From: Spirochaetota bacterium | GTDB taxonomy: Bacteria; Spirochaetota; Brachyspiria; Brachyspirales; JACRPF01 | Length of the DNA: 64,000 bases | Assembly: GCA_016214035.1 (NCBI GenBank) | Contig: JACRPF010000009.1 | Span: forward strand, 1-64,000 | Direction of reading: 5' to 3' | Shown: positions 1 to 64,000 of the stretch, one piece after another | Numbering within the stretch: the stretch's first letter is position 1 | Layout of the letters: every line of letters begins with the position of its first letter | Translations under genes and position numbers: made by a program | The notes under the pieces: model-generated | Seen by the model: the letters and a program-made list of their open reading frames with translations, nothing else | Told to the model about the DNA's origin: nothing | Database searches by the model: none

Positions 1-86
1 CTGGAAAATTCCCACTTAAAATGCCTATTTTATTGAATTCGGTTTCATGATATCCTCATCCAATATTAATGCTTGGGAGGCATCGT

Positions 87-1253
87 ATGGAACAATCTTT
101 TCGCGATTGGATAAATCACAAACTTGATAACAAGTGGCATTGGCGTCAAAAGGACACCATCTCATTCTTTGATATCGGTGTTCTTCGGGCCGGATCATTC
201 GTAACGGCAAAAGCGGGGCAGGCCGGTGTTCGTAGCACCGGAACACTGCCCCGCCATGGTGTAAAGCGTGTGAATCGTATGTTGAAGAATCCACGCTTCA
301 CAAAAAACAAGATGCATGAAGCATCCATAACTAATTTTATCCGTCTGATAAAAAACTACAAGATGGCCATGCTTGTAATGGATTGGACCGAAATAAAAGG
401 CATACATTTATTGTGTATTTCCTTTGTAACCGATACCGGCCGAACTGTTCCGATTGTTTGGGATGGATATCGGGAAGGTCAAATGCCGGCATGTCAAAGC
501 CAAAACAAAATCGAAGAAAGTCTGATTTCAAAAGTACTTAATGAAATCCCATACACTACAAAGGTTATCGTCCTTGCTGACCGCGGATTTGATCGTGCAA
601 AATTCGCTGAATTTCTTGGGAATTATGGTCCGAATATATTTTATGTCATCCGGGCATCAAGCGATGCATATATCCATTGGCGCGGAAAAAGGTTACTGCT
701 TTCTGAAAATCTTGTCGCTAAGGGTGAATGGAAGAATTATGGATGGGTTAAATACAGTGATGAGCACCAGGTGCGAGTTCGTTTCTGTGCAACATGGGAT
801 GCCGACATGAAATCGCCATGGCTACTGATTACGAATATATCTGACGTGTCTGTCCAAACCATCGTTTCGTACTATGGAAAGCGCATGACGATCGAGGAAA
901 TGTTTAAGTCAATGAAAAACGAAGTCGTTGGGTTGAGCCTTAAATGTGTCCGGATTAAGGATATCGATCGGTGGCTCGTACTTTGTTTTGTGATAACGCT
1001 CTTACTCCAATTCGTCTGGGAGGTTGCACAATCCTGCGGGAACCGGGTACTTATTCGCGCTGAAGAGTCCTATACGCTTGCACGACACCGGCGGATTCAT
1101 GGTCATCGCCAACGGTGTTATTCAGTCTTTTATCTGATATTTATGTTGGTTAAGGATGATGCCATTGCGGTACATTTCCATCGAGGTAATTTTGTCAAGC
1201 TTTTAGTATTCTATCATCCCATCATCTATAACCGCACCTGTTCCTTTTTATGA
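87..1253 (+). mobile_element. IS4-family DDE transposase (IS element; right end runs into the neighbouring gene, ends not resolved)
   Basis: ORF with MDWTEIKG (D1), LADRGFDR (D2) and YYGKRMTIEEMFKSMK, which fits the IS4 Y-(2)-R-(3)-E-(6)-K signature exactly; GGGAGG 6 nt before ATG at 87. Confidence 0.9.
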
Positions 1254-2478
1254 TGTCGGCATACGCACGCGCGCTTTTTTTCACGACGCGTTTCCCGGTT
1301 TCCCGATCGACGCCGATAATGCCGAAGTGGGGGCCGAACCCGTGCGCCCATTCGAAGTTGTCGAGATTTGACCAGTAGAAATAACCGCGCACATCCGCGC
1401 CGTCATTCCGTGCCCGCGCCGTCTCGGCTATATGACGCCGGATGAAATCCGCACGCCACGTTTCATCGTCGGTGGCGATCCCGTTCTCGGTGATGTAAAT
1501 CGGTACATCAAGCTTATGGCGGAGCATATTGATGAAATGATATAAACCTTCGGGATATTCCGTCCAGCCCATCTGCGTAACGCGTTCTTTGCCGGTCTTC
1601 GTGTATGTTCCTGCGATATCCGTTATGCGTACATATTTGCGTGTATAGTAGTTCAGCCCGATGAAGTCGCTCGTGTCTTTGATCGATTCATCATGTTCGA
1701 GTCCGACGGGAGGACGTATGGTGCCGGTGCGTATCGCGTCGATGAACGAGCGGTTCAGCATCCAGTCAGCGAACGCGGCGGCGATGCGGTCAAGCGGATT
1801 ATACCGGTTCCGCGGCTCCATGTACATGCAGTGATGTACCAGCCCCGCCTTGCAGGAAGGGTCTTCATCTTTCAGAATGTGATAACACGATGCATGTGCG
1901 TGGATGAGATTCCGCAGTACGCCGATCGCTTTCGGCAGGCTCACTCGTGCGGGCGGGAATTCGCTGGTGAAATATGACTGCAGCGTATACACCGTGGGTT
2001 CATTGATCGTGTTCCAGAAGCGGATCTTCCCTTTGTATTCACGCGCGATGAGCGACACGAAGTCTTTGTAGTATTTCAGATTCTCGCGCCGCTCAAAGCC
2101 GCCCCTCTCCGCGAACCACATGGGCAGTGTGAAATGAAATGTCGTGACAAACGGTTCAAGCTTCAGTTTTATGAGCGCGTCGATTACCCGGTGATAATGT
2201 GTTACGGCATCACGGCTCAGCGTTGTCGGTTTGTCGGGAAAGAAACGGCTCCATTCCAGCGATATGCGGTGCGCGTTGTGTCCGAGCTTTTTTAAAAGCC
2301 GGAAGTCTTCGGCGTATCGCCGGTAATGATCGCAGGCGCTGCCGGACCTGTCGCCGTTCTTTATCGTGCCGGTGATCTGCTCGAACGCCCACCACTGATT
2401 TTTATCATTGCCGCCTTCAACCTGATGCGCCGCTGAGGCCGCCCCCCAGAGAAAGTCTTTCGGAAATGATGTTTTCAT
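1222..2478 (-). CDS. Glycoside hydrolase family 1 (beta-glucosidase-like)
   Basis: FLWGAASAAHQVEGG N-terminus, NTINEPTV acid/base motif, YITENGIA nucleophile motif. Confidence 0.95.
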   Translation of the reverse strand: MKTSFPKDFLWGAASAAHQVEGGNDKNQWWAFEQITGTIKNGDRSGSACDHYRRYAEDFRLLKKLGHNAHRISLEWSRFFPDKPTTLSRDAVTHYHRVIDALIKLKLEPFVTTFHFTLPMWFAERGGFERRENLKYYKDFVSLIAREYKGKIRFWNTINEPTVYTLQSYFTSEFPPARVSLPKAIGVLRNLIHAHASCYHILKDEDPSCKAGLVHHCMYMEPRNRYNPLDRIAAAFADWMLNRSFIDAIRTGTIRPPVGLEHDESIKDTSDFIGLNYYTRKYVRITDIAGTYTKTGKERVTQMGWTEYPEGLYHFINMLRHKLDVPIYITENGIATDDETWRADFIRRHIAETARARNDGADVRGYFYWSNLDNFEWAHGFGPHFGIIGVDRETGKRVVKKSARAYADIIKRNRCGYR

Positions 2479-3263
2479 ATCGGGGTCTCCCGGCGGTATA
2501 TTTTCCGGTATGCTCCCGGCGTTGAGCGCATATGCATGCGGAACGTCCTTGAAAAGTGTACATCGCCGGAGAATCCTGTTTCCCGTGCTATCGCCGATAC
2601 CGGTTTCGACGTATGGGACAGCAGCAGCGTCGATGCTTCGATGCGCCGCCTGATGATGAATCGCTTCGGCGATATGCCGAATGTTTTCGTGAATTCATTC
2701 GAGAAATAATTCGGTTCCAGCGGCATCAGTGCCGCCAGTGACGGTATGTCGAGTTCCTCCGCGAGATGCGCATCGATATGCGCGAGTACCGGAAAAAAGC
2801 GCCGCACGCCTTTTTTCTCACGGGCGCCGGTGAAGAACGGCGCGAGCAGTGTGTGGATGGCACCGGATGATGCGAGCCGGGCATCGAGTTTCATCGAGCG
2901 GTGATGCGCGATAATCGTTTTGCACGCACGTCGTACCTGTTCGCTGTCCGCCGGTGTACATGATAACGGTGTGTCGTACAGCGAAAGCATGTCGATGCCG
3001 GACGGATCGTGCATGGAGCAGTGTATCCAGTAATGCGTCATCGTACCCGTGCATGCTGCGCTGTAAAGCCGGAACGCCGGCAGAAGGTGCATGGTGCCGG
3101 GAACGAGCTTTATGATGCCGCCGTTTTTGACGCGGATGGATGCTTCGCCTTCGGTGATGAAGTAGAGGCGGTTGTGCGGATAGGGGAATGAATGTCTGCT
3201 CCAGCGCGAATCAACCGTGGTGTATCCGGCGTCGTCGATACTGATGTCGAATCCTTTCATCAT
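2475..3263 (-). CDS. AraC-family transcriptional regulator
   Basis: C-terminal double HTH (PSLAALMPLEPNYFSNEFTKTFGISPKRFIIRRRI..VSAIARETGFSGDVHFSRTFR); overlaps GH1 start by 4 bp. Confidence 0.92.
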   Translation of the reverse strand: MMKGFDISIDDAGYTTVDSRWSRHSFPYPHNRLYFITEGEASIRVKNGGIIKLVPGTMHLLPAFRLYSAACTGTMTHYWIHCSMHDPSGIDMLSLYDTPLSCTPADSEQVRRACKTIIAHHRSMKLDARLASSGAIHTLLAPFFTGAREKKGVRRFFPVLAHIDAHLAEELDIPSLAALMPLEPNYFSNEFTKTFGISPKRFIIRRRIEASTLLLSHTSKPVSAIARETGFSGDVHFSRTFRMHMRSTPGAYRKIYRRETPI

Positions 3264-3423
3264 TGCACTCGCAGCGTACTCCGCAAAGTATATCGTAAAA
3301 AGTGCTGTCTGTACATGGCCGACCCGGACATGCCGGCAGTGAAAATGTTAAGACAATAAGTAAATTGTGCCGCCATTTGCGGGAAAGATGGGTGATTATA
3401 TAATGGAAACAACGGGAGCAATT

Positions 3424-5139
3424 ATGAGACAACCGAATATCATCTTCGTTCTCACCGATGATCAGGGCTACGGCGACCTCGGCTGTACCGGCAATCCGGT
3501 TGTGAAAACCCCCGCCATCGACGCGTTCGCCTCCGAAAGCATACGGTTCACCAATTATCATGTGGGTCCCACGTGTGCACCGACGCGCAGCGGTATCATG
3601 ACCGGCCATTACGCGAATTCCACCGGCGTATGGCACACAGTAGGCGGCAGATCGCTTCTGCGCGGCAACGAAACGACGATTGCCGATGTGTTCGCACAGA
3701 ACGGCTACCGTACGGGGCTTTTCGGCAAATGGCATCTCGGCGACAATTATCCGTATCGACCGCAGGACCGCGGGTTTCAGGAAACGGTCACGCACGGCGG
3801 CGGCGGTATATCGCAGACGCCCGATTTCTGGGGTAACGATTATTTCAACGATACGTATCTGGTCAACGGTGTGCCGGAGAAATTCGAAGGCTATTGCACC
3901 GACGTCTGGTTCCGTGAGGCGATACGTTTTATTGATAAGAATCGCGCAAAGCCGTTTCTCTGTTTCATCACACCCAATGCACCGCACACGCCGTGGAACG
4001 TGGACCCCAAATACAGTTCGCCGTATCGCGGAAAAGTATCCGACGACCGCGCGGACTTCTACGGTATGATAACGAATATCGATGAGAACTTTGCGCTGCT
4101 CAGGACGAAGCTCAGGGAGCTCGACATCGAGGACAACACGATACTGATATTCTCAACTGATAATGGGACAGCATGCGCCGATAAGGATATGTATACCGCG
4201 GGACTTCGCGGCGTGAAAGGCAGCGAGTATGACGGCGGTCACCGCGTGCCGTTCTTCATACGCTGGGCTGACGGCGGTCTTGTTGCGCCGCGTGATATCG
4301 ACACGCTTGTTGCCAACATAGACTTTATGCCGACGTTCATGGAATTGTGCGGCATCGACTCGGGCAACTATGCGCATCTGGGCTTGCACGGGACTTCTTT
4401 CAGGACGCTGCTTACCGATGAACATCCGGCATGGAGCGAACGCGTGATCGTCACCGATTCGCAGCGGCTCGTACAGCCGGTGAAATGGAAACAATCCGCG
4501 GTGATGACCGACCGCTGGCGTCTGATTAACGGCAGCGAATTGTACGACATCATCGCCGACCGCGGACAGACGAACGATGTTGCGGCGGCGCATCCCGACG
4601 TTGTGGCGAAGCTGCGCCGTGAGTATGATGCGTGGTGGGATATCGTCTCCAAACAGTTTGACGATGAAATACCGATACCGGTTGGAAATGACGACAGGTC
4701 GGTGAATCTTACCTGCCACGACTGGCGCACCGAGACGGGTCACATCGCATATCATCAGGGCATGATACGCCGCGGCGAGGGGAGCACCGGATATTTCGAG
4801 ATAGACGTACTGCGTGAAGGGACGTATATTATTGAACTTCGCCGCTGGCCCAAAGAGGACGGACACGGCATAACCAAGGCGAACACCGATGCCGATTATC
4901 GGAAGGATGCCATCGCCGAACGCTGGCGGGAATATTATACCGGCGGTAAAGCGCTCGCGTTCCGTTACGCATCACTTACCGTCTGCGGGAGGACTCGGAC
5001 AGCTGAAATACCGGAGAACGCGTCGTCTGCTGTGTTCACGGTAACCCTGCCGCAGGGAAGAACACACCTCGACGCACGATTCATCGCCTCCGAATCGCTC
5101 GTGCGGGGCGCATATTACGTGTCTGTCATCCGGGTGTAA
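3424..5139 (+). CDS. Sulfatase (arylsulfatase family, Cys-type)
   Basis: NIIFVLTDDQGYGDLGC metal site and CAPTRSGIMTGHY (C-x-P-x-R formylglycine motif); start at MRQPNIIF with GGGAG upstream. Confidence 0.93.
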   Translation: MRQPNIIFVLTDDQGYGDLGCTGNPVVKTPAIDAFASESIRFTNYHVGPTCAPTRSGIMTGHYANSTGVWHTVGGRSLLRGNETTIADVFAQNGYRTGLFGKWHLGDNYPYRPQDRGFQETVTHGGGGISQTPDFWGNDYFNDTYLVNGVPEKFEGYCTDVWFREAIRFIDKNRAKPFLCFITPNAPHTPWNVDPKYSSPYRGKVSDDRADFYGMITNIDENFALLRTKLRELDIEDNTILIFSTDNGTACADKDMYTAGLRGVKGSEYDGGHRVPFFIRWADGGLVAPRDIDTLVANIDFMPTFMELCGIDSGNYAHLGLHGTSFRTLLTDEHPAWSERVIVTDSQRLVQPVKWKQSAVMTDRWRLINGSELYDIIADRGQTNDVAAAHPDVVAKLRREYDAWWDIVSKQFDDEIPIPVGNDDRSVNLTCHDWRTETGHIAYHQGMIRRGEGSTGYFEIDVLREGTYIIELRRWPKEDGHGITKANTDADYRKDAIAERWREYYTGGKALAFRYASLTVCGRTRTAEIPENASSAVFTVTLPQGRTHLDARFIASESLVRGAYYVSVIRV

Positions 5140-5229
5140 CTGCGATACTACTGCATCGCATCCGGTCCGCTGGATTTTTAACCGGAGCGTGGTATACTCA
5201 TCTGAACATTCAAGAGCAGTGAGGCTATC

Positions 5230-6093
5230 ATGCAAACAACAATCGCAAACAAAACAATAACGGTCGTCGCCGATGAGAAGGGCGGAGAACTGATGAGCAT
5301 CAAGGCGGGCGGCATCGAATATCTCTGGCAGGGCGATCCCGCGGTATGGCCGCGCCGTTCACCGGTGCTTTTTCCGGTCATCGGCAACTGTCCGGACGGG
5401 GCATTCCGTTATCGCGGCGAATCATACGCCATCCCCAATCACGGATTCGCGCGCGATATGATGTTCAAACGCACCGCGAATACCGACGAGAGCGTGACGT
5501 TCACACTCGTGAGTGACGCTTCGACAAAAAAGCAATATCCGTTCGATTTTTCATTCGGCGTCACCTATCGTCTCGACGCTTTCTCCGTGATCACCGATTA
5601 CACGGTTACGAACACCGGACGCGACATAATGTACTTCTCGGTGGGCGGACACGCGGGTTTCAATACGCCGCTTGTCGCCGGCGAGACGAAAGAGGATTTC
5701 GACATCCTTTTTGAAAAAGAGGAGACCGCATCACGCCGTTACCTCTGCAAGGCGAACACGGCGGAGAACAATGACGAAGCGTTCACCGGAGCGCTCATCC
5801 GCATTACGAAAGATACGTTCGCCAAAGGCGCGCTCGCGTTCGCCAACCTCATGTCGCGGAGAATATCACTGGTGTCGCGAAAGTCGAATCACGGCATAAC
5901 GCTTGTGTTCGATGAGTTTCCGTTTTTCGGCATCTGGTCGCCGTCGGCGGAAGCGTCGTTCATCTGCCTCGAACCGTGGCACGGCATCATGCAGCGCACC
6001 GACGCCTCGCCCGATATCACCGTGAAAGAGGGGATACGCATGCTTGAGCCGGGCAAGACGTTCACCACGAGTTACCGTATCATCGTTTTCTAA
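5230..6093 (+). CDS. Aldose 1-epimerase-like (galactose mutarotase-like fold, LacX-type)
   Basis: ISIKAGGIEYLWQGDPAVWPRRSPVLFPVIG..; C-terminal FICLEPWHGI motif. Confidence 0.85.
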   Translation: MQTTIANKTITVVADEKGGELMSIKAGGIEYLWQGDPAVWPRRSPVLFPVIGNCPDGAFRYRGESYAIPNHGFARDMMFKRTANTDESVTFTLVSDASTKKQYPFDFSFGVTYRLDAFSVITDYTVTNTGRDIMYFSVGGHAGFNTPLVAGETKEDFDILFEKEETASRRYLCKANTAENNDEAFTGALIRITKDTFAKGALAFANLMSRRISLVSRKSNHGITLVFDEFPFFGIWSPSAEASFICLEPWHGIMQRTDASPDITVKEGIRMLEPGKTFTTSYRIIVF

Positions 6094-6117
6094 TCCGAAG
6101 ACACGGAGGAATACGCC

Positions 6118-6654
6118 ATGAAATCTGCATCAATCGATCCTGAATTACTTCGTGCCGCGATGCGATCGTCAAAACTGTTCCGCTATCTCACGCCGGCCGA
6201 GGATGAAAAGATACTCCAGCGGGCGCAGATACTGGAATGCGACAAAGGCGAGAAGATTATCCGTGAACACGACGCGAGCGACTGTCTGTATCTGGTGGTG
6301 AAAGGAAGCGTATCCGTGAGCGTCAATGAGAAGAACAAGGAAGTGTACATCTGCACGCTGGGCGAGGGCGATGTGTTCGGCGAGGCGGCACTCTTCGTGA
6401 ACCTCAAACGCACGGCGAACGTCGCGTCCACTGACGACGGGACCATGGTGCTTCGCATCGTCAGAAGCGATTTCATGCTGTATCTGCGCGAGGAGCCCGG
6501 TGCCGGCATCAAGGTGCTTTTCATGATAATCTACAGCCTCATCACGAAGATGCGTGAGGCGAACCTTGAGCTCGCGTTCGAAAGAAAAGACGACGCGGGT
6601 CAGGACGATGTGGATGCGCTTTTAAAGGATTATCTGTCGGGAAAGTCGTCGTAA
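6118..6654 (+). CDS. Cyclic nucleotide-binding domain protein, no HTH
   Basis: Classic cNMP-binding beta-roll pattern (GEKIIREHDASDCLYLVVKGSVSVSV..LGEGDVFGEAALFVNLKRTANV); only 178 aa. Confidence 0.88.
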   Translation: MKSASIDPELLRAAMRSSKLFRYLTPAEDEKILQRAQILECDKGEKIIREHDASDCLYLVVKGSVSVSVNEKNKEVYICTLGEGDVFGEAALFVNLKRTANVASTDDGTMVLRIVRSDFMLYLREEPGAGIKVLFMIIYSLITKMREANLELAFERKDDAGQDDVDALLKDYLSGKSS

Positions 6655-6759
6655 CGGGATTCAGCGGATGAGTCCATTTGCTGCAATGGATCCGAAGTGA
6701 TTGACAAAATTATCGTTCGCTGTAGGATTGGGATATCATCATATATTGAGCGGTGCGTG

Positions 6760-7794
6760 ATGCGTACTATCGGCTGCATATTCATCTTAGTGCTTATCTG
6801 CTGCGGCTTAACCAGCGGTGTCACCATCGGTATAGCCGAAGTTCTCGGAAATGAGTCGGTGAGCGACGATGAACGGAAGACGGTTACCGCGCGTGTAGTT
6901 CAGAATATGAAGCTCGGAACGGCGGTAATGATCGATGTCGGATCGCTCAGCGATTACCGCGTGGAAGGCGCCGATGCGAAGAGCGCATTCCGTGAGATGC
7001 GCCGGCAGCGTCAGACCGATTATTGCTACACACACCGCATTGTAAACGACGGAACATCGTATCGATATGCGGTGAATGTCATCGACTGTGAATCGGTCGT
7101 GAGCGTTTTCAAAAAGCAGTATTCATTCACGTCGCTCGATGCGCTTGCAGCCGCTCTTTCGTCGATGCGGCGCGAGATAGCTTCGCGGATGAATCTCGGA
7201 AAGACGTCATATCAGGAGGCCCGGGAACGTCTTTCTCAGCCGCCTGAGACATGGGACAGTGCATGTACGAATGCGGTTGCCGAACTTGATGATTTGGAAC
7301 GAAGTCTGCTCTATTCTACCATGAAGCGGCCATGGTCTACCTATTCCACCTTAAATACATTAGTTGGTTTCGGCATAGCCTCATATGCGCAAGGTGATAT
7401 ACTCGGCGGTGTGATAATAACACTGCTGCATGCCGGGACGGTGGGCAGTGCTTTGTATGTTGCATATTACCTACGTCCGTTGGCGGAGGATCACCTCATC
7501 CAAAGCATGTCTGGTGGGTATTTTGAATCGAATACATATGAAAGCGCATATGAAGCATACACCAGGGAAATGGGCACCGCATCGACATATCTTGCTATTG
7601 CCTTGGTGGCCGGATTATCGGGATATATTATTGGCGTAATCGCGCCGATCATTTTTGCGGAATCGTACAACGGCAAACTTCACGAACTATTGAAACCTGT
7701 TCCATCCGTTTTCTCACACATCGGAGCGAACACAACACCATATTGCTGCATAACTCCCACGAGCATGCGGCTTGGATTATCATATGCGTTTTAA
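6760..7794 (+). CDS. Secreted/membrane protein of unknown function (N-terminal signal, C-terminal hydrophobic segments; possibly P13-like)
   Basis: Signal-like MRTIGCIFILVLICCGLTSG; several hydrophobic stretches in the second half. Confidence 0.6.
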   Translation: MRTIGCIFILVLICCGLTSGVTIGIAEVLGNESVSDDERKTVTARVVQNMKLGTAVMIDVGSLSDYRVEGADAKSAFREMRRQRQTDYCYTHRIVNDGTSYRYAVNVIDCESVVSVFKKQYSFTSLDALAAALSSMRREIASRMNLGKTSYQEARERLSQPPETWDSACTNAVAELDDLERSLLYSTMKRPWSTYSTLNTLVGFGIASYAQGDILGGVIITLLHAGTVGSALYVAYYLRPLAEDHLIQSMSGGYFESNTYESAYEAYTREMGTASTYLAIALVAGLSGYIIGVIAPIIFAESYNGKLHELLKPVPSVFSHIGANTTPYCCITPTSMRLGLSYAF

Positions 7795-8086
7795 GCGGTC
7801 TATGGGAAAAGGGTCTATTATCTCGATGTTTGCCGTAGGTGCTGCCGTTTGCCTAGTAATCGCATGCTCAAGTGTGCGCCCATTTATGGCAACAGAACGT
7901 CCGCTTGGAAAGAAAATTGGAACCGCAGAAACAACCTTCCTGTTCGGCATTCCGCTTGATGATAATAATACCGGCATATTCAAAGCCGCAAAAAACGGCG
8001 GAATAACGCACATTGCGACTGTTGATGTAAAAGATACATGGTGGCTTATCGGCGGCACACGTCGCTACACCGTCACCGGTGAATAA
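7784..8086 (+). CDS. TRL-like family small lipoprotein (copy 1)
   Basis: Lipobox-like VIACSS; GKKIGTAETTFLFGIPLDDNNTGIFKAAKNGGITHIATVDVKD...YTVTGE resembles the TRL-like family. Confidence 0.7.
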   Translation: MRFKRSMGKGSIISMFAVGAAVCLVIACSSVRPFMATERPLGKKIGTAETTFLFGIPLDDNNTGIFKAAKNGGITHIATVDVKDTWWLIGGTRRYTVTGE

Positions 8087-8101
8087 TAAGGAGATGACCG
8101 C

Positions 8102-8398
8102 ATGCTGAGAAAACTATCGTTTCTGCTTTCGGCAATACTGATGATGACGATTCTGGGGTGCGCCTCAATACGTCCTTTTACGGCCACGGCAAATCCTGTC
8201 GGCAAGAAAGTAGGCGTTGCGCAGGCCAGTCATCTGTGGCTTCCGATTTTTCCCATTCCAATCCCGCTTGATGAGAATGACACCGGCATCCAGAAGGCGG
8301 CTCAAAGCGCGGGGATCACCAGAATATCAACTATTGACGTGAAATTCTACTGGTGGGTATTCGGCTGGACGGAATATACGATCGTCACCGGCGAGTAA
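8102..8398 (+). CDS. TRL-like family small lipoprotein (copy 2)
   Basis: Lipobox-like ILGCAS; clear paralogue of the preceding ORF; AAGGAGATGACCGC upstream of ATG. Confidence 0.72.
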   Translation: MLRKLSFLLSAILMMTILGCASIRPFTATANPVGKKVGVAQASHLWLPIFPIPIPLDENDTGIQKAAQSAGITRISTIDVKFYWWVFGWTEYTIVTGE

Positions 8399-8458
8399 TC
8401 TGATCTTCCTCACTTCCGGTATTTTTTGTTCATCAGTACGACGCTGACATCCTCATTA

Positions 8459-8703
8459 TTCGCGCGCACGGCGAATGTCACCTCAACGGACGACGGCACC
8501 ATGGTGCTCCGTATCGTCAGGAGCGACTTCATGCTGTACCTGCGCGAGTAGCCCGGTGCCGGCGTCAAGTTGCTTTTCAAGATAATATACAGTCTCATTA
8601 CGATGGTGCGCGAGGCGAACCTGGAACTCGCTTATGAACGGTAGGATGATGCGGGTCAGGACGATGTTGACGCGTTAGTAACGCATTGTCTTTCGGAGAA
8701 CGG
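8459..8703 (+). pseudogene. Decayed 3' half of a cyclic nucleotide-binding gene, paralogous to 6118..6654
   Basis: Reads FARTANVTSTDDGTMVLRIVRSDFMLYLRE*PGAGVKLLFKIIYSLITMVREANLELAYER*DDAGQDDVDAL; collinear with the intact gene, with in-frame TAG at 8549 and 8642. Confidence 0.88.
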
Positions 8704-8811
8704 TGCGAAGAAGGAACCATATTCCCGAAACTGATACCGGCAGTCGTTGCAGTTTACGCGGAAAAAGCTATAATTATATCGCGTTTATTCTGCCTGCAAT
8801 GGAAATCCGAG

Positions 8812-10656
8812 ATGACACCCATCAATGACAGCCCGAAAAAACAGAAAATGATCCGACGGATATTCTCATACGCTGTCCGTGAGCGGGGTGTCTTTATTGC
8901 CGGGCTTATTGTCTGTCTGCTGCTGTCGCTGGTAAGCGTGCTGCTGCCGCTCATCGGACAGTTCGCGATTGCGTTGACCGGCGGTAAACCGATAGGCATT
9001 TTTGATCATATCCCGTTCATCCGGGATCTGATTAACGCGGGTTTTTCAAAATCCATGGCCGAAGACATGATTATTTCAAAACGGATTTCACGCCAGTTTA
9101 TCGCGCTTCTGATCCTCGGCGGTGTGTATATCGTTTCGAAAACGCTGCTCGATCTTTTCAGAAGTTATCTCATGACACTTCTGGCGAACCGCACGGTGAT
9201 GGCGATACGGGGCGCCATGGTGAAAAGCCTCACCCATTCTCCGCTTTCGTATTTCAAGCGCGTGAAGGAAGGCGAGCTCATCAGCCGCATACAGAACGAT
9301 ACGATGATGATTGAGAATTTTCTCTACGGGACACTGCCGTCGATAATCAATGATCCGCTGGTGTTCCTTCTGACGCTCGGTATTCTTTTTACGCTCAGCT
9401 GGAAGCTCACGCTTGTGGGCCTTATTCTGGTTCCGGTGATCGCGTATTTTATCTGGCTTATCGGCAGTTACCTCGGGCGGATGATACATAAACTGCAGGA
9501 GAACATGGCGCAGTATACGGCCATGATGCAGCAGATCATATTCGGCATCGAGGCGATCAAGATATTCTCGAAAGAGGAAGCGGAACATAGGAACTTCGTC
9601 AAGGCAACCGATGTCTATGTGGCGACCAATAAAAAGGTGATACTGCTGAACGCTGCCTCGCGCCCCACGGCCGAATTTCTGCTCATGTTTTCGGCGGTGG
9701 GCATGATCGCGTACGGCGGCTATCTTGTGTTTATCAAGGAGATTCCGTTTGAATTTCTGTGGGGCTTCATCCTTTTCCTGCTGAACGTAGGCCAGCCGGT
9801 GCGGGGGCTTTCCGATATCTATGTGAACGTAAAAAAGGCGCAGGCGGCGGCGGAACGCGTATTCGAGATCGTCGATCTTCCCAGCGAGCACCTCAACGAC
9901 GAATCGCTTGCTGACCTTAAAGAACCCAAGGGGAAGATCGTATTCAACAAGGTCCGTTTTTCCTACAACCCCGGGGATGAGTTCAAACTCGGCCCCGTGT
10001 CATTCACCGTGCGGCCGGGCGAAGTTGCCGCGTTCGTGGGACCCTCGGGCGGAGGCAAAACGACCATCGTTAACCTCATACCCAAGCTCATTACGCCGAC
10101 GGCGGGTCAGATCCTGTATGACGGGAGCGACATTGCGGGACTGCGGACAAAGGGCATACGCGAGACTATCGGTATGGTTGCGCAGGAGAATATACTGTTC
10201 TACGGGTCGATCGAGGAAAACATACGCTACGGGCGCGCCGATGTGCCCCGCGCGAAGGTAATCGAGGCCGCACGCATCGCGCATGCGCACGAGTTCATTA
10301 TCGCGCTTCCCAAGGGCTATGACACCGTATTGGGTGAGCGGGGGCTCACACTCTCAGGCGGCCAGCGCCAGCGTGTCGCACTCGCCCGCGCCGTGATACG
10401 CGAGCCGAAAATACTCATACTCGACGAAGCTACGAGCGCACTCGATACCGAGAGCGAGCATTATATTCAGCAGGCGCTCGCATCGATCGTGCATCGGCAG
10501 ACGACGTTCATCATCGCACACCGGCTTTCCACCGTGAAGAATGCCGATTGCATCTATGTCATTGAGCAGGGCAAGATCGTCGAATCGGGAACGCATGCAC
10601 AGCTTATGAAAAAAAGCGGGCGCTATAAGAATCTGTACAGTCTTCAATTCGTATAG
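8812..10656 (+). CDS. ABC transporter, fused permease-ATPase (MsbA/lipid-exporter type)
   Basis: TM domain plus Walker A GPSGGGKTT, signature LSGGQRQRVALARA, Walker B ILILDEATSALD. Confidence 0.93.
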   Translation: MTPINDSPKKQKMIRRIFSYAVRERGVFIAGLIVCLLLSLVSVLLPLIGQFAIALTGGKPIGIFDHIPFIRDLINAGFSKSMAEDMIISKRISRQFIALLILGGVYIVSKTLLDLFRSYLMTLLANRTVMAIRGAMVKSLTHSPLSYFKRVKEGELISRIQNDTMMIENFLYGTLPSIINDPLVFLLTLGILFTLSWKLTLVGLILVPVIAYFIWLIGSYLGRMIHKLQENMAQYTAMMQQIIFGIEAIKIFSKEEAEHRNFVKATDVYVATNKKVILLNAASRPTAEFLLMFSAVGMIAYGGYLVFIKEIPFEFLWGFILFLLNVGQPVRGLSDIYVNVKKAQAAAERVFEIVDLPSEHLNDESLADLKEPKGKIVFNKVRFSYNPGDEFKLGPVSFTVRPGEVAAFVGPSGGGKTTIVNLIPKLITPTAGQILYDGSDIAGLRTKGIRETIGMVAQENILFYGSIEENIRYGRADVPRAKVIEAARIAHAHEFIIALPKGYDTVLGERGLTLSGGQRQRVALARAVIREPKILILDEATSALDTESEHYIQQALASIVHRQTTFIIAHRLSTVKNADCIYVIEQGKIVESGTHAQLMKKSGRYKNLYSLQFV

Positions 10657-10707
10657 CGCGGGCCGTCACGCATTTGCGAGACGGCTGATTTGCTGTATAC
10701 TGTATCC

Positions 10708-12783
10708 ATGGTGAGGCAAAAGACTCAGACTACGGAAGAAGCCGCGGCGAGTGTAGCGGAAACCGATACGGTAACCGCCGATATACCCCGGAACGCCGAA
10801 CGGGCGCCGGATGAGGTGTTTCCGCGTTTGCGTATGCGGGCGGATTGTCTGCGCATCAGCAGCGGAAACCGCGAAAAGATAGACGCACTGTTCGTTCCGT
10901 CGACCATGAAGAGCAAGGTGAAATATCTCCTTGACAATCAGCCGCATCACACCCGGTTCTCGGCAATACACGGCGTGCGCATCGATTACTTTCTCACCTA
11001 TCATAAAGTCACCGACGAGATATCGTTCAAATACGGCAACACCGATTACAAGGTCCGTAACATCCCCGAGGGGTATTTCGAGATATACCGCGGGGACATG
11101 AAAAAGCCGTTCAAGACCATACGGCGTATGTCCGAACTCCAGCGGCTCAGGCTTGATGCGAAGGAACTTGCGCTCATCAAACATCAGATCTATAAAGTGA
11201 GCGATCCCGAAGAAGAGGATGTGTACCGGCAGATAGCCGATGAGATACTCGAGGTGGTGACGATACGCCGCTGGCACGGCCGCCGTCCGTCCGAGATGTT
11301 CATCTCGTGCATGCAGGCGGCGACATCGCGCGAGAACCGCGGCTTTCTCAATCATGCGTATCTGCCGCTCGATCAGCTGGCGGGAAACATTGCGCCGGAA
11401 TTGCTGATACTCGATATCGGACAGAATCCGGTGATACACCGGAGCGGCCGCGCCGACGGCAACGACGAAGCAATCGATTACGTGGAGATTCCCGGCGAGA
11501 TAAATTTCGAGGTGTTTCAGAAGAACTTTTTCGCCTACCGGTCGTCCACCGTTCCGGCGATAGATTTTCTCAAGGCGAACAGGGTTTTCGCCCGAGACGC
11601 GGAAAAGTACAACATACAGGCGAACGTCATCGCTGCGAACAATCTGCTCGTGCTCAAGCGTTCGGGCAATGCGTTCAGCGAGATAGTCCGCAATTTTACG
11701 AGCGCATACCGCGATCCGAAGAACAGTTCGTTCACCTGGCAGGTGCGCGGGAATGCCGTGGGCAGTCTCGGCGCCGGACTCGTAGAGGGCGCAATCCTCC
11801 TGCCGATAACGAGGATGATGGATGAAAAGTTCCAGCTCCTCGTGTTCAGCATGGTGTTCTTCCGCTGCATCTATCCGAACCTGCTCTCCGTCGTCGATAT
11901 CACCTCGGCCGCGAGGTTCGACTCCATAAAAGATGCCGAGAAATCGAGGCGGGTTGAGCGCGCCAAAATCCATAACGAGATACGCATGGTGCAGCAGCGC
12001 GTGGGGACGTATGTCGTCATCGCGATGGGCATTCTGGTGCTGCTGTACCCCGGCTTTTTCACGCGCGTGTTCGGGAATCACTCCTGGACCGGCATGGTGC
12101 TCTTTACGCTCTATTTTCTCAATCAGCTTTTCATGGATGCCGCGGCATATTTCGGCGACGACAACTGGTTTCGCATCCTCAAAGGCACCGTCGGCAATGA
12201 CCTGCAGCATAGAAAAAATCTGCTGAAAATAAAATCATTCGAAAAAGGTTTCCGCACCATAGCCAATGTCGCCGGATTCGTTGCGGGATGGGCGCTCATG
12301 TCGGTGAATACCGCGGCGGGGCTTTCGGTCGCCGCACTCGGCGTGCTTACGGCGTCACTCGCCGGATTCCTGTTCCCGTTTTTCGGCGCCGACAGCGAAT
12401 GCATTCTGTACACCAATTTTGAACCGCAGGACCTTGACGATAATAATCTCGCGTTCATACCGCTGAAGGCCCGTCTCGCGTCGCGCAGACAGGTTACGTT
12501 CTATCAGGCGTCGCGGCGGAAATGGTGGACGCCGTTCGATCCGCAGGCGATGCAGATCATCATCGACCGTGTTGATGAGAACGCAATGCCGGTGATACGC
12601 GAGATGCGCCCGTTTCTGTTCGCGAATTTTTACCGGCGCTGGAAACTGTCCTGGGCCGACGGCAAATATGTCGTCATCGAACTGAAAGCCGCGCGGGCGT
12701 TTTCACTTGAATTGATCAAGGAAGGACGCAAAGCGATACTTCTGATGCGTGATAATGCACTCAAGCGTGCCGCAATAAAGTGA
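10708..12783 (+). CDS. Conserved-looking membrane protein of unknown function
   Basis: Long ORF with hydrophobic segments in the C-terminal half (YVVIAMGILVLLYPGFF; VAGFVAGWALMSVNTAAGLSVAALGVLTASLAGFLFPFFG); no family recognised. Confidence 0.7.
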   Translation: MVRQKTQTTEEAAASVAETDTVTADIPRNAERAPDEVFPRLRMRADCLRISSGNREKIDALFVPSTMKSKVKYLLDNQPHHTRFSAIHGVRIDYFLTYHKVTDEISFKYGNTDYKVRNIPEGYFEIYRGDMKKPFKTIRRMSELQRLRLDAKELALIKHQIYKVSDPEEEDVYRQIADEILEVVTIRRWHGRRPSEMFISCMQAATSRENRGFLNHAYLPLDQLAGNIAPELLILDIGQNPVIHRSGRADGNDEAIDYVEIPGEINFEVFQKNFFAYRSSTVPAIDFLKANRVFARDAEKYNIQANVIAANNLLVLKRSGNAFSEIVRNFTSAYRDPKNSSFTWQVRGNAVGSLGAGLVEGAILLPITRMMDEKFQLLVFSMVFFRCIYPNLLSVVDITSAARFDSIKDAEKSRRVERAKIHNEIRMVQQRVGTYVVIAMGILVLLYPGFFTRVFGNHSWTGMVLFTLYFLNQLFMDAAAYFGDDNWFRILKGTVGNDLQHRKNLLKIKSFEKGFRTIANVAGFVAGWALMSVNTAAGLSVAALGVLTASLAGFLFPFFGADSECILYTNFEPQDLDDNNLAFIPLKARLASRRQVTFYQASRRKWWTPFDPQAMQIIIDRVDENAMPVIREMRPFLFANFYRRWKLSWADGKYVVIELKAARAFSLELIKEGRKAILLMRDNALKRAAIK

Positions 12784-12806
12784 CGGCATATGCACAGGAG
12801 ATTGGA

Positions 12807-13442
12807 ATGACAACACACAAACATTCTTCTGATGCCCGCCCGTCGGGAAAGGTTTCGCTTGTCCTGGCCGCACTCCTGACTGCCGTTGCCGGAATCGCAT
12901 GTATGAACGTTCGGATGACGGCGCCGGAAAAGGAAGTGCTTGTTACTGTGCGGGATATTGCCGACTATGTGGATCTTCCCGGCGATTATACGAACCGGGA
13001 GCGTTATACGAAGACGCTCTACACTGATACGACCTTCTCGCTGGAATATGAGTACAGCGACGATGATCTTTCATTGACCAGCGAATGCGATGTCGAGCAG
13101 CGTTCGTCGGATTTTCTGATATCAAAAACCGTCAAGGAAAAGCTGTTTGCCGCAGCCTACCGCTCACAGGGACTCGCCATGGTTCCGCGCCGGGACCTGT
13201 ACCGGATGACGAATGCGGTAATCTATGAAATACGGAAAAGCAACGACGCGGTTGTCGGTAATTACGCCGTTATCTGCGTCGACAGGAAAATATACACGGT
13301 GCAGCTCATCGGTGTATATATCACCGATCCGGATATCTGGCGGGAAATACTGGATCCCAAAATGAAAAGGATAACCGGTATCAACACAGTCATCTATCGA
13401 ACCGTAGAGCGTATCGTGACAAACGTTATACGGGAGAAGTGA
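12807..13442 (+). CDS. Putative lipoprotein/secreted protein of unknown function
   Basis: Hydrophobic N-terminus followed by GIAC lipobox-like motif. Confidence 0.6.
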   Translation: MTTHKHSSDARPSGKVSLVLAALLTAVAGIACMNVRMTAPEKEVLVTVRDIADYVDLPGDYTNRERYTKTLYTDTTFSLEYEYSDDDLSLTSECDVEQRSSDFLISKTVKEKLFAAAYRSQGLAMVPRRDLYRMTNAVIYEIRKSNDAVVGNYAVICVDRKIYTVQLIGVYITDPDIWREILDPKMKRITGINTVIYRTVERIVTNVIREK

Positions 13443-13447
13443 ATCCG

Positions 13448-14518
13448 CTATTGTCTCTTTTTCGCGAACACCGTTCCCCGTTTGACGAAATCCGCAACGC
13501 GCACCACCTCAACGCCTTCGTCGATGGTCACCGGGAACTTTTTCCCCTCGCGTATCGCCGCATAGAGATGGTCCCAGATATGCGACGTGTCACTCGGTAC
13601 TTTCGGCGATGCGGTGACTGTCTCCTCTTTCCAGACGAGATTGTCCGGATTGCCGAAACTTCCCTCCATCGGAGGCGACTGTTTTATCGCCTTTCGCGGC
13701 AGCAGTTTTACCGAGGGGTCGAGATATTTCATTTTAATTTCATTACCGGTACAGGTGAGCGCGCCTTTGGTCCCGAAGATGATGTATTCGGGTTCGCATA
13801 TCGCCGCACCGCCGCTGATCTCAAGGTCAACGATACAGCCGTTCGTTCCGGTGAGCACGATCTTGAGATGGTCTTCCGCGTCGCCCACGGCCGCTACCTT
13901 TTTCAGATCGCCCCAGATGGACTTGACCGGCGAGTTGAGAAAACGAAGCGCGTGATCGATGATGTGCGGTCCCCAGTTGTTAAGCTGTCCGCCGCCCGAG
14001 GAGATGATGGTCTGCCAGTCGTCGCGGCGTGAATACCCGTGGCGGCGGAGTTTCACTTCATACACATTGCCGAGCATGCCGCTCGCGATTATCTCGCGGA
14101 TATGCACAAACGGGGTTTCAAACCGGCGATTATGCCGGAAGAAGAGTTTTCCGGGGTATTTTTTCGAAGCCGCTTTGAGTTTGAGCGCGTCTTTATACGT
14201 GAGCGCGATTGGCTTTTCAAGGAACACATATTTGCCCGCGGCAAGCGCCCTGAGCGCCATCGGTGTGTGATCCGGCGACAGTGTGGCGATATCGACGAGC
14301 TCAACAGCATCGTCCTTGATCATGGCGTCGAAATCCGCATACGCGGCGGCATTGTACCGCTCCTTCATTCGTGCCGTTCGTGTTTTGTCGATATCGCATG
14401 CGGCGACGATGGTGAATTTACTTTCGTGGCCTTTGAGCTCATTGCAGTGCATGCCCCAGCCCGCGCGTCCGATGCCGGCGATGCCGATGGTGATTGGTCC
14501 TGATTTTTTCTGTTTCAT
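13448..14518 (-). CDS. Gfo/Idh/MocA family oxidoreductase
   Basis: GIAGIGRAGWGMHCNELKGH Rossmann motif; VFLEKPIALTYKDA (EKP motif). Confidence 0.92.
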   Translation of the reverse strand: MKQKKSGPITIGIAGIGRAGWGMHCNELKGHESKFTIVAACDIDKTRTARMKERYNAAAYADFDAMIKDDAVELVDIATLSPDHTPMALRALAAGKYVFLEKPIALTYKDALKLKAASKKYPGKLFFRHNRRFETPFVHIREIIASGMLGNVYEVKLRRHGYSRRDDWQTIISSGGGQLNNWGPHIIDHALRFLNSPVKSIWGDLKKVAAVGDAEDHLKIVLTGTNGCIVDLEISGGAAICEPEYIIFGTKGALTCTGNEIKMKYLDPSVKLLPRKAIKQSPPMEGSFGNPDNLVWKEETVTASPKVPSDTSHIWDHLYAAIREGKKFPVTIDEGVEVVRVADFVKRGTVFAKKRQ

Positions 14519-15273
14519 TTTGTTTCTCCGATAATGTTTCCGATATAGTCTCTGCTCTGTTTTAGGTCGATAAGCGGGTCCTGTTTGTGCGTGTCGTGTT
14601 CCACAAAGACCCAGCCGTCGTATCCCTGTGCGATTGCCGTTTTGAGCGCCGTTTTGTTGTCCTGGCCGATGTTGCCCTTGCCTAGGCCGGTAAAATATCC
14701 GCAGTCATACCACTTCGGGTTTCCCGCCGGATTCGTTTTCGTCGTATCGTTCCAGTCTTTCAGATGCAGTGCGACGAGGCGTTTGTGATAGTCATTGATG
14801 ATTGCCATGACGTCGCCGCCCGCCGCCGCGTGATGGCCCGTGTCAAAAACGAGGCCGCATTCGGGACAATGATCGAGAAAGCTCACCAGCTGTTCATGCG
14901 TCTCGATGAGCGTGCCGAGATGATTATGCAGCCCCACGAAGATGCCGTATTTCCCGGCGATGCGTACCTGTTCATTGACCTGCCGGCAGAATGTGTGAAA
15001 GTCCTTGCCGGTCACCTGAGCCCAGACGTAGGATTTTCCGAGCGCCGCCGTCCAGCGTATGGTGGTCTCAACGTTCGGCCCGCGCACCATGGAGAAGTCC
15101 ATGCCGTTCTTCCGGAACATCGCGGCCTTGTTCACCGCATCTGCTTCGCTCACCGCTTCAAGACGTTCGATGCCCTGATAACCGATGGACTTAAGCTCAC
15201 GAAGCCTTTCCTCGGTGTCATAGCATCCGCCGTACCAGACATTCATCCCGTAATCTGCAACGCCGATTTTCAT
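14515..15273 (-). CDS. Sugar phosphate isomerase/epimerase (xylose-isomerase-like TIM barrel)
   Basis: GIFVGLHNHLGTLIE..CGLVFDTGHHAAAGGD..LVALHLKDW; overlaps the oxidoreductase by 4 bp. Confidence 0.88.
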   Translation of the reverse strand: MKIGVADYGMNVWYGGCYDTEERLRELKSIGYQGIERLEAVSEADAVNKAAMFRKNGMDFSMVRGPNVETTIRWTAALGKSYVWAQVTGKDFHTFCRQVNEQVRIAGKYGIFVGLHNHLGTLIETHEQLVSFLDHCPECGLVFDTGHHAAAGGDVMAIINDYHKRLVALHLKDWNDTTKTNPAGNPKWYDCGYFTGLGKGNIGQDNKTALKTAIAQGYDGWVFVEHDTHKQDPLIDLKQSRDYIGNIIGETK

Positions 15274-15488
15274 AATGGTTCCTTTTTGATAGTATTAGTA
15301 TTTGTCTGAATCTTTTACTTCATTTGTATAAATTGTCCAGCAACTTTTACCGTCGCTTTCGCGGTGCATCCAGCACCGCTTGCGCTCGGCGTTAGCGCGG
15401 GTGTCATGTGATATTCCGCGCATCCATGCGCGTATGTTACTTTAATTACTGTCATTATCACCTTTTAGGCTGCGGAATTTGTCCTGCG

Positions 15489-16559
15489 CTATGGTATACT
15501 CTTCCTCAGCGCCTCAAGTATCTTCTTCCCTTCTTCCACGCTCGCCGCGTTCACCGGTATGATGATATTTCGCTTTTTCGGCCAGTCGCCGGAAAGCAGG
15601 CGCTTGATGAACGGATGATCGGCATTTCTGCCGCCGGTGGCAGTAATGACTACGTGTTCCGGCGCTTTCGCGCAGATTGCATGGAAATCGTGATGCGCGA
15701 TATCGAAATCGAGGCCGGTGATGCTGGGAACTTTGAAGAACTCATCGATGACCTCGCCGTATGATCCGCAATAGTGCATGCGCCCGCCGCCGAGCGCCTT
15801 GAAAAAACGCACGTCGCGCGGGAACACGTGCTCGCGATACCATTCCGGACTGATGAGGTGCATCGAGCAGTTGCTGATGCGCGCCGCGCCCTTCCACATC
15901 GAGCCCCAGTCGAAGAAGTACTTGGTGTCGTCGCTGATCATCGACTTCAGATGTTCCGTTATCGCTATCATGAAATCGGTGACGGTATCAAGGAGATGCG
16001 AAACCGCTTCCGGTGCGTCGTAGAAATCGAGGAGTATGTCGTTGCCGCGTATGAGATGCGCCGAATTGAATGCGCTCTGTATGTCGGGATGCTGGATATG
16101 AACGCCGGCGGGAAGGTTCTTCTTCCATATAGAGGTCCAATCAGCAAGTTTGCCGTACCAGCCTGCGTTCAGCGGCGGGACTTTTGTCTTGAAGACGGCA
16201 TCGCTTGAAGTCAGCACATGCGAGCCCGCGGCGGGAAGATTGTTGGGCGGTATGAACATCTCGCAGCCGAACGCGGCGGCAACCTGTGCGGTGCCGAACT
16301 GCACGCGTACGCTGGGTACGCGGTCGTCGCCGATCTCAAGATGCGGGCGTATGGCATCGAGTTCCGCCTTGAGCATGACGAGCGGGTCCGCAAGGCGATC
16401 CTCCCAGACAGGCACCGACACCGGTGTGTTGACGATTATCATCGGCCGGCAGCTGTCAGGGTCGTCGGAAAGGAGACGATAACGCGCGTACATATCGCCG
16501 ATGCGTTCCTGCTGTTTTTTGTCCAGTATCAGATATTCATTCAGGCTCGATGCGGACAT
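15489..16559 (-). CDS. Uroporphyrinogen decarboxylase-family protein (UroD/MtaA-CmuA methyltransferase-like)
   Basis: YFFDWGSMWKGAARISNCSMHLISPEWYREHVFPRDVRFFKALGGGRMHYCGSYGEVIDEFFKVPSITGLDFD. Confidence 0.75.
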   Translation of the reverse strand: MSASSLNEYLILDKKQQERIGDMYARYRLLSDDPDSCRPMIIVNTPVSVPVWEDRLADPLVMLKAELDAIRPHLEIGDDRVPSVRVQFGTAQVAAAFGCEMFIPPNNLPAAGSHVLTSSDAVFKTKVPPLNAGWYGKLADWTSIWKKNLPAGVHIQHPDIQSAFNSAHLIRGNDILLDFYDAPEAVSHLLDTVTDFMIAITEHLKSMISDDTKYFFDWGSMWKGAARISNCSMHLISPEWYREHVFPRDVRFFKALGGGRMHYCGSYGEVIDEFFKVPSITGLDFDIAHHDFHAICAKAPEHVVITATGGRNADHPFIKRLLSGDWPKKRNIIIPVNAASVEEGKKILEALRKSIP

Positions 16560-16659
16560 GGTGCGCTCCTCGGTATCGCGTTCTTGTCATACACGGCGTG
16601 TATAGTATAATAGACGGCTGGACGTCCGGCAATGGACAATTTGACCAATTTTGGAAAAA

Positions 16660-17469
16660 ATGACACTGAAACATTTCAACGGCATAGACTGGATCAACAA
16701 CGGACACGGCCCGAAGTCGCGTACGTTCAACATCAGGGATTTTGAGAACCGGTACGGCATCAATTATGTGCACGAAGGCGCAATCGACATGTCGGTTGAT
16801 GGGTCATCCCGCGTGCGGTATGAAGCCCCCTGCGCCTGGTTCACGTTTCCGGGGCATTTCGAATACGGCCGGGACGACGGCGGTTTCTGGGATAATCGGT
16901 ATATCAACTTTTCAGGACCGCGCGCCGCCGGTTATATACAAAGCGGTCTTATCATTACGGACCGGCAGCATCCCGTCTTTACGGTACATGAGGCTGAGCG
17001 GTTGCGTGCCGCGTTCGATGAACTCAGGAATTATCTGAATGATTACCGGATGAACTATCACCGGTCGGTGTATATGCTTGAGGGGCTGCTGCTCCTGCTC
17101 GCTGAACAGCGCGCCCGTAATACGATGCTGCCGCCGAAGCGGACGCATGCGGTGCTGGAACTCTGCCGCGGCATCCATGCATCATGCGCGCGTGATTGGG
17201 ATTTCGAGCGTGAAGCGATGAAATTCGGGCTGTCATATACCGCATTCCGCAGACTGTTCCGCTCGGTCACCGGGTATGCGCCGCATCAGTTCCTCATCAA
17301 CGCGCGCATGGAAAAGGCGTCAAAACTCCTGAAGGATGAACGGCGCAGTTATGAGGATGTCGCGTCCGCTGTCGGTATCGCCGATGTGTACTATTTCTCA
17401 CGCATTTTCAAACGGCATTATCATCTGTCGCCCCGTGCATGGCGTGAGGAGATGCGCGGTGAGTCCTGA
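16660..17469 (+). CDS. AraC-family transcriptional regulator
   Basis: C-terminal AraC HTH (AFRRLFRSVTGYAPHQFLINARMEKASKLLKDERRSYEDVASAVGIADVYYFSRIFKRHY); divergent from the UroD-like gene. Confidence 0.92.
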   Translation: MTLKHFNGIDWINNGHGPKSRTFNIRDFENRYGINYVHEGAIDMSVDGSSRVRYEAPCAWFTFPGHFEYGRDDGGFWDNRYINFSGPRAAGYIQSGLIITDRQHPVFTVHEAERLRAAFDELRNYLNDYRMNYHRSVYMLEGLLLLLAEQRARNTMLPPKRTHAVLELCRGIHASCARDWDFEREAMKFGLSYTAFRRLFRSVTGYAPHQFLINARMEKASKLLKDERRSYEDVASAVGIADVYYFSRIFKRHYHLSPRAWREEMRGES

Positions 17470-17645
17470 CCGTTCGTATTGTTTTTGATTACTGTCTAAA
17501 GAATATTGATATTACACAGTGCCGTTCGTAAGCGCACGGGTATTTCAGCTGATACAACATCATATTTTTCTGTAAGATTATTTTATTTCCTGCGTATAGA
17601 TAGTATCGCCATTGCCGATACCGCAGTGCGCAAAGGAAGCATGAT

Positions 17646-18284
17646 ATGAACGACCTGAACAATCCGTATGATACGATACCCGACGGCAGCATGGATGCGC
17701 TGGTAAAACACATCAGCACGAATAACAGCGATGTCATGCGTCATTCCATGCGCGTAGCCACCGTTGCGGTGAATATCGGTAAAAAAATGGGCGTATCCGC
17801 GAAACAGCATAAATCGCTGCTCCATGGAAGCCTTATCCATGATATCGGGTATCTCTGGGTTCCGAAATCCATATTCAAGTCGCCCCGGAAACTGGCGCTG
17901 CATGAAAAAGTGAAGATACACCGGCATGTCGATCTGGGGTATTACTTCATCTCCCGCTACGTCGACAGCCGGGATGTCATCGATATTGTAAAATATCATC
18001 ACGAGCGCTTTGACGGCAGGGGATATCCGCACCGTATCGGCGGCACCGCCATCCCGCTTCTGCCCCGTATCGTAGCGGTAGCCGACGCGTATGAAGCGAT
18101 GACCGACAAGCGGGCATATCGGCCCGCCTGGAAGCCGGAAGCGGCCCTTGACAACATACACGAGCAGTCCGGCAGACAGTTCGATCCGGATGCGGTCGGC
18201 GCCCTGCGCGACTATGTCGGGGGCGGCAGATCCGATATGAACGATGTGGACCTTCAGTCCTATGATTTTGACGGACCGGTGTGA
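17646..18284 (+). CDS. HD-GYP domain phosphodiesterase-like protein
   Basis: HGSLIHDIGYLWVPKSI (HD), YHHERFDGRGYPHRIGGTAIPLLPRIVAVADAYEAMT (GYP region). Confidence 0.92.
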   Translation: MNDLNNPYDTIPDGSMDALVKHISTNNSDVMRHSMRVATVAVNIGKKMGVSAKQHKSLLHGSLIHDIGYLWVPKSIFKSPRKLALHEKVKIHRHVDLGYYFISRYVDSRDVIDIVKYHHERFDGRGYPHRIGGTAIPLLPRIVAVADAYEAMTDKRAYRPAWKPEAALDNIHEQSGRQFDPDAVGALRDYVGGGRSDMNDVDLQSYDFDGPV

Positions 18285-18368
18285 CGCTGCCGCAGTGAGT
18301 TGACAAGCGAGGTGCTATGCGTATACTGACGAACATGTTTCCCTGCATTCATCATTGAGGAAAATGAT

Positions 18369-18878
18369 ATGACAGACAGGACTGATGCTGCATTCACACG
18401 GCTTACCGGAAAATACGGGCCTATGGTTTTCCGTGTGGCCGCGAATTATCTCGGCAATGATGACGACGCGAAGGATGTCATGCAGGAAGTATTCATCAAA
18501 TTCTCACGTCGATTCCCGGATGCCGATCCCGAAGCGGCGTATTCATCATTGTTCTACCGTATGACTATCAATGCGTCATGCGACCACTGGAGAAAGAACC
18601 GTAAGCGCCGACATGAGCCGATAGACGAGGCTGCGCCTGCCGATACGGAAAGTCCCGAGGCCGCGGAAACACGGAGGGAAGTGCAGTCGGCGATAGCATC
18701 ATTGCCGGAGCAGTACCGCGCGCCGGTGATACTGCGGTACATGGAGGGCAGGTCAAGCAAGGAGATATCGGAAGTGATGCGTATCAGCGTATCGGCGCTC
18801 GATGTGCGTCTGTTCCGTGCGCGTGAGATACTTTCAGAGAAACTTTCACATATACTGACCGCGGGAGGTGCACTATGA
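18369..18878 (+). CDS. RNA polymerase sigma factor, ECF subfamily
   Basis: Sigma2 (NDDDAKDVMQEVFIKFSRR) and sigma4 (LPEQYRAPVILRYMEGRSSKEISEVMRISVSALDVRLFRARE) regions. Confidence 0.94.
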   Translation: MTDRTDAAFTRLTGKYGPMVFRVAANYLGNDDDAKDVMQEVFIKFSRRFPDADPEAAYSSLFYRMTINASCDHWRKNRKRRHEPIDEAAPADTESPEAAETRREVQSAIASLPEQYRAPVILRYMEGRSSKEISEVMRISVSALDVRLFRAREILSEKLSHILTAGGAL

Positions 18879-19648
18879 CATGCCGAAAAGCCGCCGTATT
18901 ACTCGACCGGTACGCAACGGATGAACTCTCCGCACACGAACGCTCGCAGGTGGCGCTTCATCTTGACGGATGCGATGCATGTACGCGGACACTCGCCGGT
19001 ATCAAGACGCTTCGCGGTGTCATCGTTTCAGCGCGTACGGAAACCGCACCGCCAGTTCTTCCCAAGACGCGGCCTGAACAGCGGATGCGCTTTTCATCAC
19101 TGAGGCTGCCGCATTATCTTTCCGCCGCGGCTGTTGCCGCTGCAGCGGTCATTCTGGTGATGGTACTGCCGTCGCGTATGAATGAACGCTTGCCGCAATG
19201 GTTCAACGACACGACGAGAATAAAAGGCACGAATGCGATATACATCTATCTGAAGAACGGTGAATCGCAGACACTCCTTACGAACGGGACGTTTGCGCGA
19301 AAAGGTGATGTTTTTCAAATAGCGTACATCGTTCACCGCGGCCGCTACGGCGTATTGTTCTCAATCGACGGGCGCGGCGGTGTGACGCTGCATCATCCGC
19401 AATCCGCAGGCGAATCGTCGGAACTTGCGCAGAACCGCGAGACCTGTCTCAATCGCGCCAATGAGCTTGATGACGCGCCCCGGTACGAAAAATTCTACCT
19501 CGCGGTTTCTGCAAAAGCGATGGACGCGGCTTCTGTTGTCGTCGTCGCGAAAAAAGCCGCGCAGGATCGTACGCGCGATATCGATACTTCGGTGATATCC
19601 GCATTGAGCAATTGTACTGTTACAACATTCACCCTGAGGAAACCGTGA
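18875..19648 (+). CDS. Membrane anti-sigma factor: zf-HC2 zinc finger, one TM helix, C-terminal beta domain (DUF4384-like)
   Basis: MTCRKAAVLLDRYATDELSAHERSQVALHLDGCDACTRTL (Hx3Cx2C); TM LSAAAVAAAAVILVMVLP; ATGA overlap with sigma gene; RYGVLFSIDGRGGVTLHHP. Confidence 0.85.
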   Translation: MTCRKAAVLLDRYATDELSAHERSQVALHLDGCDACTRTLAGIKTLRGVIVSARTETAPPVLPKTRPEQRMRFSSLRLPHYLSAAAVAAAAVILVMVLPSRMNERLPQWFNDTTRIKGTNAIYIYLKNGESQTLLTNGTFARKGDVFQIAYIVHRGRYGVLFSIDGRGGVTLHHPQSAGESSELAQNRETCLNRANELDDAPRYEKFYLAVSAKAMDAASVVVVAKKAAQDRTRDIDTSVISALSNCTVTTFTLRKP

Positions 19649-19649
19649 T

Positions 19650-22025
19650 ATGAAACTGAAACTCTTCACGCTATTCGCCGTCTCCTGCATATGTCTGTGC
19701 GCAGAGGCTCAGAACGGCATGCGGCGCTTCGGAATATTCGCCGGAGCGAACCGCGGCGGGACGCTGCCGGAACTGGTGTATCCGGTGAGCGACGCGAAAG
19801 CGCTTGCCGAAGTTTTGGTCACACTCGGCGGATTTGAAGACCGCGACACGACCGTGCTCGCCAACCCGACACTCGCTGATTTCAGAAACGACATCGCCGC
19901 GCTGAAAGCAAAGGTGGCCGCCGCGAAAAAAGAGCGATACCGTGTTGAAATGATACTGTATTACTCCGGGCATTCCGACAAGAGCGGGCTGCTGCTTGGT
20001 GATGACGTCTATCGCTACGAAGACCTGAAAAAGGATACTGAAGGCATCGCCGCCGATATGCGTATACTCATACTCGACTCATGCATGTCGGGGATGCTTA
20101 CCACGCTCAAAGGTTCTAGCGCCCGTCCTCCGTTTCTGTTCGACAGCACTATAGATATGGAGGGATACGCCTTTCTGACCTCGTCGCGTTCAACGGAATA
20201 TTCGCAGGAGTCGGAAACACTCGGCGGATCGTTCTTTACCCACTCGCTCATCTCGGGGCTGCGCGGAGCCGCGGACACCATCGTCGACGGGCGCGTTACG
20301 CTTGACGAGCTCAGACAGTTCGCGTCGCAGGAGACAAGCAGAAAGACCGAGAACACAACCGGCGGTGTGCAGCATCCGAGTTACAGTATGCGTGTTAAAG
20401 GGTCCGGTGATGTGGTGATGACCGCGCTCGGCAAACTGTCATCGTCGATCACGCTTCTTGATAATGTGTCGGGACATCTCTATATCCGCGACGATAAGAG
20501 CAGACTTATCGCGGAGATGACGAAGCAGGACGGCAAAGCGATGACCATCGCCGTTCCCGACGGGAGCTATACCGTCACCGCGGAGAAGGACGGGCGCTGG
20601 TATGAGGCAAAGGCCGCCGTGTCGAAGACGAAGCCGTCGTCGCTCGGGCAGAACACGTTCCGGCAGATCCGTTCGCGTGCCGCAACGGCGAAAGGCGTAA
20701 CGGTATCATGCCGCGTGGCGGTACTCGATTTTGTCCCGAAAGGAAACGCCGCCCGCGCCGATGCGAATGTGATGACGGAACTCTTCAGAACCGAACTTGT
20801 CAGCGGAAGATATTTCGATGTGCTTGATCGCAGCAATATGGATGTGCTGCTCAAGGAACAGGAATTATCGAAAACAGGTTGCACTGAAAACACCTGCGCC
20901 GTGGAGATTGGAAAGATATTGAACGTGGACTATATGTTTTACGGTAATCTTATGAAGATGGGCGGTCTCTATTACCTGAACGCGGGTATGATTGATATTG
21001 AAACGTCACGCATCGTACGAAGTGCGCGCGTCAGCATGCGTTCGCTCGATGACTGCACGGCGGTGCTGTCCGATCTGGTGAAGCAGCTTGCCGGTGACAC
21101 GAATACCGCTGCCGGTACGGCGCAGCAGCCGGTCTGGGCCGCAGCCAAAGAGCATGCGCCGTTCTCGGCCCGAAGCGCATTCTCGGCACAGGTATGGAAC
21201 GGACGCATCTGGCTTTTCGGCGGCTATGATGTTGCCGCAAAAAAAACGCTCAGGGACGTATGGAGTTCGGCTGACGGCACGAACTGGCAGCTCGCGAACC
21301 GGAAGGCTGAGTTCTTCGATCGCAACCGGCATGCGGCTGCGGTATTTCAGAACGCGCTCTGGATTGTCGGCGGTTTTCAGGCGAACTCGGGCGGATTCAA
21401 CGGCTCGATGAACGACGTGTGGCGTTCCACCAACGGTAGCAACTGGAGTCAGTATCTCAGAAGCGGCGGCTTTACTGTGCGTGAAGGTCATACGCTCGCC
21501 GTGTTCGCCGATGCACTCTGGCTTGCGGGCGGGTTCTCATTCCGCGAGAATACCAATGATATTATACGCTCGGCCAACGGCAGCAACTGGATTACCATCA
21601 ATGCGGGCGCCCCGTTTCCGGCACGGAGTGAACACACCTCGTTCGTATTCGGCGATTCGCTCTATGTCGCCGGCGGTATCGGCGAAGAAAGAAAACCGAT
21701 GAACGACGTGTGGAAGACGAAGGACGGAAAAAAATGGACGCGGGTAAGTACGGGCCCGTTCACGCCGCGGTACGGACTTTCATCAGCGGTGCTCGGTTCT
21801 GCGGTATATCTCATCGGCGGCAATGACGGGAACGGCGGACTGAACGATGTATGGCGTTCGACCGACGGCGGTACCTGGACGCAGGAAGAATCACCTCCGT
21901 TCACCGGCAGATTCCTTCATTCATCCGTTGCATTTAAGGGAAGGATATGGATCATCGGCGGCGTCGTTGATGAATCCTATGAAAGCGGGTTGAACGATGT
22001 CTGGTATTCGCCGATGGGAAAATAG
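19650..22025 (+). CDS. Caspase-like (peptidase C14) / CsgG-like / kelch-repeat multidomain secreted protein
   Basis: Signal peptide; YYSGHSDKSG (His108) and LILDSCMSGML (Cys145) dyad; VAVLDFVPKG..FDVLDRSNMDVLLKEQELS CsgG-like segment; repeated WLFGGYD..LRDVWSSADGTNW units. Confidence 0.88.
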   Translation: MKLKLFTLFAVSCICLCAEAQNGMRRFGIFAGANRGGTLPELVYPVSDAKALAEVLVTLGGFEDRDTTVLANPTLADFRNDIAALKAKVAAAKKERYRVEMILYYSGHSDKSGLLLGDDVYRYEDLKKDTEGIAADMRILILDSCMSGMLTTLKGSSARPPFLFDSTIDMEGYAFLTSSRSTEYSQESETLGGSFFTHSLISGLRGAADTIVDGRVTLDELRQFASQETSRKTENTTGGVQHPSYSMRVKGSGDVVMTALGKLSSSITLLDNVSGHLYIRDDKSRLIAEMTKQDGKAMTIAVPDGSYTVTAEKDGRWYEAKAAVSKTKPSSLGQNTFRQIRSRAATAKGVTVSCRVAVLDFVPKGNAARADANVMTELFRTELVSGRYFDVLDRSNMDVLLKEQELSKTGCTENTCAVEIGKILNVDYMFYGNLMKMGGLYYLNAGMIDIETSRIVRSARVSMRSLDDCTAVLSDLVKQLAGDTNTAAGTAQQPVWAAAKEHAPFSARSAFSAQVWNGRIWLFGGYDVAAKKTLRDVWSSADGTNWQLANRKAEFFDRNRHAAAVFQNALWIVGGFQANSGGFNGSMNDVWRSTNGSNWSQYLRSGGFTVREGHTLAVFADALWLAGGFSFRENTNDIIRSANGSNWITINAGAPFPARSEHTSFVFGDSLYVAGGIGEERKPMNDVWKTKDGKKWTRVSTGPFTPRYGLSSAVLGSAVYLIGGNDGNGGLNDVWRSTDGGTWTQEESPPFTGRFLHSSVAFKGRIWIIGGVVDESYESGLNDVWYSPMGK

Positions 22026-22204
22026 TACTGTCGTAGTGATGCTATGCGTTTTTGACTGCCGCTACTTCCTGGAAATATCCACAGCAGTCTGCGCCGGGAA
22101 TGCCGCGCGGATTTTATCCCACGTTGCCGATGTATTCGACGCGCATTGACCTTTCGGCAGGAATCATTACCATTGTCAGTATGTACGAATATCAGGAGTG
22201 CAGT

Positions 22205-23023
22205 ATGCGGATTCTCATTGTCGTTTTCGCGGTTATCTACGGCGCGTTCGCCGGATCGATTTACGAAGGAGAATTCCCGCCGGGTATGAAGGCCGCCGTT
22301 TTCAATGAGACGCATCTGCGCCGTGCGCCGCGCGATGACGCGGGGACTGTCATCCGGGCAGTTCAGGCGGGGACCATGCTCACGATCGTTGAGAAAAGCA
22401 ATTCGATTATGTCAAACGGCGATATTTCGTCGGCATGGTACCGGGTGACGGTGAATGACGGCGGCAGGGAAAGCTCCGGGTATATCTGGGGCGGACATAT
22501 CGCGCTTACCTCCGTGCGGCGCGGCGCCGATATCATCGTGATAGGGCTTACGGCGTTTGCGAAAGGCGATTTCGACGCGGAGTGCAGACTGGTGCGCGGC
22601 GGAAGAATCATCAGCCGGCTGGTGTTCCGTCCGCATTACTCCGACTCGGGCGATCCGGGGTCGTATTACTATTCCCTTACCGCATCGCTTTCCGGAAATC
22701 GCGGTGTCGACGGCATTGAAAATATGATTGATGTGCATTGCTGGTTTCCGGCCACCGATTATCCCTACGGCCATATATGGATAGGCATCGCAAAGGATAC
22801 GCTTTATTCTGTCGCGCGCGATACGAGTTTCGAGGAATCCGGTGTCAAGCGCAATCTGCGTTGGTTCATATTTCCCGGAGACCCGACGGGCGAACGCGGT
22901 ATTATCACCCTGGTCGATGTGCGCTCTGTGTTTGACGGAAAGGCGGGCGATTTTACCATGAAAAGCAGCAACCGCTTTCCGTTCCGCTGGCAGAACAACA
23001 CGCTCGTGCCGGTGACAAAATAA
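22205..23023 (+). CDS. Secreted protein with an SH3b-like domain
   Basis: Signal-like MRILIVVFAVIYGAFAG; LRRAPRDDAGTVIRAVQAGTMLTIVEKS..WYRVTVNDGGRESSGYIWGGHI matches the bacterial SH3 pattern. Confidence 0.65.
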   Translation: MRILIVVFAVIYGAFAGSIYEGEFPPGMKAAVFNETHLRRAPRDDAGTVIRAVQAGTMLTIVEKSNSIMSNGDISSAWYRVTVNDGGRESSGYIWGGHIALTSVRRGADIIVIGLTAFAKGDFDAECRLVRGGRIISRLVFRPHYSDSGDPGSYYYSLTASLSGNRGVDGIENMIDVHCWFPATDYPYGHIWIGIAKDTLYSVARDTSFEESGVKRNLRWFIFPGDPTGERGIITLVDVRSVFDGKAGDFTMKSSNRFPFRWQNNTLVPVTK

Positions 23024-23178
23024 AATTCCGGTATACATGTCCGGGCCGGCATCTTGACGTGACAGGTATGCGGAACTATACTATAGCACATGTCGCGTGG
23101 TGAAAAAGTAACGTGTTACTCATCGGCACGTGATGACGGTGATGCGTATGCAAAGAAACGCTCACCAAAGGTGCTCTC

Positions 23179-24444
23179 ATGAAACATATCAACTTCAGCG
23201 AATCGATTCCGATCAAGGGCTCATATGATGTCATCATCGCCGGCGGGGGTGTTGCCGGTGTGGCGGCGGCCGTCGCTGTCGCGCGTGCGAAAAAGCGTGT
23301 ACTCCTGATTGAGAAGAGCATTATGCTCGGCGGACTTGCCACGCTCGGGCGCATCAATATGTATGAGCCGCTCTGCAACGGACGCGGAAGTCACATACTC
23401 CGCGGCATGGCGGAGGAATTCCTCAAGCTGTCAATCCGCTACGGCTACGACACGCTGCCGGCTGAATGGGCGAAGGGCGAGCCTGCGGCGCCGGTGAAGC
23501 CGCGCTATTGGACGCGTTTTTCTCCCGCCATATTCGCGCTCACGATGACCGAACTCATCTGCGATCACGGCATCGATCTCCTGTATGACAGTGTAGTATC
23601 AATGCCCATCATGAAAAATGGTCACTGCGAGGGCGTTATCGTGGACGGGAAATCCGGACGCGAATTTTATGAGGCCGGCGTCGTAATCGACACTACCGGC
23701 GATGCGGATGTGCTCCACCGCGCAGGCGTGCCCACGGTGCAGGGATACAATTACTTTACGTATATCTCGCACGGTGTTACCATTGAGAGCTGCAAAAAAG
23801 CGGCGGCCTCGGGACGGATACAGGATGCCGATATCGGTTTCTCGGGCGGCCATGCGTCATTGTACGGTCATAATCACCCGGAGGGCATGAAGCGTTTCGA
23901 GGGTACCACGGCGCAAAGCGTCACCGAATTCGTCGTCATGAATCAGCGGGTGCTGCTCGACAAGATAAAAAAAAGCGACCGCGGCACGCGGGAGATTTTC
24001 GCGCTCCCGGGCATGGCGCAGTTTCGCACCACACGCCGCATCGACGGTGAGTACACGCTTCTGGAGACCGATCACTATCGCCACTTCGAAGATTCCGTGG
24101 GTGCCATCAGCGATTTCGACCGGCGCGATTTCCTTTATGAAGTGCCGTACCGCTGTCTCATACGGAACGGCTATGACAATCTGATTACGGCGGGCCGCTC
24201 GGCGTCGGGTGACGGTTACGGGTGGGATGTGCTTCGTGTCATCCCGGTGGCCGTACTTACCGGACAGGCCGCCGGCGAGGCCGCGGTATTGTCGCTTGCC
24301 AGCGGAAAATCAATCACAGATATCGATATCGCCGCATTGCAGCGCAGCATGACCGGCACCGGTGTCCTGCTTCATTTTGACGACAGACTGATACCATCGG
24401 CAGGCAGTGCTGTGGAAGCGACCGAAGATGTAGGACATTTGTAG
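23179..24444 (+). CDS. FAD-dependent oxidoreductase
   Basis: YDVIIAGGGVAGVAAAVAVARAKKRVLLIEKSIMLGGLAT dinucleotide-binding motif. Confidence 0.88.
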   Translation: MKHINFSESIPIKGSYDVIIAGGGVAGVAAAVAVARAKKRVLLIEKSIMLGGLATLGRINMYEPLCNGRGSHILRGMAEEFLKLSIRYGYDTLPAEWAKGEPAAPVKPRYWTRFSPAIFALTMTELICDHGIDLLYDSVVSMPIMKNGHCEGVIVDGKSGREFYEAGVVIDTTGDADVLHRAGVPTVQGYNYFTYISHGVTIESCKKAAASGRIQDADIGFSGGHASLYGHNHPEGMKRFEGTTAQSVTEFVVMNQRVLLDKIKKSDRGTREIFALPGMAQFRTTRRIDGEYTLLETDHYRHFEDSVGAISDFDRRDFLYEVPYRCLIRNGYDNLITAGRSASGDGYGWDVLRVIPVAVLTGQAAGEAAVLSLASGKSITDIDIAALQRSMTGTGVLLHFDDRLIPSAGSAVEATEDVGHL

Positions 24445-24450
24445 CTGCAT

Positions 24451-25242
24451 ATGAAGATAATGAGCTGCAATATACGCTACAGCGGGGCGGATGATAAAGA
24501 GAACCGCTGGACGAATCGAAAAGAGATCTGCGCGGATATTATCAGACGTCAAACACCGGACATTATCTGCTTTCAGGAAATGTGGGAACGGCAGTTTATC
24601 GATTTGACCGGAGAGCTCCCCGGATACGCGACGTACGGCATCATCGAAATGTCATACGGCAGAAATCCCACGAACTGTATTTTCTACCGGTCAGATCGTT
24701 TTGGAGTAACATCGGCTGCGGGATATTGGCTGTCCGAGACGCCGCATGTGCCCGGCTCCCGCTCATGGGGAAGCGATAATGTGCGTCTGGCGAACTGGAT
24801 ACGGCTCAGAGACAGGATTTCGGGAATTGAATTCAGAGTGGTCAATACGCATATCGATCATATCAGTCAGACGGCGCGGGAGAATCAGGCGCGGCTATTA
24901 TGCGAGGATGCGGCCGGCTATCCGGATGAATTTCCCCAGATGCTTACCGGTGACATGAACAGCGATGCACTGAATCCCGCCATCGGTTTGCTCCTGAAAA
25001 ACGGCTGGAGCGATACATATGAGCAGGTCCACGGAACAGCAACTCCGGGATTCACCTATCACGGCTTCAAAGGTCCGGCGTATGAACTCGGCGATACGAC
25101 CGGAAAGGACTACGTGGATAAAATGGACTGGATATTCGTGCGGGGCGCGGTGAATGTTCAAAGTGCCGCGATAATAAAAGATGCGGAGGGCGGCAGATAT
25201 CCCAGCGATCATTATTTCATCTCCGCCGACGTGGAGCTTTAA
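24451..25242 (+). CDS. Endonuclease/exonuclease/phosphatase family protein
   Basis: MKIMSCNIRY..DIICFQEM..VVNTHIDH..LTGDMNSD..YPSDHYFISADVEL motifs. Confidence 0.92.
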   Translation: MKIMSCNIRYSGADDKENRWTNRKEICADIIRRQTPDIICFQEMWERQFIDLTGELPGYATYGIIEMSYGRNPTNCIFYRSDRFGVTSAAGYWLSETPHVPGSRSWGSDNVRLANWIRLRDRISGIEFRVVNTHIDHISQTARENQARLLCEDAAGYPDEFPQMLTGDMNSDALNPAIGLLLKNGWSDTYEQVHGTATPGFTYHGFKGPAYELGDTTGKDYVDKMDWIFVRGAVNVQSAAIIKDAEGGRYPSDHYFISADVEL

Positions 25243-25263
25243 GCGCTGCGAAGCGCAGGCCGG

Positions 25264-26037
25264 CTAGAGCATTTCTGAAAGTCCCTGCATGATATAGGCG
25301 GGGCGGTAAGCGTATTGTTCAACCGTTTCACGGGTGCTGATGCCCGACAGCACGAGTACGGTATCTATCCCGGATTCAATGCCGGCGAGAATATCCGTGT
25401 CCATGCGGTCGCCGATGATGAGCGTTCCGGCGGGGTCCGCGTTGAGCTGTTTCATGGCGCTTCGCATGATGATAGGGTTGGGCTTGCCCACGAAATACGC
25501 CGTGCGTCCGGTGGCAAGTTCAATGGGCGCCACAAGCGCTTTGGTGGCGGGGATGATGCCGTGCTCCGTGGGGCCGGTGAGATCCGAATTCGCGCCGATG
25601 AGACGGGCGCCGCCGAGCACCAGATTTATCGCCTGCTCAATTTTTTCGAAATTATAGCTGCGTGTCTCGCCGACGACCACGTAGTCCGGGTTGACATTGT
25701 TCATCGCATAACCCACGTCATAGAGCGCATTGATGAGCCCCGCTTCGCCGATGACATACGCGCTGCCGCGTTCCTTCTGGCTTGCGAGGAATGCGGCGGT
25801 TGCCAGCGCGCTCGTGTAGAAGTGTTCTTCGGATATGTCGAGTCCCATGCGGGAAAGTTTTTCCGTGAGTTCACGCGGCGAGCGTTCGCTCGAATTGGTG
25901 AGAAAGAGGAATCGTTTCTTCTCTTGCTGAAGCCAATTTATGAACTCCTTCGCGCCGGGGAGTATTTTATTGCCGTGATAGATCACGCCGTCCATGTCGC
26001 AGATAAAACTGGTCTTTGATCTGATGGCTTCGTTCAT
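25264..26037 (-). CDS. HAD-IIA family hydrolase (NagD-like)
   Basis: FICDMDGVIYHGNKILPGA; FLTNSSERSP; VGKPNPIIM; LIIGDRMDTDILAG. Confidence 0.93.
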   Translation of the reverse strand: MNEAIRSKTSFICDMDGVIYHGNKILPGAKEFINWLQQEKKRFLFLTNSSERSPRELTEKLSRMGLDISEEHFYTSALATAAFLASQKERGSAYVIGEAGLINALYDVGYAMNNVNPDYVVVGETRSYNFEKIEQAINLVLGGARLIGANSDLTGPTEHGIIPATKALVAPIELATGRTAYFVGKPNPIIMRSAMKQLNADPAGTLIIGDRMDTDILAGIESGIDTVLVLSGISTRETVEQYAYRPAYIMQGLSEML

Positions 26038-26151
26038 CGTTGTGCTTCTTTTCTTCCGGGTTTTGTGAATACAGGTGCTGGCATGGATAGCAGTATACCC
26101 TTCATTGGCGTGTCGTCAAGGCGGGCATTGTGATTGATTTTTCATTTCCGT

Positions 26152-26499
26152 TCATCGTGCCAGCAGGGCGACGCGCGACAGGCAGAGTGATGCGGCCATA
26201 TACGCGCCGATGCCGAGCGATATGCTCGTGATGGGTCCCAGCCGGTTGATGAAAAAATACACGATGACCACGTACAATATCCATGGCGGCAGTGTATACA
26301 GGAATCCCTCAACATATTTCTGCACCGCGCCATTGCCGCCGCTCTGATAGATGAGGATGAACGTGAGTACGGTCATCGACGGGAACTGCGTGATGAATGC
26401 CGCAAGAAAACCGTTCCCCTTCGACCCGAAAAAAACGGACAGCATGACGATGCCGCCCCCGATGAAGAAATACAGGATCATTTTAGCCGCTTCAGGCAT
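26152..26499 (-). CDS. Small membrane protein (GlpM/DUF3147-like)
   Basis: About four predicted TM segments over 115 aa; resembles GlpM-type small membrane proteins. Confidence 0.55.
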   Translation of the reverse strand: MPEAAKMILYFFIGGGIVMLSVFFGSKGNGFLAAFITQFPSMTVLTFILIYQSGGNGAVQKYVEGFLYTLPPWILYVVIVYFFINRLGPITSISLGIGAYMAASLCLSRVALLAR

Positions 26500-26608
26500 G
26501 GTGAATCTCCTTGCACAGAAGATACACATGAACCGCCGCGGAGTCATGCAGGATAGTAATATCATATAGCACGAAAGTAAGGTGGGCGCAGCGTGTTCAG
26601 TGTCTGCC

Positions 26609-27646
26609 TCAATGCCTGCCGCGGCGGAATTCCTCGGGCGTTATTCCCGTGCGCTTCTTGAACACGCGGTTGAAATAGCTGGAATCGCCGTAGCCGAGGT
26701 CGAATGCTATGGATGAAATCTTCATGGTCGTGGTGGCGAGCAGCGCCTCTGCTGCGGCGATGCGCTTGTGCGTCACGTAGTCAACCGGCGTCATGCCGAA
26801 GCACCGCCGGAACTTGCCGATGAGATATTTTTCATGGATGCCGGCCACTTCCGCGAGCGACGCGCCCATGATGCGCTCGTGAAACCGTTCGTCGATGTAA
26901 CGCGCCACGCGCGCCATGCCGGGATCGATGCGGCGTTCCGGTGCTGCGGCATCGATTCCCATGAGCTCCTGGCGCACCGTCCAGAGATATGCGGTGAACT
27001 GCGCGCACAGTGACGCGATGTTCGCGCGTTTCAGGTTCCGTCCGTCCGGCGTTACGATTTTGAAAAACGAGTGGATGAGCTGAAACGACGCGATCACGAT
27101 GCGCCGGTACTCGGCCAGTCCCATGTTCATGAGGCATTCCGCCGGATGATCGCGGTGAAAAAGATCGAGGAGCGGCATGTCCTCGGGGGCGGGCGCCGCG
27201 GCGCTGAGCCCCGCATCGTGCAGCATCTGCGGGAGAAAGGATACGTTGATGCGCCCGAGCACGGCATTGTCGCTGTAGATACGGTGCCGGCGGCGGGTGC
27301 TGATGAACATGATATCACGCTCGGCAACGTTCATCACCTCATCATCAATCTGCGTGCTGCCGTTGCCGTAGAGGATGAAGGTGACCTCGTAGTGATCATG
27401 GAGATGCAGCGCGATGGTGTTCCGGGTGCGGCGGTACGCGGGCATGAACATCGGGAAAAAGCCTATCTCGCGGCCGATATCGGTGTACCGGTAATATTCC
27501 CCGTCGGCGCAGCGCACGATGCGCATGCAGGTGTTTTCGACATCGATAAGCGTTTTACGGTCGGGCAGGGTATACATCGACAGCAGCGATTCGGACGGAA
27601 ATACTGCGGCGGCATATCCCCGGTCAGCAGTCTTGTCATATTTCAT
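26609..27646 (-). CDS. AraC-family transcriptional regulator
   Basis: C-terminal AraC HTH (SLAEVAGIHEKYLIGKFRRCFGMTPVDYVTHKRIAAAEALLATTTMKISSIAFDLGYGDSSYFNRVFKKRTGITPEEFRR). Confidence 0.94.
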   Translation of the reverse strand: MKYDKTADRGYAAAVFPSESLLSMYTLPDRKTLIDVENTCMRIVRCADGEYYRYTDIGREIGFFPMFMPAYRRTRNTIALHLHDHYEVTFILYGNGSTQIDDEVMNVAERDIMFISTRRRHRIYSDNAVLGRINVSFLPQMLHDAGLSAAAPAPEDMPLLDLFHRDHPAECLMNMGLAEYRRIVIASFQLIHSFFKIVTPDGRNLKRANIASLCAQFTAYLWTVRQELMGIDAAAPERRIDPGMARVARYIDERFHERIMGASLAEVAGIHEKYLIGKFRRCFGMTPVDYVTHKRIAAAEALLATTTMKISSIAFDLGYGDSSYFNRVFKKRTGITPEEFRRGRH

Positions 27647-27798
27647 AGGCGTCAGTATATTCCGGCCGTACACTCCGTCAAGCCGTAGCGCGAAGCAGTG
27701 CAGTGTGAAGTATGGCATTTACCATAGAAGCAGGCCCTGTTGCCGTTTGCACGCTCATTTTTTTCAGAACAGTGTCGGCGCTATTTTTGTCGGCGTAA

Positions 27799-27978
27799 CT
27801 ATCTCCGCTCTTCCTGGCGGCGACTGTTAAATCGCCGACTCTTGCTTTTCGCCACTTGTTCCCCTTCCAGGTTACCTATCCAGCGACGATCGGAATTCCG
27901 GCGTTCGTTATGACGTCGCTCCGTACTCTTCCCGGATGATTTTGAGCCAAGGCCGTTGTTCCCGTTTGTTCTCGACAT
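27799..27978 (-). CDS. 59-aa Arg-rich small protein
   Basis: ATG preceded by AAGGAGGGTTCACA; MSRTNGNNGLGSKSSGKSTERRHNERRNSDRRWIGNLEGEQVAKSKSRRFNSRRQEERR. Confidence 0.6.
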   Translation of the reverse strand: MSRTNGNNGLGSKSSGKSTERRHNERRNSDRRWIGNLEGEQVAKSKSRRFNSRRQEERR

Positions 27979-28145
27979 TGTGAACCCTCCTTGAACCACA
28001 GACATTCCATGATACGTATCAACACGTGCGTCCTATACTAATAATATAAGCAATATCACCGCGCGGAGTCAATTCAGGGGATTCAAAAAACGATACGATG
28101 AATAGGGTGCGTACAGGATATTTGAAATTGTCAGACAACGCAGCG

Positions 28146-28213
28146 CTCTATTTTCTCGGCGCATTGCAGAGTGCAGGCAGTTCATCCTCATGCGCCGCGG
28201 CATGACACGTCAC
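28146..28213 (-). pseudogene. Fragment of the 3' end of a GH130 gene (cf. 38029..39048)
   Basis: VTCHAAAHEDELPALCNAPRK* versus VTCLATAHVDELLALCNAPRK*; nucleotide match over about 68 bp including the stop codon. Confidence 0.8.
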
Positions 28214-28491
28214 CGCTTCCGATTTCCGGTCTTTATACGTCTTTCCTTTCCAGGGAACGATATTCTGTCCTGATACGAAAGCGCGCCGAAGGCTCATTAA
28301 AGCACAGGTGCGCGACAGAAAAGCTGCGAAAATGCAGGAAGACCAGACGAAATTGCAGGAAACCGGCATACGGAAACTGCGCCGTGAAAAAGTTTTTATC
28401 ACACCGAATATTACACCGCCGCGTAATGTCATACAAGAGAATAGTGATGAGGCAATGAACGTGCACGATGAAAAAAAATGTTATGCATTGA

Positions 28492-28977
28492 TTATATCAG
28501 TGCTTTTTTCAGTTCATTTACATCCAGCTTTTTCATGGTAAACAATATTTTCATTGCTTTTTCGGCGATTGTTTTATCCGTAGAACTTATTATATCGGTG
28601 AACTCCACGGGGACGATCTGCCAGGACACACCGTATTTGTCTTTCAGCCATCCGCATTGCTGCGCCCCGGGGTCTCCGCCTTCCGATAGTTTTTCCCAAT
28701 AATAATCTGTTTCGTCCTGAGAATCGCAATTGATGATCAATGATACAGCCTCATTGAACTTGAATACATTACCGCCGTTCAGCGCTATAAATTGCGCTCC
28801 GTTAATCTCAAATTCAATGGTGCATATTGATCCCTCAGGTTTGCCATGAAATTCAAACCCGTCTTTTGTGTAACGAACGATCCGTCCTGCGCTGGAATTC
28901 GGGAATATCGAGGTGTAGAATTGTACTGCCTCTTCCGCCTCGACATCAAACCACAGGCATGTTGTCATTGGTTTCAT
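28492..28977 (-). CDS. VOC-superfamily (PhnB/3-demethylubiquinone-like) protein
   Basis: MTTCLWFDVEAEEAVQFYTSIFPNSSAGRIVRY..GAQFIALNGG..DKYGVSWQIVPVEF. Confidence 0.88.
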   Translation of the reverse strand: MKPMTTCLWFDVEAEEAVQFYTSIFPNSSAGRIVRYTKDGFEFHGKPEGSICTIEFEINGAQFIALNGGNVFKFNEAVSLIINCDSQDETDYYWEKLSEGGDPGAQQCGWLKDKYGVSWQIVPVEFTDIISSTDKTIAEKAMKILFTMKKLDVNELKKALI

Positions 28978-29062
28978 AAGTACCTCCGTAGTCGTTATTA
29001 GAAATTACATTATTTTTGGATGAAAAGCCGTAAACCCGCTATTGTGCAATCGTACCCCGACA

Positions 29063-29869
29063 TTAGTTTACTTTATTTGTGCGCGCGTTTATTTTCTTCT
29101 CTGTTTTCATTATATTTTCAAATCTCGTATTGCTTATCGGGTGGTGACTTACAATCTTGCCTTTATTGATTATGCAAAATGTGCCAAACGCGCAGGGGGA
29201 TTTCTGAGCGGATTCATAATCATTCATTTCAATCAATTCAGGATTAAGTTCTAATGTATTTGCAGTCTGAATTATTGCCTCAACATTTTTTACCGAATAG
29301 GGGCATTGCGGCGACCTCATAATTGTTAAGCCATTTGAATACTTTTCCAATGGATTATGGACGAATTTCGGATCATTTTCTTTGTCATTGAATTTGAACA
29401 CTAAAAGTTCAAAATCCGGTTTCATAGTATCAATTAAGGAAAACCCTTTTTTGATAAATATATCCTTCTTTGCCATAAATGAACCTTCTCTGGTTATCAC
29501 GGCTGCTCCATGCATCTTTTCTTTTTTTGCATCTGTAATGCACTCATCAAGAAGCATTGAGGCAAATCCTTTTCCTTTAAATTCTTTTTTAAATCCGACG
29601 AAAAGGCAATGAATGAACATATATCCTTCAGCATTGACAGGACGATGCGCATATTCGCCCGGGATGTATTCAAGCATTCCCTGGTATCCGCCTGACTTTG
29701 AGATCAAAGCCTTTATCCGAAGACCCTTGGGATAATACCTTTTGACCCAATCAACTTTTCTCTGCAGCTCACGATGCTTATGTATGTCTTTATAGCCGCA
29801 TACTCCATATCGTGCGATATTTTCAGGTGTTAGGTCAATTATCTGAATGTCATTTCTATTTGCTGCCAT
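29063..29869 (-). CDS. GNAT acetyltransferase with C-terminal YoaP-like domain
   Basis: KEFKGKGFASMLLDECITDAKKEKMHGAAVITREGSFMAKKDIFIKKGF; C-terminal CPYSVKNVEAI thioredoxin-like segment. Confidence 0.78.
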   Translation of the reverse strand: MAANRNDIQIIDLTPENIARYGVCGYKDIHKHRELQRKVDWVKRYYPKGLRIKALISKSGGYQGMLEYIPGEYAHRPVNAEGYMFIHCLFVGFKKEFKGKGFASMLLDECITDAKKEKMHGAAVITREGSFMAKKDIFIKKGFSLIDTMKPDFELLVFKFNDKENDPKFVHNPLEKYSNGLTIMRSPQCPYSVKNVEAIIQTANTLELNPELIEMNDYESAQKSPCAFGTFCIINKGKIVSHHPISNTRFENIMKTEKKINARTNKVN

Positions 29870-29979
29870 ACATCACCGCCTTTTTTATTTTAGCGCATCT
29901 ATTTTAATTGTCGGGGTGTGTCGCGAACACCGTGTTGTGTGAAGTTGCGGAGACAGTATATAATACATCACTCAGGAAA

Positions 29980-30399
29980 TTAAAGTTTTTCAACATAGTA
30001 TTTAAAATTGTTTAATATAGCTTGCCAGCCATTTCTTTGTAAATCAATACTATTCTGATTTTCAGCTTCAAAGTATTCTTCTATAACCACATTACTGCCG
30101 TTCTCTTTAAAACTAACAGTTACCTTGCGATTATCGCCAAGCGTGTATTCAATTGATTTATATTTTTCGATATTTGTGTATATTCCCCAAAAATCGAAGC
30201 CCGCACTTCCATCTTTTGCCTCCATTCTATAAGAAAACTTTCCGCCAATAACTAAATTATTTTCAGCTTTTCCAGTAATCCAATCATCGCTTGCATGATT
30301 CCAATTAACTACATGCTCTGGTTCAACCCAAGCCGTCCATACTTTTTTAATTGGTGCACAGATTGAAGCACTAATAAATATCGTTTTATTATTATTCAT
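29980..30399 (-). CDS. SRPBCC/AHSA1-family protein
   Basis: ISASICAPIKKVWTAWVEPEHVVNWNHASDDW..; C-terminal QRNGWQAILNNFKYYVE. Confidence 0.88.
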   Translation of the reverse strand: MNNNKTIFISASICAPIKKVWTAWVEPEHVVNWNHASDDWITGKAENNLVIGGKFSYRMEAKDGSAGFDFWGIYTNIEKYKSIEYTLGDNRKVTVSFKENGSNVVIEEYFEAENQNSIDLQRNGWQAILNNFKYYVEKL

Positions 30400-30438
30400 A
30401 GTTATTCCTTAAAATAATATTAATGTTTCCGCAATTTC

Positions 30439-30582
30439 GCCCAACGTACCGCGGGTTTGCGCCGTGCGGAAATGTCGCAAATCGGCGAGCTTCATGTGCC
30501 GAGCTTGTCGAAGCATGTGAGTAGCGGCATTGGAGCACGTGCACTGTGTCTGTCGAAGTGTGTCATGAACCCGCTGTTGTGT
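30439..30582 (-). repeat. attC-like recombination site (candidate 2)
   Basis: Gene-sense strand: ACACAAC-AGCGGGTT ... AACCCGC-GGTAC-GTTGGGC with an imperfect palindromic interior; GTTGGGC fits the GTTRRRY R' core. Confidence 0.6.
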
Positions 30583-30596
30583 GCTGTTGGTGCGTT

Positions 30597-31103
30597 TCAT
30601 TTAGATATCTCCCTGGCATTTAAAATATGAATGATTTTATTATTAATAATATTTACTTCTATCAAGAATGGAATTAACATTAACAAAATACAAGCAGGGG
30701 CAATAATTACAATTGCCATTTCATTGATTGGAGTTTTATCTTTAATTATTGCGATTGTTGATAAAATTATCATTGGAATTGATATAAGAATATAAAATAT
30801 GTACAATACTTTGACTGCGATATTTGCAAAGGTATATTTTACTGATATTTTCGTCATATTGTTATGCTCCTCAATATCTCCAATAACTATAGGCTTAAAT
30901 GGATTTTTAATTCTTATTATCCCAGTGAATACTATAGATAGATTTTTCGGCGTAACTTCACCTGAAAACATTTCTTTTTGAAATAATTTACTTGCAGTGT
31001 TTTTACATAATGTTTCATAAACTTTATAGTCATTTAGCTCAGAAATATATATCTTTTTCAAGCAAGGGAGTAATGGGAAATAATTTTCTAATGTTTTTTT
31101 CAT
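30597..31103 (-). CDS. Hypothetical protein with two predicted TM helices (cassette ORF)
   Basis: 168-aa ORF, AT-rich; hydrophobic segments VLYIFYILISIPMIILSTIAI and MAIVIIAPACILLMLIPFLI. Confidence 0.65.
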   Translation of the reverse strand: MKKTLENYFPLLPCLKKIYISELNDYKVYETLCKNTASKLFQKEMFSGEVTPKNLSIVFTGIIRIKNPFKPIVIGDIEEHNNMTKISVKYTFANIAVKVLYIFYILISIPMIILSTIAIIKDKTPINEMAIVIIAPACILLMLIPFLIEVNIINNKIIHILNAREISK

Positions 31104-31136
31104 TTTACATTTCTATTAATGAAACGCAGCAATGAC

Positions 31137-31252
31137 GCACGACGTTTGCGGGTTTACGCAGTGCCGGTCGCGGCGGATAAGCGCGAAGCGCAGCCGCGAC
31201 AGCGAGCGTGTATGCGCGAACGAAAGGCATGGCGATAAAGCCGCTGTTGGGC
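31137..31252 (-). repeat. attC-like recombination site (candidate 1)
   Basis: Gene-sense strand: GCCCAAC-AGCGGCTTTA ... TAAACCCGC-AAAC-GTCGTGC; R'' matches RYYYAAC exactly, R' degenerate. Confidence 0.55.
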
Positions 31253-31273
31253 GAAGTGCCGAGGTATAAAAAC

Positions 31274-32026
31274 TTATATCCTGTATCTTTCAATTGCATC
31301 TTTTCTCCAGTCCTCAATGGTATTTTGTTCAAGATTAAACATTGATGTGTATATATCAATAACAGCATTGTTTGTTTTCTTTATGAAATTGTAATTTAAA
31401 ATATCATTGGGTGGAAATGTAGAATCAGGTTCTAATGCTGGGTCAATGTAAATGTGTACCGGCAACTTATTCCATTTTGATGGTGCATAATGATTATGTT
31501 TATTTCTTACCCACAAAATCATTCCAATTGTATCTTTATTAGCATCAATAATGCTTTCTATATGAGTATACTTTACAGGATATGCAGCACTAAGCTTATT
31601 TAAAAGTTTTTTAATATTGAATTTAGACCCTTGGTCACTTTCAATGGCTTGCTTTTCACTACTGCATAATGCACTATTTTTGTTTGACAGAACTCTTTGT
31701 AGATGCTTTTTCAATGCATCATGTTGATCGCAGACGATTTTTAGCAATTTTATTGGTGACAGTTCATTTTTATTTAAAATAGAGGCCGCTTGATATGCGC
31801 CTTCAAGCTCCTCGAGTACAATATTTTCAAAATATCTCATTTCATATTCATTATCATTTACATATCGATAATATATGCCTTTTCCAGTTTCACAAAATGC
31901 GTGAGTTATTTCCTGATTCACTAATTTGATCACTGCGTTACATAATTTGCATTTTAGTTTTTCATTATTCTCATGTATCATTTCAGAATTACACTTCTTA
32001 CATTTTATCTCATTAGCCCAACTCAT
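31274..32026 (-). CDS. Zinc-ribbon protein with candidate HEPN-like C-terminal domain (cassette ORF)
   Basis: CKKCNSEMI..LKCKLCNAVI (two CxxC); MILWVRNKHNHYAPS contains an R-N-x3-H (Rx4H) HEPN-type motif. Confidence 0.6.
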   Translation of the reverse strand: MSWANEIKCKKCNSEMIHENNEKLKCKLCNAVIKLVNQEITHAFCETGKGIYYRYVNDNEYEMRYFENIVLEELEGAYQAASILNKNELSPIKLLKIVCDQHDALKKHLQRVLSNKNSALCSSEKQAIESDQGSKFNIKKLLNKLSAAYPVKYTHIESIIDANKDTIGMILWVRNKHNHYAPSKWNKLPVHIYIDPALEPDSTFPPNDILNYNFIKKTNNAVIDIYTSMFNLEQNTIEDWRKDAIERYRI

Positions 32027-32056
32027 AAATTCTCCTGGTTTTCACATCGGCATTTC

Positions 32057-32063
32057 GCCCAAC
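32057..32063 (-). repeat. Candidate integron R' core site (GTTGGGC) at the start of the cassette run
   Basis: Minus strand GTTGGGCGAAATGCCG upstream of the first cassette ORF; same GTTGGGCGAAAT string as at the 30439 site. Confidence 0.45.
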
Positions 32064-32384
32064 TTCAAATAGGCGAAATTCGTAAAAAGACTTAATCAGC
32101 GAAATAGACGACATTCGTAACATCCCGGATTCCGGAGGAGTATACGAAGTTCGTATGTCATTGTCTGTGTGCTGCATGTAAAGATGAAGTCTCATACATT
32201 CACCTGCATGGTTCTGTATAGTCGCGCTCATGGATGCTGCATCCGCGCTGAAGATATGCAAGTATACCGTGCATAGTTGAATTGTCAAACAATTCCGCCG
32301 CTTAATAGTTTCATCCCCCGGATTTGTCGACCGAGCGGAAGATTCTCATAATAAAGGTTCTCTGTGCCGGGTAACTGTTTCTTC

Positions 32385-33443
32385 CTAACGCTTCTTTGCC
32401 GCATACGCCGCAGTAATCGCGTCTTTCAACGCTTTGGATGTGGCTGCCGTTGCCCCGTCGATGTACCAGACTTCGAGGTATTCAGCATCGGCATTCACAT
32501 AGTTGCTGACAGTCTGCATCATATCGCCCTGCCGTCCGTCCGCGGCGGAGCACGGCGGCGTGAGGCATGAAACGTTCTGAAAGCCGTTCTTCACCCGGTC
32601 CTTGTATTCGCAGATGATGCGATACGTGGGGTTGCGCATATTGTCCCCCTTGCCGTTCAATTGATTGTTCTGCAGTGATACGGATGACGGATAGTGCTGG
32701 ACGGCGTATGCCACTGAATCCCTGAGCGCAGTTTCCATGCCGCTGAAGGGCACGGCTATCTCGAAGCAGAGCGCCTGCCTCGGGAACAGCGCCGCGAACA
32801 GGTCCACATAATAGATAAGCGACTCGCGTACCTTCGATTCGACATTATCATATTTTTTCCACTGCGCAGCGTTTTTCGGAAGATGCGTTTCGCTGTAGCG
32901 GTGCGAAACGCCGGTGATCGCCGTTGCCGCGAATTGTTCATCGTGTCCGTAACGGTCCGCGATGGCCGTGAGCACCCGGACGAAATTGGTCCTGAAAACC
33001 GGGTCCCAGGGCAGGGGGATGCGGTCCTCGCGGTTCTGTTTCTTTCCCGGCTGCTTCGATTGCTCTTCATCGGAAATGGCGAATGCGGCCGCGCCTTCGC
33101 CATACACATAGTCGGGGGTATCAACGCCGGGGTCAAGGACGAGTTTATAGAACCTGCCGGCTTTCCGCACGCAGTCTATCACGCTGTCAAGGCGGTCCCA
33201 CGCATAATCGCCCCTGGTCGGCTCAAAATCATCCCAGCGCAACGCTATGTATACGCCGTCAATATACGTGTTCGAGGCGAGTGTGCCGGATATGAACGGC
33301 AGATGGCGCGTCATGGCGGCGGCATCGCCGAAGCGGTCGGTAATACCGGCAAGCCAGATGATGCCGTGAAGACGCGCGGCGGGCGTACCTGCGGCTGAGC
33401 ATGCGAACACGGCTGATAATAACATAGTGATGATATATCTCAT
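32385..33443 (-). CDS. Secreted glycosidase-like TIM-barrel protein (GH42/cellulase-like)
   Basis: Signal peptide MRYIITMLLSAVFACSAAG; YIDGVYIALRWDDFEPTRGDYAWDRLDSVIDCVRKAGRFYKLVLDPG. Confidence 0.65.
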   Translation of the reverse strand: MRYIITMLLSAVFACSAAGTPAARLHGIIWLAGITDRFGDAAAMTRHLPFISGTLASNTYIDGVYIALRWDDFEPTRGDYAWDRLDSVIDCVRKAGRFYKLVLDPGVDTPDYVYGEGAAAFAISDEEQSKQPGKKQNREDRIPLPWDPVFRTNFVRVLTAIADRYGHDEQFAATAITGVSHRYSETHLPKNAAQWKKYDNVESKVRESLIYYVDLFAALFPRQALCFEIAVPFSGMETALRDSVAYAVQHYPSSVSLQNNQLNGKGDNMRNPTYRIICEYKDRVKNGFQNVSCLTPPCSAADGRQGDMMQTVSNYVNADAEYLEVWYIDGATAATSKALKDAITAAYAAKKR

Positions 33444-33612
33444 GACCGCTCTCTCATGAAGGATAAGATAATAAAAATGCTCTTTGTTTTACATAACACA
33501 GAACTCGAATAGTGTAATGCAGCATATACATCACGTCAAGCTGTACGTGCGACATAGTATCTATTCCTGAAAATTGGCGGAGGTTATTATGCATCTCATA
33601 AATCCCTTGGCG

Positions 33613-33726
33613 CCCTTGCTGTTCAATTGATTGTTCTGCAGCGATATCGAGGACGGATAGTGTTTGACCGTGTATGCCGCTGAATCCCTGAGCGCCGTTT
33701 CCATGCCGCTGAAGGGTGCGGCTATC
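33613..33726 (-). pseudogene. Internal gene fragment of a glycosidase paralogous to 32385..33443
   Basis: Ungapped 114-bp match to 32647..32760 (about 13 mismatches by eye). Confidence 0.85.
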
Positions 33727-35890
33727 TTTTCTTTCTGCCGACCAGCATTTTCTCCAGGGGCAGGGGTTTGAACCCCAGGGACAGGGCTGCCGCATTTGGC
33801 TTGAGCGTGTAGTCTCCCCCCGCGGCATCCACGAAGCCCGGCTCCGCAACCAGGCTGTGATAATCCGTTCCCAGTGATTGAAGCTGCTCCAGGACATCAC
33901 GGCTGTGCGCGGGGCTCGCGGTGCAATAGAAGAGATTGTGGTCGCTGTCGGTGTCGGCCAGGCGCGCCTTGCGGCCGGTTCCATGGATACGCATTTCGGA
34001 TATCGCTTTCTGATCCGTAGCGCCGGTGAGGAAGATGTTGTGCTTGATGACCGAGCCGTTGAGGGGGCCCGTCTCGAGGGAGAGGTGGCCGCGTTTGGGA
34101 GGGCAGAGGGGCAGGCCGAAGATATTATTGGTGACCCGGTTGACGCCTTTGAGGGTGATGCCCGTGGCCGTTCCTCCCTGGGCGAAGATCAGGTTGCCGT
34201 GAAGGATCGTGTGGTGCTGGTCATCGTCGCAGCGTATGCCCTCGGACATAGTGGGGGACGGGCAGGGCCCGACCGCGTTGAACCGGACGACGTTCCCGCC
34301 GCCCGCGCCGGAAATATAGATCCCGTTCCCATCGCCCATCACCTGCATGACGTCGTGGATGTGGTTGTACTCAATAAGGTTTTCACGGGCGTGCAGGAGG
34401 GGTTCCCGCTTCCACCAGTCGGTGAGGCCGGAGTACCACCAGATATTGTAGACGTAGCCCTTGCCGCACTGCTCTTCCAGGTCTACCCAGTCGATGGTGC
34501 CGCTGCACTCCTGGATCCCGCTGCGGTCGTAGAGGATCCGACCGCTGCAGACGATAGCGGTGTAGGGGGTGTCATGGATGTGGTTGCCGGCGATATGGTT
34601 GTCGCCGCTCTGCCAGATGAAGATGCCGGGGCAATGCCAATAGTGCTCGCCGATGTGGTGGATGTGATTGTCCCGTACCGTGTTGCCCCGGTTCAGGTAG
34701 TGGCGGCTGGGTCCGTAGCCGCACAGGAGCACCCCGCACATCCCCAGGTTCCTGAAGGTATTCCCTTCCACCCGGTTCCCCTGGGCGTAGAGGTCAAGCC
34801 GCACCCCGCCCGAGCCCCCGTGTTCAAAGGTGCACCCGGTCACCGAGCAGTTCTGGGCGTGGCGCAGGCGAACCATGCTCGAGGGGGCATCGTGCATCTC
34901 CCAGTCGTGCTGGATGCCTTTGCCGGTGAGCCCGTGAAAGGCGAAGCGGTTCGAGCAGGTGAAGCTGAGCTTTTCCAAATGGATATTTTCGATTGGTGCC
35001 TTGTGACCCCGGGGGTCGCAGACGCCTTCCAATCGGATGTATTCGGTAAGGCTGCCCGCTTCCAGGCCCGCCTCGGGGGCATCACCTTCGGGGCAGTAGT
35101 ACAGTCGCGACGTTGCCCTATGGTAGACCCAGCTGCCCGGCTTAAGCACGCTTAAGCTGTTCTCAAGCCAGATGCTCCCGTCCGGGGCGCAGTGGGGGAT
35201 GCCGATGGGATACGTGCAATTTTCGGCAAGCGTCACCTGACGTTTGTCGAAGTCCACCGACGTGCAGGGAAGGATATTCATCGTCCACTGCATCTTGGGG
35301 ATGATGACGAACTCTGCCTCAGCGAGGTCTTGGGCCCGATCGATGGCGCCCTCAGTAAAAACGAAGCCTCCGTGGGACAGCGTGCCTCGATCCCCGGCAA
35401 ATCCGTTCGGGCCGTAATTGGGCGACGCGTCTTCCGGTTTGATGCCGGTGAAGGTCTGGGGTTGAATGGCCCGGCCCCGTGCCCTGGGGATGGAGTCCTT
35501 GGGCCCGTAGAGGGTGTTGACCCGGGTGCCCCGGGGAAGCTCGGTGACCCAGACGCGGCCCGCGAGCTCCTTGCTCACATCCGGTAAGTCGGCGGGGGCC
35601 TTCGTCCATTGCAGCAGCGGGATCCCGGAGCTGATGATCGAGGCACCCTTATCGCTGCCGCGGAATGTTATCTTCAGGTTTTTTCCGCCCCCATGCTCCA
35701 GGCCGAGTATGAGGGTTTCCCGCAGCGTATGCACGCCGGGCGCCAGGTGAATAATGATCTCACCATCTGCCTCTTTGCGGGCAAGGTGCTCTTTCAAACC
35801 CGCGGCTGCACGGTGCAGGGTTTTCCAGGGGCTGCCTTCGGCCCCGCTGTTGTTGTCGTCGCCATCCGGGGTGATATGGAAATTGATCAT
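33722..35890 (-). CDS. Right-handed parallel beta-helix protein (pectate-lyase-like/polysaccharide-processing)
   Basis: INFHITPDGDDNNSGAEGSPWKTLHRAAAGL; repeated GNTFRNLG.. / DNHIHHIGEH.. / GNHIHDTPYTAIVCSG beta-helix coils; GGGAGACACC before ATG at 35890. Confidence 0.85.
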   Translation of the reverse strand: MINFHITPDGDDNNSGAEGSPWKTLHRAAAGLKEHLARKEADGEIIIHLAPGVHTLRETLILGLEHGGGKNLKITFRGSDKGASIISSGIPLLQWTKAPADLPDVSKELAGRVWVTELPRGTRVNTLYGPKDSIPRARGRAIQPQTFTGIKPEDASPNYGPNGFAGDRGTLSHGGFVFTEGAIDRAQDLAEAEFVIIPKMQWTMNILPCTSVDFDKRQVTLAENCTYPIGIPHCAPDGSIWLENSLSVLKPGSWVYHRATSRLYYCPEGDAPEAGLEAGSLTEYIRLEGVCDPRGHKAPIENIHLEKLSFTCSNRFAFHGLTGKGIQHDWEMHDAPSSMVRLRHAQNCSVTGCTFEHGGSGGVRLDLYAQGNRVEGNTFRNLGMCGVLLCGYGPSRHYLNRGNTVRDNHIHHIGEHYWHCPGIFIWQSGDNHIAGNHIHDTPYTAIVCSGRILYDRSGIQECSGTIDWVDLEEQCGKGYVYNIWWYSGLTDWWKREPLLHARENLIEYNHIHDVMQVMGDGNGIYISGAGGGNVVRFNAVGPCPSPTMSEGIRCDDDQHHTILHGNLIFAQGGTATGITLKGVNRVTNNIFGLPLCPPKRGHLSLETGPLNGSVIKHNIFLTGATDQKAISEMRIHGTGRKARLADTDSDHNLFYCTASPAHSRDVLEQLQSLGTDYHSLVAEPGFVDAAGGDYTLKPNAAALSLGFKPLPLEKMLVGRKKR

Positions 35891-36076
35891 GGTGTCTCCC
35901 GTCGTGATGTTCAATCCCGTAAGACCGGGCGAAGAGGATTGGAATGTGTCGTCCGCAATGGATAGCACGTTCCTTTTTCGCCGAATATCATTACATGCAG
36001 TGTAACGCAACATATTCAGCGCGTCAAGCCGCGTGTGCGGCCGGTCGGCCGGGCGGGTATTCGCGCGCTTCGTTCG

Positions 36077-36225
36077 GGGGAAAATATCTTTCTCGAAACC
36101 GTTAAAAAACTCGCATGCTGTTTCTTTTTCATGATTAAGAACTTGGGCTAATCGAATGTCGTGCGATACGCTGCTGCCTGTGCTGCTCAAACAGTTTTAA
36201 CGGTTTCTCGAAAGACATTTTCCCC
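36077..36225. repeat. 149-bp element with 31-bp imperfect terminal inverted repeats (MITE-like)
   Basis: GGGGAAAATATCTTTCTCGAAACCGTTAAAA / TTTTAACGGTTTCTCGAAAGACATTTTCCCC; TTCGCGCGCT direct repeats nearby at 36060 and 36231. Confidence 0.6.
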
Positions 36226-36357
36226 TTCACTTCGCGCGCTCATTATATAAAAATGTATCTGAGTGTCAGGTGCGTTGCGTCGGTGATGGCTGCTACATAA
36301 CACTCATTACCGGCACACGCGTGTAAAAAGTCTGAACAGCGGTATATCCAGGATAAA

Positions 36358-36408
36358 AGGATGAGCAGGATTAAGGAAAAAATACATCCCGTCTATCCCG
36401 TTCATCCT
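36358..36408. repeat. REP-like palindrome (AGGATGAGCAGGAT ... ATCCCGTTCATCCT)
   Basis: 14-bp arms with 2 mismatches. Confidence 0.55.
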
Positions 36409-36540
36409 GACTATGCTGATTCTGACAATTTGCACCATGCCTTGACAGGACAATGTGTCCGGCGATACATGTCCGATGACGCTTGCTGCACCCCGTTCGC
36501 CACCAGTACGATTCCATCCTTCAGCAGCCCCGGTCCAAGC

Positions 36541-36855
36541 GAACGGTTTTCTCGACCGAGCAGACAGCTTTCACGACCGCGCGGCGGACGGTTTTCTTAA
36601 TCGAGCGGATGGTTTTCTCGATCGAGCGGATGACTTTCTTGATCGAGCAGACGGTTTTCTCAACAAAGAAAATGTTTTTCTTAATCGAGCGGAAGACTTT
36701 CTCTATCGAGCAGACGGTTTTCTCAACAAAGAAAATGGTTTTCTCGATCAAGCGGATGACTTTCTTGATCGAGCGGAAGACTTTCTCAACAAAGAAAATG
36801 GCTTTCTCGATGAAGAAAATGATTTTCTTTGTCGGGAAAATGATTTTCTTTGGGG
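36541..36855. repeat. 21-bp degenerate tandem repeat array, about 15 units
   Basis: Units such as ggatgactttcttgatcgagc / agacggttttctcaacaaaga / aaatggttttctcgatcaagc. Confidence 0.92.
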
Positions 36856-36874
36856 GGGCGGATTCAGTTTAGGC

Positions 36875-36925
36875 AAAAAAAAGACCCCGTAACCCATATC
36901 CGGAGATCCGGATAGGATTACGGGG
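36875..36925 (-). terminator. Rho-independent terminator for 36950..37333
   Basis: Minus strand: CCCCGTAA..CCGGAT-ctCCGGAT..TTACGGGG stem followed by TCTTTTTTTT. Confidence 0.75.
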
Positions 36926-36949
36926 CGTTTCGGAAGATGATCGTTTCCG

Positions 36950-37333
36950 TCATGCGGTCTTTTTCGACGGTTCAACTGCAGGGGCTGCACTATACTGCTT
37001 CCGCGCCGGTGATACCCGGCTGCGCAGATGCGCGGTCAGGTGTCCCAGTCTGCTGGTCTTGCCGAACAGCCCAACCACCAGGTCAACCGTTGACGAAGCG
37101 TTGTTGTACGCTTTGCCGAACACCGCATTCGTCTTTTCGGTGGTCTCGAGCATCGTAAGCTTCTGAAGCTCATGCTCGCTGCCGGCCCTCATCGCCGCAT
37201 CGGCATCGGCGTTGAGATCGGCCAGAATCCGGTCGATGTCCATGCCGCGGCTTACCAATGCGTCCCTGTTGGTCTGTACGAAGTCGATAACGGCTCCGCA
37301 GAATCCGATAACCTCAGTCTTTGTGTGTGCCAT
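36950..37333 (-). CDS. Hypothetical small protein (127 aa)
   Basis: ATG preceded by AAGGAGGTGCTTT; good downstream terminator; MAHTKTEVIGFCGAVIDFVQTNRDALVSRG.. Confidence 0.7.
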   Translation of the reverse strand: MAHTKTEVIGFCGAVIDFVQTNRDALVSRGMDIDRILADLNADADAAMRAGSEHELQKLTMLETTEKTNAVFGKAYNNASSTVDLVVGLFGKTSRLGHLTAHLRSRVSPARKQYSAAPAVEPSKKTA

Positions 37334-37602
37334 AAAGCACCTCCTTACGCGGGCTTGAAAGGCAAATATAAAAAAGAAAACAGCATCCAGAACGCGCACG
37401 ATGCGCGACAGCAAAAAAAAGAAGATTTTTGCCCGCGTAGGCCGAGCGCAAGCGGTGCCGGACGTATGGGCGCTGGATGCGCCCGAATGAGCCGCCGCCA
37501 TGGATGGCGAAGGCGGCGAGCAACCGCGAAAGCGACAGTACACCAGTTTGATTAGCTGCGTAAAAACGACCGAATTGAAATATTGGATATACGGAATGGG
37601 AT

Positions 37603-38187
37603 ATGAATACTACAACCACACCAACAACACAACTTGATGACCTCACCCTCATCAACGGCCTTTCCGCCGACACCCGCTATATACTGCAGATGCATGAGGA
37701 TGGATATACATCGTCGGAAATTGCGGAAACCGTCCACAAACCTGAAGGGACAATCCGGAGCATCTGCTCACGCATCAAGAAGGCCATCCGCGAGGCGTAT
37801 GATACGGTCATGAAACGGGATGTATCGGCAGATGCAGTTTCTGCGGAAGAGACCGCTCCGGCAGATGAATGTGATGTGAACTCTGCGTCATGGAGGACAA
37901 GGGCTCATCCCTCGACTCCGCTCGGGAACCGTGAGCCCTTGTCCTCCACGACGCGGGTCTACCCTGCAATTGAATTCATCAAAAACCTGCTGTCACTTTT
38001 CGGCGCAGTATACAAGCGACGGATCGCTCTATTTCCTCGGCGCATTGCAGAGCGCAAGCAGTTCATCCACATGCGCCGTGGCAAGACATGTCACCGTATC
38101 CGATGCGCCGTAATAGAGCTTCACCATACCGTCGGGCTCAAGTATCATCCCGCCGGGGAATATGACATTGTTGCGCAAACCGCCTGA
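37603..38187 (+). CDS. Sigma-70 region 4-like HTH protein; 3' end probably aberrant (overlaps GH130 antisense)
   Basis: LSADTRYILQMHEDGYTSSEIAETVHKPEGTIRSICSRIKKAIREAY HTH; only the N-terminal part looks protein-like. Confidence 0.5.
   Translation: MNTTTTPTTQLDDLTLINGLSADTRYILQMHEDGYTSSEIAETVHKPEGTIRSICSRIKKAIREAYDTVMKRDVSADAVSAEETAPADECDVNSASWRTRAHPSTPLGNREPLSSTTRVYPAIEFIKNLLSLFGAVYKRRIALFPRRIAERKQFIHMRRGKTCHRIRCAVIELHHTVGLKYHPAGEYDIVAQTA
37891..37948. repeat. Perfect 17-bp inverted repeat (palindromic element)
   Basis: TGGAGGACAAGGGCTCA - 24 nt - TGAGCCCTTGTCCTCCA. Confidence 0.9.
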
Positions 38188-39048
38188 TATCTCGTACGAT
38201 ACTTCCGGAGCGATGAGCGTTTCCTTGCTCATGCCGATGACCTTCGACGGATCATCGAGGTCGAGGAGCATGATGCCTGCTGTGTAGCGCTTCGTCCATT
38301 TCGCTTCCCAGCCGTTCTTGCCGCGGGTTGCGTCGTCACGGTCGACAGCATGTATGGCGGTGAGCCAGCCCTTTTTTGTTTTCACCGGCGGTGCAGCGGG
38401 GCCTATCTTGTCGTTCGAGTACGGCACGTCTTCCACGCCGAGCACGAGCGATGAATTGCCCCAGTAGCGGCAATCCGGCGAATCGGAAAGCCATATGTCG
38501 AAGCGGTCCTTGCCGCCGCGGCTGTAGACGGGGAACGGTCGTTCAAGCCGCACATATTTTCCGCCGATGCGTTCGGGGAACATCACCATGTTGCGGTTAT
38601 CCGGCACGGTGAGATGCAGTACTTCGAATTTGGTGAAATCGTCGGTGACGGCGATACCGGCGCGAAGTCCGTGTCGTGTGTCGGTGGCGAAACACATGTA
38701 CACGCGTCCGTCGATGACCGTGAGGCGCGGGTCGTACGCCTTGAATATCTCATCGTCATGAAGGTCGAAACAGGGCTTGGGTTGAACCTTCCATCGGATG
38801 CCGTCATCACTGAACGCAAGACCGATGTTCGACCGGAGACTCGGCCAGTCCTTGCGCCGTCCGGCGTTCAGGTCGTCGAAGTCCTTCTCGGTGGCGCCGT
38901 AATCGTTACGGAACGTCATCACATATTTTCCCTGGAACTTGATGACGCCCACATTGTAGGTAAGCACCGATTCATACGGTACCATGGCGTTGGTGAGTAT
39001 CGGATTCGACGGGTGGCGGACGATGCATTTCGCGGTGCTGACGTTCAT
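38029..39048 (-). CDS. GH130-family glycoside phosphorylase/hydrolase
   Basis: NPILTNAMVPYESVLTYNVGVIKFQGKYVMTFRNDYG; IGLAFSDDGIRWK; AYDPRLTVIDGRVYMCFATD. Confidence 0.88.
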   Translation of the reverse strand: MNVSTAKCIVRHPSNPILTNAMVPYESVLTYNVGVIKFQGKYVMTFRNDYGATEKDFDDLNAGRRKDWPSLRSNIGLAFSDDGIRWKVQPKPCFDLHDDEIFKAYDPRLTVIDGRVYMCFATDTRHGLRAGIAVTDDFTKFEVLHLTVPDNRNMVMFPERIGGKYVRLERPFPVYSRGGKDRFDIWLSDSPDCRYWGNSSLVLGVEDVPYSNDKIGPAAPPVKTKKGWLTAIHAVDRDDATRGKNGWEAKWTKRYTAGIMLLDLDDPSKVIGMSKETLIAPEVSYEISGGLRNNVIFPGGMILEPDGMVKLYYGASDTVTCLATAHVDELLALCNAPRK

Positions 39049-39135
39049 GACTGACTCCTCGTTTTTTGCGTGCGTATACTATACCGGTGCGGGCATGAAC
39101 GGTCTTTGCGTATTTTTGCAGAAACTTTGCGGAAT

Positions 39136-40080
39136 TCACCGCCGCTGTGCGTCGCGGTATTCGCGCGGTGAGCAGCCGGTCCGCTGACGGAAGACACGGT
39201 TGAAATTGCTGAGGTCGATGAAGCCGGAGGCATGACAGACGTCGATGACCGCGTCGTCGGTGGTTGCGAGGAGCCGCTTCGCCTCGAGTACGCAGCGTTC
39301 GGTGAGATATTCCTTGAGGGATGTTCCGGTGACGCGCTTGAAGATCACCAGGGCGCGCGTTGCGGAGATATTGAATTCCTTCAGGAGCGCCGTGATCCGT
39401 ATGTTACCCGAGAAGTTCCGCTCTATGTAGCGCAGTATGCCGTCGACCAGCTGATGCTCCTTTCCGCTGTGCGATATATGGTTCGCTTCGGAGAAGACCG
39501 CGAATGAGCGGTAGATGATGAGGAGCATGGTGCCGAGTATCGATGAAACGGCTTCCTGCCAGAATCCGCGCCGCGCCGCATATTCCGCCTCGAGCATGTG
39601 CGCAAGCCGGAACACCGCTTCCCGGTCCGCTTTTTCCAGCGGTACGCTTATCCGGAATTGCGGCGTGTTCGCGGCGAACGGCATGAGGAGCGACGGTGAT
39701 CTGCTGTCCGGCGATATCGTCGAAAGTACTGACGGCCGGAACTTTATCGACATGGTGTCGATGCGGCGGTCGGGTATTATCGCATGTGCCTCGGAGAAAT
39801 TGCCGATACAGACGTCGCGTGCGGTGACAGCACATTGATTATCGCCGATGCGGTTGAATCCCCTGCCGCCGGTGATAATGTCTATCTCGAAGAACTCGTG
39901 TGTGTGATCGTGTATCGGCTCGGTGAACGATGAACGGATGATGAAAAACGGGAACTGTTCGAAAAGCGTCATGAGCTCCGGTTTTCCGCCCAGAAGCCAT
40001 GATGCCGTGCGGATGAATTCCGGCTGCCGCTGTTTTTCGATGATGCGTTTTCTGCCTGGCATCCGCTCACTATATCCCAC
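39136..40080 (-). CDS. AraC-family transcriptional regulator
   Basis: C-terminal AraC HTH (FVNRVFRQRTGCSPREYRDAQ-type ending: LSNFNRVFRQRTGCSPREYRDAQ); cupin-like N-terminus. Confidence 0.92.
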   Translation of the reverse strand: MGYSERMPGRKRIIEKQRQPEFIRTASWLLGGKPELMTLFEQFPFFIIRSSFTEPIHDHTHEFFEIDIITGGRGFNRIGDNQCAVTARDVCIGNFSEAHAIIPDRRIDTMSIKFRPSVLSTISPDSRSPSLLMPFAANTPQFRISVPLEKADREAVFRLAHMLEAEYAARRGFWQEAVSSILGTMLLIIYRSFAVFSEANHISHSGKEHQLVDGILRYIERNFSGNIRITALLKEFNISATRALVIFKRVTGTSLKEYLTERCVLEAKRLLATTDDAVIDVCHASGFIDLSNFNRVFRQRTGCSPREYRDAQRR

Positions 40081-40157
40081 ATGAGACGCTTGTCAAACGG
40101 GTACCCGTGTTGACATTTGCGCATCGCGTAATAGACTCTTTTTCGAAGGAGCTTCAC

Positions 40158-41549
40158 ATGCCGTTGTCACTCGCACCGATATTCACGCACCACGCAGTGC
40201 TTCAGCGTGACCGGCCTATACCTGTCTGGGGTATAGCCGCTCCCGGTTCTGATGTCTCCGTTACGCTTGCCGGAGCCGTACGGCTTGCACGGGCCGGAGC
40301 TGACGGACGTTTCCGCACCGAGTTCAGTCCGCTTCCCGCCGGCGGTCCGCATTCGCTTGCCGCTGAATCAAAGGGAGAACGTATTACGTTCAACAATATA
40401 CTCATCGGCGAGGTGTGGCTTGCGTCCGGACAGTCGAACATGCAATGGAACATCGCCGACTGTGCCGAACGCGCGGAAGCTCTGGCCGAAGCCGAACGAT
40501 TGCCCATACGCATGGACCGCGGCAGCGGCTGGCGTGTCTGCGATGTGTCGTCGGTTGTCTGGTTTTCAGCGGTGGGGTTTTTCTTCGCGCGGCATCTCTT
40601 CAACGAACTCAAAGTGCCCATCGGCATCATCGATAGAAGCGCCGGCGGTACGCGCATCGAGGCGTGGATGTCGCAGTCGACCTTGAAGATAAGTCCCTTC
40701 GGGCGCGAGATGCTTGCGCTTGCCGATTCGCCCGACGTGAAAGCGGCGGCGCTCGCCGACGATGCCGCCATGCGCGCGTGGCTTGCCGAGAATCCGCGTG
40801 TATCGCCGCTCCCTGCAGCAACGCTCGGTAAATGGCGGCTCGGCCGTGCGCTTCCGGTAACGCTGTATGAAAAGCATATCAAACCGCTCGCTCCGTACGC
40901 CGTCCGCGGTGTTATCTGGTATCAGGGTGAAAGCAACAGCAGTGCGGTATCGGACGCGAACGGATACCGTACATTATTGCCGGGGCTTATCGGCGGCTGG
41001 CGCGGCTTATGGGACGAGCGCGATATGCCGTTCATCTATGCGCAGCTCCCGAACTACAAGGGCGACGAACCGGACGCATGGGCGATAACCCGCGAGGCGA
41101 TGCGTAAAGCGCTTACCGTGCAGAACACGGCGATGGCGGTTACTATCGATCTCGGCGAGACGAACGATATTCATCCGAAGCGTAAGAAAGAAGTGGGCAG
41201 ACGTCTTGCGCTCGGCGCGTTGGCGAAGGCTTACGCAAAGGATATCATCGCAATGGGACCGCTCTACCGCGGAATGAAACATGAAGGACGTGCGGTTCGT
41301 CTGCTGTTCGATCACGTCGGCACCGGGCTTGACGCGAAAAATCCGTCCGGGCTTACCGGTTTCACCATTGCCGGCAAGGACGGTAAATTCCGTGCGGCGA
41401 AAGCAGTCATCGACAAGGACGCGGTTCTGGTGAAGAACGACATCGGAAACGACGCGGTAGTGATACGTTACGCATGGGCAAACGATCCTGCATGGTGTCT
41501 CGTGAACAGCGCGGGACTGCCCGCGTCGCCGTTCACAACCGCGATCTAA
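40158..41549 (+). CDS. Sialate O-acetylesterase-like (SGNH) protein
   Basis: LAPIFTHHAVLQRDRPIPVWGIAAPGSDVSVT; GEVWLASGQSNMQW; IGIIDRSAGGTRIEAWMS; RGVIWYQGESN. Confidence 0.92.
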   Translation: MPLSLAPIFTHHAVLQRDRPIPVWGIAAPGSDVSVTLAGAVRLARAGADGRFRTEFSPLPAGGPHSLAAESKGERITFNNILIGEVWLASGQSNMQWNIADCAERAEALAEAERLPIRMDRGSGWRVCDVSSVVWFSAVGFFFARHLFNELKVPIGIIDRSAGGTRIEAWMSQSTLKISPFGREMLALADSPDVKAAALADDAAMRAWLAENPRVSPLPAATLGKWRLGRALPVTLYEKHIKPLAPYAVRGVIWYQGESNSSAVSDANGYRTLLPGLIGGWRGLWDERDMPFIYAQLPNYKGDEPDAWAITREAMRKALTVQNTAMAVTIDLGETNDIHPKRKKEVGRRLALGALAKAYAKDIIAMGPLYRGMKHEGRAVRLLFDHVGTGLDAKNPSGLTGFTIAGKDGKFRAAKAVIDKDAVLVKNDIGNDAVVIRYAWANDPAWCLVNSAGLPASPFTTAI

Positions 41550-41575
41550 GCGGTACAACCGCCGTCATCGCCATG

Positions 41576-44227
41576 TCACTTCGCTCCCGTACGTATTTTT
41601 GATACACGTTCATCGCAGGCTTTCGCCTCATCCTCCCTGCCGGCTTTCCGGTACAGTGCGGCAAGTCTTTCAATGAGCCGGATGGTATCGGGATGACGGT
41701 CGCCGGATGTTTTTTCATACAGCGGGATTATTTTTATGCAGGATGTTATTGCCGCGGCAACGGTATCGCCGGCGACAAGCTTCAGGTTCCGTTCGCGGAT
41801 CGTCAATGCCTGTGAATAGTGATCAGCGGCGGCCACGTTGCTGCCCATGCGCTCCAGTGCCGCACCGACATCCTCCATACTTTCAGCCGTGCGTACACTG
41901 TTCGTCCCGTGGCGTTTTTTGTTCATCGTGAGTACACGCGTGTAGAACGCATAGGCATTCGTCAGGTCGTTTGCAGTCATGGACAGACCGCCGAGACGCC
42001 GCAGCGTATCGATAAGAGCGTTCGTGTCGGCAGTGCCGGGCCGGTCGTAGCATGAGCGCAGCCGCTGCAGATTGAGCACCGCCTGCGCGGTGTCGCCCGC
42101 GGCGGTATACCGGTCGGCGAGCGTAGACAGGAACGCGAGCGTGGCGGGGTGATTCGAACCGTATTTTTTTTCGCAGAGCATGAATTCCTGCTGTGCCGAC
42201 TGCAGCGCTGCCGGATAATTTTTCAGCTCGGTATGCTGGTCGGTCAGGAGGCGATAGAGTTCCGGTTTCTGTTTATTACCGTCGGGCAGCGCGGTGATCA
42301 TACTGTTGATGCCGTCGTACTGTTCCTGCGCATGGACATCATCGGCAAGTTTCGCATATGCGGCGCCGAGCCAGACTTTCGAAGTAATCAGGGAAAAACG
42401 ATCCGGCGATGACATCTGTTCATATCGGGCAACCGAGCGTTCGAACAGCGGTTTCGCCTGTTCATACTGCTCCTGGCGGTAATAGACCATTCCAAGATAG
42501 AACGGCAGCTCGGTGACCGTGGCGGCGGTATCGGCATGTGAGGCGGTATAAGCGATAGCCCGCTCGAGCAGCGGCTGTGCTTCTTTGTTGCGTTGCAGTT
42601 CGGCGCAGACGATACCCAGTTTTGCTGAAAGGTCCGCTGCTGTTGCCGTCATCGATGCGGGTGCATTCGTGTATGGCGCGAGCAGTCCGGCATACAGCGG
42701 CGCTGCCCCGGCATAATCGCCCCGGTAGAGATACGAGTCCGCAAGATATTGTTCAGCAGTAACGGTTTTCGGGTGACCGGCGGGGTATGCCGTACGGAAT
42801 CCGTTGCGAGCCTGAACGAGCAGCGGTTCAGCCATAGCATACTGTTCATCATCAAAATAGAATTGTGCAAGTTCCAGTGTAACATCAGCGGTGCGGGGAT
42901 GATGAGCCCCGAACAGCGACAGACATGCCGCACGGTTGCGTCTGGCGATGGCCACCGCCTGCGCGTTGCCGCCGGATGCCCGTATCGTCCTGCCGAGACT
43001 ATGACGGCAGGATATTGCTTCAAGATGATGCGGGCTGAAACGCTTTTCAATTATCGATAATGCTTTTGTGTACAGGATTATCGCGCGGTCGTACGTGTGC
43101 TGTTTTTCATATTGTACCGCCACGTTGATTATCGCCTCGGCCGTATCACCGGTGGCGGCGCCGAAGACCTCGGTCATTTCCCGGGCGCTCTGGGCAAGCT
43201 GTATCGCCGCGTTACTGTCGCCGCGTGCCGCCGCAAGGTCAGCCCGTCGATTCATATTCTGTGCGATCCGCGGGTGCTCGGGGCCGTACATGGCAGTGAG
43301 CGTTTCATGCGCGCGGGTGAGGCATACGCCTGCTTCGAGGAACTTTTTCTGCTGCTGATAATACTGCGCATACGCCTCAAGACGTGTCACGGTTTCGCTT
43401 CTGTTACGGTCGAACGATTTTTCCCAAATGTCATACGCCCGCTGACGCAGCGGTTTGGCGTCGGCGAACAGCAGCTGCATTTCATAGACCCCGGCAAGTC
43501 TGATAAGCGTTGCCGCCACATCCGCATGATTGCTGCCGCTGTCGCGCTCGCGTATACCGACGGCTTCTTCCAACGCGTCTTCCGCCTGCGGGTACTGCCC
43601 GAACCATTGAAACAACTGCGCAAGGTGTTCCCAATAAGCGGCGGTGAGGGAATCGTCGGGCGCAAACGACTTCCCGCTCATCGCGACTGCAATGGTCATG
43701 TTCGATACGGCGCCGTCGTATCTCCCCTGTGCATAGAACATATCCGCCAGCAGTTTGTATGACGCGGCCAATTCTGATGTGTCGTCGCCGAACGCCTTTT
43801 TCCGGATTGCATGCGCGCGGTACAAGAGCGGCGGGATATTGGAAAAAGCACCCGTGATGAAATATATCTCCGCAAGACCATGGATCGTTGCCGCCACTTC
43901 CGGATGCTCGCGGCCGAGGCTGCTCTCATAGAGCGCGGCTGATCTCTTGTACGCCGCTTCAGCACGCGTGTACTGCGCATTGGTTGCATAGAGATATGCC
44001 GCAGTCCGGAGCGCAAACGCCATATTTGTGTTCGTCGCGCCGGCTGTCGTTTCGAGTATGGCAACCGCGTTTGATGCCGCGGAGAGCGCTTCCAGATAAT
44101 GCCCCTTGGCGCACAACGTGTTCGCCGACGATAAAAGCGTTGTCCAGTTGATCTGTGCAGACAGCGGCATACCCAGTGACAGGAATATCAGCGGATACAG
44201 GATTATGCTGAAAAAGATTCTTCCCAT
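41576..44227 (-). CDS. Secreted tetratricopeptide-repeat protein (kinesin-light-chain-like TPR array)
   Basis: Signal peptide; about 15 repeats of the A..YYERSLAIRE..GxxHPxTA type. Confidence 0.9.
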   Translation of the reverse strand: MGRIFFSIILYPLIFLSLGMPLSAQINWTTLLSSANTLCAKGHYLEALSAASNAVAILETTAGATNTNMAFALRTAAYLYATNAQYTRAEAAYKRSAALYESSLGREHPEVAATIHGLAEIYFITGAFSNIPPLLYRAHAIRKKAFGDDTSELAASYKLLADMFYAQGRYDGAVSNMTIAVAMSGKSFAPDDSLTAAYWEHLAQLFQWFGQYPQAEDALEEAVGIRERDSGSNHADVAATLIRLAGVYEMQLLFADAKPLRQRAYDIWEKSFDRNRSETVTRLEAYAQYYQQQKKFLEAGVCLTRAHETLTAMYGPEHPRIAQNMNRRADLAAARGDSNAAIQLAQSAREMTEVFGAATGDTAEAIINVAVQYEKQHTYDRAIILYTKALSIIEKRFSPHHLEAISCRHSLGRTIRASGGNAQAVAIARRNRAACLSLFGAHHPRTADVTLELAQFYFDDEQYAMAEPLLVQARNGFRTAYPAGHPKTVTAEQYLADSYLYRGDYAGAAPLYAGLLAPYTNAPASMTATAADLSAKLGIVCAELQRNKEAQPLLERAIAYTASHADTAATVTELPFYLGMVYYRQEQYEQAKPLFERSVARYEQMSSPDRFSLITSKVWLGAAYAKLADDVHAQEQYDGINSMITALPDGNKQKPELYRLLTDQHTELKNYPAALQSAQQEFMLCEKKYGSNHPATLAFLSTLADRYTAAGDTAQAVLNLQRLRSCYDRPGTADTNALIDTLRRLGGLSMTANDLTNAYAFYTRVLTMNKKRHGTNSVRTAESMEDVGAALERMGSNVAAADHYSQALTIRERNLKLVAGDTVAAAITSCIKIIPLYEKTSGDRHPDTIRLIERLAALYRKAGREDEAKACDERVSKIRTGAK

Positions 44228-44395
44228 GAGTACATCCTGAATAATTGAAGTAACGCAATGCAGTATATATCGTCAATCAGCATCGTCAAGATGTATCCGG
44301 GCACTGTTTCAGGTGATATACTATCGCTGGTGTATGTATGATATAGTATGGGAATATGTGTGAAACGTTTGGGCAGTGAAATCGATAGAACGATC

Positions 44396-44411
44396 TGTGA
44401 ACAGCCTCACA
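44396..44411 (+). promoter_or_regulatory. Candidate Crp-type operator TGTGA-ACAGCC-TCACA
   Basis: Perfect TGTGA-N6-TCACA, 72 bp upstream of ATG 44484; the operon encodes a Crp-family regulator. Confidence 0.6.
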
Positions 44412-44483
44412 CAGGCGCTTCACAGACATTTCGTACGCAATTCGGTATAGTACAGGTGAATAAAAAAACAAGGAGGCAGCGTA

Positions 44484-45700
44484 TGAACATTGAAGAAGAA
44501 AAAGGAACGTTGACGGTGGTGCTCGGCAGAGGGGCGATATCCCGCTATGAACTCGGTGTGCTCAAGGCCGGTGACGTGGTCCGCATGGCCAACAACGCGG
44601 GGCGGCCGTTTGCGGTGGAGTTCAACGGCAGACATGTGGCGCGTGGGGAGGCGGTGGTGCTCGGATTCAAGACCGCAAAGCCGGTATTCGGCGTCAGATT
44701 ATCGCAGGTCCCCGGCGAACCGCTGACCGCGGACCCGTTTCCGCCGCTCAACGATCTTGTCGAGATTCTTCCAGCGGAGATAGTGCTTGACCGCGTGCCG
44801 TTCTCGATGGCTGAACTCACCGATGTCGGCGTGGGTACTGTCATCGCGCTCGAACGCCTTGTCGACGGTGATATCGATCTTGTCGTCGCAGGCATGACGG
44901 TTGCCCGCGGCAGGCTCATGGTCCATGGCGAGAATTTTGCGTTCCGGGTAACGGAGAAGACAATCGCCGTGAAAGAACAGGTCGCACCGCGCATATCAGG
45001 TGCGCTCATCGAGCCCGCGCGTGAGCCCAGAATAAAGGAATATGACTTCAGACGTCCGGATAAATTCTCGCGTGTCGCCGTGAACCGCTTTACGCAGATA
45101 CATGAGCTTTTCGTGGAACATCTCAAGGCGATGATGCCCGAGACGGGAAACTACCGGGTAACCTCCACCGATCAGGCCGCGTTTTACGAAGTTGAGGATC
45201 ATCTGAAGTCCGGAGACTACCGCTTTTTCATCGTGAGCACCGAACAGCGTCCCACCGGCATCAACTACATACCGTCGGTGTACGGTAACGGCGGGCGGGA
45301 GCTGAAGATTTTCGTACAGCCGGCGCAGACGAAGCACACGCATTTCCGCGAGAAGGAATATCAGGATATGCTTGCCTGGTGGCGCGACGAAATGAAAAAG
45401 TGGTACGGATTTCATTTGTTTCTCGTGGCCTATCATAAGGATAGTGTTTTCGGTAAACTCGCCAGCGACCGCAGCGTTGAGGAGCTGTTTCTTACGCCGC
45501 TTGCCAACGGCTGGAAGGCGCTGGTGAACACGCATCTGCATCTGAGCAAGATGAGTGATAAACCCGAGGATGCGCTCATCATCCCGAAGAACGACATGAT
45601 CCTGTATTCGACCATAGGTGAAGAGAACAATCCTTCAAGCACCTGCTTCATCATCTATCCGTATATCACGATAGAGCCGGTCATCCCGCTCATGGAGTGA
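44484..45700 (+). CDS. FliM/FliN-related protein in permuted order: SpoA-SpoA-FliM middle-like domain
   Basis: LTVVLGRGAISRYELGVLKAGDVVRMANNAGRPFAVEFNGRHVARGEAVVL and VPFSMAELTDVGVGTVIALERLVDGDIDLVVAGMTVARGRLMVHGENFAFRVTE (two SpoA); C-terminal FSRVAVNRFTQIHELFVEHLKAMM..NGWKALVNTHLHL..PKNDMILYSTIGEENNPSSTCFIIYPYITIEPVIPLM is FliM-middle-like. Confidence 0.75.
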
Positions 45701-45703
45701 CCG

Positions 45704-46363
45704 ATGACACGCGAGGAGATTACCGCAACGCTGTCGGCTTTCGACAGTCTCAAAGGTATGAACGTCATCGACCGTTCGCGTATCGCCGGTGCGGGGACGC
45801 CGCTCGTCTGCCGCACCGAGCGTGCGCTTTTTTATCAGGGCGATCCTGCCGACCGTACCGCCATAGTGCTCGACGGACGCATCGATTTGGTGAAATACCG
45901 GTCCGACGGCACATCGGTCATCATGCGAAGCGCGCAGGCGGGCGAATGGATAGGGCTAGCCGAGACCATCACTGCGGGGCCGTATCTCACCGACGCGGTG
46001 ACGCGTTCGGAAAGTTCGGTGCTCATCTTCACCCGCGACAGGTTCATGCCGCTCATGTCGCTTGGCGGTATTAAGGACTCCGTGCTCACCATGCTTGCCC
46101 GCGGGTATTACGACGTGTACAGTCAGCTTGATGCGCGCTCACCGGTTGAGAAAATATCCGCGTTCCTCAGATCCCGGGCGGAACTGTCGGGCGGCGGCGA
46201 GACCATCATCGAGATCACGCAGGAGGCGCTTGCTGAAGCGATAGGTTATACGCGTGAGACGGTGAACAAGACGCTTGCGGCACTCGCATCAGACGGCGCC
46301 GTAACACTGTCGCGGGGAAAGATTGTCGTTACCGACGTGAAGAGGCTTGATGCGTCTGAATGA
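45704..46363 (+). CDS. Crp/Fnr-family transcriptional regulator
   Basis: cNMP-type domain plus ITQEALAEAIGYTRETVNKTLAALASDGAVTLSRGKIVVTD HTH; starts 3 nt after the upstream stop. Confidence 0.93.
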   Translation: MTREEITATLSAFDSLKGMNVIDRSRIAGAGTPLVCRTERALFYQGDPADRTAIVLDGRIDLVKYRSDGTSVIMRSAQAGEWIGLAETITAGPYLTDAVTRSESSVLIFTRDRFMPLMSLGGIKDSVLTMLARGYYDVYSQLDARSPVEKISAFLRSRAELSGGGETIIEITQEALAEAIGYTRETVNKTLAALASDGAVTLSRGKIVVTDVKRLDASE

Positions 46364-46461
46364 ATGTGGCGCGTAACGGCGCACGGGCGTTGACTTTCCT
46401 CCGGAACATACTAAATTCGTTCATGACTTCCGGACCGAATCCGCATTGAGGACTTACCGGC

Positions 46462-47829
46462 ATGGAACAAAAAAAGACCGGCGCGCTCATGTTCACTCTG
46501 TTCTTCGGCGTGCTCATGGGGGCGCTTGATATCGCCATCGTGGGGCCGGCGTTTCCCGCCCTGCGCAGCGCGTTTGACATAACCGCGCGTCAGCTTTCGC
46601 TTATCTTCACCGTATATGTGACGATGAATCTCATCAGCGCCCCGCTTATCGCGCGGCTGAGCGACCGTTACGGCCGGCGTATCATGTATGTATTTTCCAT
46701 TCTGCTGTTTGTCACCGGCTCGGTTGTGATCGCATGCGCGTCGTCATTCTGGGTGCTTCTGCTGGGGCGCGCCATACAGGGATTCGGCGCCGGCGGTATT
46801 TTTCCGGTGGCAAGCGCCGTCATCGGCGATGTGTATCCGCCCGAGAAACGCGGACGCGCGCTCGGACTCATCGGGATGGTATTCGGGCTTGCGTTCATCA
46901 TCGGTCCGATTATCGGCGGCATCATCCTGAAATTCTGGATATGGCGCGGACTGTTTCTCGTCAATGTTCCCGTTGCAATCGTGCTTATCGTGCTGGCCGT
47001 ACGGAATCTGCCGCATCAAAAACGCAGCAACGTCGCCCCGTTCGATTTCCCCGGCGCACTGTGCATTTTCCTGATCCTCGCCCCGCTGTCATTTGCCATA
47101 AGCCAGATTGACACCGGGCATCTGCTCAGCAGTTTGACGTCGCTCCGCGTTTTCCCGATGTTCATCGTGTCGCTGCTGTCGCTATTCCTGCTGAGAATTG
47201 CGGAACACCACGCGAAAGACCCCATTGTGCGGCCGTCACTGGTGGAGATGCCGCAGATATTTCAGGTAAACATGCTGTCATTCGCCGCCGGGTTCATCGA
47301 AAGCGCCATCGTATTTCTTCCATTGCTCGCGGTGAGCGCGTTCGCCGTCTCAAACAGCACGGCCAGTTTTCTTATTCTGCCGCTTGTTGTCGCTACCGCG
47401 ATCGGTTCGCCGCTTGTCGGCCGTCTGCTCGATGCGGTCGGCGCCAAAAAGGTCCTCCTTATCGGCACCCTCATTCTCGCCTCGGGTTTGTCCATCGTCG
47501 CATTCCTCGGAACGCTGTTCGCGTTCTTTATCGCGGGGAGCGTCATCATGGGTTTCGGTCTCATTACGCTCCTCGGCGCGCCGCTCAGATATATCGTGCT
47601 GCGTGAGGCGCGGCTCGAAGACCGTGCGGTGGCACAGGGTGTGCTTGCCATTTTCGGCGGCACCGGTCAACTCGTCGGGGGCGCGCTGTTCGCGGCGTTC
47701 ATCGCAAGCGCGCACACGCCGCTCGGCGGATATACCCTGGCCTATGCGGTTGCCGCCGCATGCGCCGTGCTGTCGTTCATCGTATCCGTGTTTCTGCATG
47801 ATGAGCCGAAGCGCACAGCGAAAGCGTAG
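46462..47829 (+). CDS. MFS transporter (drug-efflux-like)
   Basis: ARLSDRYGRRIMYVFSILLFVTGSVV motif A; RAIQGFGAGGIFPVASAVIGDVYPPEKRGRALGLIG. Confidence 0.93.
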   Translation: MEQKKTGALMFTLFFGVLMGALDIAIVGPAFPALRSAFDITARQLSLIFTVYVTMNLISAPLIARLSDRYGRRIMYVFSILLFVTGSVVIACASSFWVLLLGRAIQGFGAGGIFPVASAVIGDVYPPEKRGRALGLIGMVFGLAFIIGPIIGGIILKFWIWRGLFLVNVPVAIVLIVLAVRNLPHQKRSNVAPFDFPGALCIFLILAPLSFAISQIDTGHLLSSLTSLRVFPMFIVSLLSLFLLRIAEHHAKDPIVRPSLVEMPQIFQVNMLSFAAGFIESAIVFLPLLAVSAFAVSNSTASFLILPLVVATAIGSPLVGRLLDAVGAKKVLLIGTLILASGLSIVAFLGTLFAFFIAGSVIMGFGLITLLGAPLRYIVLREARLEDRAVAQGVLAIFGGTGQLVGGALFAAFIASAHTPLGGYTLAYAVAAACAVLSFIVSVFLHDEPKRTAKA

Positions 47830-47870
47830 AACAGCGGCTGTACGGGAAAGGGCGATGTGCCCCTGATATA

Positions 47871-49511
47871 TTATTGTTTCATCAGAAGTGAACGCAGCCG
47901 TTTAACGCCTTCGTCATTGTCGAAGCCGACGGCGGATCGCACCGACAGCGGGATATCAAGCCCCGCTTTTTCACGTTTGAGAAGCATGAGATTGACGCAG
48001 TCCCGTATTTTGTCGGGAAAGAATATACCGTAATGCGCGATGAGACCCATCGAATCGCTGTCCACGGGGTTTTTCTCGTGGATGATGCGGTTATAAAAGA
48101 GTTTCGCAAGCTCGTCGGTTATTTTCGTGTAGTGGATCTTCTGATTCGTTGACTGGAAATACGCCTCTTCCACGCGCGGCCAGAGACGGGTGTTGCCGAA
48201 GACCTTCGGATCGGTGCGGAGCGTTTCGAGATCGCTTTCCGAAAGGAAGTCCCTGCTCAGGAGCGCCGTTGATGACTGGCGGATGAAGAGGTCGGGAAAC
48301 TGTTCGGCGAGATAATCCGCGTCTTCCATGGTGACGCCGACAAGCTGCATGGTCTTGTTGATCTTGAGCAGACGGTCCATCGTCGTGAAGACCTGCTTGA
48401 TCATGGTCAGGCGCCCGTAGAGCACCGTTTTCAGCTGGAATTTCCGTTTATCCTTGGTGCAGTATTTGTTCATCTGCGCGACGAATGAGATCTGCTCATC
48501 AAGCACAATCCGTGCTACGCTCGTGTCCACCTGCCGCGATGTCTGTATGTGCAGCTCCGTTATCTTCGCGAGCTTGTCGGCTATGTACTTTTCGAATTCC
48601 TCGGGTGTGGCGGTTGCCGGGTCGATCTCTTTCTGCGGCTTCTGTTTCGGCTGTTCGATAACCGCGGCGGGCAGATCGGTGGTCGAATCGAAATCGAATG
48701 CCGGAGGTGCGGCGGCTGCGCTCGCTTCCCGCGCGGCTTTTACCGCGGCATGATCGATATTGTCGGTGACTATCATTTTCACCACGGATTCTATCGCATG
48801 TTCGTCGCCCCAGGCGCGGAAGCTCTTTTCGAATTCCACCGTCGCCCGCGTGTGCTCGAACGCCTCTTTATACTGACGGACGATATCCAGGAGTTCGTGC
48901 ATGTTCGAATGCGCCGTCCACCAGGTTGCCATGTCGCGTACCAGTATGTTTTTCTGGAGTACCGCGATATCGGCCTCGCCGATTCTTTTCTCATCGATGT
49001 ATTTTTTGAACGGCGTCAGATCGTGCGCACCGAGGAAATCGCGCATGACGGCTTTGAGCTCGGTCTCGTCGGGAACGTTCAGCGTCTTGAATTTCGCATA
49101 ACACCAGAGCACCGCATGCATCTGGTCGCGGAATATGCGGATGAAGAGCGAAAGCATCTCCTGTACTTTCTCCGTCGGAACGGCGTCGGGCAGACGTACC
49201 TGCGAGGCAAGACCGTATTGCAGTGCGTGTGCGGCACTTACCTGTTCATACGGCGTGGTGTAACCGAAGATATAACCGGCGAAGTCGTTGACGACATGAT
49301 CGAGATGGAACTCCGCGGTGTGGATCTCCGATGCAAGCTTTTCGCGGACGAGTGTGCGAAGCCGGTCATCGGTGGCGCGGAGGAAATACGCAGTAATGCA
49401 GACATGCGTCGCCTGAGCGCCGGTGGATTTTGATACCAGCGAACATACGCTGTGGTAGAAATCGTCGTGTACCTGCTGCAGGGATGCGTGTTTTTTATTT
49501 TCAGATGACAT
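47871..49511 (-). CDS. Hypothetical protein, 546 aa
   Basis: Long ORF with consistent codon usage; no family recognised. Confidence 0.7.
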   Translation of the reverse strand: MSSENKKHASLQQVHDDFYHSVCSLVSKSTGAQATHVCITAYFLRATDDRLRTLVREKLASEIHTAEFHLDHVVNDFAGYIFGYTTPYEQVSAAHALQYGLASQVRLPDAVPTEKVQEMLSLFIRIFRDQMHAVLWCYAKFKTLNVPDETELKAVMRDFLGAHDLTPFKKYIDEKRIGEADIAVLQKNILVRDMATWWTAHSNMHELLDIVRQYKEAFEHTRATVEFEKSFRAWGDEHAIESVVKMIVTDNIDHAAVKAAREASAAAAPPAFDFDSTTDLPAAVIEQPKQKPQKEIDPATATPEEFEKYIADKLAKITELHIQTSRQVDTSVARIVLDEQISFVAQMNKYCTKDKRKFQLKTVLYGRLTMIKQVFTTMDRLLKINKTMQLVGVTMEDADYLAEQFPDLFIRQSSTALLSRDFLSESDLETLRTDPKVFGNTRLWPRVEEAYFQSTNQKIHYTKITDELAKLFYNRIIHEKNPVDSDSMGLIAHYGIFFPDKIRDCVNLMLLKREKAGLDIPLSVRSAVGFDNDEGVKRLRSLLMKQ

Positions 49512-49553
49512 ACAACAAGTATACCTCTGCCGGGGGACAAGGTCAAGCGATTT

Positions 49554-50522
49554 TTATCGGACGTTCTGCCGGTTGTCGGTACGATACGCCTGGGGGGAAC
49601 ACCCCGTCCATTTCATGAACGTCGTTGAGAAATGGGAATGGCTTGAGAAGCCGAGATCGAGCGCGATATCGGTTATCGCCCGTTCTGTAGTGCAAAGCCG
49701 TTCTTTTGCGGCAAGAACCTTTTCCCGTATGATGTATTCGTAGAGCGGTATGCCGACAGCGGCTTTGAATCTGCGGCGGAGCATCTCCCGCGACAGGCCG
49801 GTCTGCGAGACGATATCGTTCAGGCCGATGCGTTCGGTGATATGGTCATGGATGTAGCTGAGCGCCGGCTTGAGGGCGGAATCGGCATGAGCGGAAGACG
49901 TTGCCGCCGGTGCGGATGCGATGGCGCGGAGGAGTATGTCAAGTGTGTTGCGTGTGACGATGGTCTCGGCGAGACCGTTTCTGCCGATGAGCGCCTCAAG
50001 CATCGTTTCGAACACCGGTTTCAGAACGGCGCCGGTCTGCATCGGGCGGCGGGGCAGTGCCGCAAGCGACGTGAAAAGCCGCTGCGTCTGAGTTACGGAA
50101 AGACCGAGAAATCGTTCGTGGTGTGACGGTACGCGGATGATGATCCAGAAAAAGTGCGGCTTTTGCAGCGCGATAGCCCCGCCTTCATGCTGCGTGCCGG
50201 GCGGTATGCGGATGAGGTCGCCGCCTTTCAGCATATGCGTCTCATCTCCCGAGACGATGTCAAAGATGCCGTTCGCCACATAATAGAATTCAAGTGCCCC
50301 CGGATGAACCTGACGCCGTATGAAAAGCCCGGCGCTGCCGCGTTTGCCCTGCCCGATGGATACGATATGCGGCAGTGTAAGCCGGTCGCTGTAATACCGG
50401 CGGTCTTTCTGTTTCACCGCACCGCCGGGCTGGGGACCGAAGCAGCGCTGTTCACGCATATTATAGATATTGATGATCGATGCGTCCGCGGGAAGCGATG
50501 TTCGTTTAGCGATGGTTCCCAT
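49554..50522 (-). CDS. AraC-family transcriptional regulator
   Basis: Cupin-like sensor and AraC HTH (LNDIVSQTGLSREMLRRRFKAAVGIPLYEYIIREKV..ITDIALDLGFSSHSHFSTTFMKWTGCSPQAYR). Confidence 0.93.
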   Translation of the reverse strand: MGTIAKRTSLPADASIINIYNMREQRCFGPQPGGAVKQKDRRYYSDRLTLPHIVSIGQGKRGSAGLFIRRQVHPGALEFYYVANGIFDIVSGDETHMLKGGDLIRIPPGTQHEGGAIALQKPHFFWIIIRVPSHHERFLGLSVTQTQRLFTSLAALPRRPMQTGAVLKPVFETMLEALIGRNGLAETIVTRNTLDILLRAIASAPAATSSAHADSALKPALSYIHDHITERIGLNDIVSQTGLSREMLRRRFKAAVGIPLYEYIIREKVLAAKERLCTTERAITDIALDLGFSSHSHFSTTFMKWTGCSPQAYRTDNRQNVR

Positions 50523-50618
50523 GTTATACGATGTATACCTGCGCAGATTGTGATAGTCGCACCGGTCGGGTATGGATATAGTATAGTGGAACGATGAAAA
50601 AAAACAACGGAGCGTTCC

Positions 50619-52373
50619 ATGGACAGTAATGCGGCAGCGGCGCGTGATTTCATTGAGCACGAGACGCAATTCCATCTGGGGGCGCTGCTCACCGAACAGC
50701 CGCATCCGAAAACGGTGACGCTGTCGCAGACCACCGCATCCGATATTTCCGCAGGTATAGCGATGCTTCAGTCGGTGGACGGTGATATTATCGGTTTGGC
50801 AGATACGGTATTCGGCAGTCCCGAGTTCGCATCGCTCACGGCTGATATCACCTCGACGTTCCGCGCGGGCGGGCGCATCTGTTTTTCCGGCTGCGGAGCG
50901 ACGGGACGTCTGTCGATCCTGCTTGAGACGATGTGGCGGAAATACTGGAAGGATACCAAAACGCTGCCGAAGGGAATTGCCGCACGATATCCGGATGCCG
51001 CCGACAAAGTTATCAGCATCATGACCGGCGGCGATTTCGCGCTGGTGCGGAGCGTTGAATCATTCGAGGATTACACGGAATTCGGCCGCGAACAGGTGCG
51101 GGAAGCCGGTCTCGGCGCGGGCGATATGCTGGTGGCGGTTTCCGAAGGCGGTGAGACGTCGTCGGTCATCGGTACCGCGTTTGAGGCGCTTGCTGCGGGA
51201 GCGCGTGTGTATTTTGTCTGCAATAATCCGCTTGCACTTCTGGCGAAAACAGTTGAGCGCTCGCGGATAATAATCGATGAACCGCGGGTCACAAAAATCG
51301 AGCTCGCATCGGGCCCGATGGCCGTTGCCGGTTCCACGCGCATGCAGGCGACGACGTCGGAGCTTCTGGTGCTCGGCGCGGCGCTTGAGATGTCGCTTGA
51401 AACTATCCTGAATCCGGACGATGCAGGTACAGCCGGTGCGGCGCGGTTTGCCGAACAGTATGCCGCACTGCAGAAAATTCTGTCGTGTAAAGAAAATCGT
51501 GACGCAATGGCCCGTATGGTATCGACGGAAGCGGCGGTGTATCGTGCCGGCGGTGCGATTACGTATCTGGCAAAGGAAATGCTCCTCGATATTTTCACTG
51601 ATACCACCGAACGTTCGCCGACATTCATGTTGCCGCCGTTTCGCCGGGCTGATGATGCAGTTGCCCCGCGCTCATGGGCGTTCGTCAAGCATCCCGGACT
51701 TTCCACCGTAGACGCGTGGCGTCATGTGTACGTGCGGGAACCGCGCTGTCTTGACTGGACGCCGGAGGATTACAGCCGCATGGGCGCACCGGAACGCGCC
51801 CGGCCGTTTCCGCCGAAGATAACGAAAGGCGATCTTATGCAGTTTTGCATCGGGAATGAACCGGATGCGTCCCGCTGTTCCTCGCCCGAAGACACCGCCG
51901 TGATGGTGCTTTTCGGGAATGAACTGCGCGATACCGGGTTTATCGATGCGGGGAAAAAGATGTCGTCCGGATTCACCAGGAGCGCGGCGTTCATTATCGG
52001 AGATAATGCGCCCGGGTATGATAGTGAAAATGTATTTCATGTGCGCTGCAAATTACCTGTGTCGCGTCTCGGACTCTGGAAGCATCTTGCCGCGAAACTC
52101 GTGATGAATACCGTCTCAACCGCGACGATGGCGCTCATGGGACGCATCCGCGGGAACTGGATGATGTACGTTGAAACGTCGAACAAGAAACTTATCGACC
52201 GGGGAACGCGTTTGATAGCGGAGATCGCCGGCGTGTCGTATGACGAGGCGTGTTATGCGCTTTTCGAAACGAGAGATGAACTGACGCGCTGGGATGCCGG
52301 AACGCCGCGGCCGTCGCCGGTGGCGAGGACTATTGAAAAACTGACAACTGCAGTGCCGGCCGGCAGCATCTGA
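50619..52373 (+). CDS. SIS-domain protein, MurQ/GckR-like (N-acetylmuramic acid 6-phosphate etherase family)
   Basis: RICFSGCGATGRLSILLE; MLVAVSEGGETSSVIGTAFEA; ELASGPMAVAGSTRMQATTSELLVLGAALE. Confidence 0.85.
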   Translation: MDSNAAAARDFIEHETQFHLGALLTEQPHPKTVTLSQTTASDISAGIAMLQSVDGDIIGLADTVFGSPEFASLTADITSTFRAGGRICFSGCGATGRLSILLETMWRKYWKDTKTLPKGIAARYPDAADKVISIMTGGDFALVRSVESFEDYTEFGREQVREAGLGAGDMLVAVSEGGETSSVIGTAFEALAAGARVYFVCNNPLALLAKTVERSRIIIDEPRVTKIELASGPMAVAGSTRMQATTSELLVLGAALEMSLETILNPDDAGTAGAARFAEQYAALQKILSCKENRDAMARMVSTEAAVYRAGGAITYLAKEMLLDIFTDTTERSPTFMLPPFRRADDAVAPRSWAFVKHPGLSTVDAWRHVYVREPRCLDWTPEDYSRMGAPERARPFPPKITKGDLMQFCIGNEPDASRCSSPEDTAVMVLFGNELRDTGFIDAGKKMSSGFTRSAAFIIGDNAPGYDSENVFHVRCKLPVSRLGLWKHLAAKLVMNTVSTATMALMGRIRGNWMMYVETSNKKLIDRGTRLIAEIAGVSYDEACYALFETRDELTRWDAGTPRPSPVARTIEKLTTAVPAGSI

Positions 52374-52421
52374 CACCCGCCGCGTTTTGATGTATAATGA
52401 AAATCTGCCGGGAGTAATCAT

Positions 52422-54293
52422 ATGAGCGCATCAATTATCTGGGCTGAAAATAAGACTGCACCCGAACTCAACCGCCTGCTTCGTTCCCTCGGTGAAGAAT
52501 ATCCTGTGTATCCGCATGCGCATTCCAATGCTGCGGAGGGCGAGGTTAGCGTCATTTTTCAGAATATCGGCGATATGAACGGCTATGAAATAGAACGGTC
52601 AGTGTCATCCTCTGCCGTCGTCCGGTATGGCCGTTTGCGTGATGCCGCCCGTGCAACGGGAAGCCTGCTCGCCGGTATGCATGCGGGCAGTACAGTACGG
52701 GAGACATGCGCATTCACTGAACTCGGTATGCTTCTTGACTGCGGCCACAACGCCGTTGTCACCGCGGCGCAAATCAGGAAATGGCTGCGTCATCTCGCGC
52801 TGCTGGGATTCGACACGGCGATGATATACACCGATACCGGCTACCGGCTGCCGGGTGAACCCGCCTTCGGCTACATGCACGGCGCATACACGTTTGAGGA
52901 AATGCGCGATCTTGATTCATATGCGGTGGATCTCGGCATTGAGCTTGTAGCGTCCATTCAGGCGCTCGGGCATCTGGAACAGGCGCTGAAATGGGCGCCG
53001 TATCAGCATCTTCGTGACACCGAACATATTCTTCTCGTCGGCGATCCGAAAACCGAAGCGCTGATAGAAAAGATGATCGCTTTCTGGTCATCCGCCCTGC
53101 GGAGCCGGAGAATTCATCTCGGCATGGATGAGACATACGATCTTGGCCGGGGACGTTACCAAGATGTTCATGGTCATCGGGCCGGACTTGATATCTATGT
53201 GGAACACCTGTCAATGGTTGCGCGCATATGCCGGCGTTATGGAATAAAACCGCTGGCATGGTCTGATGTACTGTTCCGTTTTGCGGGTAATGCGGACCAG
53301 CATTACGGCAGCGGCAGCCGCATCCCCGACGGCATACGTAAGCAGATTCCCGGCGATCTGGATCTTGTCTATTGGGATTATTATAATTCCGATGAGGTTC
53401 ATTATACGGAGCGTATTGAAAAGCACCGCGAACTCGGATACGAGCCCATTGTGGCGTCGGGCGTGTGGACATGGCCGACATTCTGGCATGACTGGACGCG
53501 CACCGAACGTTTCGCCGTTCCCTGTATCAAAGCCTGCCGTCAGTCCGGGATCAAGCGTCTGCATTTCACGCTCTGGTCCGATGACGGCGGTTTCTGGGCG
53601 CTTGACTCGGCGTTTGCCGGTCTCGCATATGTCGCGGAACATTGTTACAACGACTCGGTGGATATGGACTGCCTGGCCCGGCGATTCAACGCGGTCACCG
53701 GTTCCGATCTTGCGGCACATCGCTGCGCCTCCGCGATCAACGATCCGCTCGCGGTGTGCAGCGTCATGTGGGACGATCCGCTGCTCAATATCTATCTTCG
53801 TCATGTTGATAATGAAGACGGCTCACGCCTTTCAAAATCCGCGGCGGCATACGCTGAGACAGCCCAATCGCTTGAATCCGTATCCGGTGATCGTGCTGCC
53901 GGTGACCTCGGTCATGCCGCGCTGGTAGCCCGTGTGCTGGCGCAGAAGACCGGATTGGCGGCCCGATTATTCCAGGCATGGAATAAAAAAGAACGGCAGG
54001 ATATCGAAGCGGTGCGTGCGCTCATTCCGCCGCTCGTGACCGATCTCGAAGCGTTGGCCGCATCGTTCAGGCGTCAATGGCTGTCTACATGCAAGCCGTT
54101 CGGGCTTGAGGTTTTGCAGATACGTTTTGCCGGTCTTGCGGCGCGGTATCGCGAACTTGATCTGCGGCTGAATGAATTTGCTGAAGAAAAAATTCGTGAA
54201 ATCCCCGAGCTGGATGAACATCTGCAGGGTGTATTTCTGCCCGCGCGGCATAACACGTATCGCGGTCTGGCAACAGGCGCGCGCATATTTTAG
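52422..54293 (+). CDS. GH20-like beta-N-acetylhexosaminidase
   Basis: MLLDCGHNAVVTAAQIRKWLRHLALLGFDTAMIYTDTGY; HLGMDETYDLGRG (DE catalytic pair). Confidence 0.82.
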   Translation: MSASIIWAENKTAPELNRLLRSLGEEYPVYPHAHSNAAEGEVSVIFQNIGDMNGYEIERSVSSSAVVRYGRLRDAARATGSLLAGMHAGSTVRETCAFTELGMLLDCGHNAVVTAAQIRKWLRHLALLGFDTAMIYTDTGYRLPGEPAFGYMHGAYTFEEMRDLDSYAVDLGIELVASIQALGHLEQALKWAPYQHLRDTEHILLVGDPKTEALIEKMIAFWSSALRSRRIHLGMDETYDLGRGRYQDVHGHRAGLDIYVEHLSMVARICRRYGIKPLAWSDVLFRFAGNADQHYGSGSRIPDGIRKQIPGDLDLVYWDYYNSDEVHYTERIEKHRELGYEPIVASGVWTWPTFWHDWTRTERFAVPCIKACRQSGIKRLHFTLWSDDGGFWALDSAFAGLAYVAEHCYNDSVDMDCLARRFNAVTGSDLAAHRCASAINDPLAVCSVMWDDPLLNIYLRHVDNEDGSRLSKSAAAYAETAQSLESVSGDRAAGDLGHAALVARVLAQKTGLAARLFQAWNKKERQDIEAVRALIPPLVTDLEALAASFRRQWLSTCKPFGLEVLQIRFAGLAARYRELDLRLNEFAEEKIREIPELDEHLQGVFLPARHNTYRGLATGARIF

Positions 54294-54309
54294 CGATTGG
54301 AGAGACGAT

Positions 54310-56457
54310 ATGCATGCTGAAGTGAAAAATCATCACGGAGCGCCGGCGTTATTCATCGATGGAAAGCCGGAGCTGTTTGACGGCTATTGCAGTTATTTCC
54401 CGCTGCCGAAGTTCTATGCGGATTATGCGTCCGGCGGCGGAAAGTCCTTCATCATCACGGTGTCGCTTTCCGGGCGATGGGTGCGGCAGTCCACCGAGAA
54501 TGAAGTTGCCGAATACGATGTCCCCATCTGGAAGGGACCGGATACCTACGATTTCAACGGCCTTAACGCAAAGTTGAAAGAAGTCATCGACGCATGTCCG
54601 AACGCGCGTGTCATTGTCCGTCTCTACCTCGACAGTCCGCGCTGGTGGGACGCGCTTCACCCCGACGAACTCGTGAGTGATCCTGATGGAAAACAGGGGC
54701 GTGCCGCGATCGCATCAACGATCTGGCGTAGTGATACCGCAGTTGCGCTGAAAGCTGTTATTACACATCTTGATGCATGCCGTTACAGCAGCAATGTCAT
54801 CGGCTATTTTCTTACCGGACAGGGAACCGAGGAGTGGTATTATCCCGATAATAAATTCCTGTTCGGTCCCGTCATGGAACGCGCGTTCCGTGAATGGCTC
54901 ACACGCCGCTACGTAGACGACGATGGCCTCAACCGTGCGTGGAATACCGGAGATAAGCGGATATCATCGGTGACGATACCCGGCATGCGGGAGATGAACG
55001 TTCCCGCAGAGCGGATGCTATTTCTGGGCAACAGTGAAAAACGCACCATCGATTTTCTGGTGTTCATCTCGGAACTTATGGCTGAAACGATTCTCCACTT
55101 CGCCGGGATTGTGAAACACGGCCGTGCCGGCGTTATCTGCGGCGCTTTTTACGGATATATCACCTACAGCAATGCGCTGATGGGGACATTTGCACTCGAG
55201 AAACTGCTTGCATCGCCGGATATCGATTTTGTGAGCTCGCCGAATCTGTATGTTGAGGCGCGGCGGCTCGGGACACCATGGCCGAGTCAGAGTGCGGTGG
55301 ATTCCGTGAAAGCCGCCGGAAAACTATGGCTCAACGAAAGCGACATTCGCACACATCTTACGCGGAATTTCTATCAGGTTCCGGGTTTTTGTCCGGAAAC
55401 GCATCCGATCTATGGTAAAAACGTTGCTGTCTTCAACGGCTATACGGGTGTGCGGGAAGGAATCGCCGCATTGCGGAAAAGTTTCGGCTGGGCGCTTGCG
55501 AAAAGCGTGGACTGCTACTGGTTCGATCTGGTCCGCGGCTATTATGACGACCCGGTGTATCAGGATGAATTGAGCCGCTTCGGAAGGATATTCGGCGAGT
55601 CGCTCAATCTTGACCGGACCAGCGCGGCGGCGGTGGCCGTGGTGCTCGATCCGGTCGCGTCAAGCGTGCTGCATCCCCACGGGCGCGGACTGCTCACGCG
55701 TCTCGTCATGGATCAGATCGGCGAGTTGAGTCAGTCCGGCGTGCCGTTCGATGTGCTGATGCTGAACGATCTTGAAACCATCGATGCATCGCGATACAGG
55801 ATGCTTTTCTTCTGCGGTGCGTTCACCATCACGTCACGGCAGCGGACGGTACTGGAACAGCGATTCATGAACGGCGGACGTCATCTTGTCTGGTGTTACG
55901 CGCCCGGCATCTATGATGAGAACGGATACGATACGGCGAATCTGTCACGCATGACCGGAATCGACCTTGCCGTTGAGGAGCGCGCGGCGCCCATGCAGAT
56001 GTCTTCTTACACACGCGACACGCCGTTGACGCAATGGCTTCCCGGTGAACTCTACTTCGGTGCGGCTGTGACCGCAGGTCCCCGCGTGCGATGTGTTGAC
56101 ACGGGGGCGGAGATCTTCGGCTCCACGACTGACGGCGCCCCCGGCTGGGTGAAAAAAACGTTCGCCGCATATTCGTCGGTGCATTTTGCCGTGCCGTGCA
56201 TCCCTCCGGAAATACTCCGGTCGCTCTACACCGATGCGGGTGTTCATATCTACAATCACGCCAATGACATATTCTATGCCAACCGTAATTATATCTCGCT
56301 GACGCCGCATGAGCGGGGTGTCCGCCGGATACAGCTTCCTCAAAAAGCCGCTTCAGTGTGCGAACTTTTCACCGGTCGTATTGTCGGACGCGATTGCGAC
56401 AGTTTTATCGATGAAGTCGAGGCGGGAGACGTGAAGCTCTATCAGCTCTGTTGGTGA
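54310..56457 (+). CDS. GH42/beta-galactosidase-like protein
   Basis: ALFIDGKPELFDGYCSYFP..PNARVIVRLYLDSPRWWDALHPDE; central and C-terminal trimerisation-like domains. Confidence 0.7.
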   Translation: MHAEVKNHHGAPALFIDGKPELFDGYCSYFPLPKFYADYASGGGKSFIITVSLSGRWVRQSTENEVAEYDVPIWKGPDTYDFNGLNAKLKEVIDACPNARVIVRLYLDSPRWWDALHPDELVSDPDGKQGRAAIASTIWRSDTAVALKAVITHLDACRYSSNVIGYFLTGQGTEEWYYPDNKFLFGPVMERAFREWLTRRYVDDDGLNRAWNTGDKRISSVTIPGMREMNVPAERMLFLGNSEKRTIDFLVFISELMAETILHFAGIVKHGRAGVICGAFYGYITYSNALMGTFALEKLLASPDIDFVSSPNLYVEARRLGTPWPSQSAVDSVKAAGKLWLNESDIRTHLTRNFYQVPGFCPETHPIYGKNVAVFNGYTGVREGIAALRKSFGWALAKSVDCYWFDLVRGYYDDPVYQDELSRFGRIFGESLNLDRTSAAAVAVVLDPVASSVLHPHGRGLLTRLVMDQIGELSQSGVPFDVLMLNDLETIDASRYRMLFFCGAFTITSRQRTVLEQRFMNGGRHLVWCYAPGIYDENGYDTANLSRMTGIDLAVEERAAPMQMSSYTRDTPLTQWLPGELYFGAAVTAGPRVRCVDTGAEIFGSTTDGAPGWVKKTFAAYSSVHFAVPCIPPEILRSLYTDAGVHIYNHANDIFYANRNYISLTPHERGVRRIQLPQKAASVCELFTGRIVGRDCDSFIDEVEAGDVKLYQLCW

Positions 56458-56492
56458 ATGTAACCGGCGTGCGATAGTTCTGTTTGCTGTTC

Positions 56493-58154
56493 CTATCGAA
56501 CACCCGCGGCACCGAGCATGAGCAGACGGAATTCATTGCCGGTGCTCTTCGGATTTTTATCGGCAAGGACTTCAACGCGTACACGGTGTTTGCCGGGCTT
56601 GCCGTCCGAGATCATGATCATGCGGCGATAACCGCCCCAGGTCTGATCGAACCACGAATCCTCCACGCGCGGGTCACCGTCGTCAACGGTTATCTTCGCC
56701 TTGCCCATGGGGCCTTTTACCACCCAGTATGACAGGAACAGTTTGTCGCCGGTCACGTCGAATTCGATGACACTGCCGGGGACGGCACTTTTATAGCATT
56801 TGTTCGCCTGCGTTGTGTCAAGCGTCCATCCCTCATTCGCCGCCGGGGTGAGCGCATCGGCTTCGGCTATCATGGTGTACTGGAATTTATCGGTTAACAG
56901 CGGCGCGGGAAGCGCTGCTGCATCGGCTGCCGCATCCGGCATGGCCTTGATGCGATCGAGCATCTCACCGATGAGTTTTCCCGCGTAGGCGTGGCCGATG
57001 TCGTTGGGATGTATGTTGTCGGGGCTGATGTCCCGCCAGACGATGCGCTTCGCCGCAAGCTCCGGCCAGACAAGGTCGCGGTAACTCACCATGGGGATGC
57101 CGTAGTGCGTACCGATCTTGCTTTCCCATTCCTGCGCGTTGCCGCCCGCTTCGTTCACCATAAACATAAGGAGCACGCCCGGCTTTCCCGGATCCGCCAT
57201 GATCTGACGGATGACGCCTTCGTACGACTCCGCCCGCTCCTGCGTGTTGCCGTCATTCACCGCGTATTCGACCACGATGAAGTCCGGTTTCTTCGATAGA
57301 AGATCGCGCTGTATGCGCATGGAGCCGTAATCGGAACCGGTGGCGCCGATGCCGGCATTGATGAGCGTACACTCAGCCGCGGGAAAATTCCGTTTCCACC
57401 ATGCAAGCATGTGACCCGCATAACGTTTATCAGCTGTAGACGCGCTTGCCCCCTGCGTAATCGATCCGCCGATGACGCCCACAGTCACTTTGCCGGCGGC
57501 GGCTTTCGCGAACGCACGTTTGATGCGTGCTACGTTGCCGTCGCTCACCACGGCGCGCTTGAACCACTCAGCGGGGAGCGGTTTGGCAAGTTCCGCCGCA
57601 AGCTGTGCGGCCTTCTCATCGCGCCGCATCGAGACGTCGTCGAACCATGCCGTGCCCGCGCCGAAGAGTATCATGGTGAACTGGAGCACCGTGGCCTTCG
57701 GCGGCACCACGACGGTGACGAAATATTTTTTCCAGTCGCTCGTACCTGCCTGAAGCGATGTGCCGGTGTAGGAGAGACGCTTGCCGCTTTCGTCGAAGCA
57801 GTCGCCGGATATGTACGCGCCGCGCGTGACATCGGCTGTCTTCACATATGCCTCAAGTATATAGGTCTCGCCTTCCTTCACCGCAATGCGCTGAAACGCG
57901 CTCGGCCACGACTGTTTGTCCGTGGGCGGCACCGTGATGCGCATCGACGCCGTGCCGGAATGAGCCGACGCGGTGTCGCGTGCAAATGCGGCATCAACGC
58001 CGCCTGCGCCGGTATTCTTCCAGTGCAGAGCGCCCTCGTCGCCGGCATCCTCGAAACTGATGTTGCTTAAGGATTCAGCGGCGCTGCAGAAAAATCCCGC
58101 GGTGAATATGGCGATACACACGGTGAGGAATCGTTTATGTATATTGTATGTCAT
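56493..58154 (-). CDS. Secreted SGNH/GDSL hydrolase with N-terminal carbohydrate-binding-like domain
   Basis: Signal peptide; VGVIGGSITQGASAS, INAGIGATGSDYGS, VEYAVNDG, DNIHPNDIGHAYAG. Confidence 0.88.
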   Translation of the reverse strand: MTYNIHKRFLTVCIAIFTAGFFCSAAESLSNISFEDAGDEGALHWKNTGAGGVDAAFARDTASAHSGTASMRITVPPTDKQSWPSAFQRIAVKEGETYILEAYVKTADVTRGAYISGDCFDESGKRLSYTGTSLQAGTSDWKKYFVTVVVPPKATVLQFTMILFGAGTAWFDDVSMRRDEKAAQLAAELAKPLPAEWFKRAVVSDGNVARIKRAFAKAAAGKVTVGVIGGSITQGASASTADKRYAGHMLAWWKRNFPAAECTLINAGIGATGSDYGSMRIQRDLLSKKPDFIVVEYAVNDGNTQERAESYEGVIRQIMADPGKPGVLLMFMVNEAGGNAQEWESKIGTHYGIPMVSYRDLVWPELAAKRIVWRDISPDNIHPNDIGHAYAGKLIGEMLDRIKAMPDAAADAAALPAPLLTDKFQYTMIAEADALTPAANEGWTLDTTQANKCYKSAVPGSVIEFDVTGDKLFLSYWVVKGPMGKAKITVDDGDPRVEDSWFDQTWGGYRRMIMISDGKPGKHRVRVEVLADKNPKSTGNEFRLLMLGAAGVR

Positions 58155-58193
58155 TATGCAATCTCCCTGGGCAGAACTATATCACGGCTTCTG

Positions 58194-60035
58194 TTATTCT
58201 TCAAACCGGAATACGGTGATGCTCTGCTTCGGCACCGTATCGCTGAATGTGCTGGCGCTGACGGCGCCCTGCGTAATGCCGCTCCACTGCACGCTGTCGG
58301 CGGTGATGCTTTTGTCGTACCGCGCGCGTGAATATTTCTTTGCCGCAACGCCCGGTTCGATGCTCACGCGCTGGTCGTTGAACGCGGTGTTGATGACGAA
58401 GATCGTCGTCGTTTTTCCGGACGATGCGGCCACCGTGCGGATAAGGCCGTCCGGTTCGTCACTTGTCGCGCGCAGTATCGCCGCGCCGCGGGGACAGTAT
58501 TTCGTGAAGAGTGAATACGAGAAGTAGACGGGGCGCAGTTTCCAGTTCTCGTCCTTGAACTCCCACAAACCGAAATCCATGAAGTTGAATCCCGGATAAT
58601 TGACGCGGTGCAGGCACCAGATGGAAAACCCGTTGATGCCATTGTTGAGCGAATCGATGCATACGCCGCCGATGTACAGGCCGTTCTCGAACGTGCGCAT
58701 GAATTTGTTGTTGCGGTCGGTGGTGTCCTTGTCGGAGACGCCGAATTCGGTGAGATAGATGCGCTTGTCCTTCCAGTTCGGGTCGTACTTTTTCACCGCA
58801 GCCCAGCGGTCCGCGGCATGGTCAACGAACATGGCTGCATCGTTCTTGCGCTTGTAGCTGTGCGTTGAATACACGTCGGCGATGTCGTTGAGCGCGATGA
58901 CCGTTTTCGTGAACCAGGAAAGGTCCGACGACTCGTCGGCCACCGCAAGCTTGATGCGGTCGCGGAGTTTCGCCGATTTGAGCGCATCATGCACGGCGCG
59001 GTACAGTTCCACGTACTTGTCGAAGGTGTAACCCCGCTTCTTGAAGGTTATCTCCGGTTCATTGTAGACCATATAGTAATTGATGCAGGTGTAGCCTTTT
59101 TTATTCACGAGATAATCGAGAAGTTTCGCAACGCCGCTGCCGTGTTTGTCGGCGGGCAGATCCAGCGGACTTTTCGCGCCCCATTCAACCGAACAGATGA
59201 TGACACGGGTGCCGAGTTTCTGGTGCATGTCGAGGATGCGGTAGAGGCTCAGCATGCCGTCGCTTTCCCAGTCGCAGGTCTCGCCGTCGACCGACGGGTT
59301 CCACATGCTCCATGGGATGAAGATACGCGCAAGGCCCATGCCCATTTCCTTCATGCGGCTGAAGATAATCTCGCCGTCGGCATCCACAACGCCTTTGGAA
59401 CGGTTCTCTTTGTTGAAGAGCCAGGGATCGGTCTCCGCGCCGAAGCCGCTGAAGTCTTTCGTTATCACCTCGCCGGTGTTCCTGATATGCACGGTATCCA
59501 TCGATATCTTCGGGGTGGCGGTGTAGTTCTTATTCTGCGTAAGCGTGACATCGTCGAACCACGCCGTACCCGCATCCATCAGTATGAGGCGCAGGCGCAT
59601 CTTCACCGTCCCATCCGGCGTAACACCCTTGATCGATATGCGCGTCCAGTCGGTACTTGCGCCCGAAACCCCTCCGCTCTGGTCATGCGAGATCCGTTTG
59701 CCCAGGTCGTTGAGATATTCCATGGCCACATAGGCAAAGCTTTTCGTATTCTCCACGCGTATATACGCGGTAACGGTGAACAACTGCGACGGCGCCGCTT
59801 CGTACTCGCGCTCGAACGCGGGCCAGCTCCGCTTGCTGTCGGGAGCCGCGTACAGTTTTCCCGATGATGAACCGCTCCTGAACACGGCCGTGTCCCGCGT
59901 GAGTTCTGCGCTTATGCCGCCGTCATTGACGGTCCATCCCTCGGCGGGCGGTTTTTCGAATCCGCCGTCGGGAAGGATGTTGCCGAACGCCATGAGTGAT
60001 GCGAGGACCGATACGATGCATAATCTGATAAGCAT
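58194..60035 (-). CDS. Secreted glycoside hydrolase (GH39/GH5-like TIM barrel) with CBM-like N-terminus
   Basis: Signal-like MLIRLCIVSVLASLMAFGN; YYMVYNEPEITFKKRG (NEP), RIYLTEFGVSDKDT (TEFG). Confidence 0.85.
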   Translation of the reverse strand: MLIRLCIVSVLASLMAFGNILPDGGFEKPPAEGWTVNDGGISAELTRDTAVFRSGSSSGKLYAAPDSKRSWPAFEREYEAAPSQLFTVTAYIRVENTKSFAYVAMEYLNDLGKRISHDQSGGVSGASTDWTRISIKGVTPDGTVKMRLRLILMDAGTAWFDDVTLTQNKNYTATPKISMDTVHIRNTGEVITKDFSGFGAETDPWLFNKENRSKGVVDADGEIIFSRMKEMGMGLARIFIPWSMWNPSVDGETCDWESDGMLSLYRILDMHQKLGTRVIICSVEWGAKSPLDLPADKHGSGVAKLLDYLVNKKGYTCINYYMVYNEPEITFKKRGYTFDKYVELYRAVHDALKSAKLRDRIKLAVADESSDLSWFTKTVIALNDIADVYSTHSYKRKNDAAMFVDHAADRWAAVKKYDPNWKDKRIYLTEFGVSDKDTTDRNNKFMRTFENGLYIGGVCIDSLNNGINGFSIWCLHRVNYPGFNFMDFGLWEFKDENWKLRPVYFSYSLFTKYCPRGAAILRATSDEPDGLIRTVAASSGKTTTIFVINTAFNDQRVSIEPGVAAKKYSRARYDKSITADSVQWSGITQGAVSASTFSDTVPKQSITVFRFEE

Positions 60036-60171
60036 GGATGATACTCCGCAGTTTAGTAGAACGGTATCAGTATACATCATTTCCGTTTTCATGCCCAATG
60101 AAAAAAATGGTAAAATGTTTGTCAGAACTGGTAGTGGTATTTTCGGGTATATGTGGTACATTGCAATCGAT

Positions 60172-61008
60172 ATGAACGATGCTGTAAAGCAATTTCTGAA
60201 AAAGCTGCCGCCCGAATCATCATTTGTGCTGTACTCGATTCCCGGGTCGTCGCATAAACCGCTTGCCGCAGGCATATTCCGCGCGCCCGACGGCCTTGTC
60301 ACCGTCGACACCTTCCGGGAATATCGTTTTCTCTATGTATTGTCCGGAACGGGTGATTATCACGACGGTACCGGCAAACGCAGAAAGCTCGAACCCGGAA
60401 GCATTGTTCACCGGAGACCCGGACTGAAGCACACGATACGCCGGCATACATCGTCACCGTGGGTGGATTTTTTCGTCACGCTCCCGGGGCCGCTCTTCGC
60501 TCCGCTGTCACGCTACCGGTTCATCACGGATGCCGACGTGCCGGTGCCGCCGGATGCGGTACTGCTCGGCAGAATAGGTTCATTCCTCGGCAGTATGCGC
60601 CGGTCCTCGGCGGCCTCGGTGCTCGAGGGCTTCTGTTCGCTTATCGCCGTGCTCAGGGCAAGTTATGAGGCGCGCCCGAAGACCCGGAACGAGGAGCTCG
60701 TTGATGCCGCGTGCACACTGCTGAGCGAAGCGCCGGTGAACCGCGTCAGCATACCGGATATCGCCGCGGAACTCATGACAGGCTATGAGACATTCCGCAA
60801 GGAGTTCAAGCGCATCGTCGGTGTGTCGCCGCATGAATATCACATCAGAAAAAAGATCGAACAGGCGCAGGCGTTTCTCGCCACGGGCATGACGGCGCGC
60901 GAGGCGTGCGGCAATCTTGGGTATCCGGATCAATTCTCATTCAGCAAGCAGTTCAAACGTTACACGGGCATGACGCCGGCGGAGTTCCGGAAACGGCAGC
61001 GCGTGTAG
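60172..61008 (+). CDS. AraC-family transcriptional regulator
   Basis: C-terminal AraC HTH (ELMTGYETFRKEFKRIVGVSPHEYHIRKKIEQAQAFLATGMTAREACGNLGYPDQFSFSKQFKRYTGMTPAEFRKRQ). Confidence 0.94.
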   Translation: MNDAVKQFLKKLPPESSFVLYSIPGSSHKPLAAGIFRAPDGLVTVDTFREYRFLYVLSGTGDYHDGTGKRRKLEPGSIVHRRPGLKHTIRRHTSSPWVDFFVTLPGPLFAPLSRYRFITDADVPVPPDAVLLGRIGSFLGSMRRSSAASVLEGFCSLIAVLRASYEARPKTRNEELVDAACTLLSEAPVNRVSIPDIAAELMTGYETFRKEFKRIVGVSPHEYHIRKKIEQAQAFLATGMTAREACGNLGYPDQFSFSKQFKRYTGMTPAEFRKRQRV

Positions 61009-61009
61009 T

Positions 61010-61942
61010 TCATCGCTTTCTTTTCATGGTGAAAATATGATATTTCCCATCGCCGCTTATCTTCTTTCTATGGTAATATAATCTGCCGCCGTCTCCGGTC
61101 AACGTCGGCGCTTCAAGGAATTCACCAGTCGCCGCCGGGATATCAAGTTTTTTCGGCGTACTGAATCTATCGTCCGTTGTGGAACGAATCGAGACGCAGA
61201 TCTCGGAGTCATACGTTCCTAATCTCATCCGGGTAAAAAAGAGTTCTTTCCCGTCGGATGATATCGACGGGGCATATACGATGTAACTGGTGTCGTTGAT
61301 ATTTCTCAGTAAATAATCAGATGAGCTGATTTTATTGAACGAAGCTCCGTTTTTTGCGGCAATGCCCAGTCTCGCTTCATCGGGTGCCGCCCTGCCGCTG
61401 AATCTGGCGTTGCAGTAATATAAAAGATTTCCGGCAGCGTTTATTTCCGCGTCCATGATAAGCCATCCGGGCGTATAGATATAGAAATTCCCCGTTACGG
61501 ACGTAACCGCACCCACAGCGCCGTTACTCCATGTTGCCGTCAGGTAATTTTCCATGACCGTTGGATAATTCCTTGTAGAGACAAAATAAAAATTATGCTG
61601 CATATCCATGCTCGCAACACCGTCGAGGTGAGGGACAGTCCCGTTGACATTGGATATCTTTCCCATGCAGGTGAATGTTGTTTCATTGACGGCGGCAGCG
61701 TAATATAAGCTCGTATCATTTCCGTCATTAAGGCTGTTATAAAAGAGATAACTGCCGTCCTTTGCGATAAAAGGCTCCATGGCGTCCAGCGTGTGGCCGT
61801 TTATCGTTACTTCAGTTTCATCCGAGAATGCGGGGTAGGATACCGGTGCGGCCTGTTCCTGCCCGGTGAGTGCGGCGGTGAAATTCGCATTGCATGACAC
61901 AAGAGAGACAGTAACTATCGACAATAAGATGATTCGTTTCAT
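61010..61942 (-). CDS. Putative lipoprotein with PD40/TolB-like beta-propeller motifs
   Basis: SLVSCNAN lipobox; DAMEPFIAKDGSYLFYNS, YAPSISSDGKELFFTRM, EAPTLTGDGGRLYYHRK repeats. Confidence 0.72.
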   Translation of the reverse strand: MKRIILLSIVTVSLVSCNANFTAALTGQEQAAPVSYPAFSDETEVTINGHTLDAMEPFIAKDGSYLFYNSLNDGNDTSLYYAAAVNETTFTCMGKISNVNGTVPHLDGVASMDMQHNFYFVSTRNYPTVMENYLTATWSNGAVGAVTSVTGNFYIYTPGWLIMDAEINAAGNLLYYCNARFSGRAAPDEARLGIAAKNGASFNKISSSDYLLRNINDTSYIVYAPSISSDGKELFFTRMRLGTYDSEICVSIRSTTDDRFSTPKKLDIPAATGEFLEAPTLTGDGGRLYYHRKKISGDGKYHIFTMKRKR

Positions 61943-61956
61943 TGCTATGCTCCGGT

Positions 61957-62517
61957 TCATTTGTTGTTAGTTCCGCTCGTTTTCGTTCCGAACAAAATGC
62001 CCGCACGAAAGCATATCTCCTGCGCGTAAGTTCCGTTCAGCGCAACCATATCGAATATCGCGGTGTATGACGGAATGCATACGATATCGAGACTGCCGAG
62101 TGGAAAGGCTATCTCGAAAAACGGTTCGATGATCGGCACAACACCGAATGATGAGTCTCCGCCGGCGAATATGATATATGACGCATATATTCCGGCACCT
62201 GCACCGATTCGCAGTTTTATCGGTGCGCTGAGAAACTCATACGCTATGCTGCCGGTGACAGGCGCCGCGAAGAGTATATTGCTCACCGGTATCGGCGATG
62301 ACGGCCCGAAGAGACGCGCTTCCGCAGTACATCCGATACGGAACGGACCGTCACCCAGCGGCGCACGCCAGAGAAAACCGGCTCCGGGACCGCCGAAGGT
62401 ATGTGCCGTGTCGCCGGACAGCGATGACAGACTGAGCGAAAATCCGGTTTCGCCGGACAGCGACAGCGTGACAATAACTGCCGCAAGGATGATTGAAAAC
62501 AATGTGCCGAATTTCAT
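61957..62517 (-). CDS. Putative outer-membrane beta-barrel protein, unknown function
   Basis: Signal peptide MKFGTLFSIILAAVIVTLSLSG; alternating amphipathic Gly-rich strands. Confidence 0.55.
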   Translation of the reverse strand: MKFGTLFSIILAAVIVTLSLSGETGFSLSLSSLSGDTAHTFGGPGAGFLWRAPLGDGPFRIGCTAEARLFGPSSPIPVSNILFAAPVTGSIAYEFLSAPIKLRIGAGAGIYASYIIFAGGDSSFGVVPIIEPFFEIAFPLGSLDIVCIPSYTAIFDMVALNGTYAQEICFRAGILFGTKTSGTNNK

Positions 62518-62604
62518 GCGACCTCCGGAAGATGCGTATAAATTTAACACCACTGGGTGCGACAATTGCACTGTCGCAGCAGTAGATCAGGGATTTATGA
62601 TCAA

Positions 62605-63984
62605 TTATTTCGACGCATACCGCTGATGCGCGATCAGTGCAAGACCCTTCGAAATCGACGTGAACAGCTCAGCGCTTTTCATCCTGTCTCTGCCGAAACG
62701 CCGTTCCAGTATCTGCTGCACCAACGGAATCTGCGTACTTCCGCCGACGGGGATGACCATGTCGATGTCGGCGGTGGTGAGTCCGGCGCGTTTGATTACC
62801 TCGTCGATGAGTGACGCCACGTTTTCCGCATGGCCGGCGATGGCTGTCTCAAATTCTGTCCGGTGTATGGTGCTCGCGATTCCCGACGGGCCGAAGCTCA
62901 CGGCCATCGGTGCCGCCGTTTTTGACGACAGCGCTATCTTCGTCTCTTCACAGGCGCGCATGAACGCGTAACCGTAATTACCCTTAACGAGATGATAGAG
63001 CGCAGCACCTGCGTTCGGGTTGTCGCATGTCTGGCGTATTTCCATGAAAAGCGTTTCGTAATGCGCCTGCGAGAGTTCCATGATGCCGTCGAGTGTGAGA
63101 AGTTTGTCGTAGATGACGGCGGGCATGTCGCGGAGCACGCCGCCGATGGACCGTGTATGCGCGCCCCTGCCGAGAAGCGGATGAAGGAGTTTCTGTATCT
63201 CGCGGTCGAAATCGTCACCGCCGAGGAGAAGCCCCGCGTTCGCGCGGACAACGGCTTCATGATGTTCGATGCCCACCACCGAACAGTCGAGCGTTCCGCC
63301 GCCGAAGTCGAAGACGAGTGCCGTACCGTCGGCAAGCGTCCGTGCCCGTTCCACCGAGGCGGCAACGGGTTCGAGCGCAAAACTCACCTCGCGGAATCCC
63401 GCTTCCTTTGCCGCGGTGGTTATCTGCATCTCATAGTGGCGTTTCATCGCCGGCTCCTGCTCAACGGGCACCGGCATGCCCACGACAATGGCATCGCAGC
63501 GTGAGCCGGTCTGTGCACGTACGGCGTCCATGATGGCCCGGAAGAACTGCTCCAGAAGACGGAAGAGCGGAAGATTGTCGTTGAACACCTGCATACGCCG
63601 TATCGTCGGATATCTGAGCGCGGTCTTGAGCGATTTGAAAAAACGTCCCTTGAGCGCAGTATCTTCAAGCGTGTGTATGGGTACCGAGACGGTGGTGGAA
63701 TCCTCTTTCATGCCGAGTTGCGCGGCCTTTGTCTCCGATAATACGACATTGATATCGATTGAACGGTCGAGGTCCCTGCGGACGAATTTCGACTGATGTC
63801 CGGTATGGTCGGAAAGGTAGGTGGCGATGGCATCCATGCCGACAAAATATTTTCCGCGTCTGCGCCGGTAGAGACATGTCGGAAAGAACGACTCGCCCTT
63901 GAACTGAATGTCGACGGCAGTGCCGTCCTTGACGATGGCCGCTGCGGAATTACTGGTGCCGAAATCGCAACCGATGCTGATCAT
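62605..63984 (-). CDS. Hsp70-family (DnaK ATPase-domain-like) protein
   Basis: ISIGCDFGTSNSAAAIV; LVFDFGGGTLDCSVV; DMVIPVGGSTQIPLVQQILERRFG; about 459 aa, no obvious substrate-binding domain. Confidence 0.92.
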   Translation of the reverse strand: MISIGCDFGTSNSAAAIVKDGTAVDIQFKGESFFPTCLYRRRRGKYFVGMDAIATYLSDHTGHQSKFVRRDLDRSIDINVVLSETKAAQLGMKEDSTTVSVPIHTLEDTALKGRFFKSLKTALRYPTIRRMQVFNDNLPLFRLLEQFFRAIMDAVRAQTGSRCDAIVVGMPVPVEQEPAMKRHYEMQITTAAKEAGFREVSFALEPVAASVERARTLADGTALVFDFGGGTLDCSVVGIEHHEAVVRANAGLLLGGDDFDREIQKLLHPLLGRGAHTRSIGGVLRDMPAVIYDKLLTLDGIMELSQAHYETLFMEIRQTCDNPNAGAALYHLVKGNYGYAFMRACEETKIALSSKTAAPMAVSFGPSGIASTIHRTEFETAIAGHAENVASLIDEVIKRAGLTTADIDMVIPVGGSTQIPLVQQILERRFGRDRMKSAELFTSISKGLALIAHQRYASK

Positions 63985-64000
63985 ACGATATCTCCCGACG

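Follow-up and report, generated by a model that had tools for sequence, protein, structure and literature searches.

A probable decayed chromosomal integron in a member of the Spirochaetota, with a lost recombinase most likely of a kind without the additional domain

On the minus strand of the window, which is the whole stretch of 64,000 nucleotides analysed here, there is an array of gene cassettes at 32063-28492. This array is best explained as a decayed chromosomal integron, the recombinase of which most likely lacked the additional domain (I2) of integron integrases, and a probability of roughly 85% is assigned to this explanation as a whole. It is close to certain that the array is real and originated through integron decay, and likely that the lost recombinase belonged to the class without the domain, referred to below as the no-I2 class.

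The original prediction was of a CALIN-like array: five AT-rich minus-strand ORFs, with attC-like strings in the gaps behind them and no IntI gene. All five ORFs are present, with GC contents of 0.31, 0.26, 0.32, 0.37, and 0.43 (ORF1 to ORF5) against 0.54 for the window, each of the attC-like strings that had been quoted is found in the sequence, and the two gaps said to have both outer cores, gaps 1 and 2, are complete attC-like sites. Cassette 1 (31143..32062) is made up of ORF1 (32026-31274, 250 aa) and attC1 (31252-31137), and cassette 2 (30445..31142) of ORF2 (31103-30597, 168 aa) and attC2 (30583-30439). Cassettes 3 (29928..30444; ORF3, 30399-29980) and 4 (29025..29927; ORF4, 29869-29063) end in truncated sites, attC3 (~29939-29915) and attC4 (~29047-29025), which keep the 5' half only, the 3' half with the R' box being deleted. 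ORF5 (28977-28492) is in a probable fifth cassette with a putative boundary (28492..29024); no attC was found behind it, which leaves the array with no defined 3' end. All of these features are on the minus strand.

The cassettes are thus in one orientation, each with one gene and an attC, as in an integron, with two of the four sites truncated. The sites in gaps 1 and 2 are imperfect palindromes with R''/L'' and L'/R' boxes and a crossover G|TT, as expected of attC, and depart from the standard layout in having a spacer of 1 nt on one side and 4–5 nt on the other, and an outer arm of ~20 nt. As the window has no integron integrase gene near these sites, two of which are complete and two halved, the array also falls within the definition of a CALIN, which has at least two attC. 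Two attC sites on contig C22 of the same genome (L043, 6422-6440 and 6890-6910) have likewise lost the 3' half including R'. Such loss looks like hairpin deletion, the adjoining cassettes then being fused.

While the CALIN-like reading holds in that this is a cassette array without an integrase, it missed that the array begins at a true attI, preceded by the integrase promoter and by the final codons of the deleted recombinase gene. The promoter (TTGACA-N16-TATACT, 32261..32288, minus strand) matches the consensus at 11 of 12 positions, is the best in the region, and would formerly have driven the lost recombinase gene. No whole IntI gene is present in the window, as had been stated, but a relic consisting of the last five codons and stop of a recombinase gene (ATGCAGGTGAATGTATGA, ...MQVNV*) is found on the same strand at 32192..32209, where 17 of 18 nt are identical to the end of the relic in C22. 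It is followed by attI (32062..32148, minus strand), with direct repeats ACGAATGTCGTCTATTT (32118-32102) and ACGAATTTCGCCTATTT (32083-32067) and the crossover G|TT at 32063/32062, 146 nt from the relic in both the window and C22. The attI therefore adjoins what is left of a recombinase gene, as it would in an integron; no intI gene with the additional domain is present in the window, where five codons of the recombinase gene are left.

The 85 nt preceding cassette 1 recur at C22 and C11 (80–82% identical, E <= 1e-16), with a shorter attI copy at C19. Each of these copies heads a cassette array, and TTGACA-N16-TATNNT is found upstream of attI at all four loci, including the window. For the array on C6 no attI was found, though attC sites are present. 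The recombinase gene has been lost through a different deletion at C22, where it is internally deleted and a 157-aa ORF preceding attI is kept, at C11, where it is reduced to its first ~16 codons, and in the window. At C19, no remnant of the gene was recognised between promoter and attI. The presence of attI, promoter, and last codons at the start of the array indicates that it is what remains of an integron platform, and not a set of cassettes dispersed to some random site. The relic and attI, with the C22 counterpart at the same 146 nt, make the window a decayed integron in which the gene pointed toward attI.

Other features are shared by the window and C22. Small proteins encoded at window 37543-36950 and L043 1345-1713 are paralogous (53% identical), each beside a sigma-like ORF, the genes being ~5 kb upstream in the window and, in C22, ~300 bp upstream of the promoter. 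Both also have arrays of 21-nt tandem repeats, at window 36584-36850, within an ORF with a repeated heptapeptide, and at L043 1830-1930, just upstream of the recombinase promoter.

The lost recombinase of the window was most likely not a canonical IntI. The relic in C22 scores 106.7 bits (60 residues) with the no-additional-domain profile and 76.6 bits (61 residues) with the integron integrase family; it is deleted exactly at the position of the additional domain, the absence of which is therefore not directly readable there. Intact relatives of this relic, of 344–373 aa, are found in other genomes of the phylum, and six of them are without the ~33-residue additional domain present in IntI4 and in the IntI on contig C16 of the same genome. 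The spacing of the catalytic motifs is 58–62 aa in 25 no-I2 loci and 100 in 28 canonical IntI loci. Against IntI4, the profile of the group gives a match that is split in two, which would be expected if the additional domain is missing. A match to an N-terminal HARP domain is weak (E 1e-4 to 0.09) and below the cut-off. The attI core of the window matches, at 21 of 23 nt, the site behind the intact recombinase gene of genome G064, where ATACGAAGTTCGTCTATTAGTAG|TTAAA stands ~110 nt after the gene.

In a tree from which the columns of the additional domain were excluded, and which samples one phylum and leaves out archaeal XerA, the no-I2 group and IntI are together apart from Xer (100/100). IntI is a single clade (100/100) that falls among the no-I2 proteins, a separate no-I2 clade not being rejected (AU p 0.265). 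By this sequence tree, the no-I2 recombinases are closer to IntI than Xer is.

It could be proposed that the no-I2 recombinases are bystanders and that canonical IntI in the same cells mobilises the cassettes in trans, which would make the integron class an ordinary one. The additional domain has been reported to be necessary for cassette capture by IntI, as Messier and Roy 2001 is cited in PMC7790495 and PMC2426708, and genomes G044, G144, G172, and G258 carry both kinds of recombinase. However, these are the only four genomes shared between the 78 with the no-I2 group (E <= 1e-60) and the 34 with canonical IntI among 298 genomes of the phylum, so that most no-I2 genomes are without canonical IntI. 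In addition, intact no-I2 genes adjoin same-strand arrays with similar attI cores, and in ~10 genomes the gene is followed at 60–220 nt by a first cassette that shares its strand. Cassette pairs with long arms occur at 16.8 per 100 kb behind the no-I2 group and at 2.2 behind canonical IntI, which is the background level (2 in 106 kb). This array signal requires flanks of 10 kb, being weak on 1.5-kb flanks (3 of 16 no-I2 loci). A detectable array does not follow all no-I2 genes: the first cassette is within 500 nt of the gene at 7 of 19 loci, and many contigs end directly behind the gene. The bystander explanation is on balance unlikely. That the no-I2 class is a working integron system is plausible, with the chances for it about even.

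The genome does have a canonical IntI gene, found on C16 by the search for intI elsewhere in the genome that had been suggested (375 bits; similar to IntI4 of structure 2A3V, 4e-65). This canonical integron (L018, 8300-11414) has near-identical stretches without long ORFs among its cassettes, and the contig ends within the array. Dispersal of cassettes to secondary sites is established, and the array in the window might accordingly be a plain CALIN, with cassettes excised from the C16 integron and inserted in trans by its IntI at a secondary G|TT; the C6 array, with its attC sites and no attI found, would suit such an origin. Against this, the attC sites of the C16 array are of a different type (~58 nt, uniform, with balanced spacers) that is not detected by the window attC model, the C16 IntI gene points away from its array, and attI and promoter are common to the window, C22, C11, and C19. 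For the window, attI and the relic contradict insertion from C16, which is here improbable, although for the C6 array it is still possible.

In a genuine array, each cassette begins with bases derived from its own circular attC, which should be able to pair with those ahead of its own R'' box but not with those of any other cassette. This is seen for the ~25 nt that open each cassette: they pair best with the stretch preceding its own attC, the own score being the row maximum in 11 out of 11 cassettes (four in the window, four in C22, two in C11, and one in C6), and the own total was reached in 0 of 100,000 permutations. The complementarity between start and end is 17, 14, 16, and 10 for window cassettes 1 to 4, the last being weak but still the row maximum. 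In an unbiased scan of the whole 64-kb window for GTT/AAC pairs 250–1600 nt apart, the best two of 15,464 pairs by complementarity are those that delimit cassettes 1 and 3.

An attC covariance model had been suggested as a check on the array. The consensus of six attC sites of the genome from RNAalifold was poor, and a hand-written R/L structure was therefore used for the model (R2). The locally built model gives 78.8 bits for attC1 and 102 bits for attC2, so that the gaps withstand the check, and the model from six sites matches a seventh, untrained site on C19 (E 4.6e-9), which also lies inside a cassette array. The six sites taken by themselves show no significant covariation relative to shuffles, Rfam gave no attC family match at gathering or relaxed thresholds, and the window attC model found no site of this type in other genomes except for a weak match in G055. 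Nor do the five genes appear to be a stable core block, the other way in which the prediction might have failed, as the nearest relative compared does not carry them at the corresponding place. The GH42 gene upstream has an 85% identical counterpart in G001, where it is followed by a different gene, and an exact empty site could not be demonstrated. The AT-rich and orphan genes and the absent covariation signal might suggest an ordinary island of AT-rich DNA, or an operon of acquired genes, in which the spacers resemble attC by chance. This reading can be dismissed, as it is refuted by the permutation test of own-end complementarity and opposed by the match to the untrained site in another array, the attI copies elsewhere in the genome, and the absence of the block in the relative.

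The cassettes of the no-I2 class have terminal inverted repeats of ~20 nt. At position 11 there is an A.C pair on the top strand (T.G on the bottom) in 41 of 54 cassettes from 18 genomes, and a Watson-Crick pair in five, while positions 9 and 12–18 are paired in 85–98% of the same cassettes, which were selected by a criterion blind to positions 10–12. The same A.C pair occurs at position 11 in cassettes 1, 2, and 3 of the window, which ties the window to the no-I2 class without use of the recombinase. The consensus of the cassette start is GTTRTRYGMAAT, from which the string in the original prediction, GTTGGGCGAAAT, differs at one position. In integrons the bottom strand is chosen by extrahelical bases; here the conserved A.C at position 11 of the outer arm is seen instead. 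The predicted folding energy differs little between the strands, and the mismatch may help to select the bottom strand.

In its living form, the decayed integron would have had a promoter driving the gene of a tyrosine recombinase, oriented toward attI, and beyond attI the cassettes in the same orientation as this gene. Its recombinase, most likely of the IntI-like kind without the additional domain, would have joined attI, read as double-stranded DNA via its pair of direct repeats, to a cassette site folded from its bottom strand. This site has a long stem made up of the cassette termini over ~20 bp, the crossover G|TT, and a 7-bp inner stem. The A.C at position 11 of the top strand would be a T.G wobble on the bottom strand, and may label the latter as the substrate. 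A deletion then took the recombinase gene except for its last codons, freezing the array and leaving the promoter ~225 nt upstream of the first cassette. The old promoter may now read through attI into the cassettes, which, given its retention at this distance, are probably still transcribed.

For the cargo, the predictions for ORF3, ORF4, and ORF5 are supported. ORF3 is an SRPBCC protein (AHSA1 match, 1.8e-18), ORF4 a GNAT-YoaP protein (YoaP, 1.9e-13), and ORF5 has a VOC fold (Pfam 3-dmu-9_3-mt, 3.9e-45). ORF1, predicted as zinc ribbon/HEPN-like, is an orphan except for a weak, sub-threshold zinc ribbon, and as its fold model has a pLDDT of 36 the HEPN-like assignment is left unsupported. ORF2 is a hydrophobic orphan. 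No relatives of ORF1, ORF2, or ORF3 were found in the 60 other genomes searched. The nearest relative of ORF4 is 71% identical and belongs to a distant genome of the same phylum (G051; L118, 5143-5964), with no detectable array around it. The first cassettes of the sister decayed arrays are defence-like: DUF4297 and HerA in C22 (L043, 2675-5637), Mrr in C11 (L042, 3619-4491), and a STAND NTPase in C19, with a FokI-like nuclease in the second cassette there (L111, 10810-8429). These first cassettes adjoin the retained recombinase promoter, which would be consistent with useful cassettes being kept beside the promoter after loss of the recombinase.

The additional domain has been treated as the mark of integron integrases, which were selected by it in PMC2426708 and PMC8352920, and as needed for cassette capture. 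Searches that require the domain would miss the recombinases of the no-I2 relatives, and standard detection may in this way be skipping the recombinase of some CALINs that are in fact integrons. In the literature searched, which excludes most subscription journals, no description was found of an integron whose recombinase lacks this domain. Since they lack a part thought to be essential for integrons, the no-I2 relatives may bear on integron evolution. It is an evenly balanced proposition that the spirochaetes have widespread, working no-I2 integrons that read a long, almost perfect cassette hairpin marked by one conserved A.C mismatch, and that their recombinases, closer to IntI than any others known, may be the lineage that gave rise to it through a gain of I2. 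If so, the group, at attI and with arrays, would allow the origin of single-strand cassette recombination to be tested using genes already available.

Among known systems, the integrons of Treponema denticola and T. succinifaciens, in which the integrase gene points toward attI (PMC3607928), resemble that of the window in belonging to the same phylum, in having a recombinase gene that precedes attI and is oriented like the cassettes, and in having a chromosomal array. They differ from the no-I2 class in that their IntI has the additional domain and their arrays are without long complementary cassette ends; the integrase of G163, whose coordinates agree with those listed for T. succinifaciens in PMC3607928, is in the canonical set (415.9 bits, spacing 100). 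The integron remnant of T. phagedenis has kept attC sites and cassettes and lost its integrase gene (PMC3607928), as has the window, where in contrast attI, promoter, and gene ends remain, and where the loss occurred separately at several loci of one genome. A CALIN is likewise an attC array without a nearby integrase gene, but the window has attI and a gene relic. Finally, CTXphi is integrated by XerCD at a folded single strand (PMC4792948, PMC7790495); XerCD lack the additional domain, and the folded site imitates double-stranded DNA (PMC4792948). The no-I2 class shares with this system a recombinase without the domain and a hairpin mimicking double-stranded DNA, but whereas CTXphi is a phage that borrows the XerCD of its host, the no-I2 class has a dedicated recombinase beside attI and a cassette array comprising several genes.
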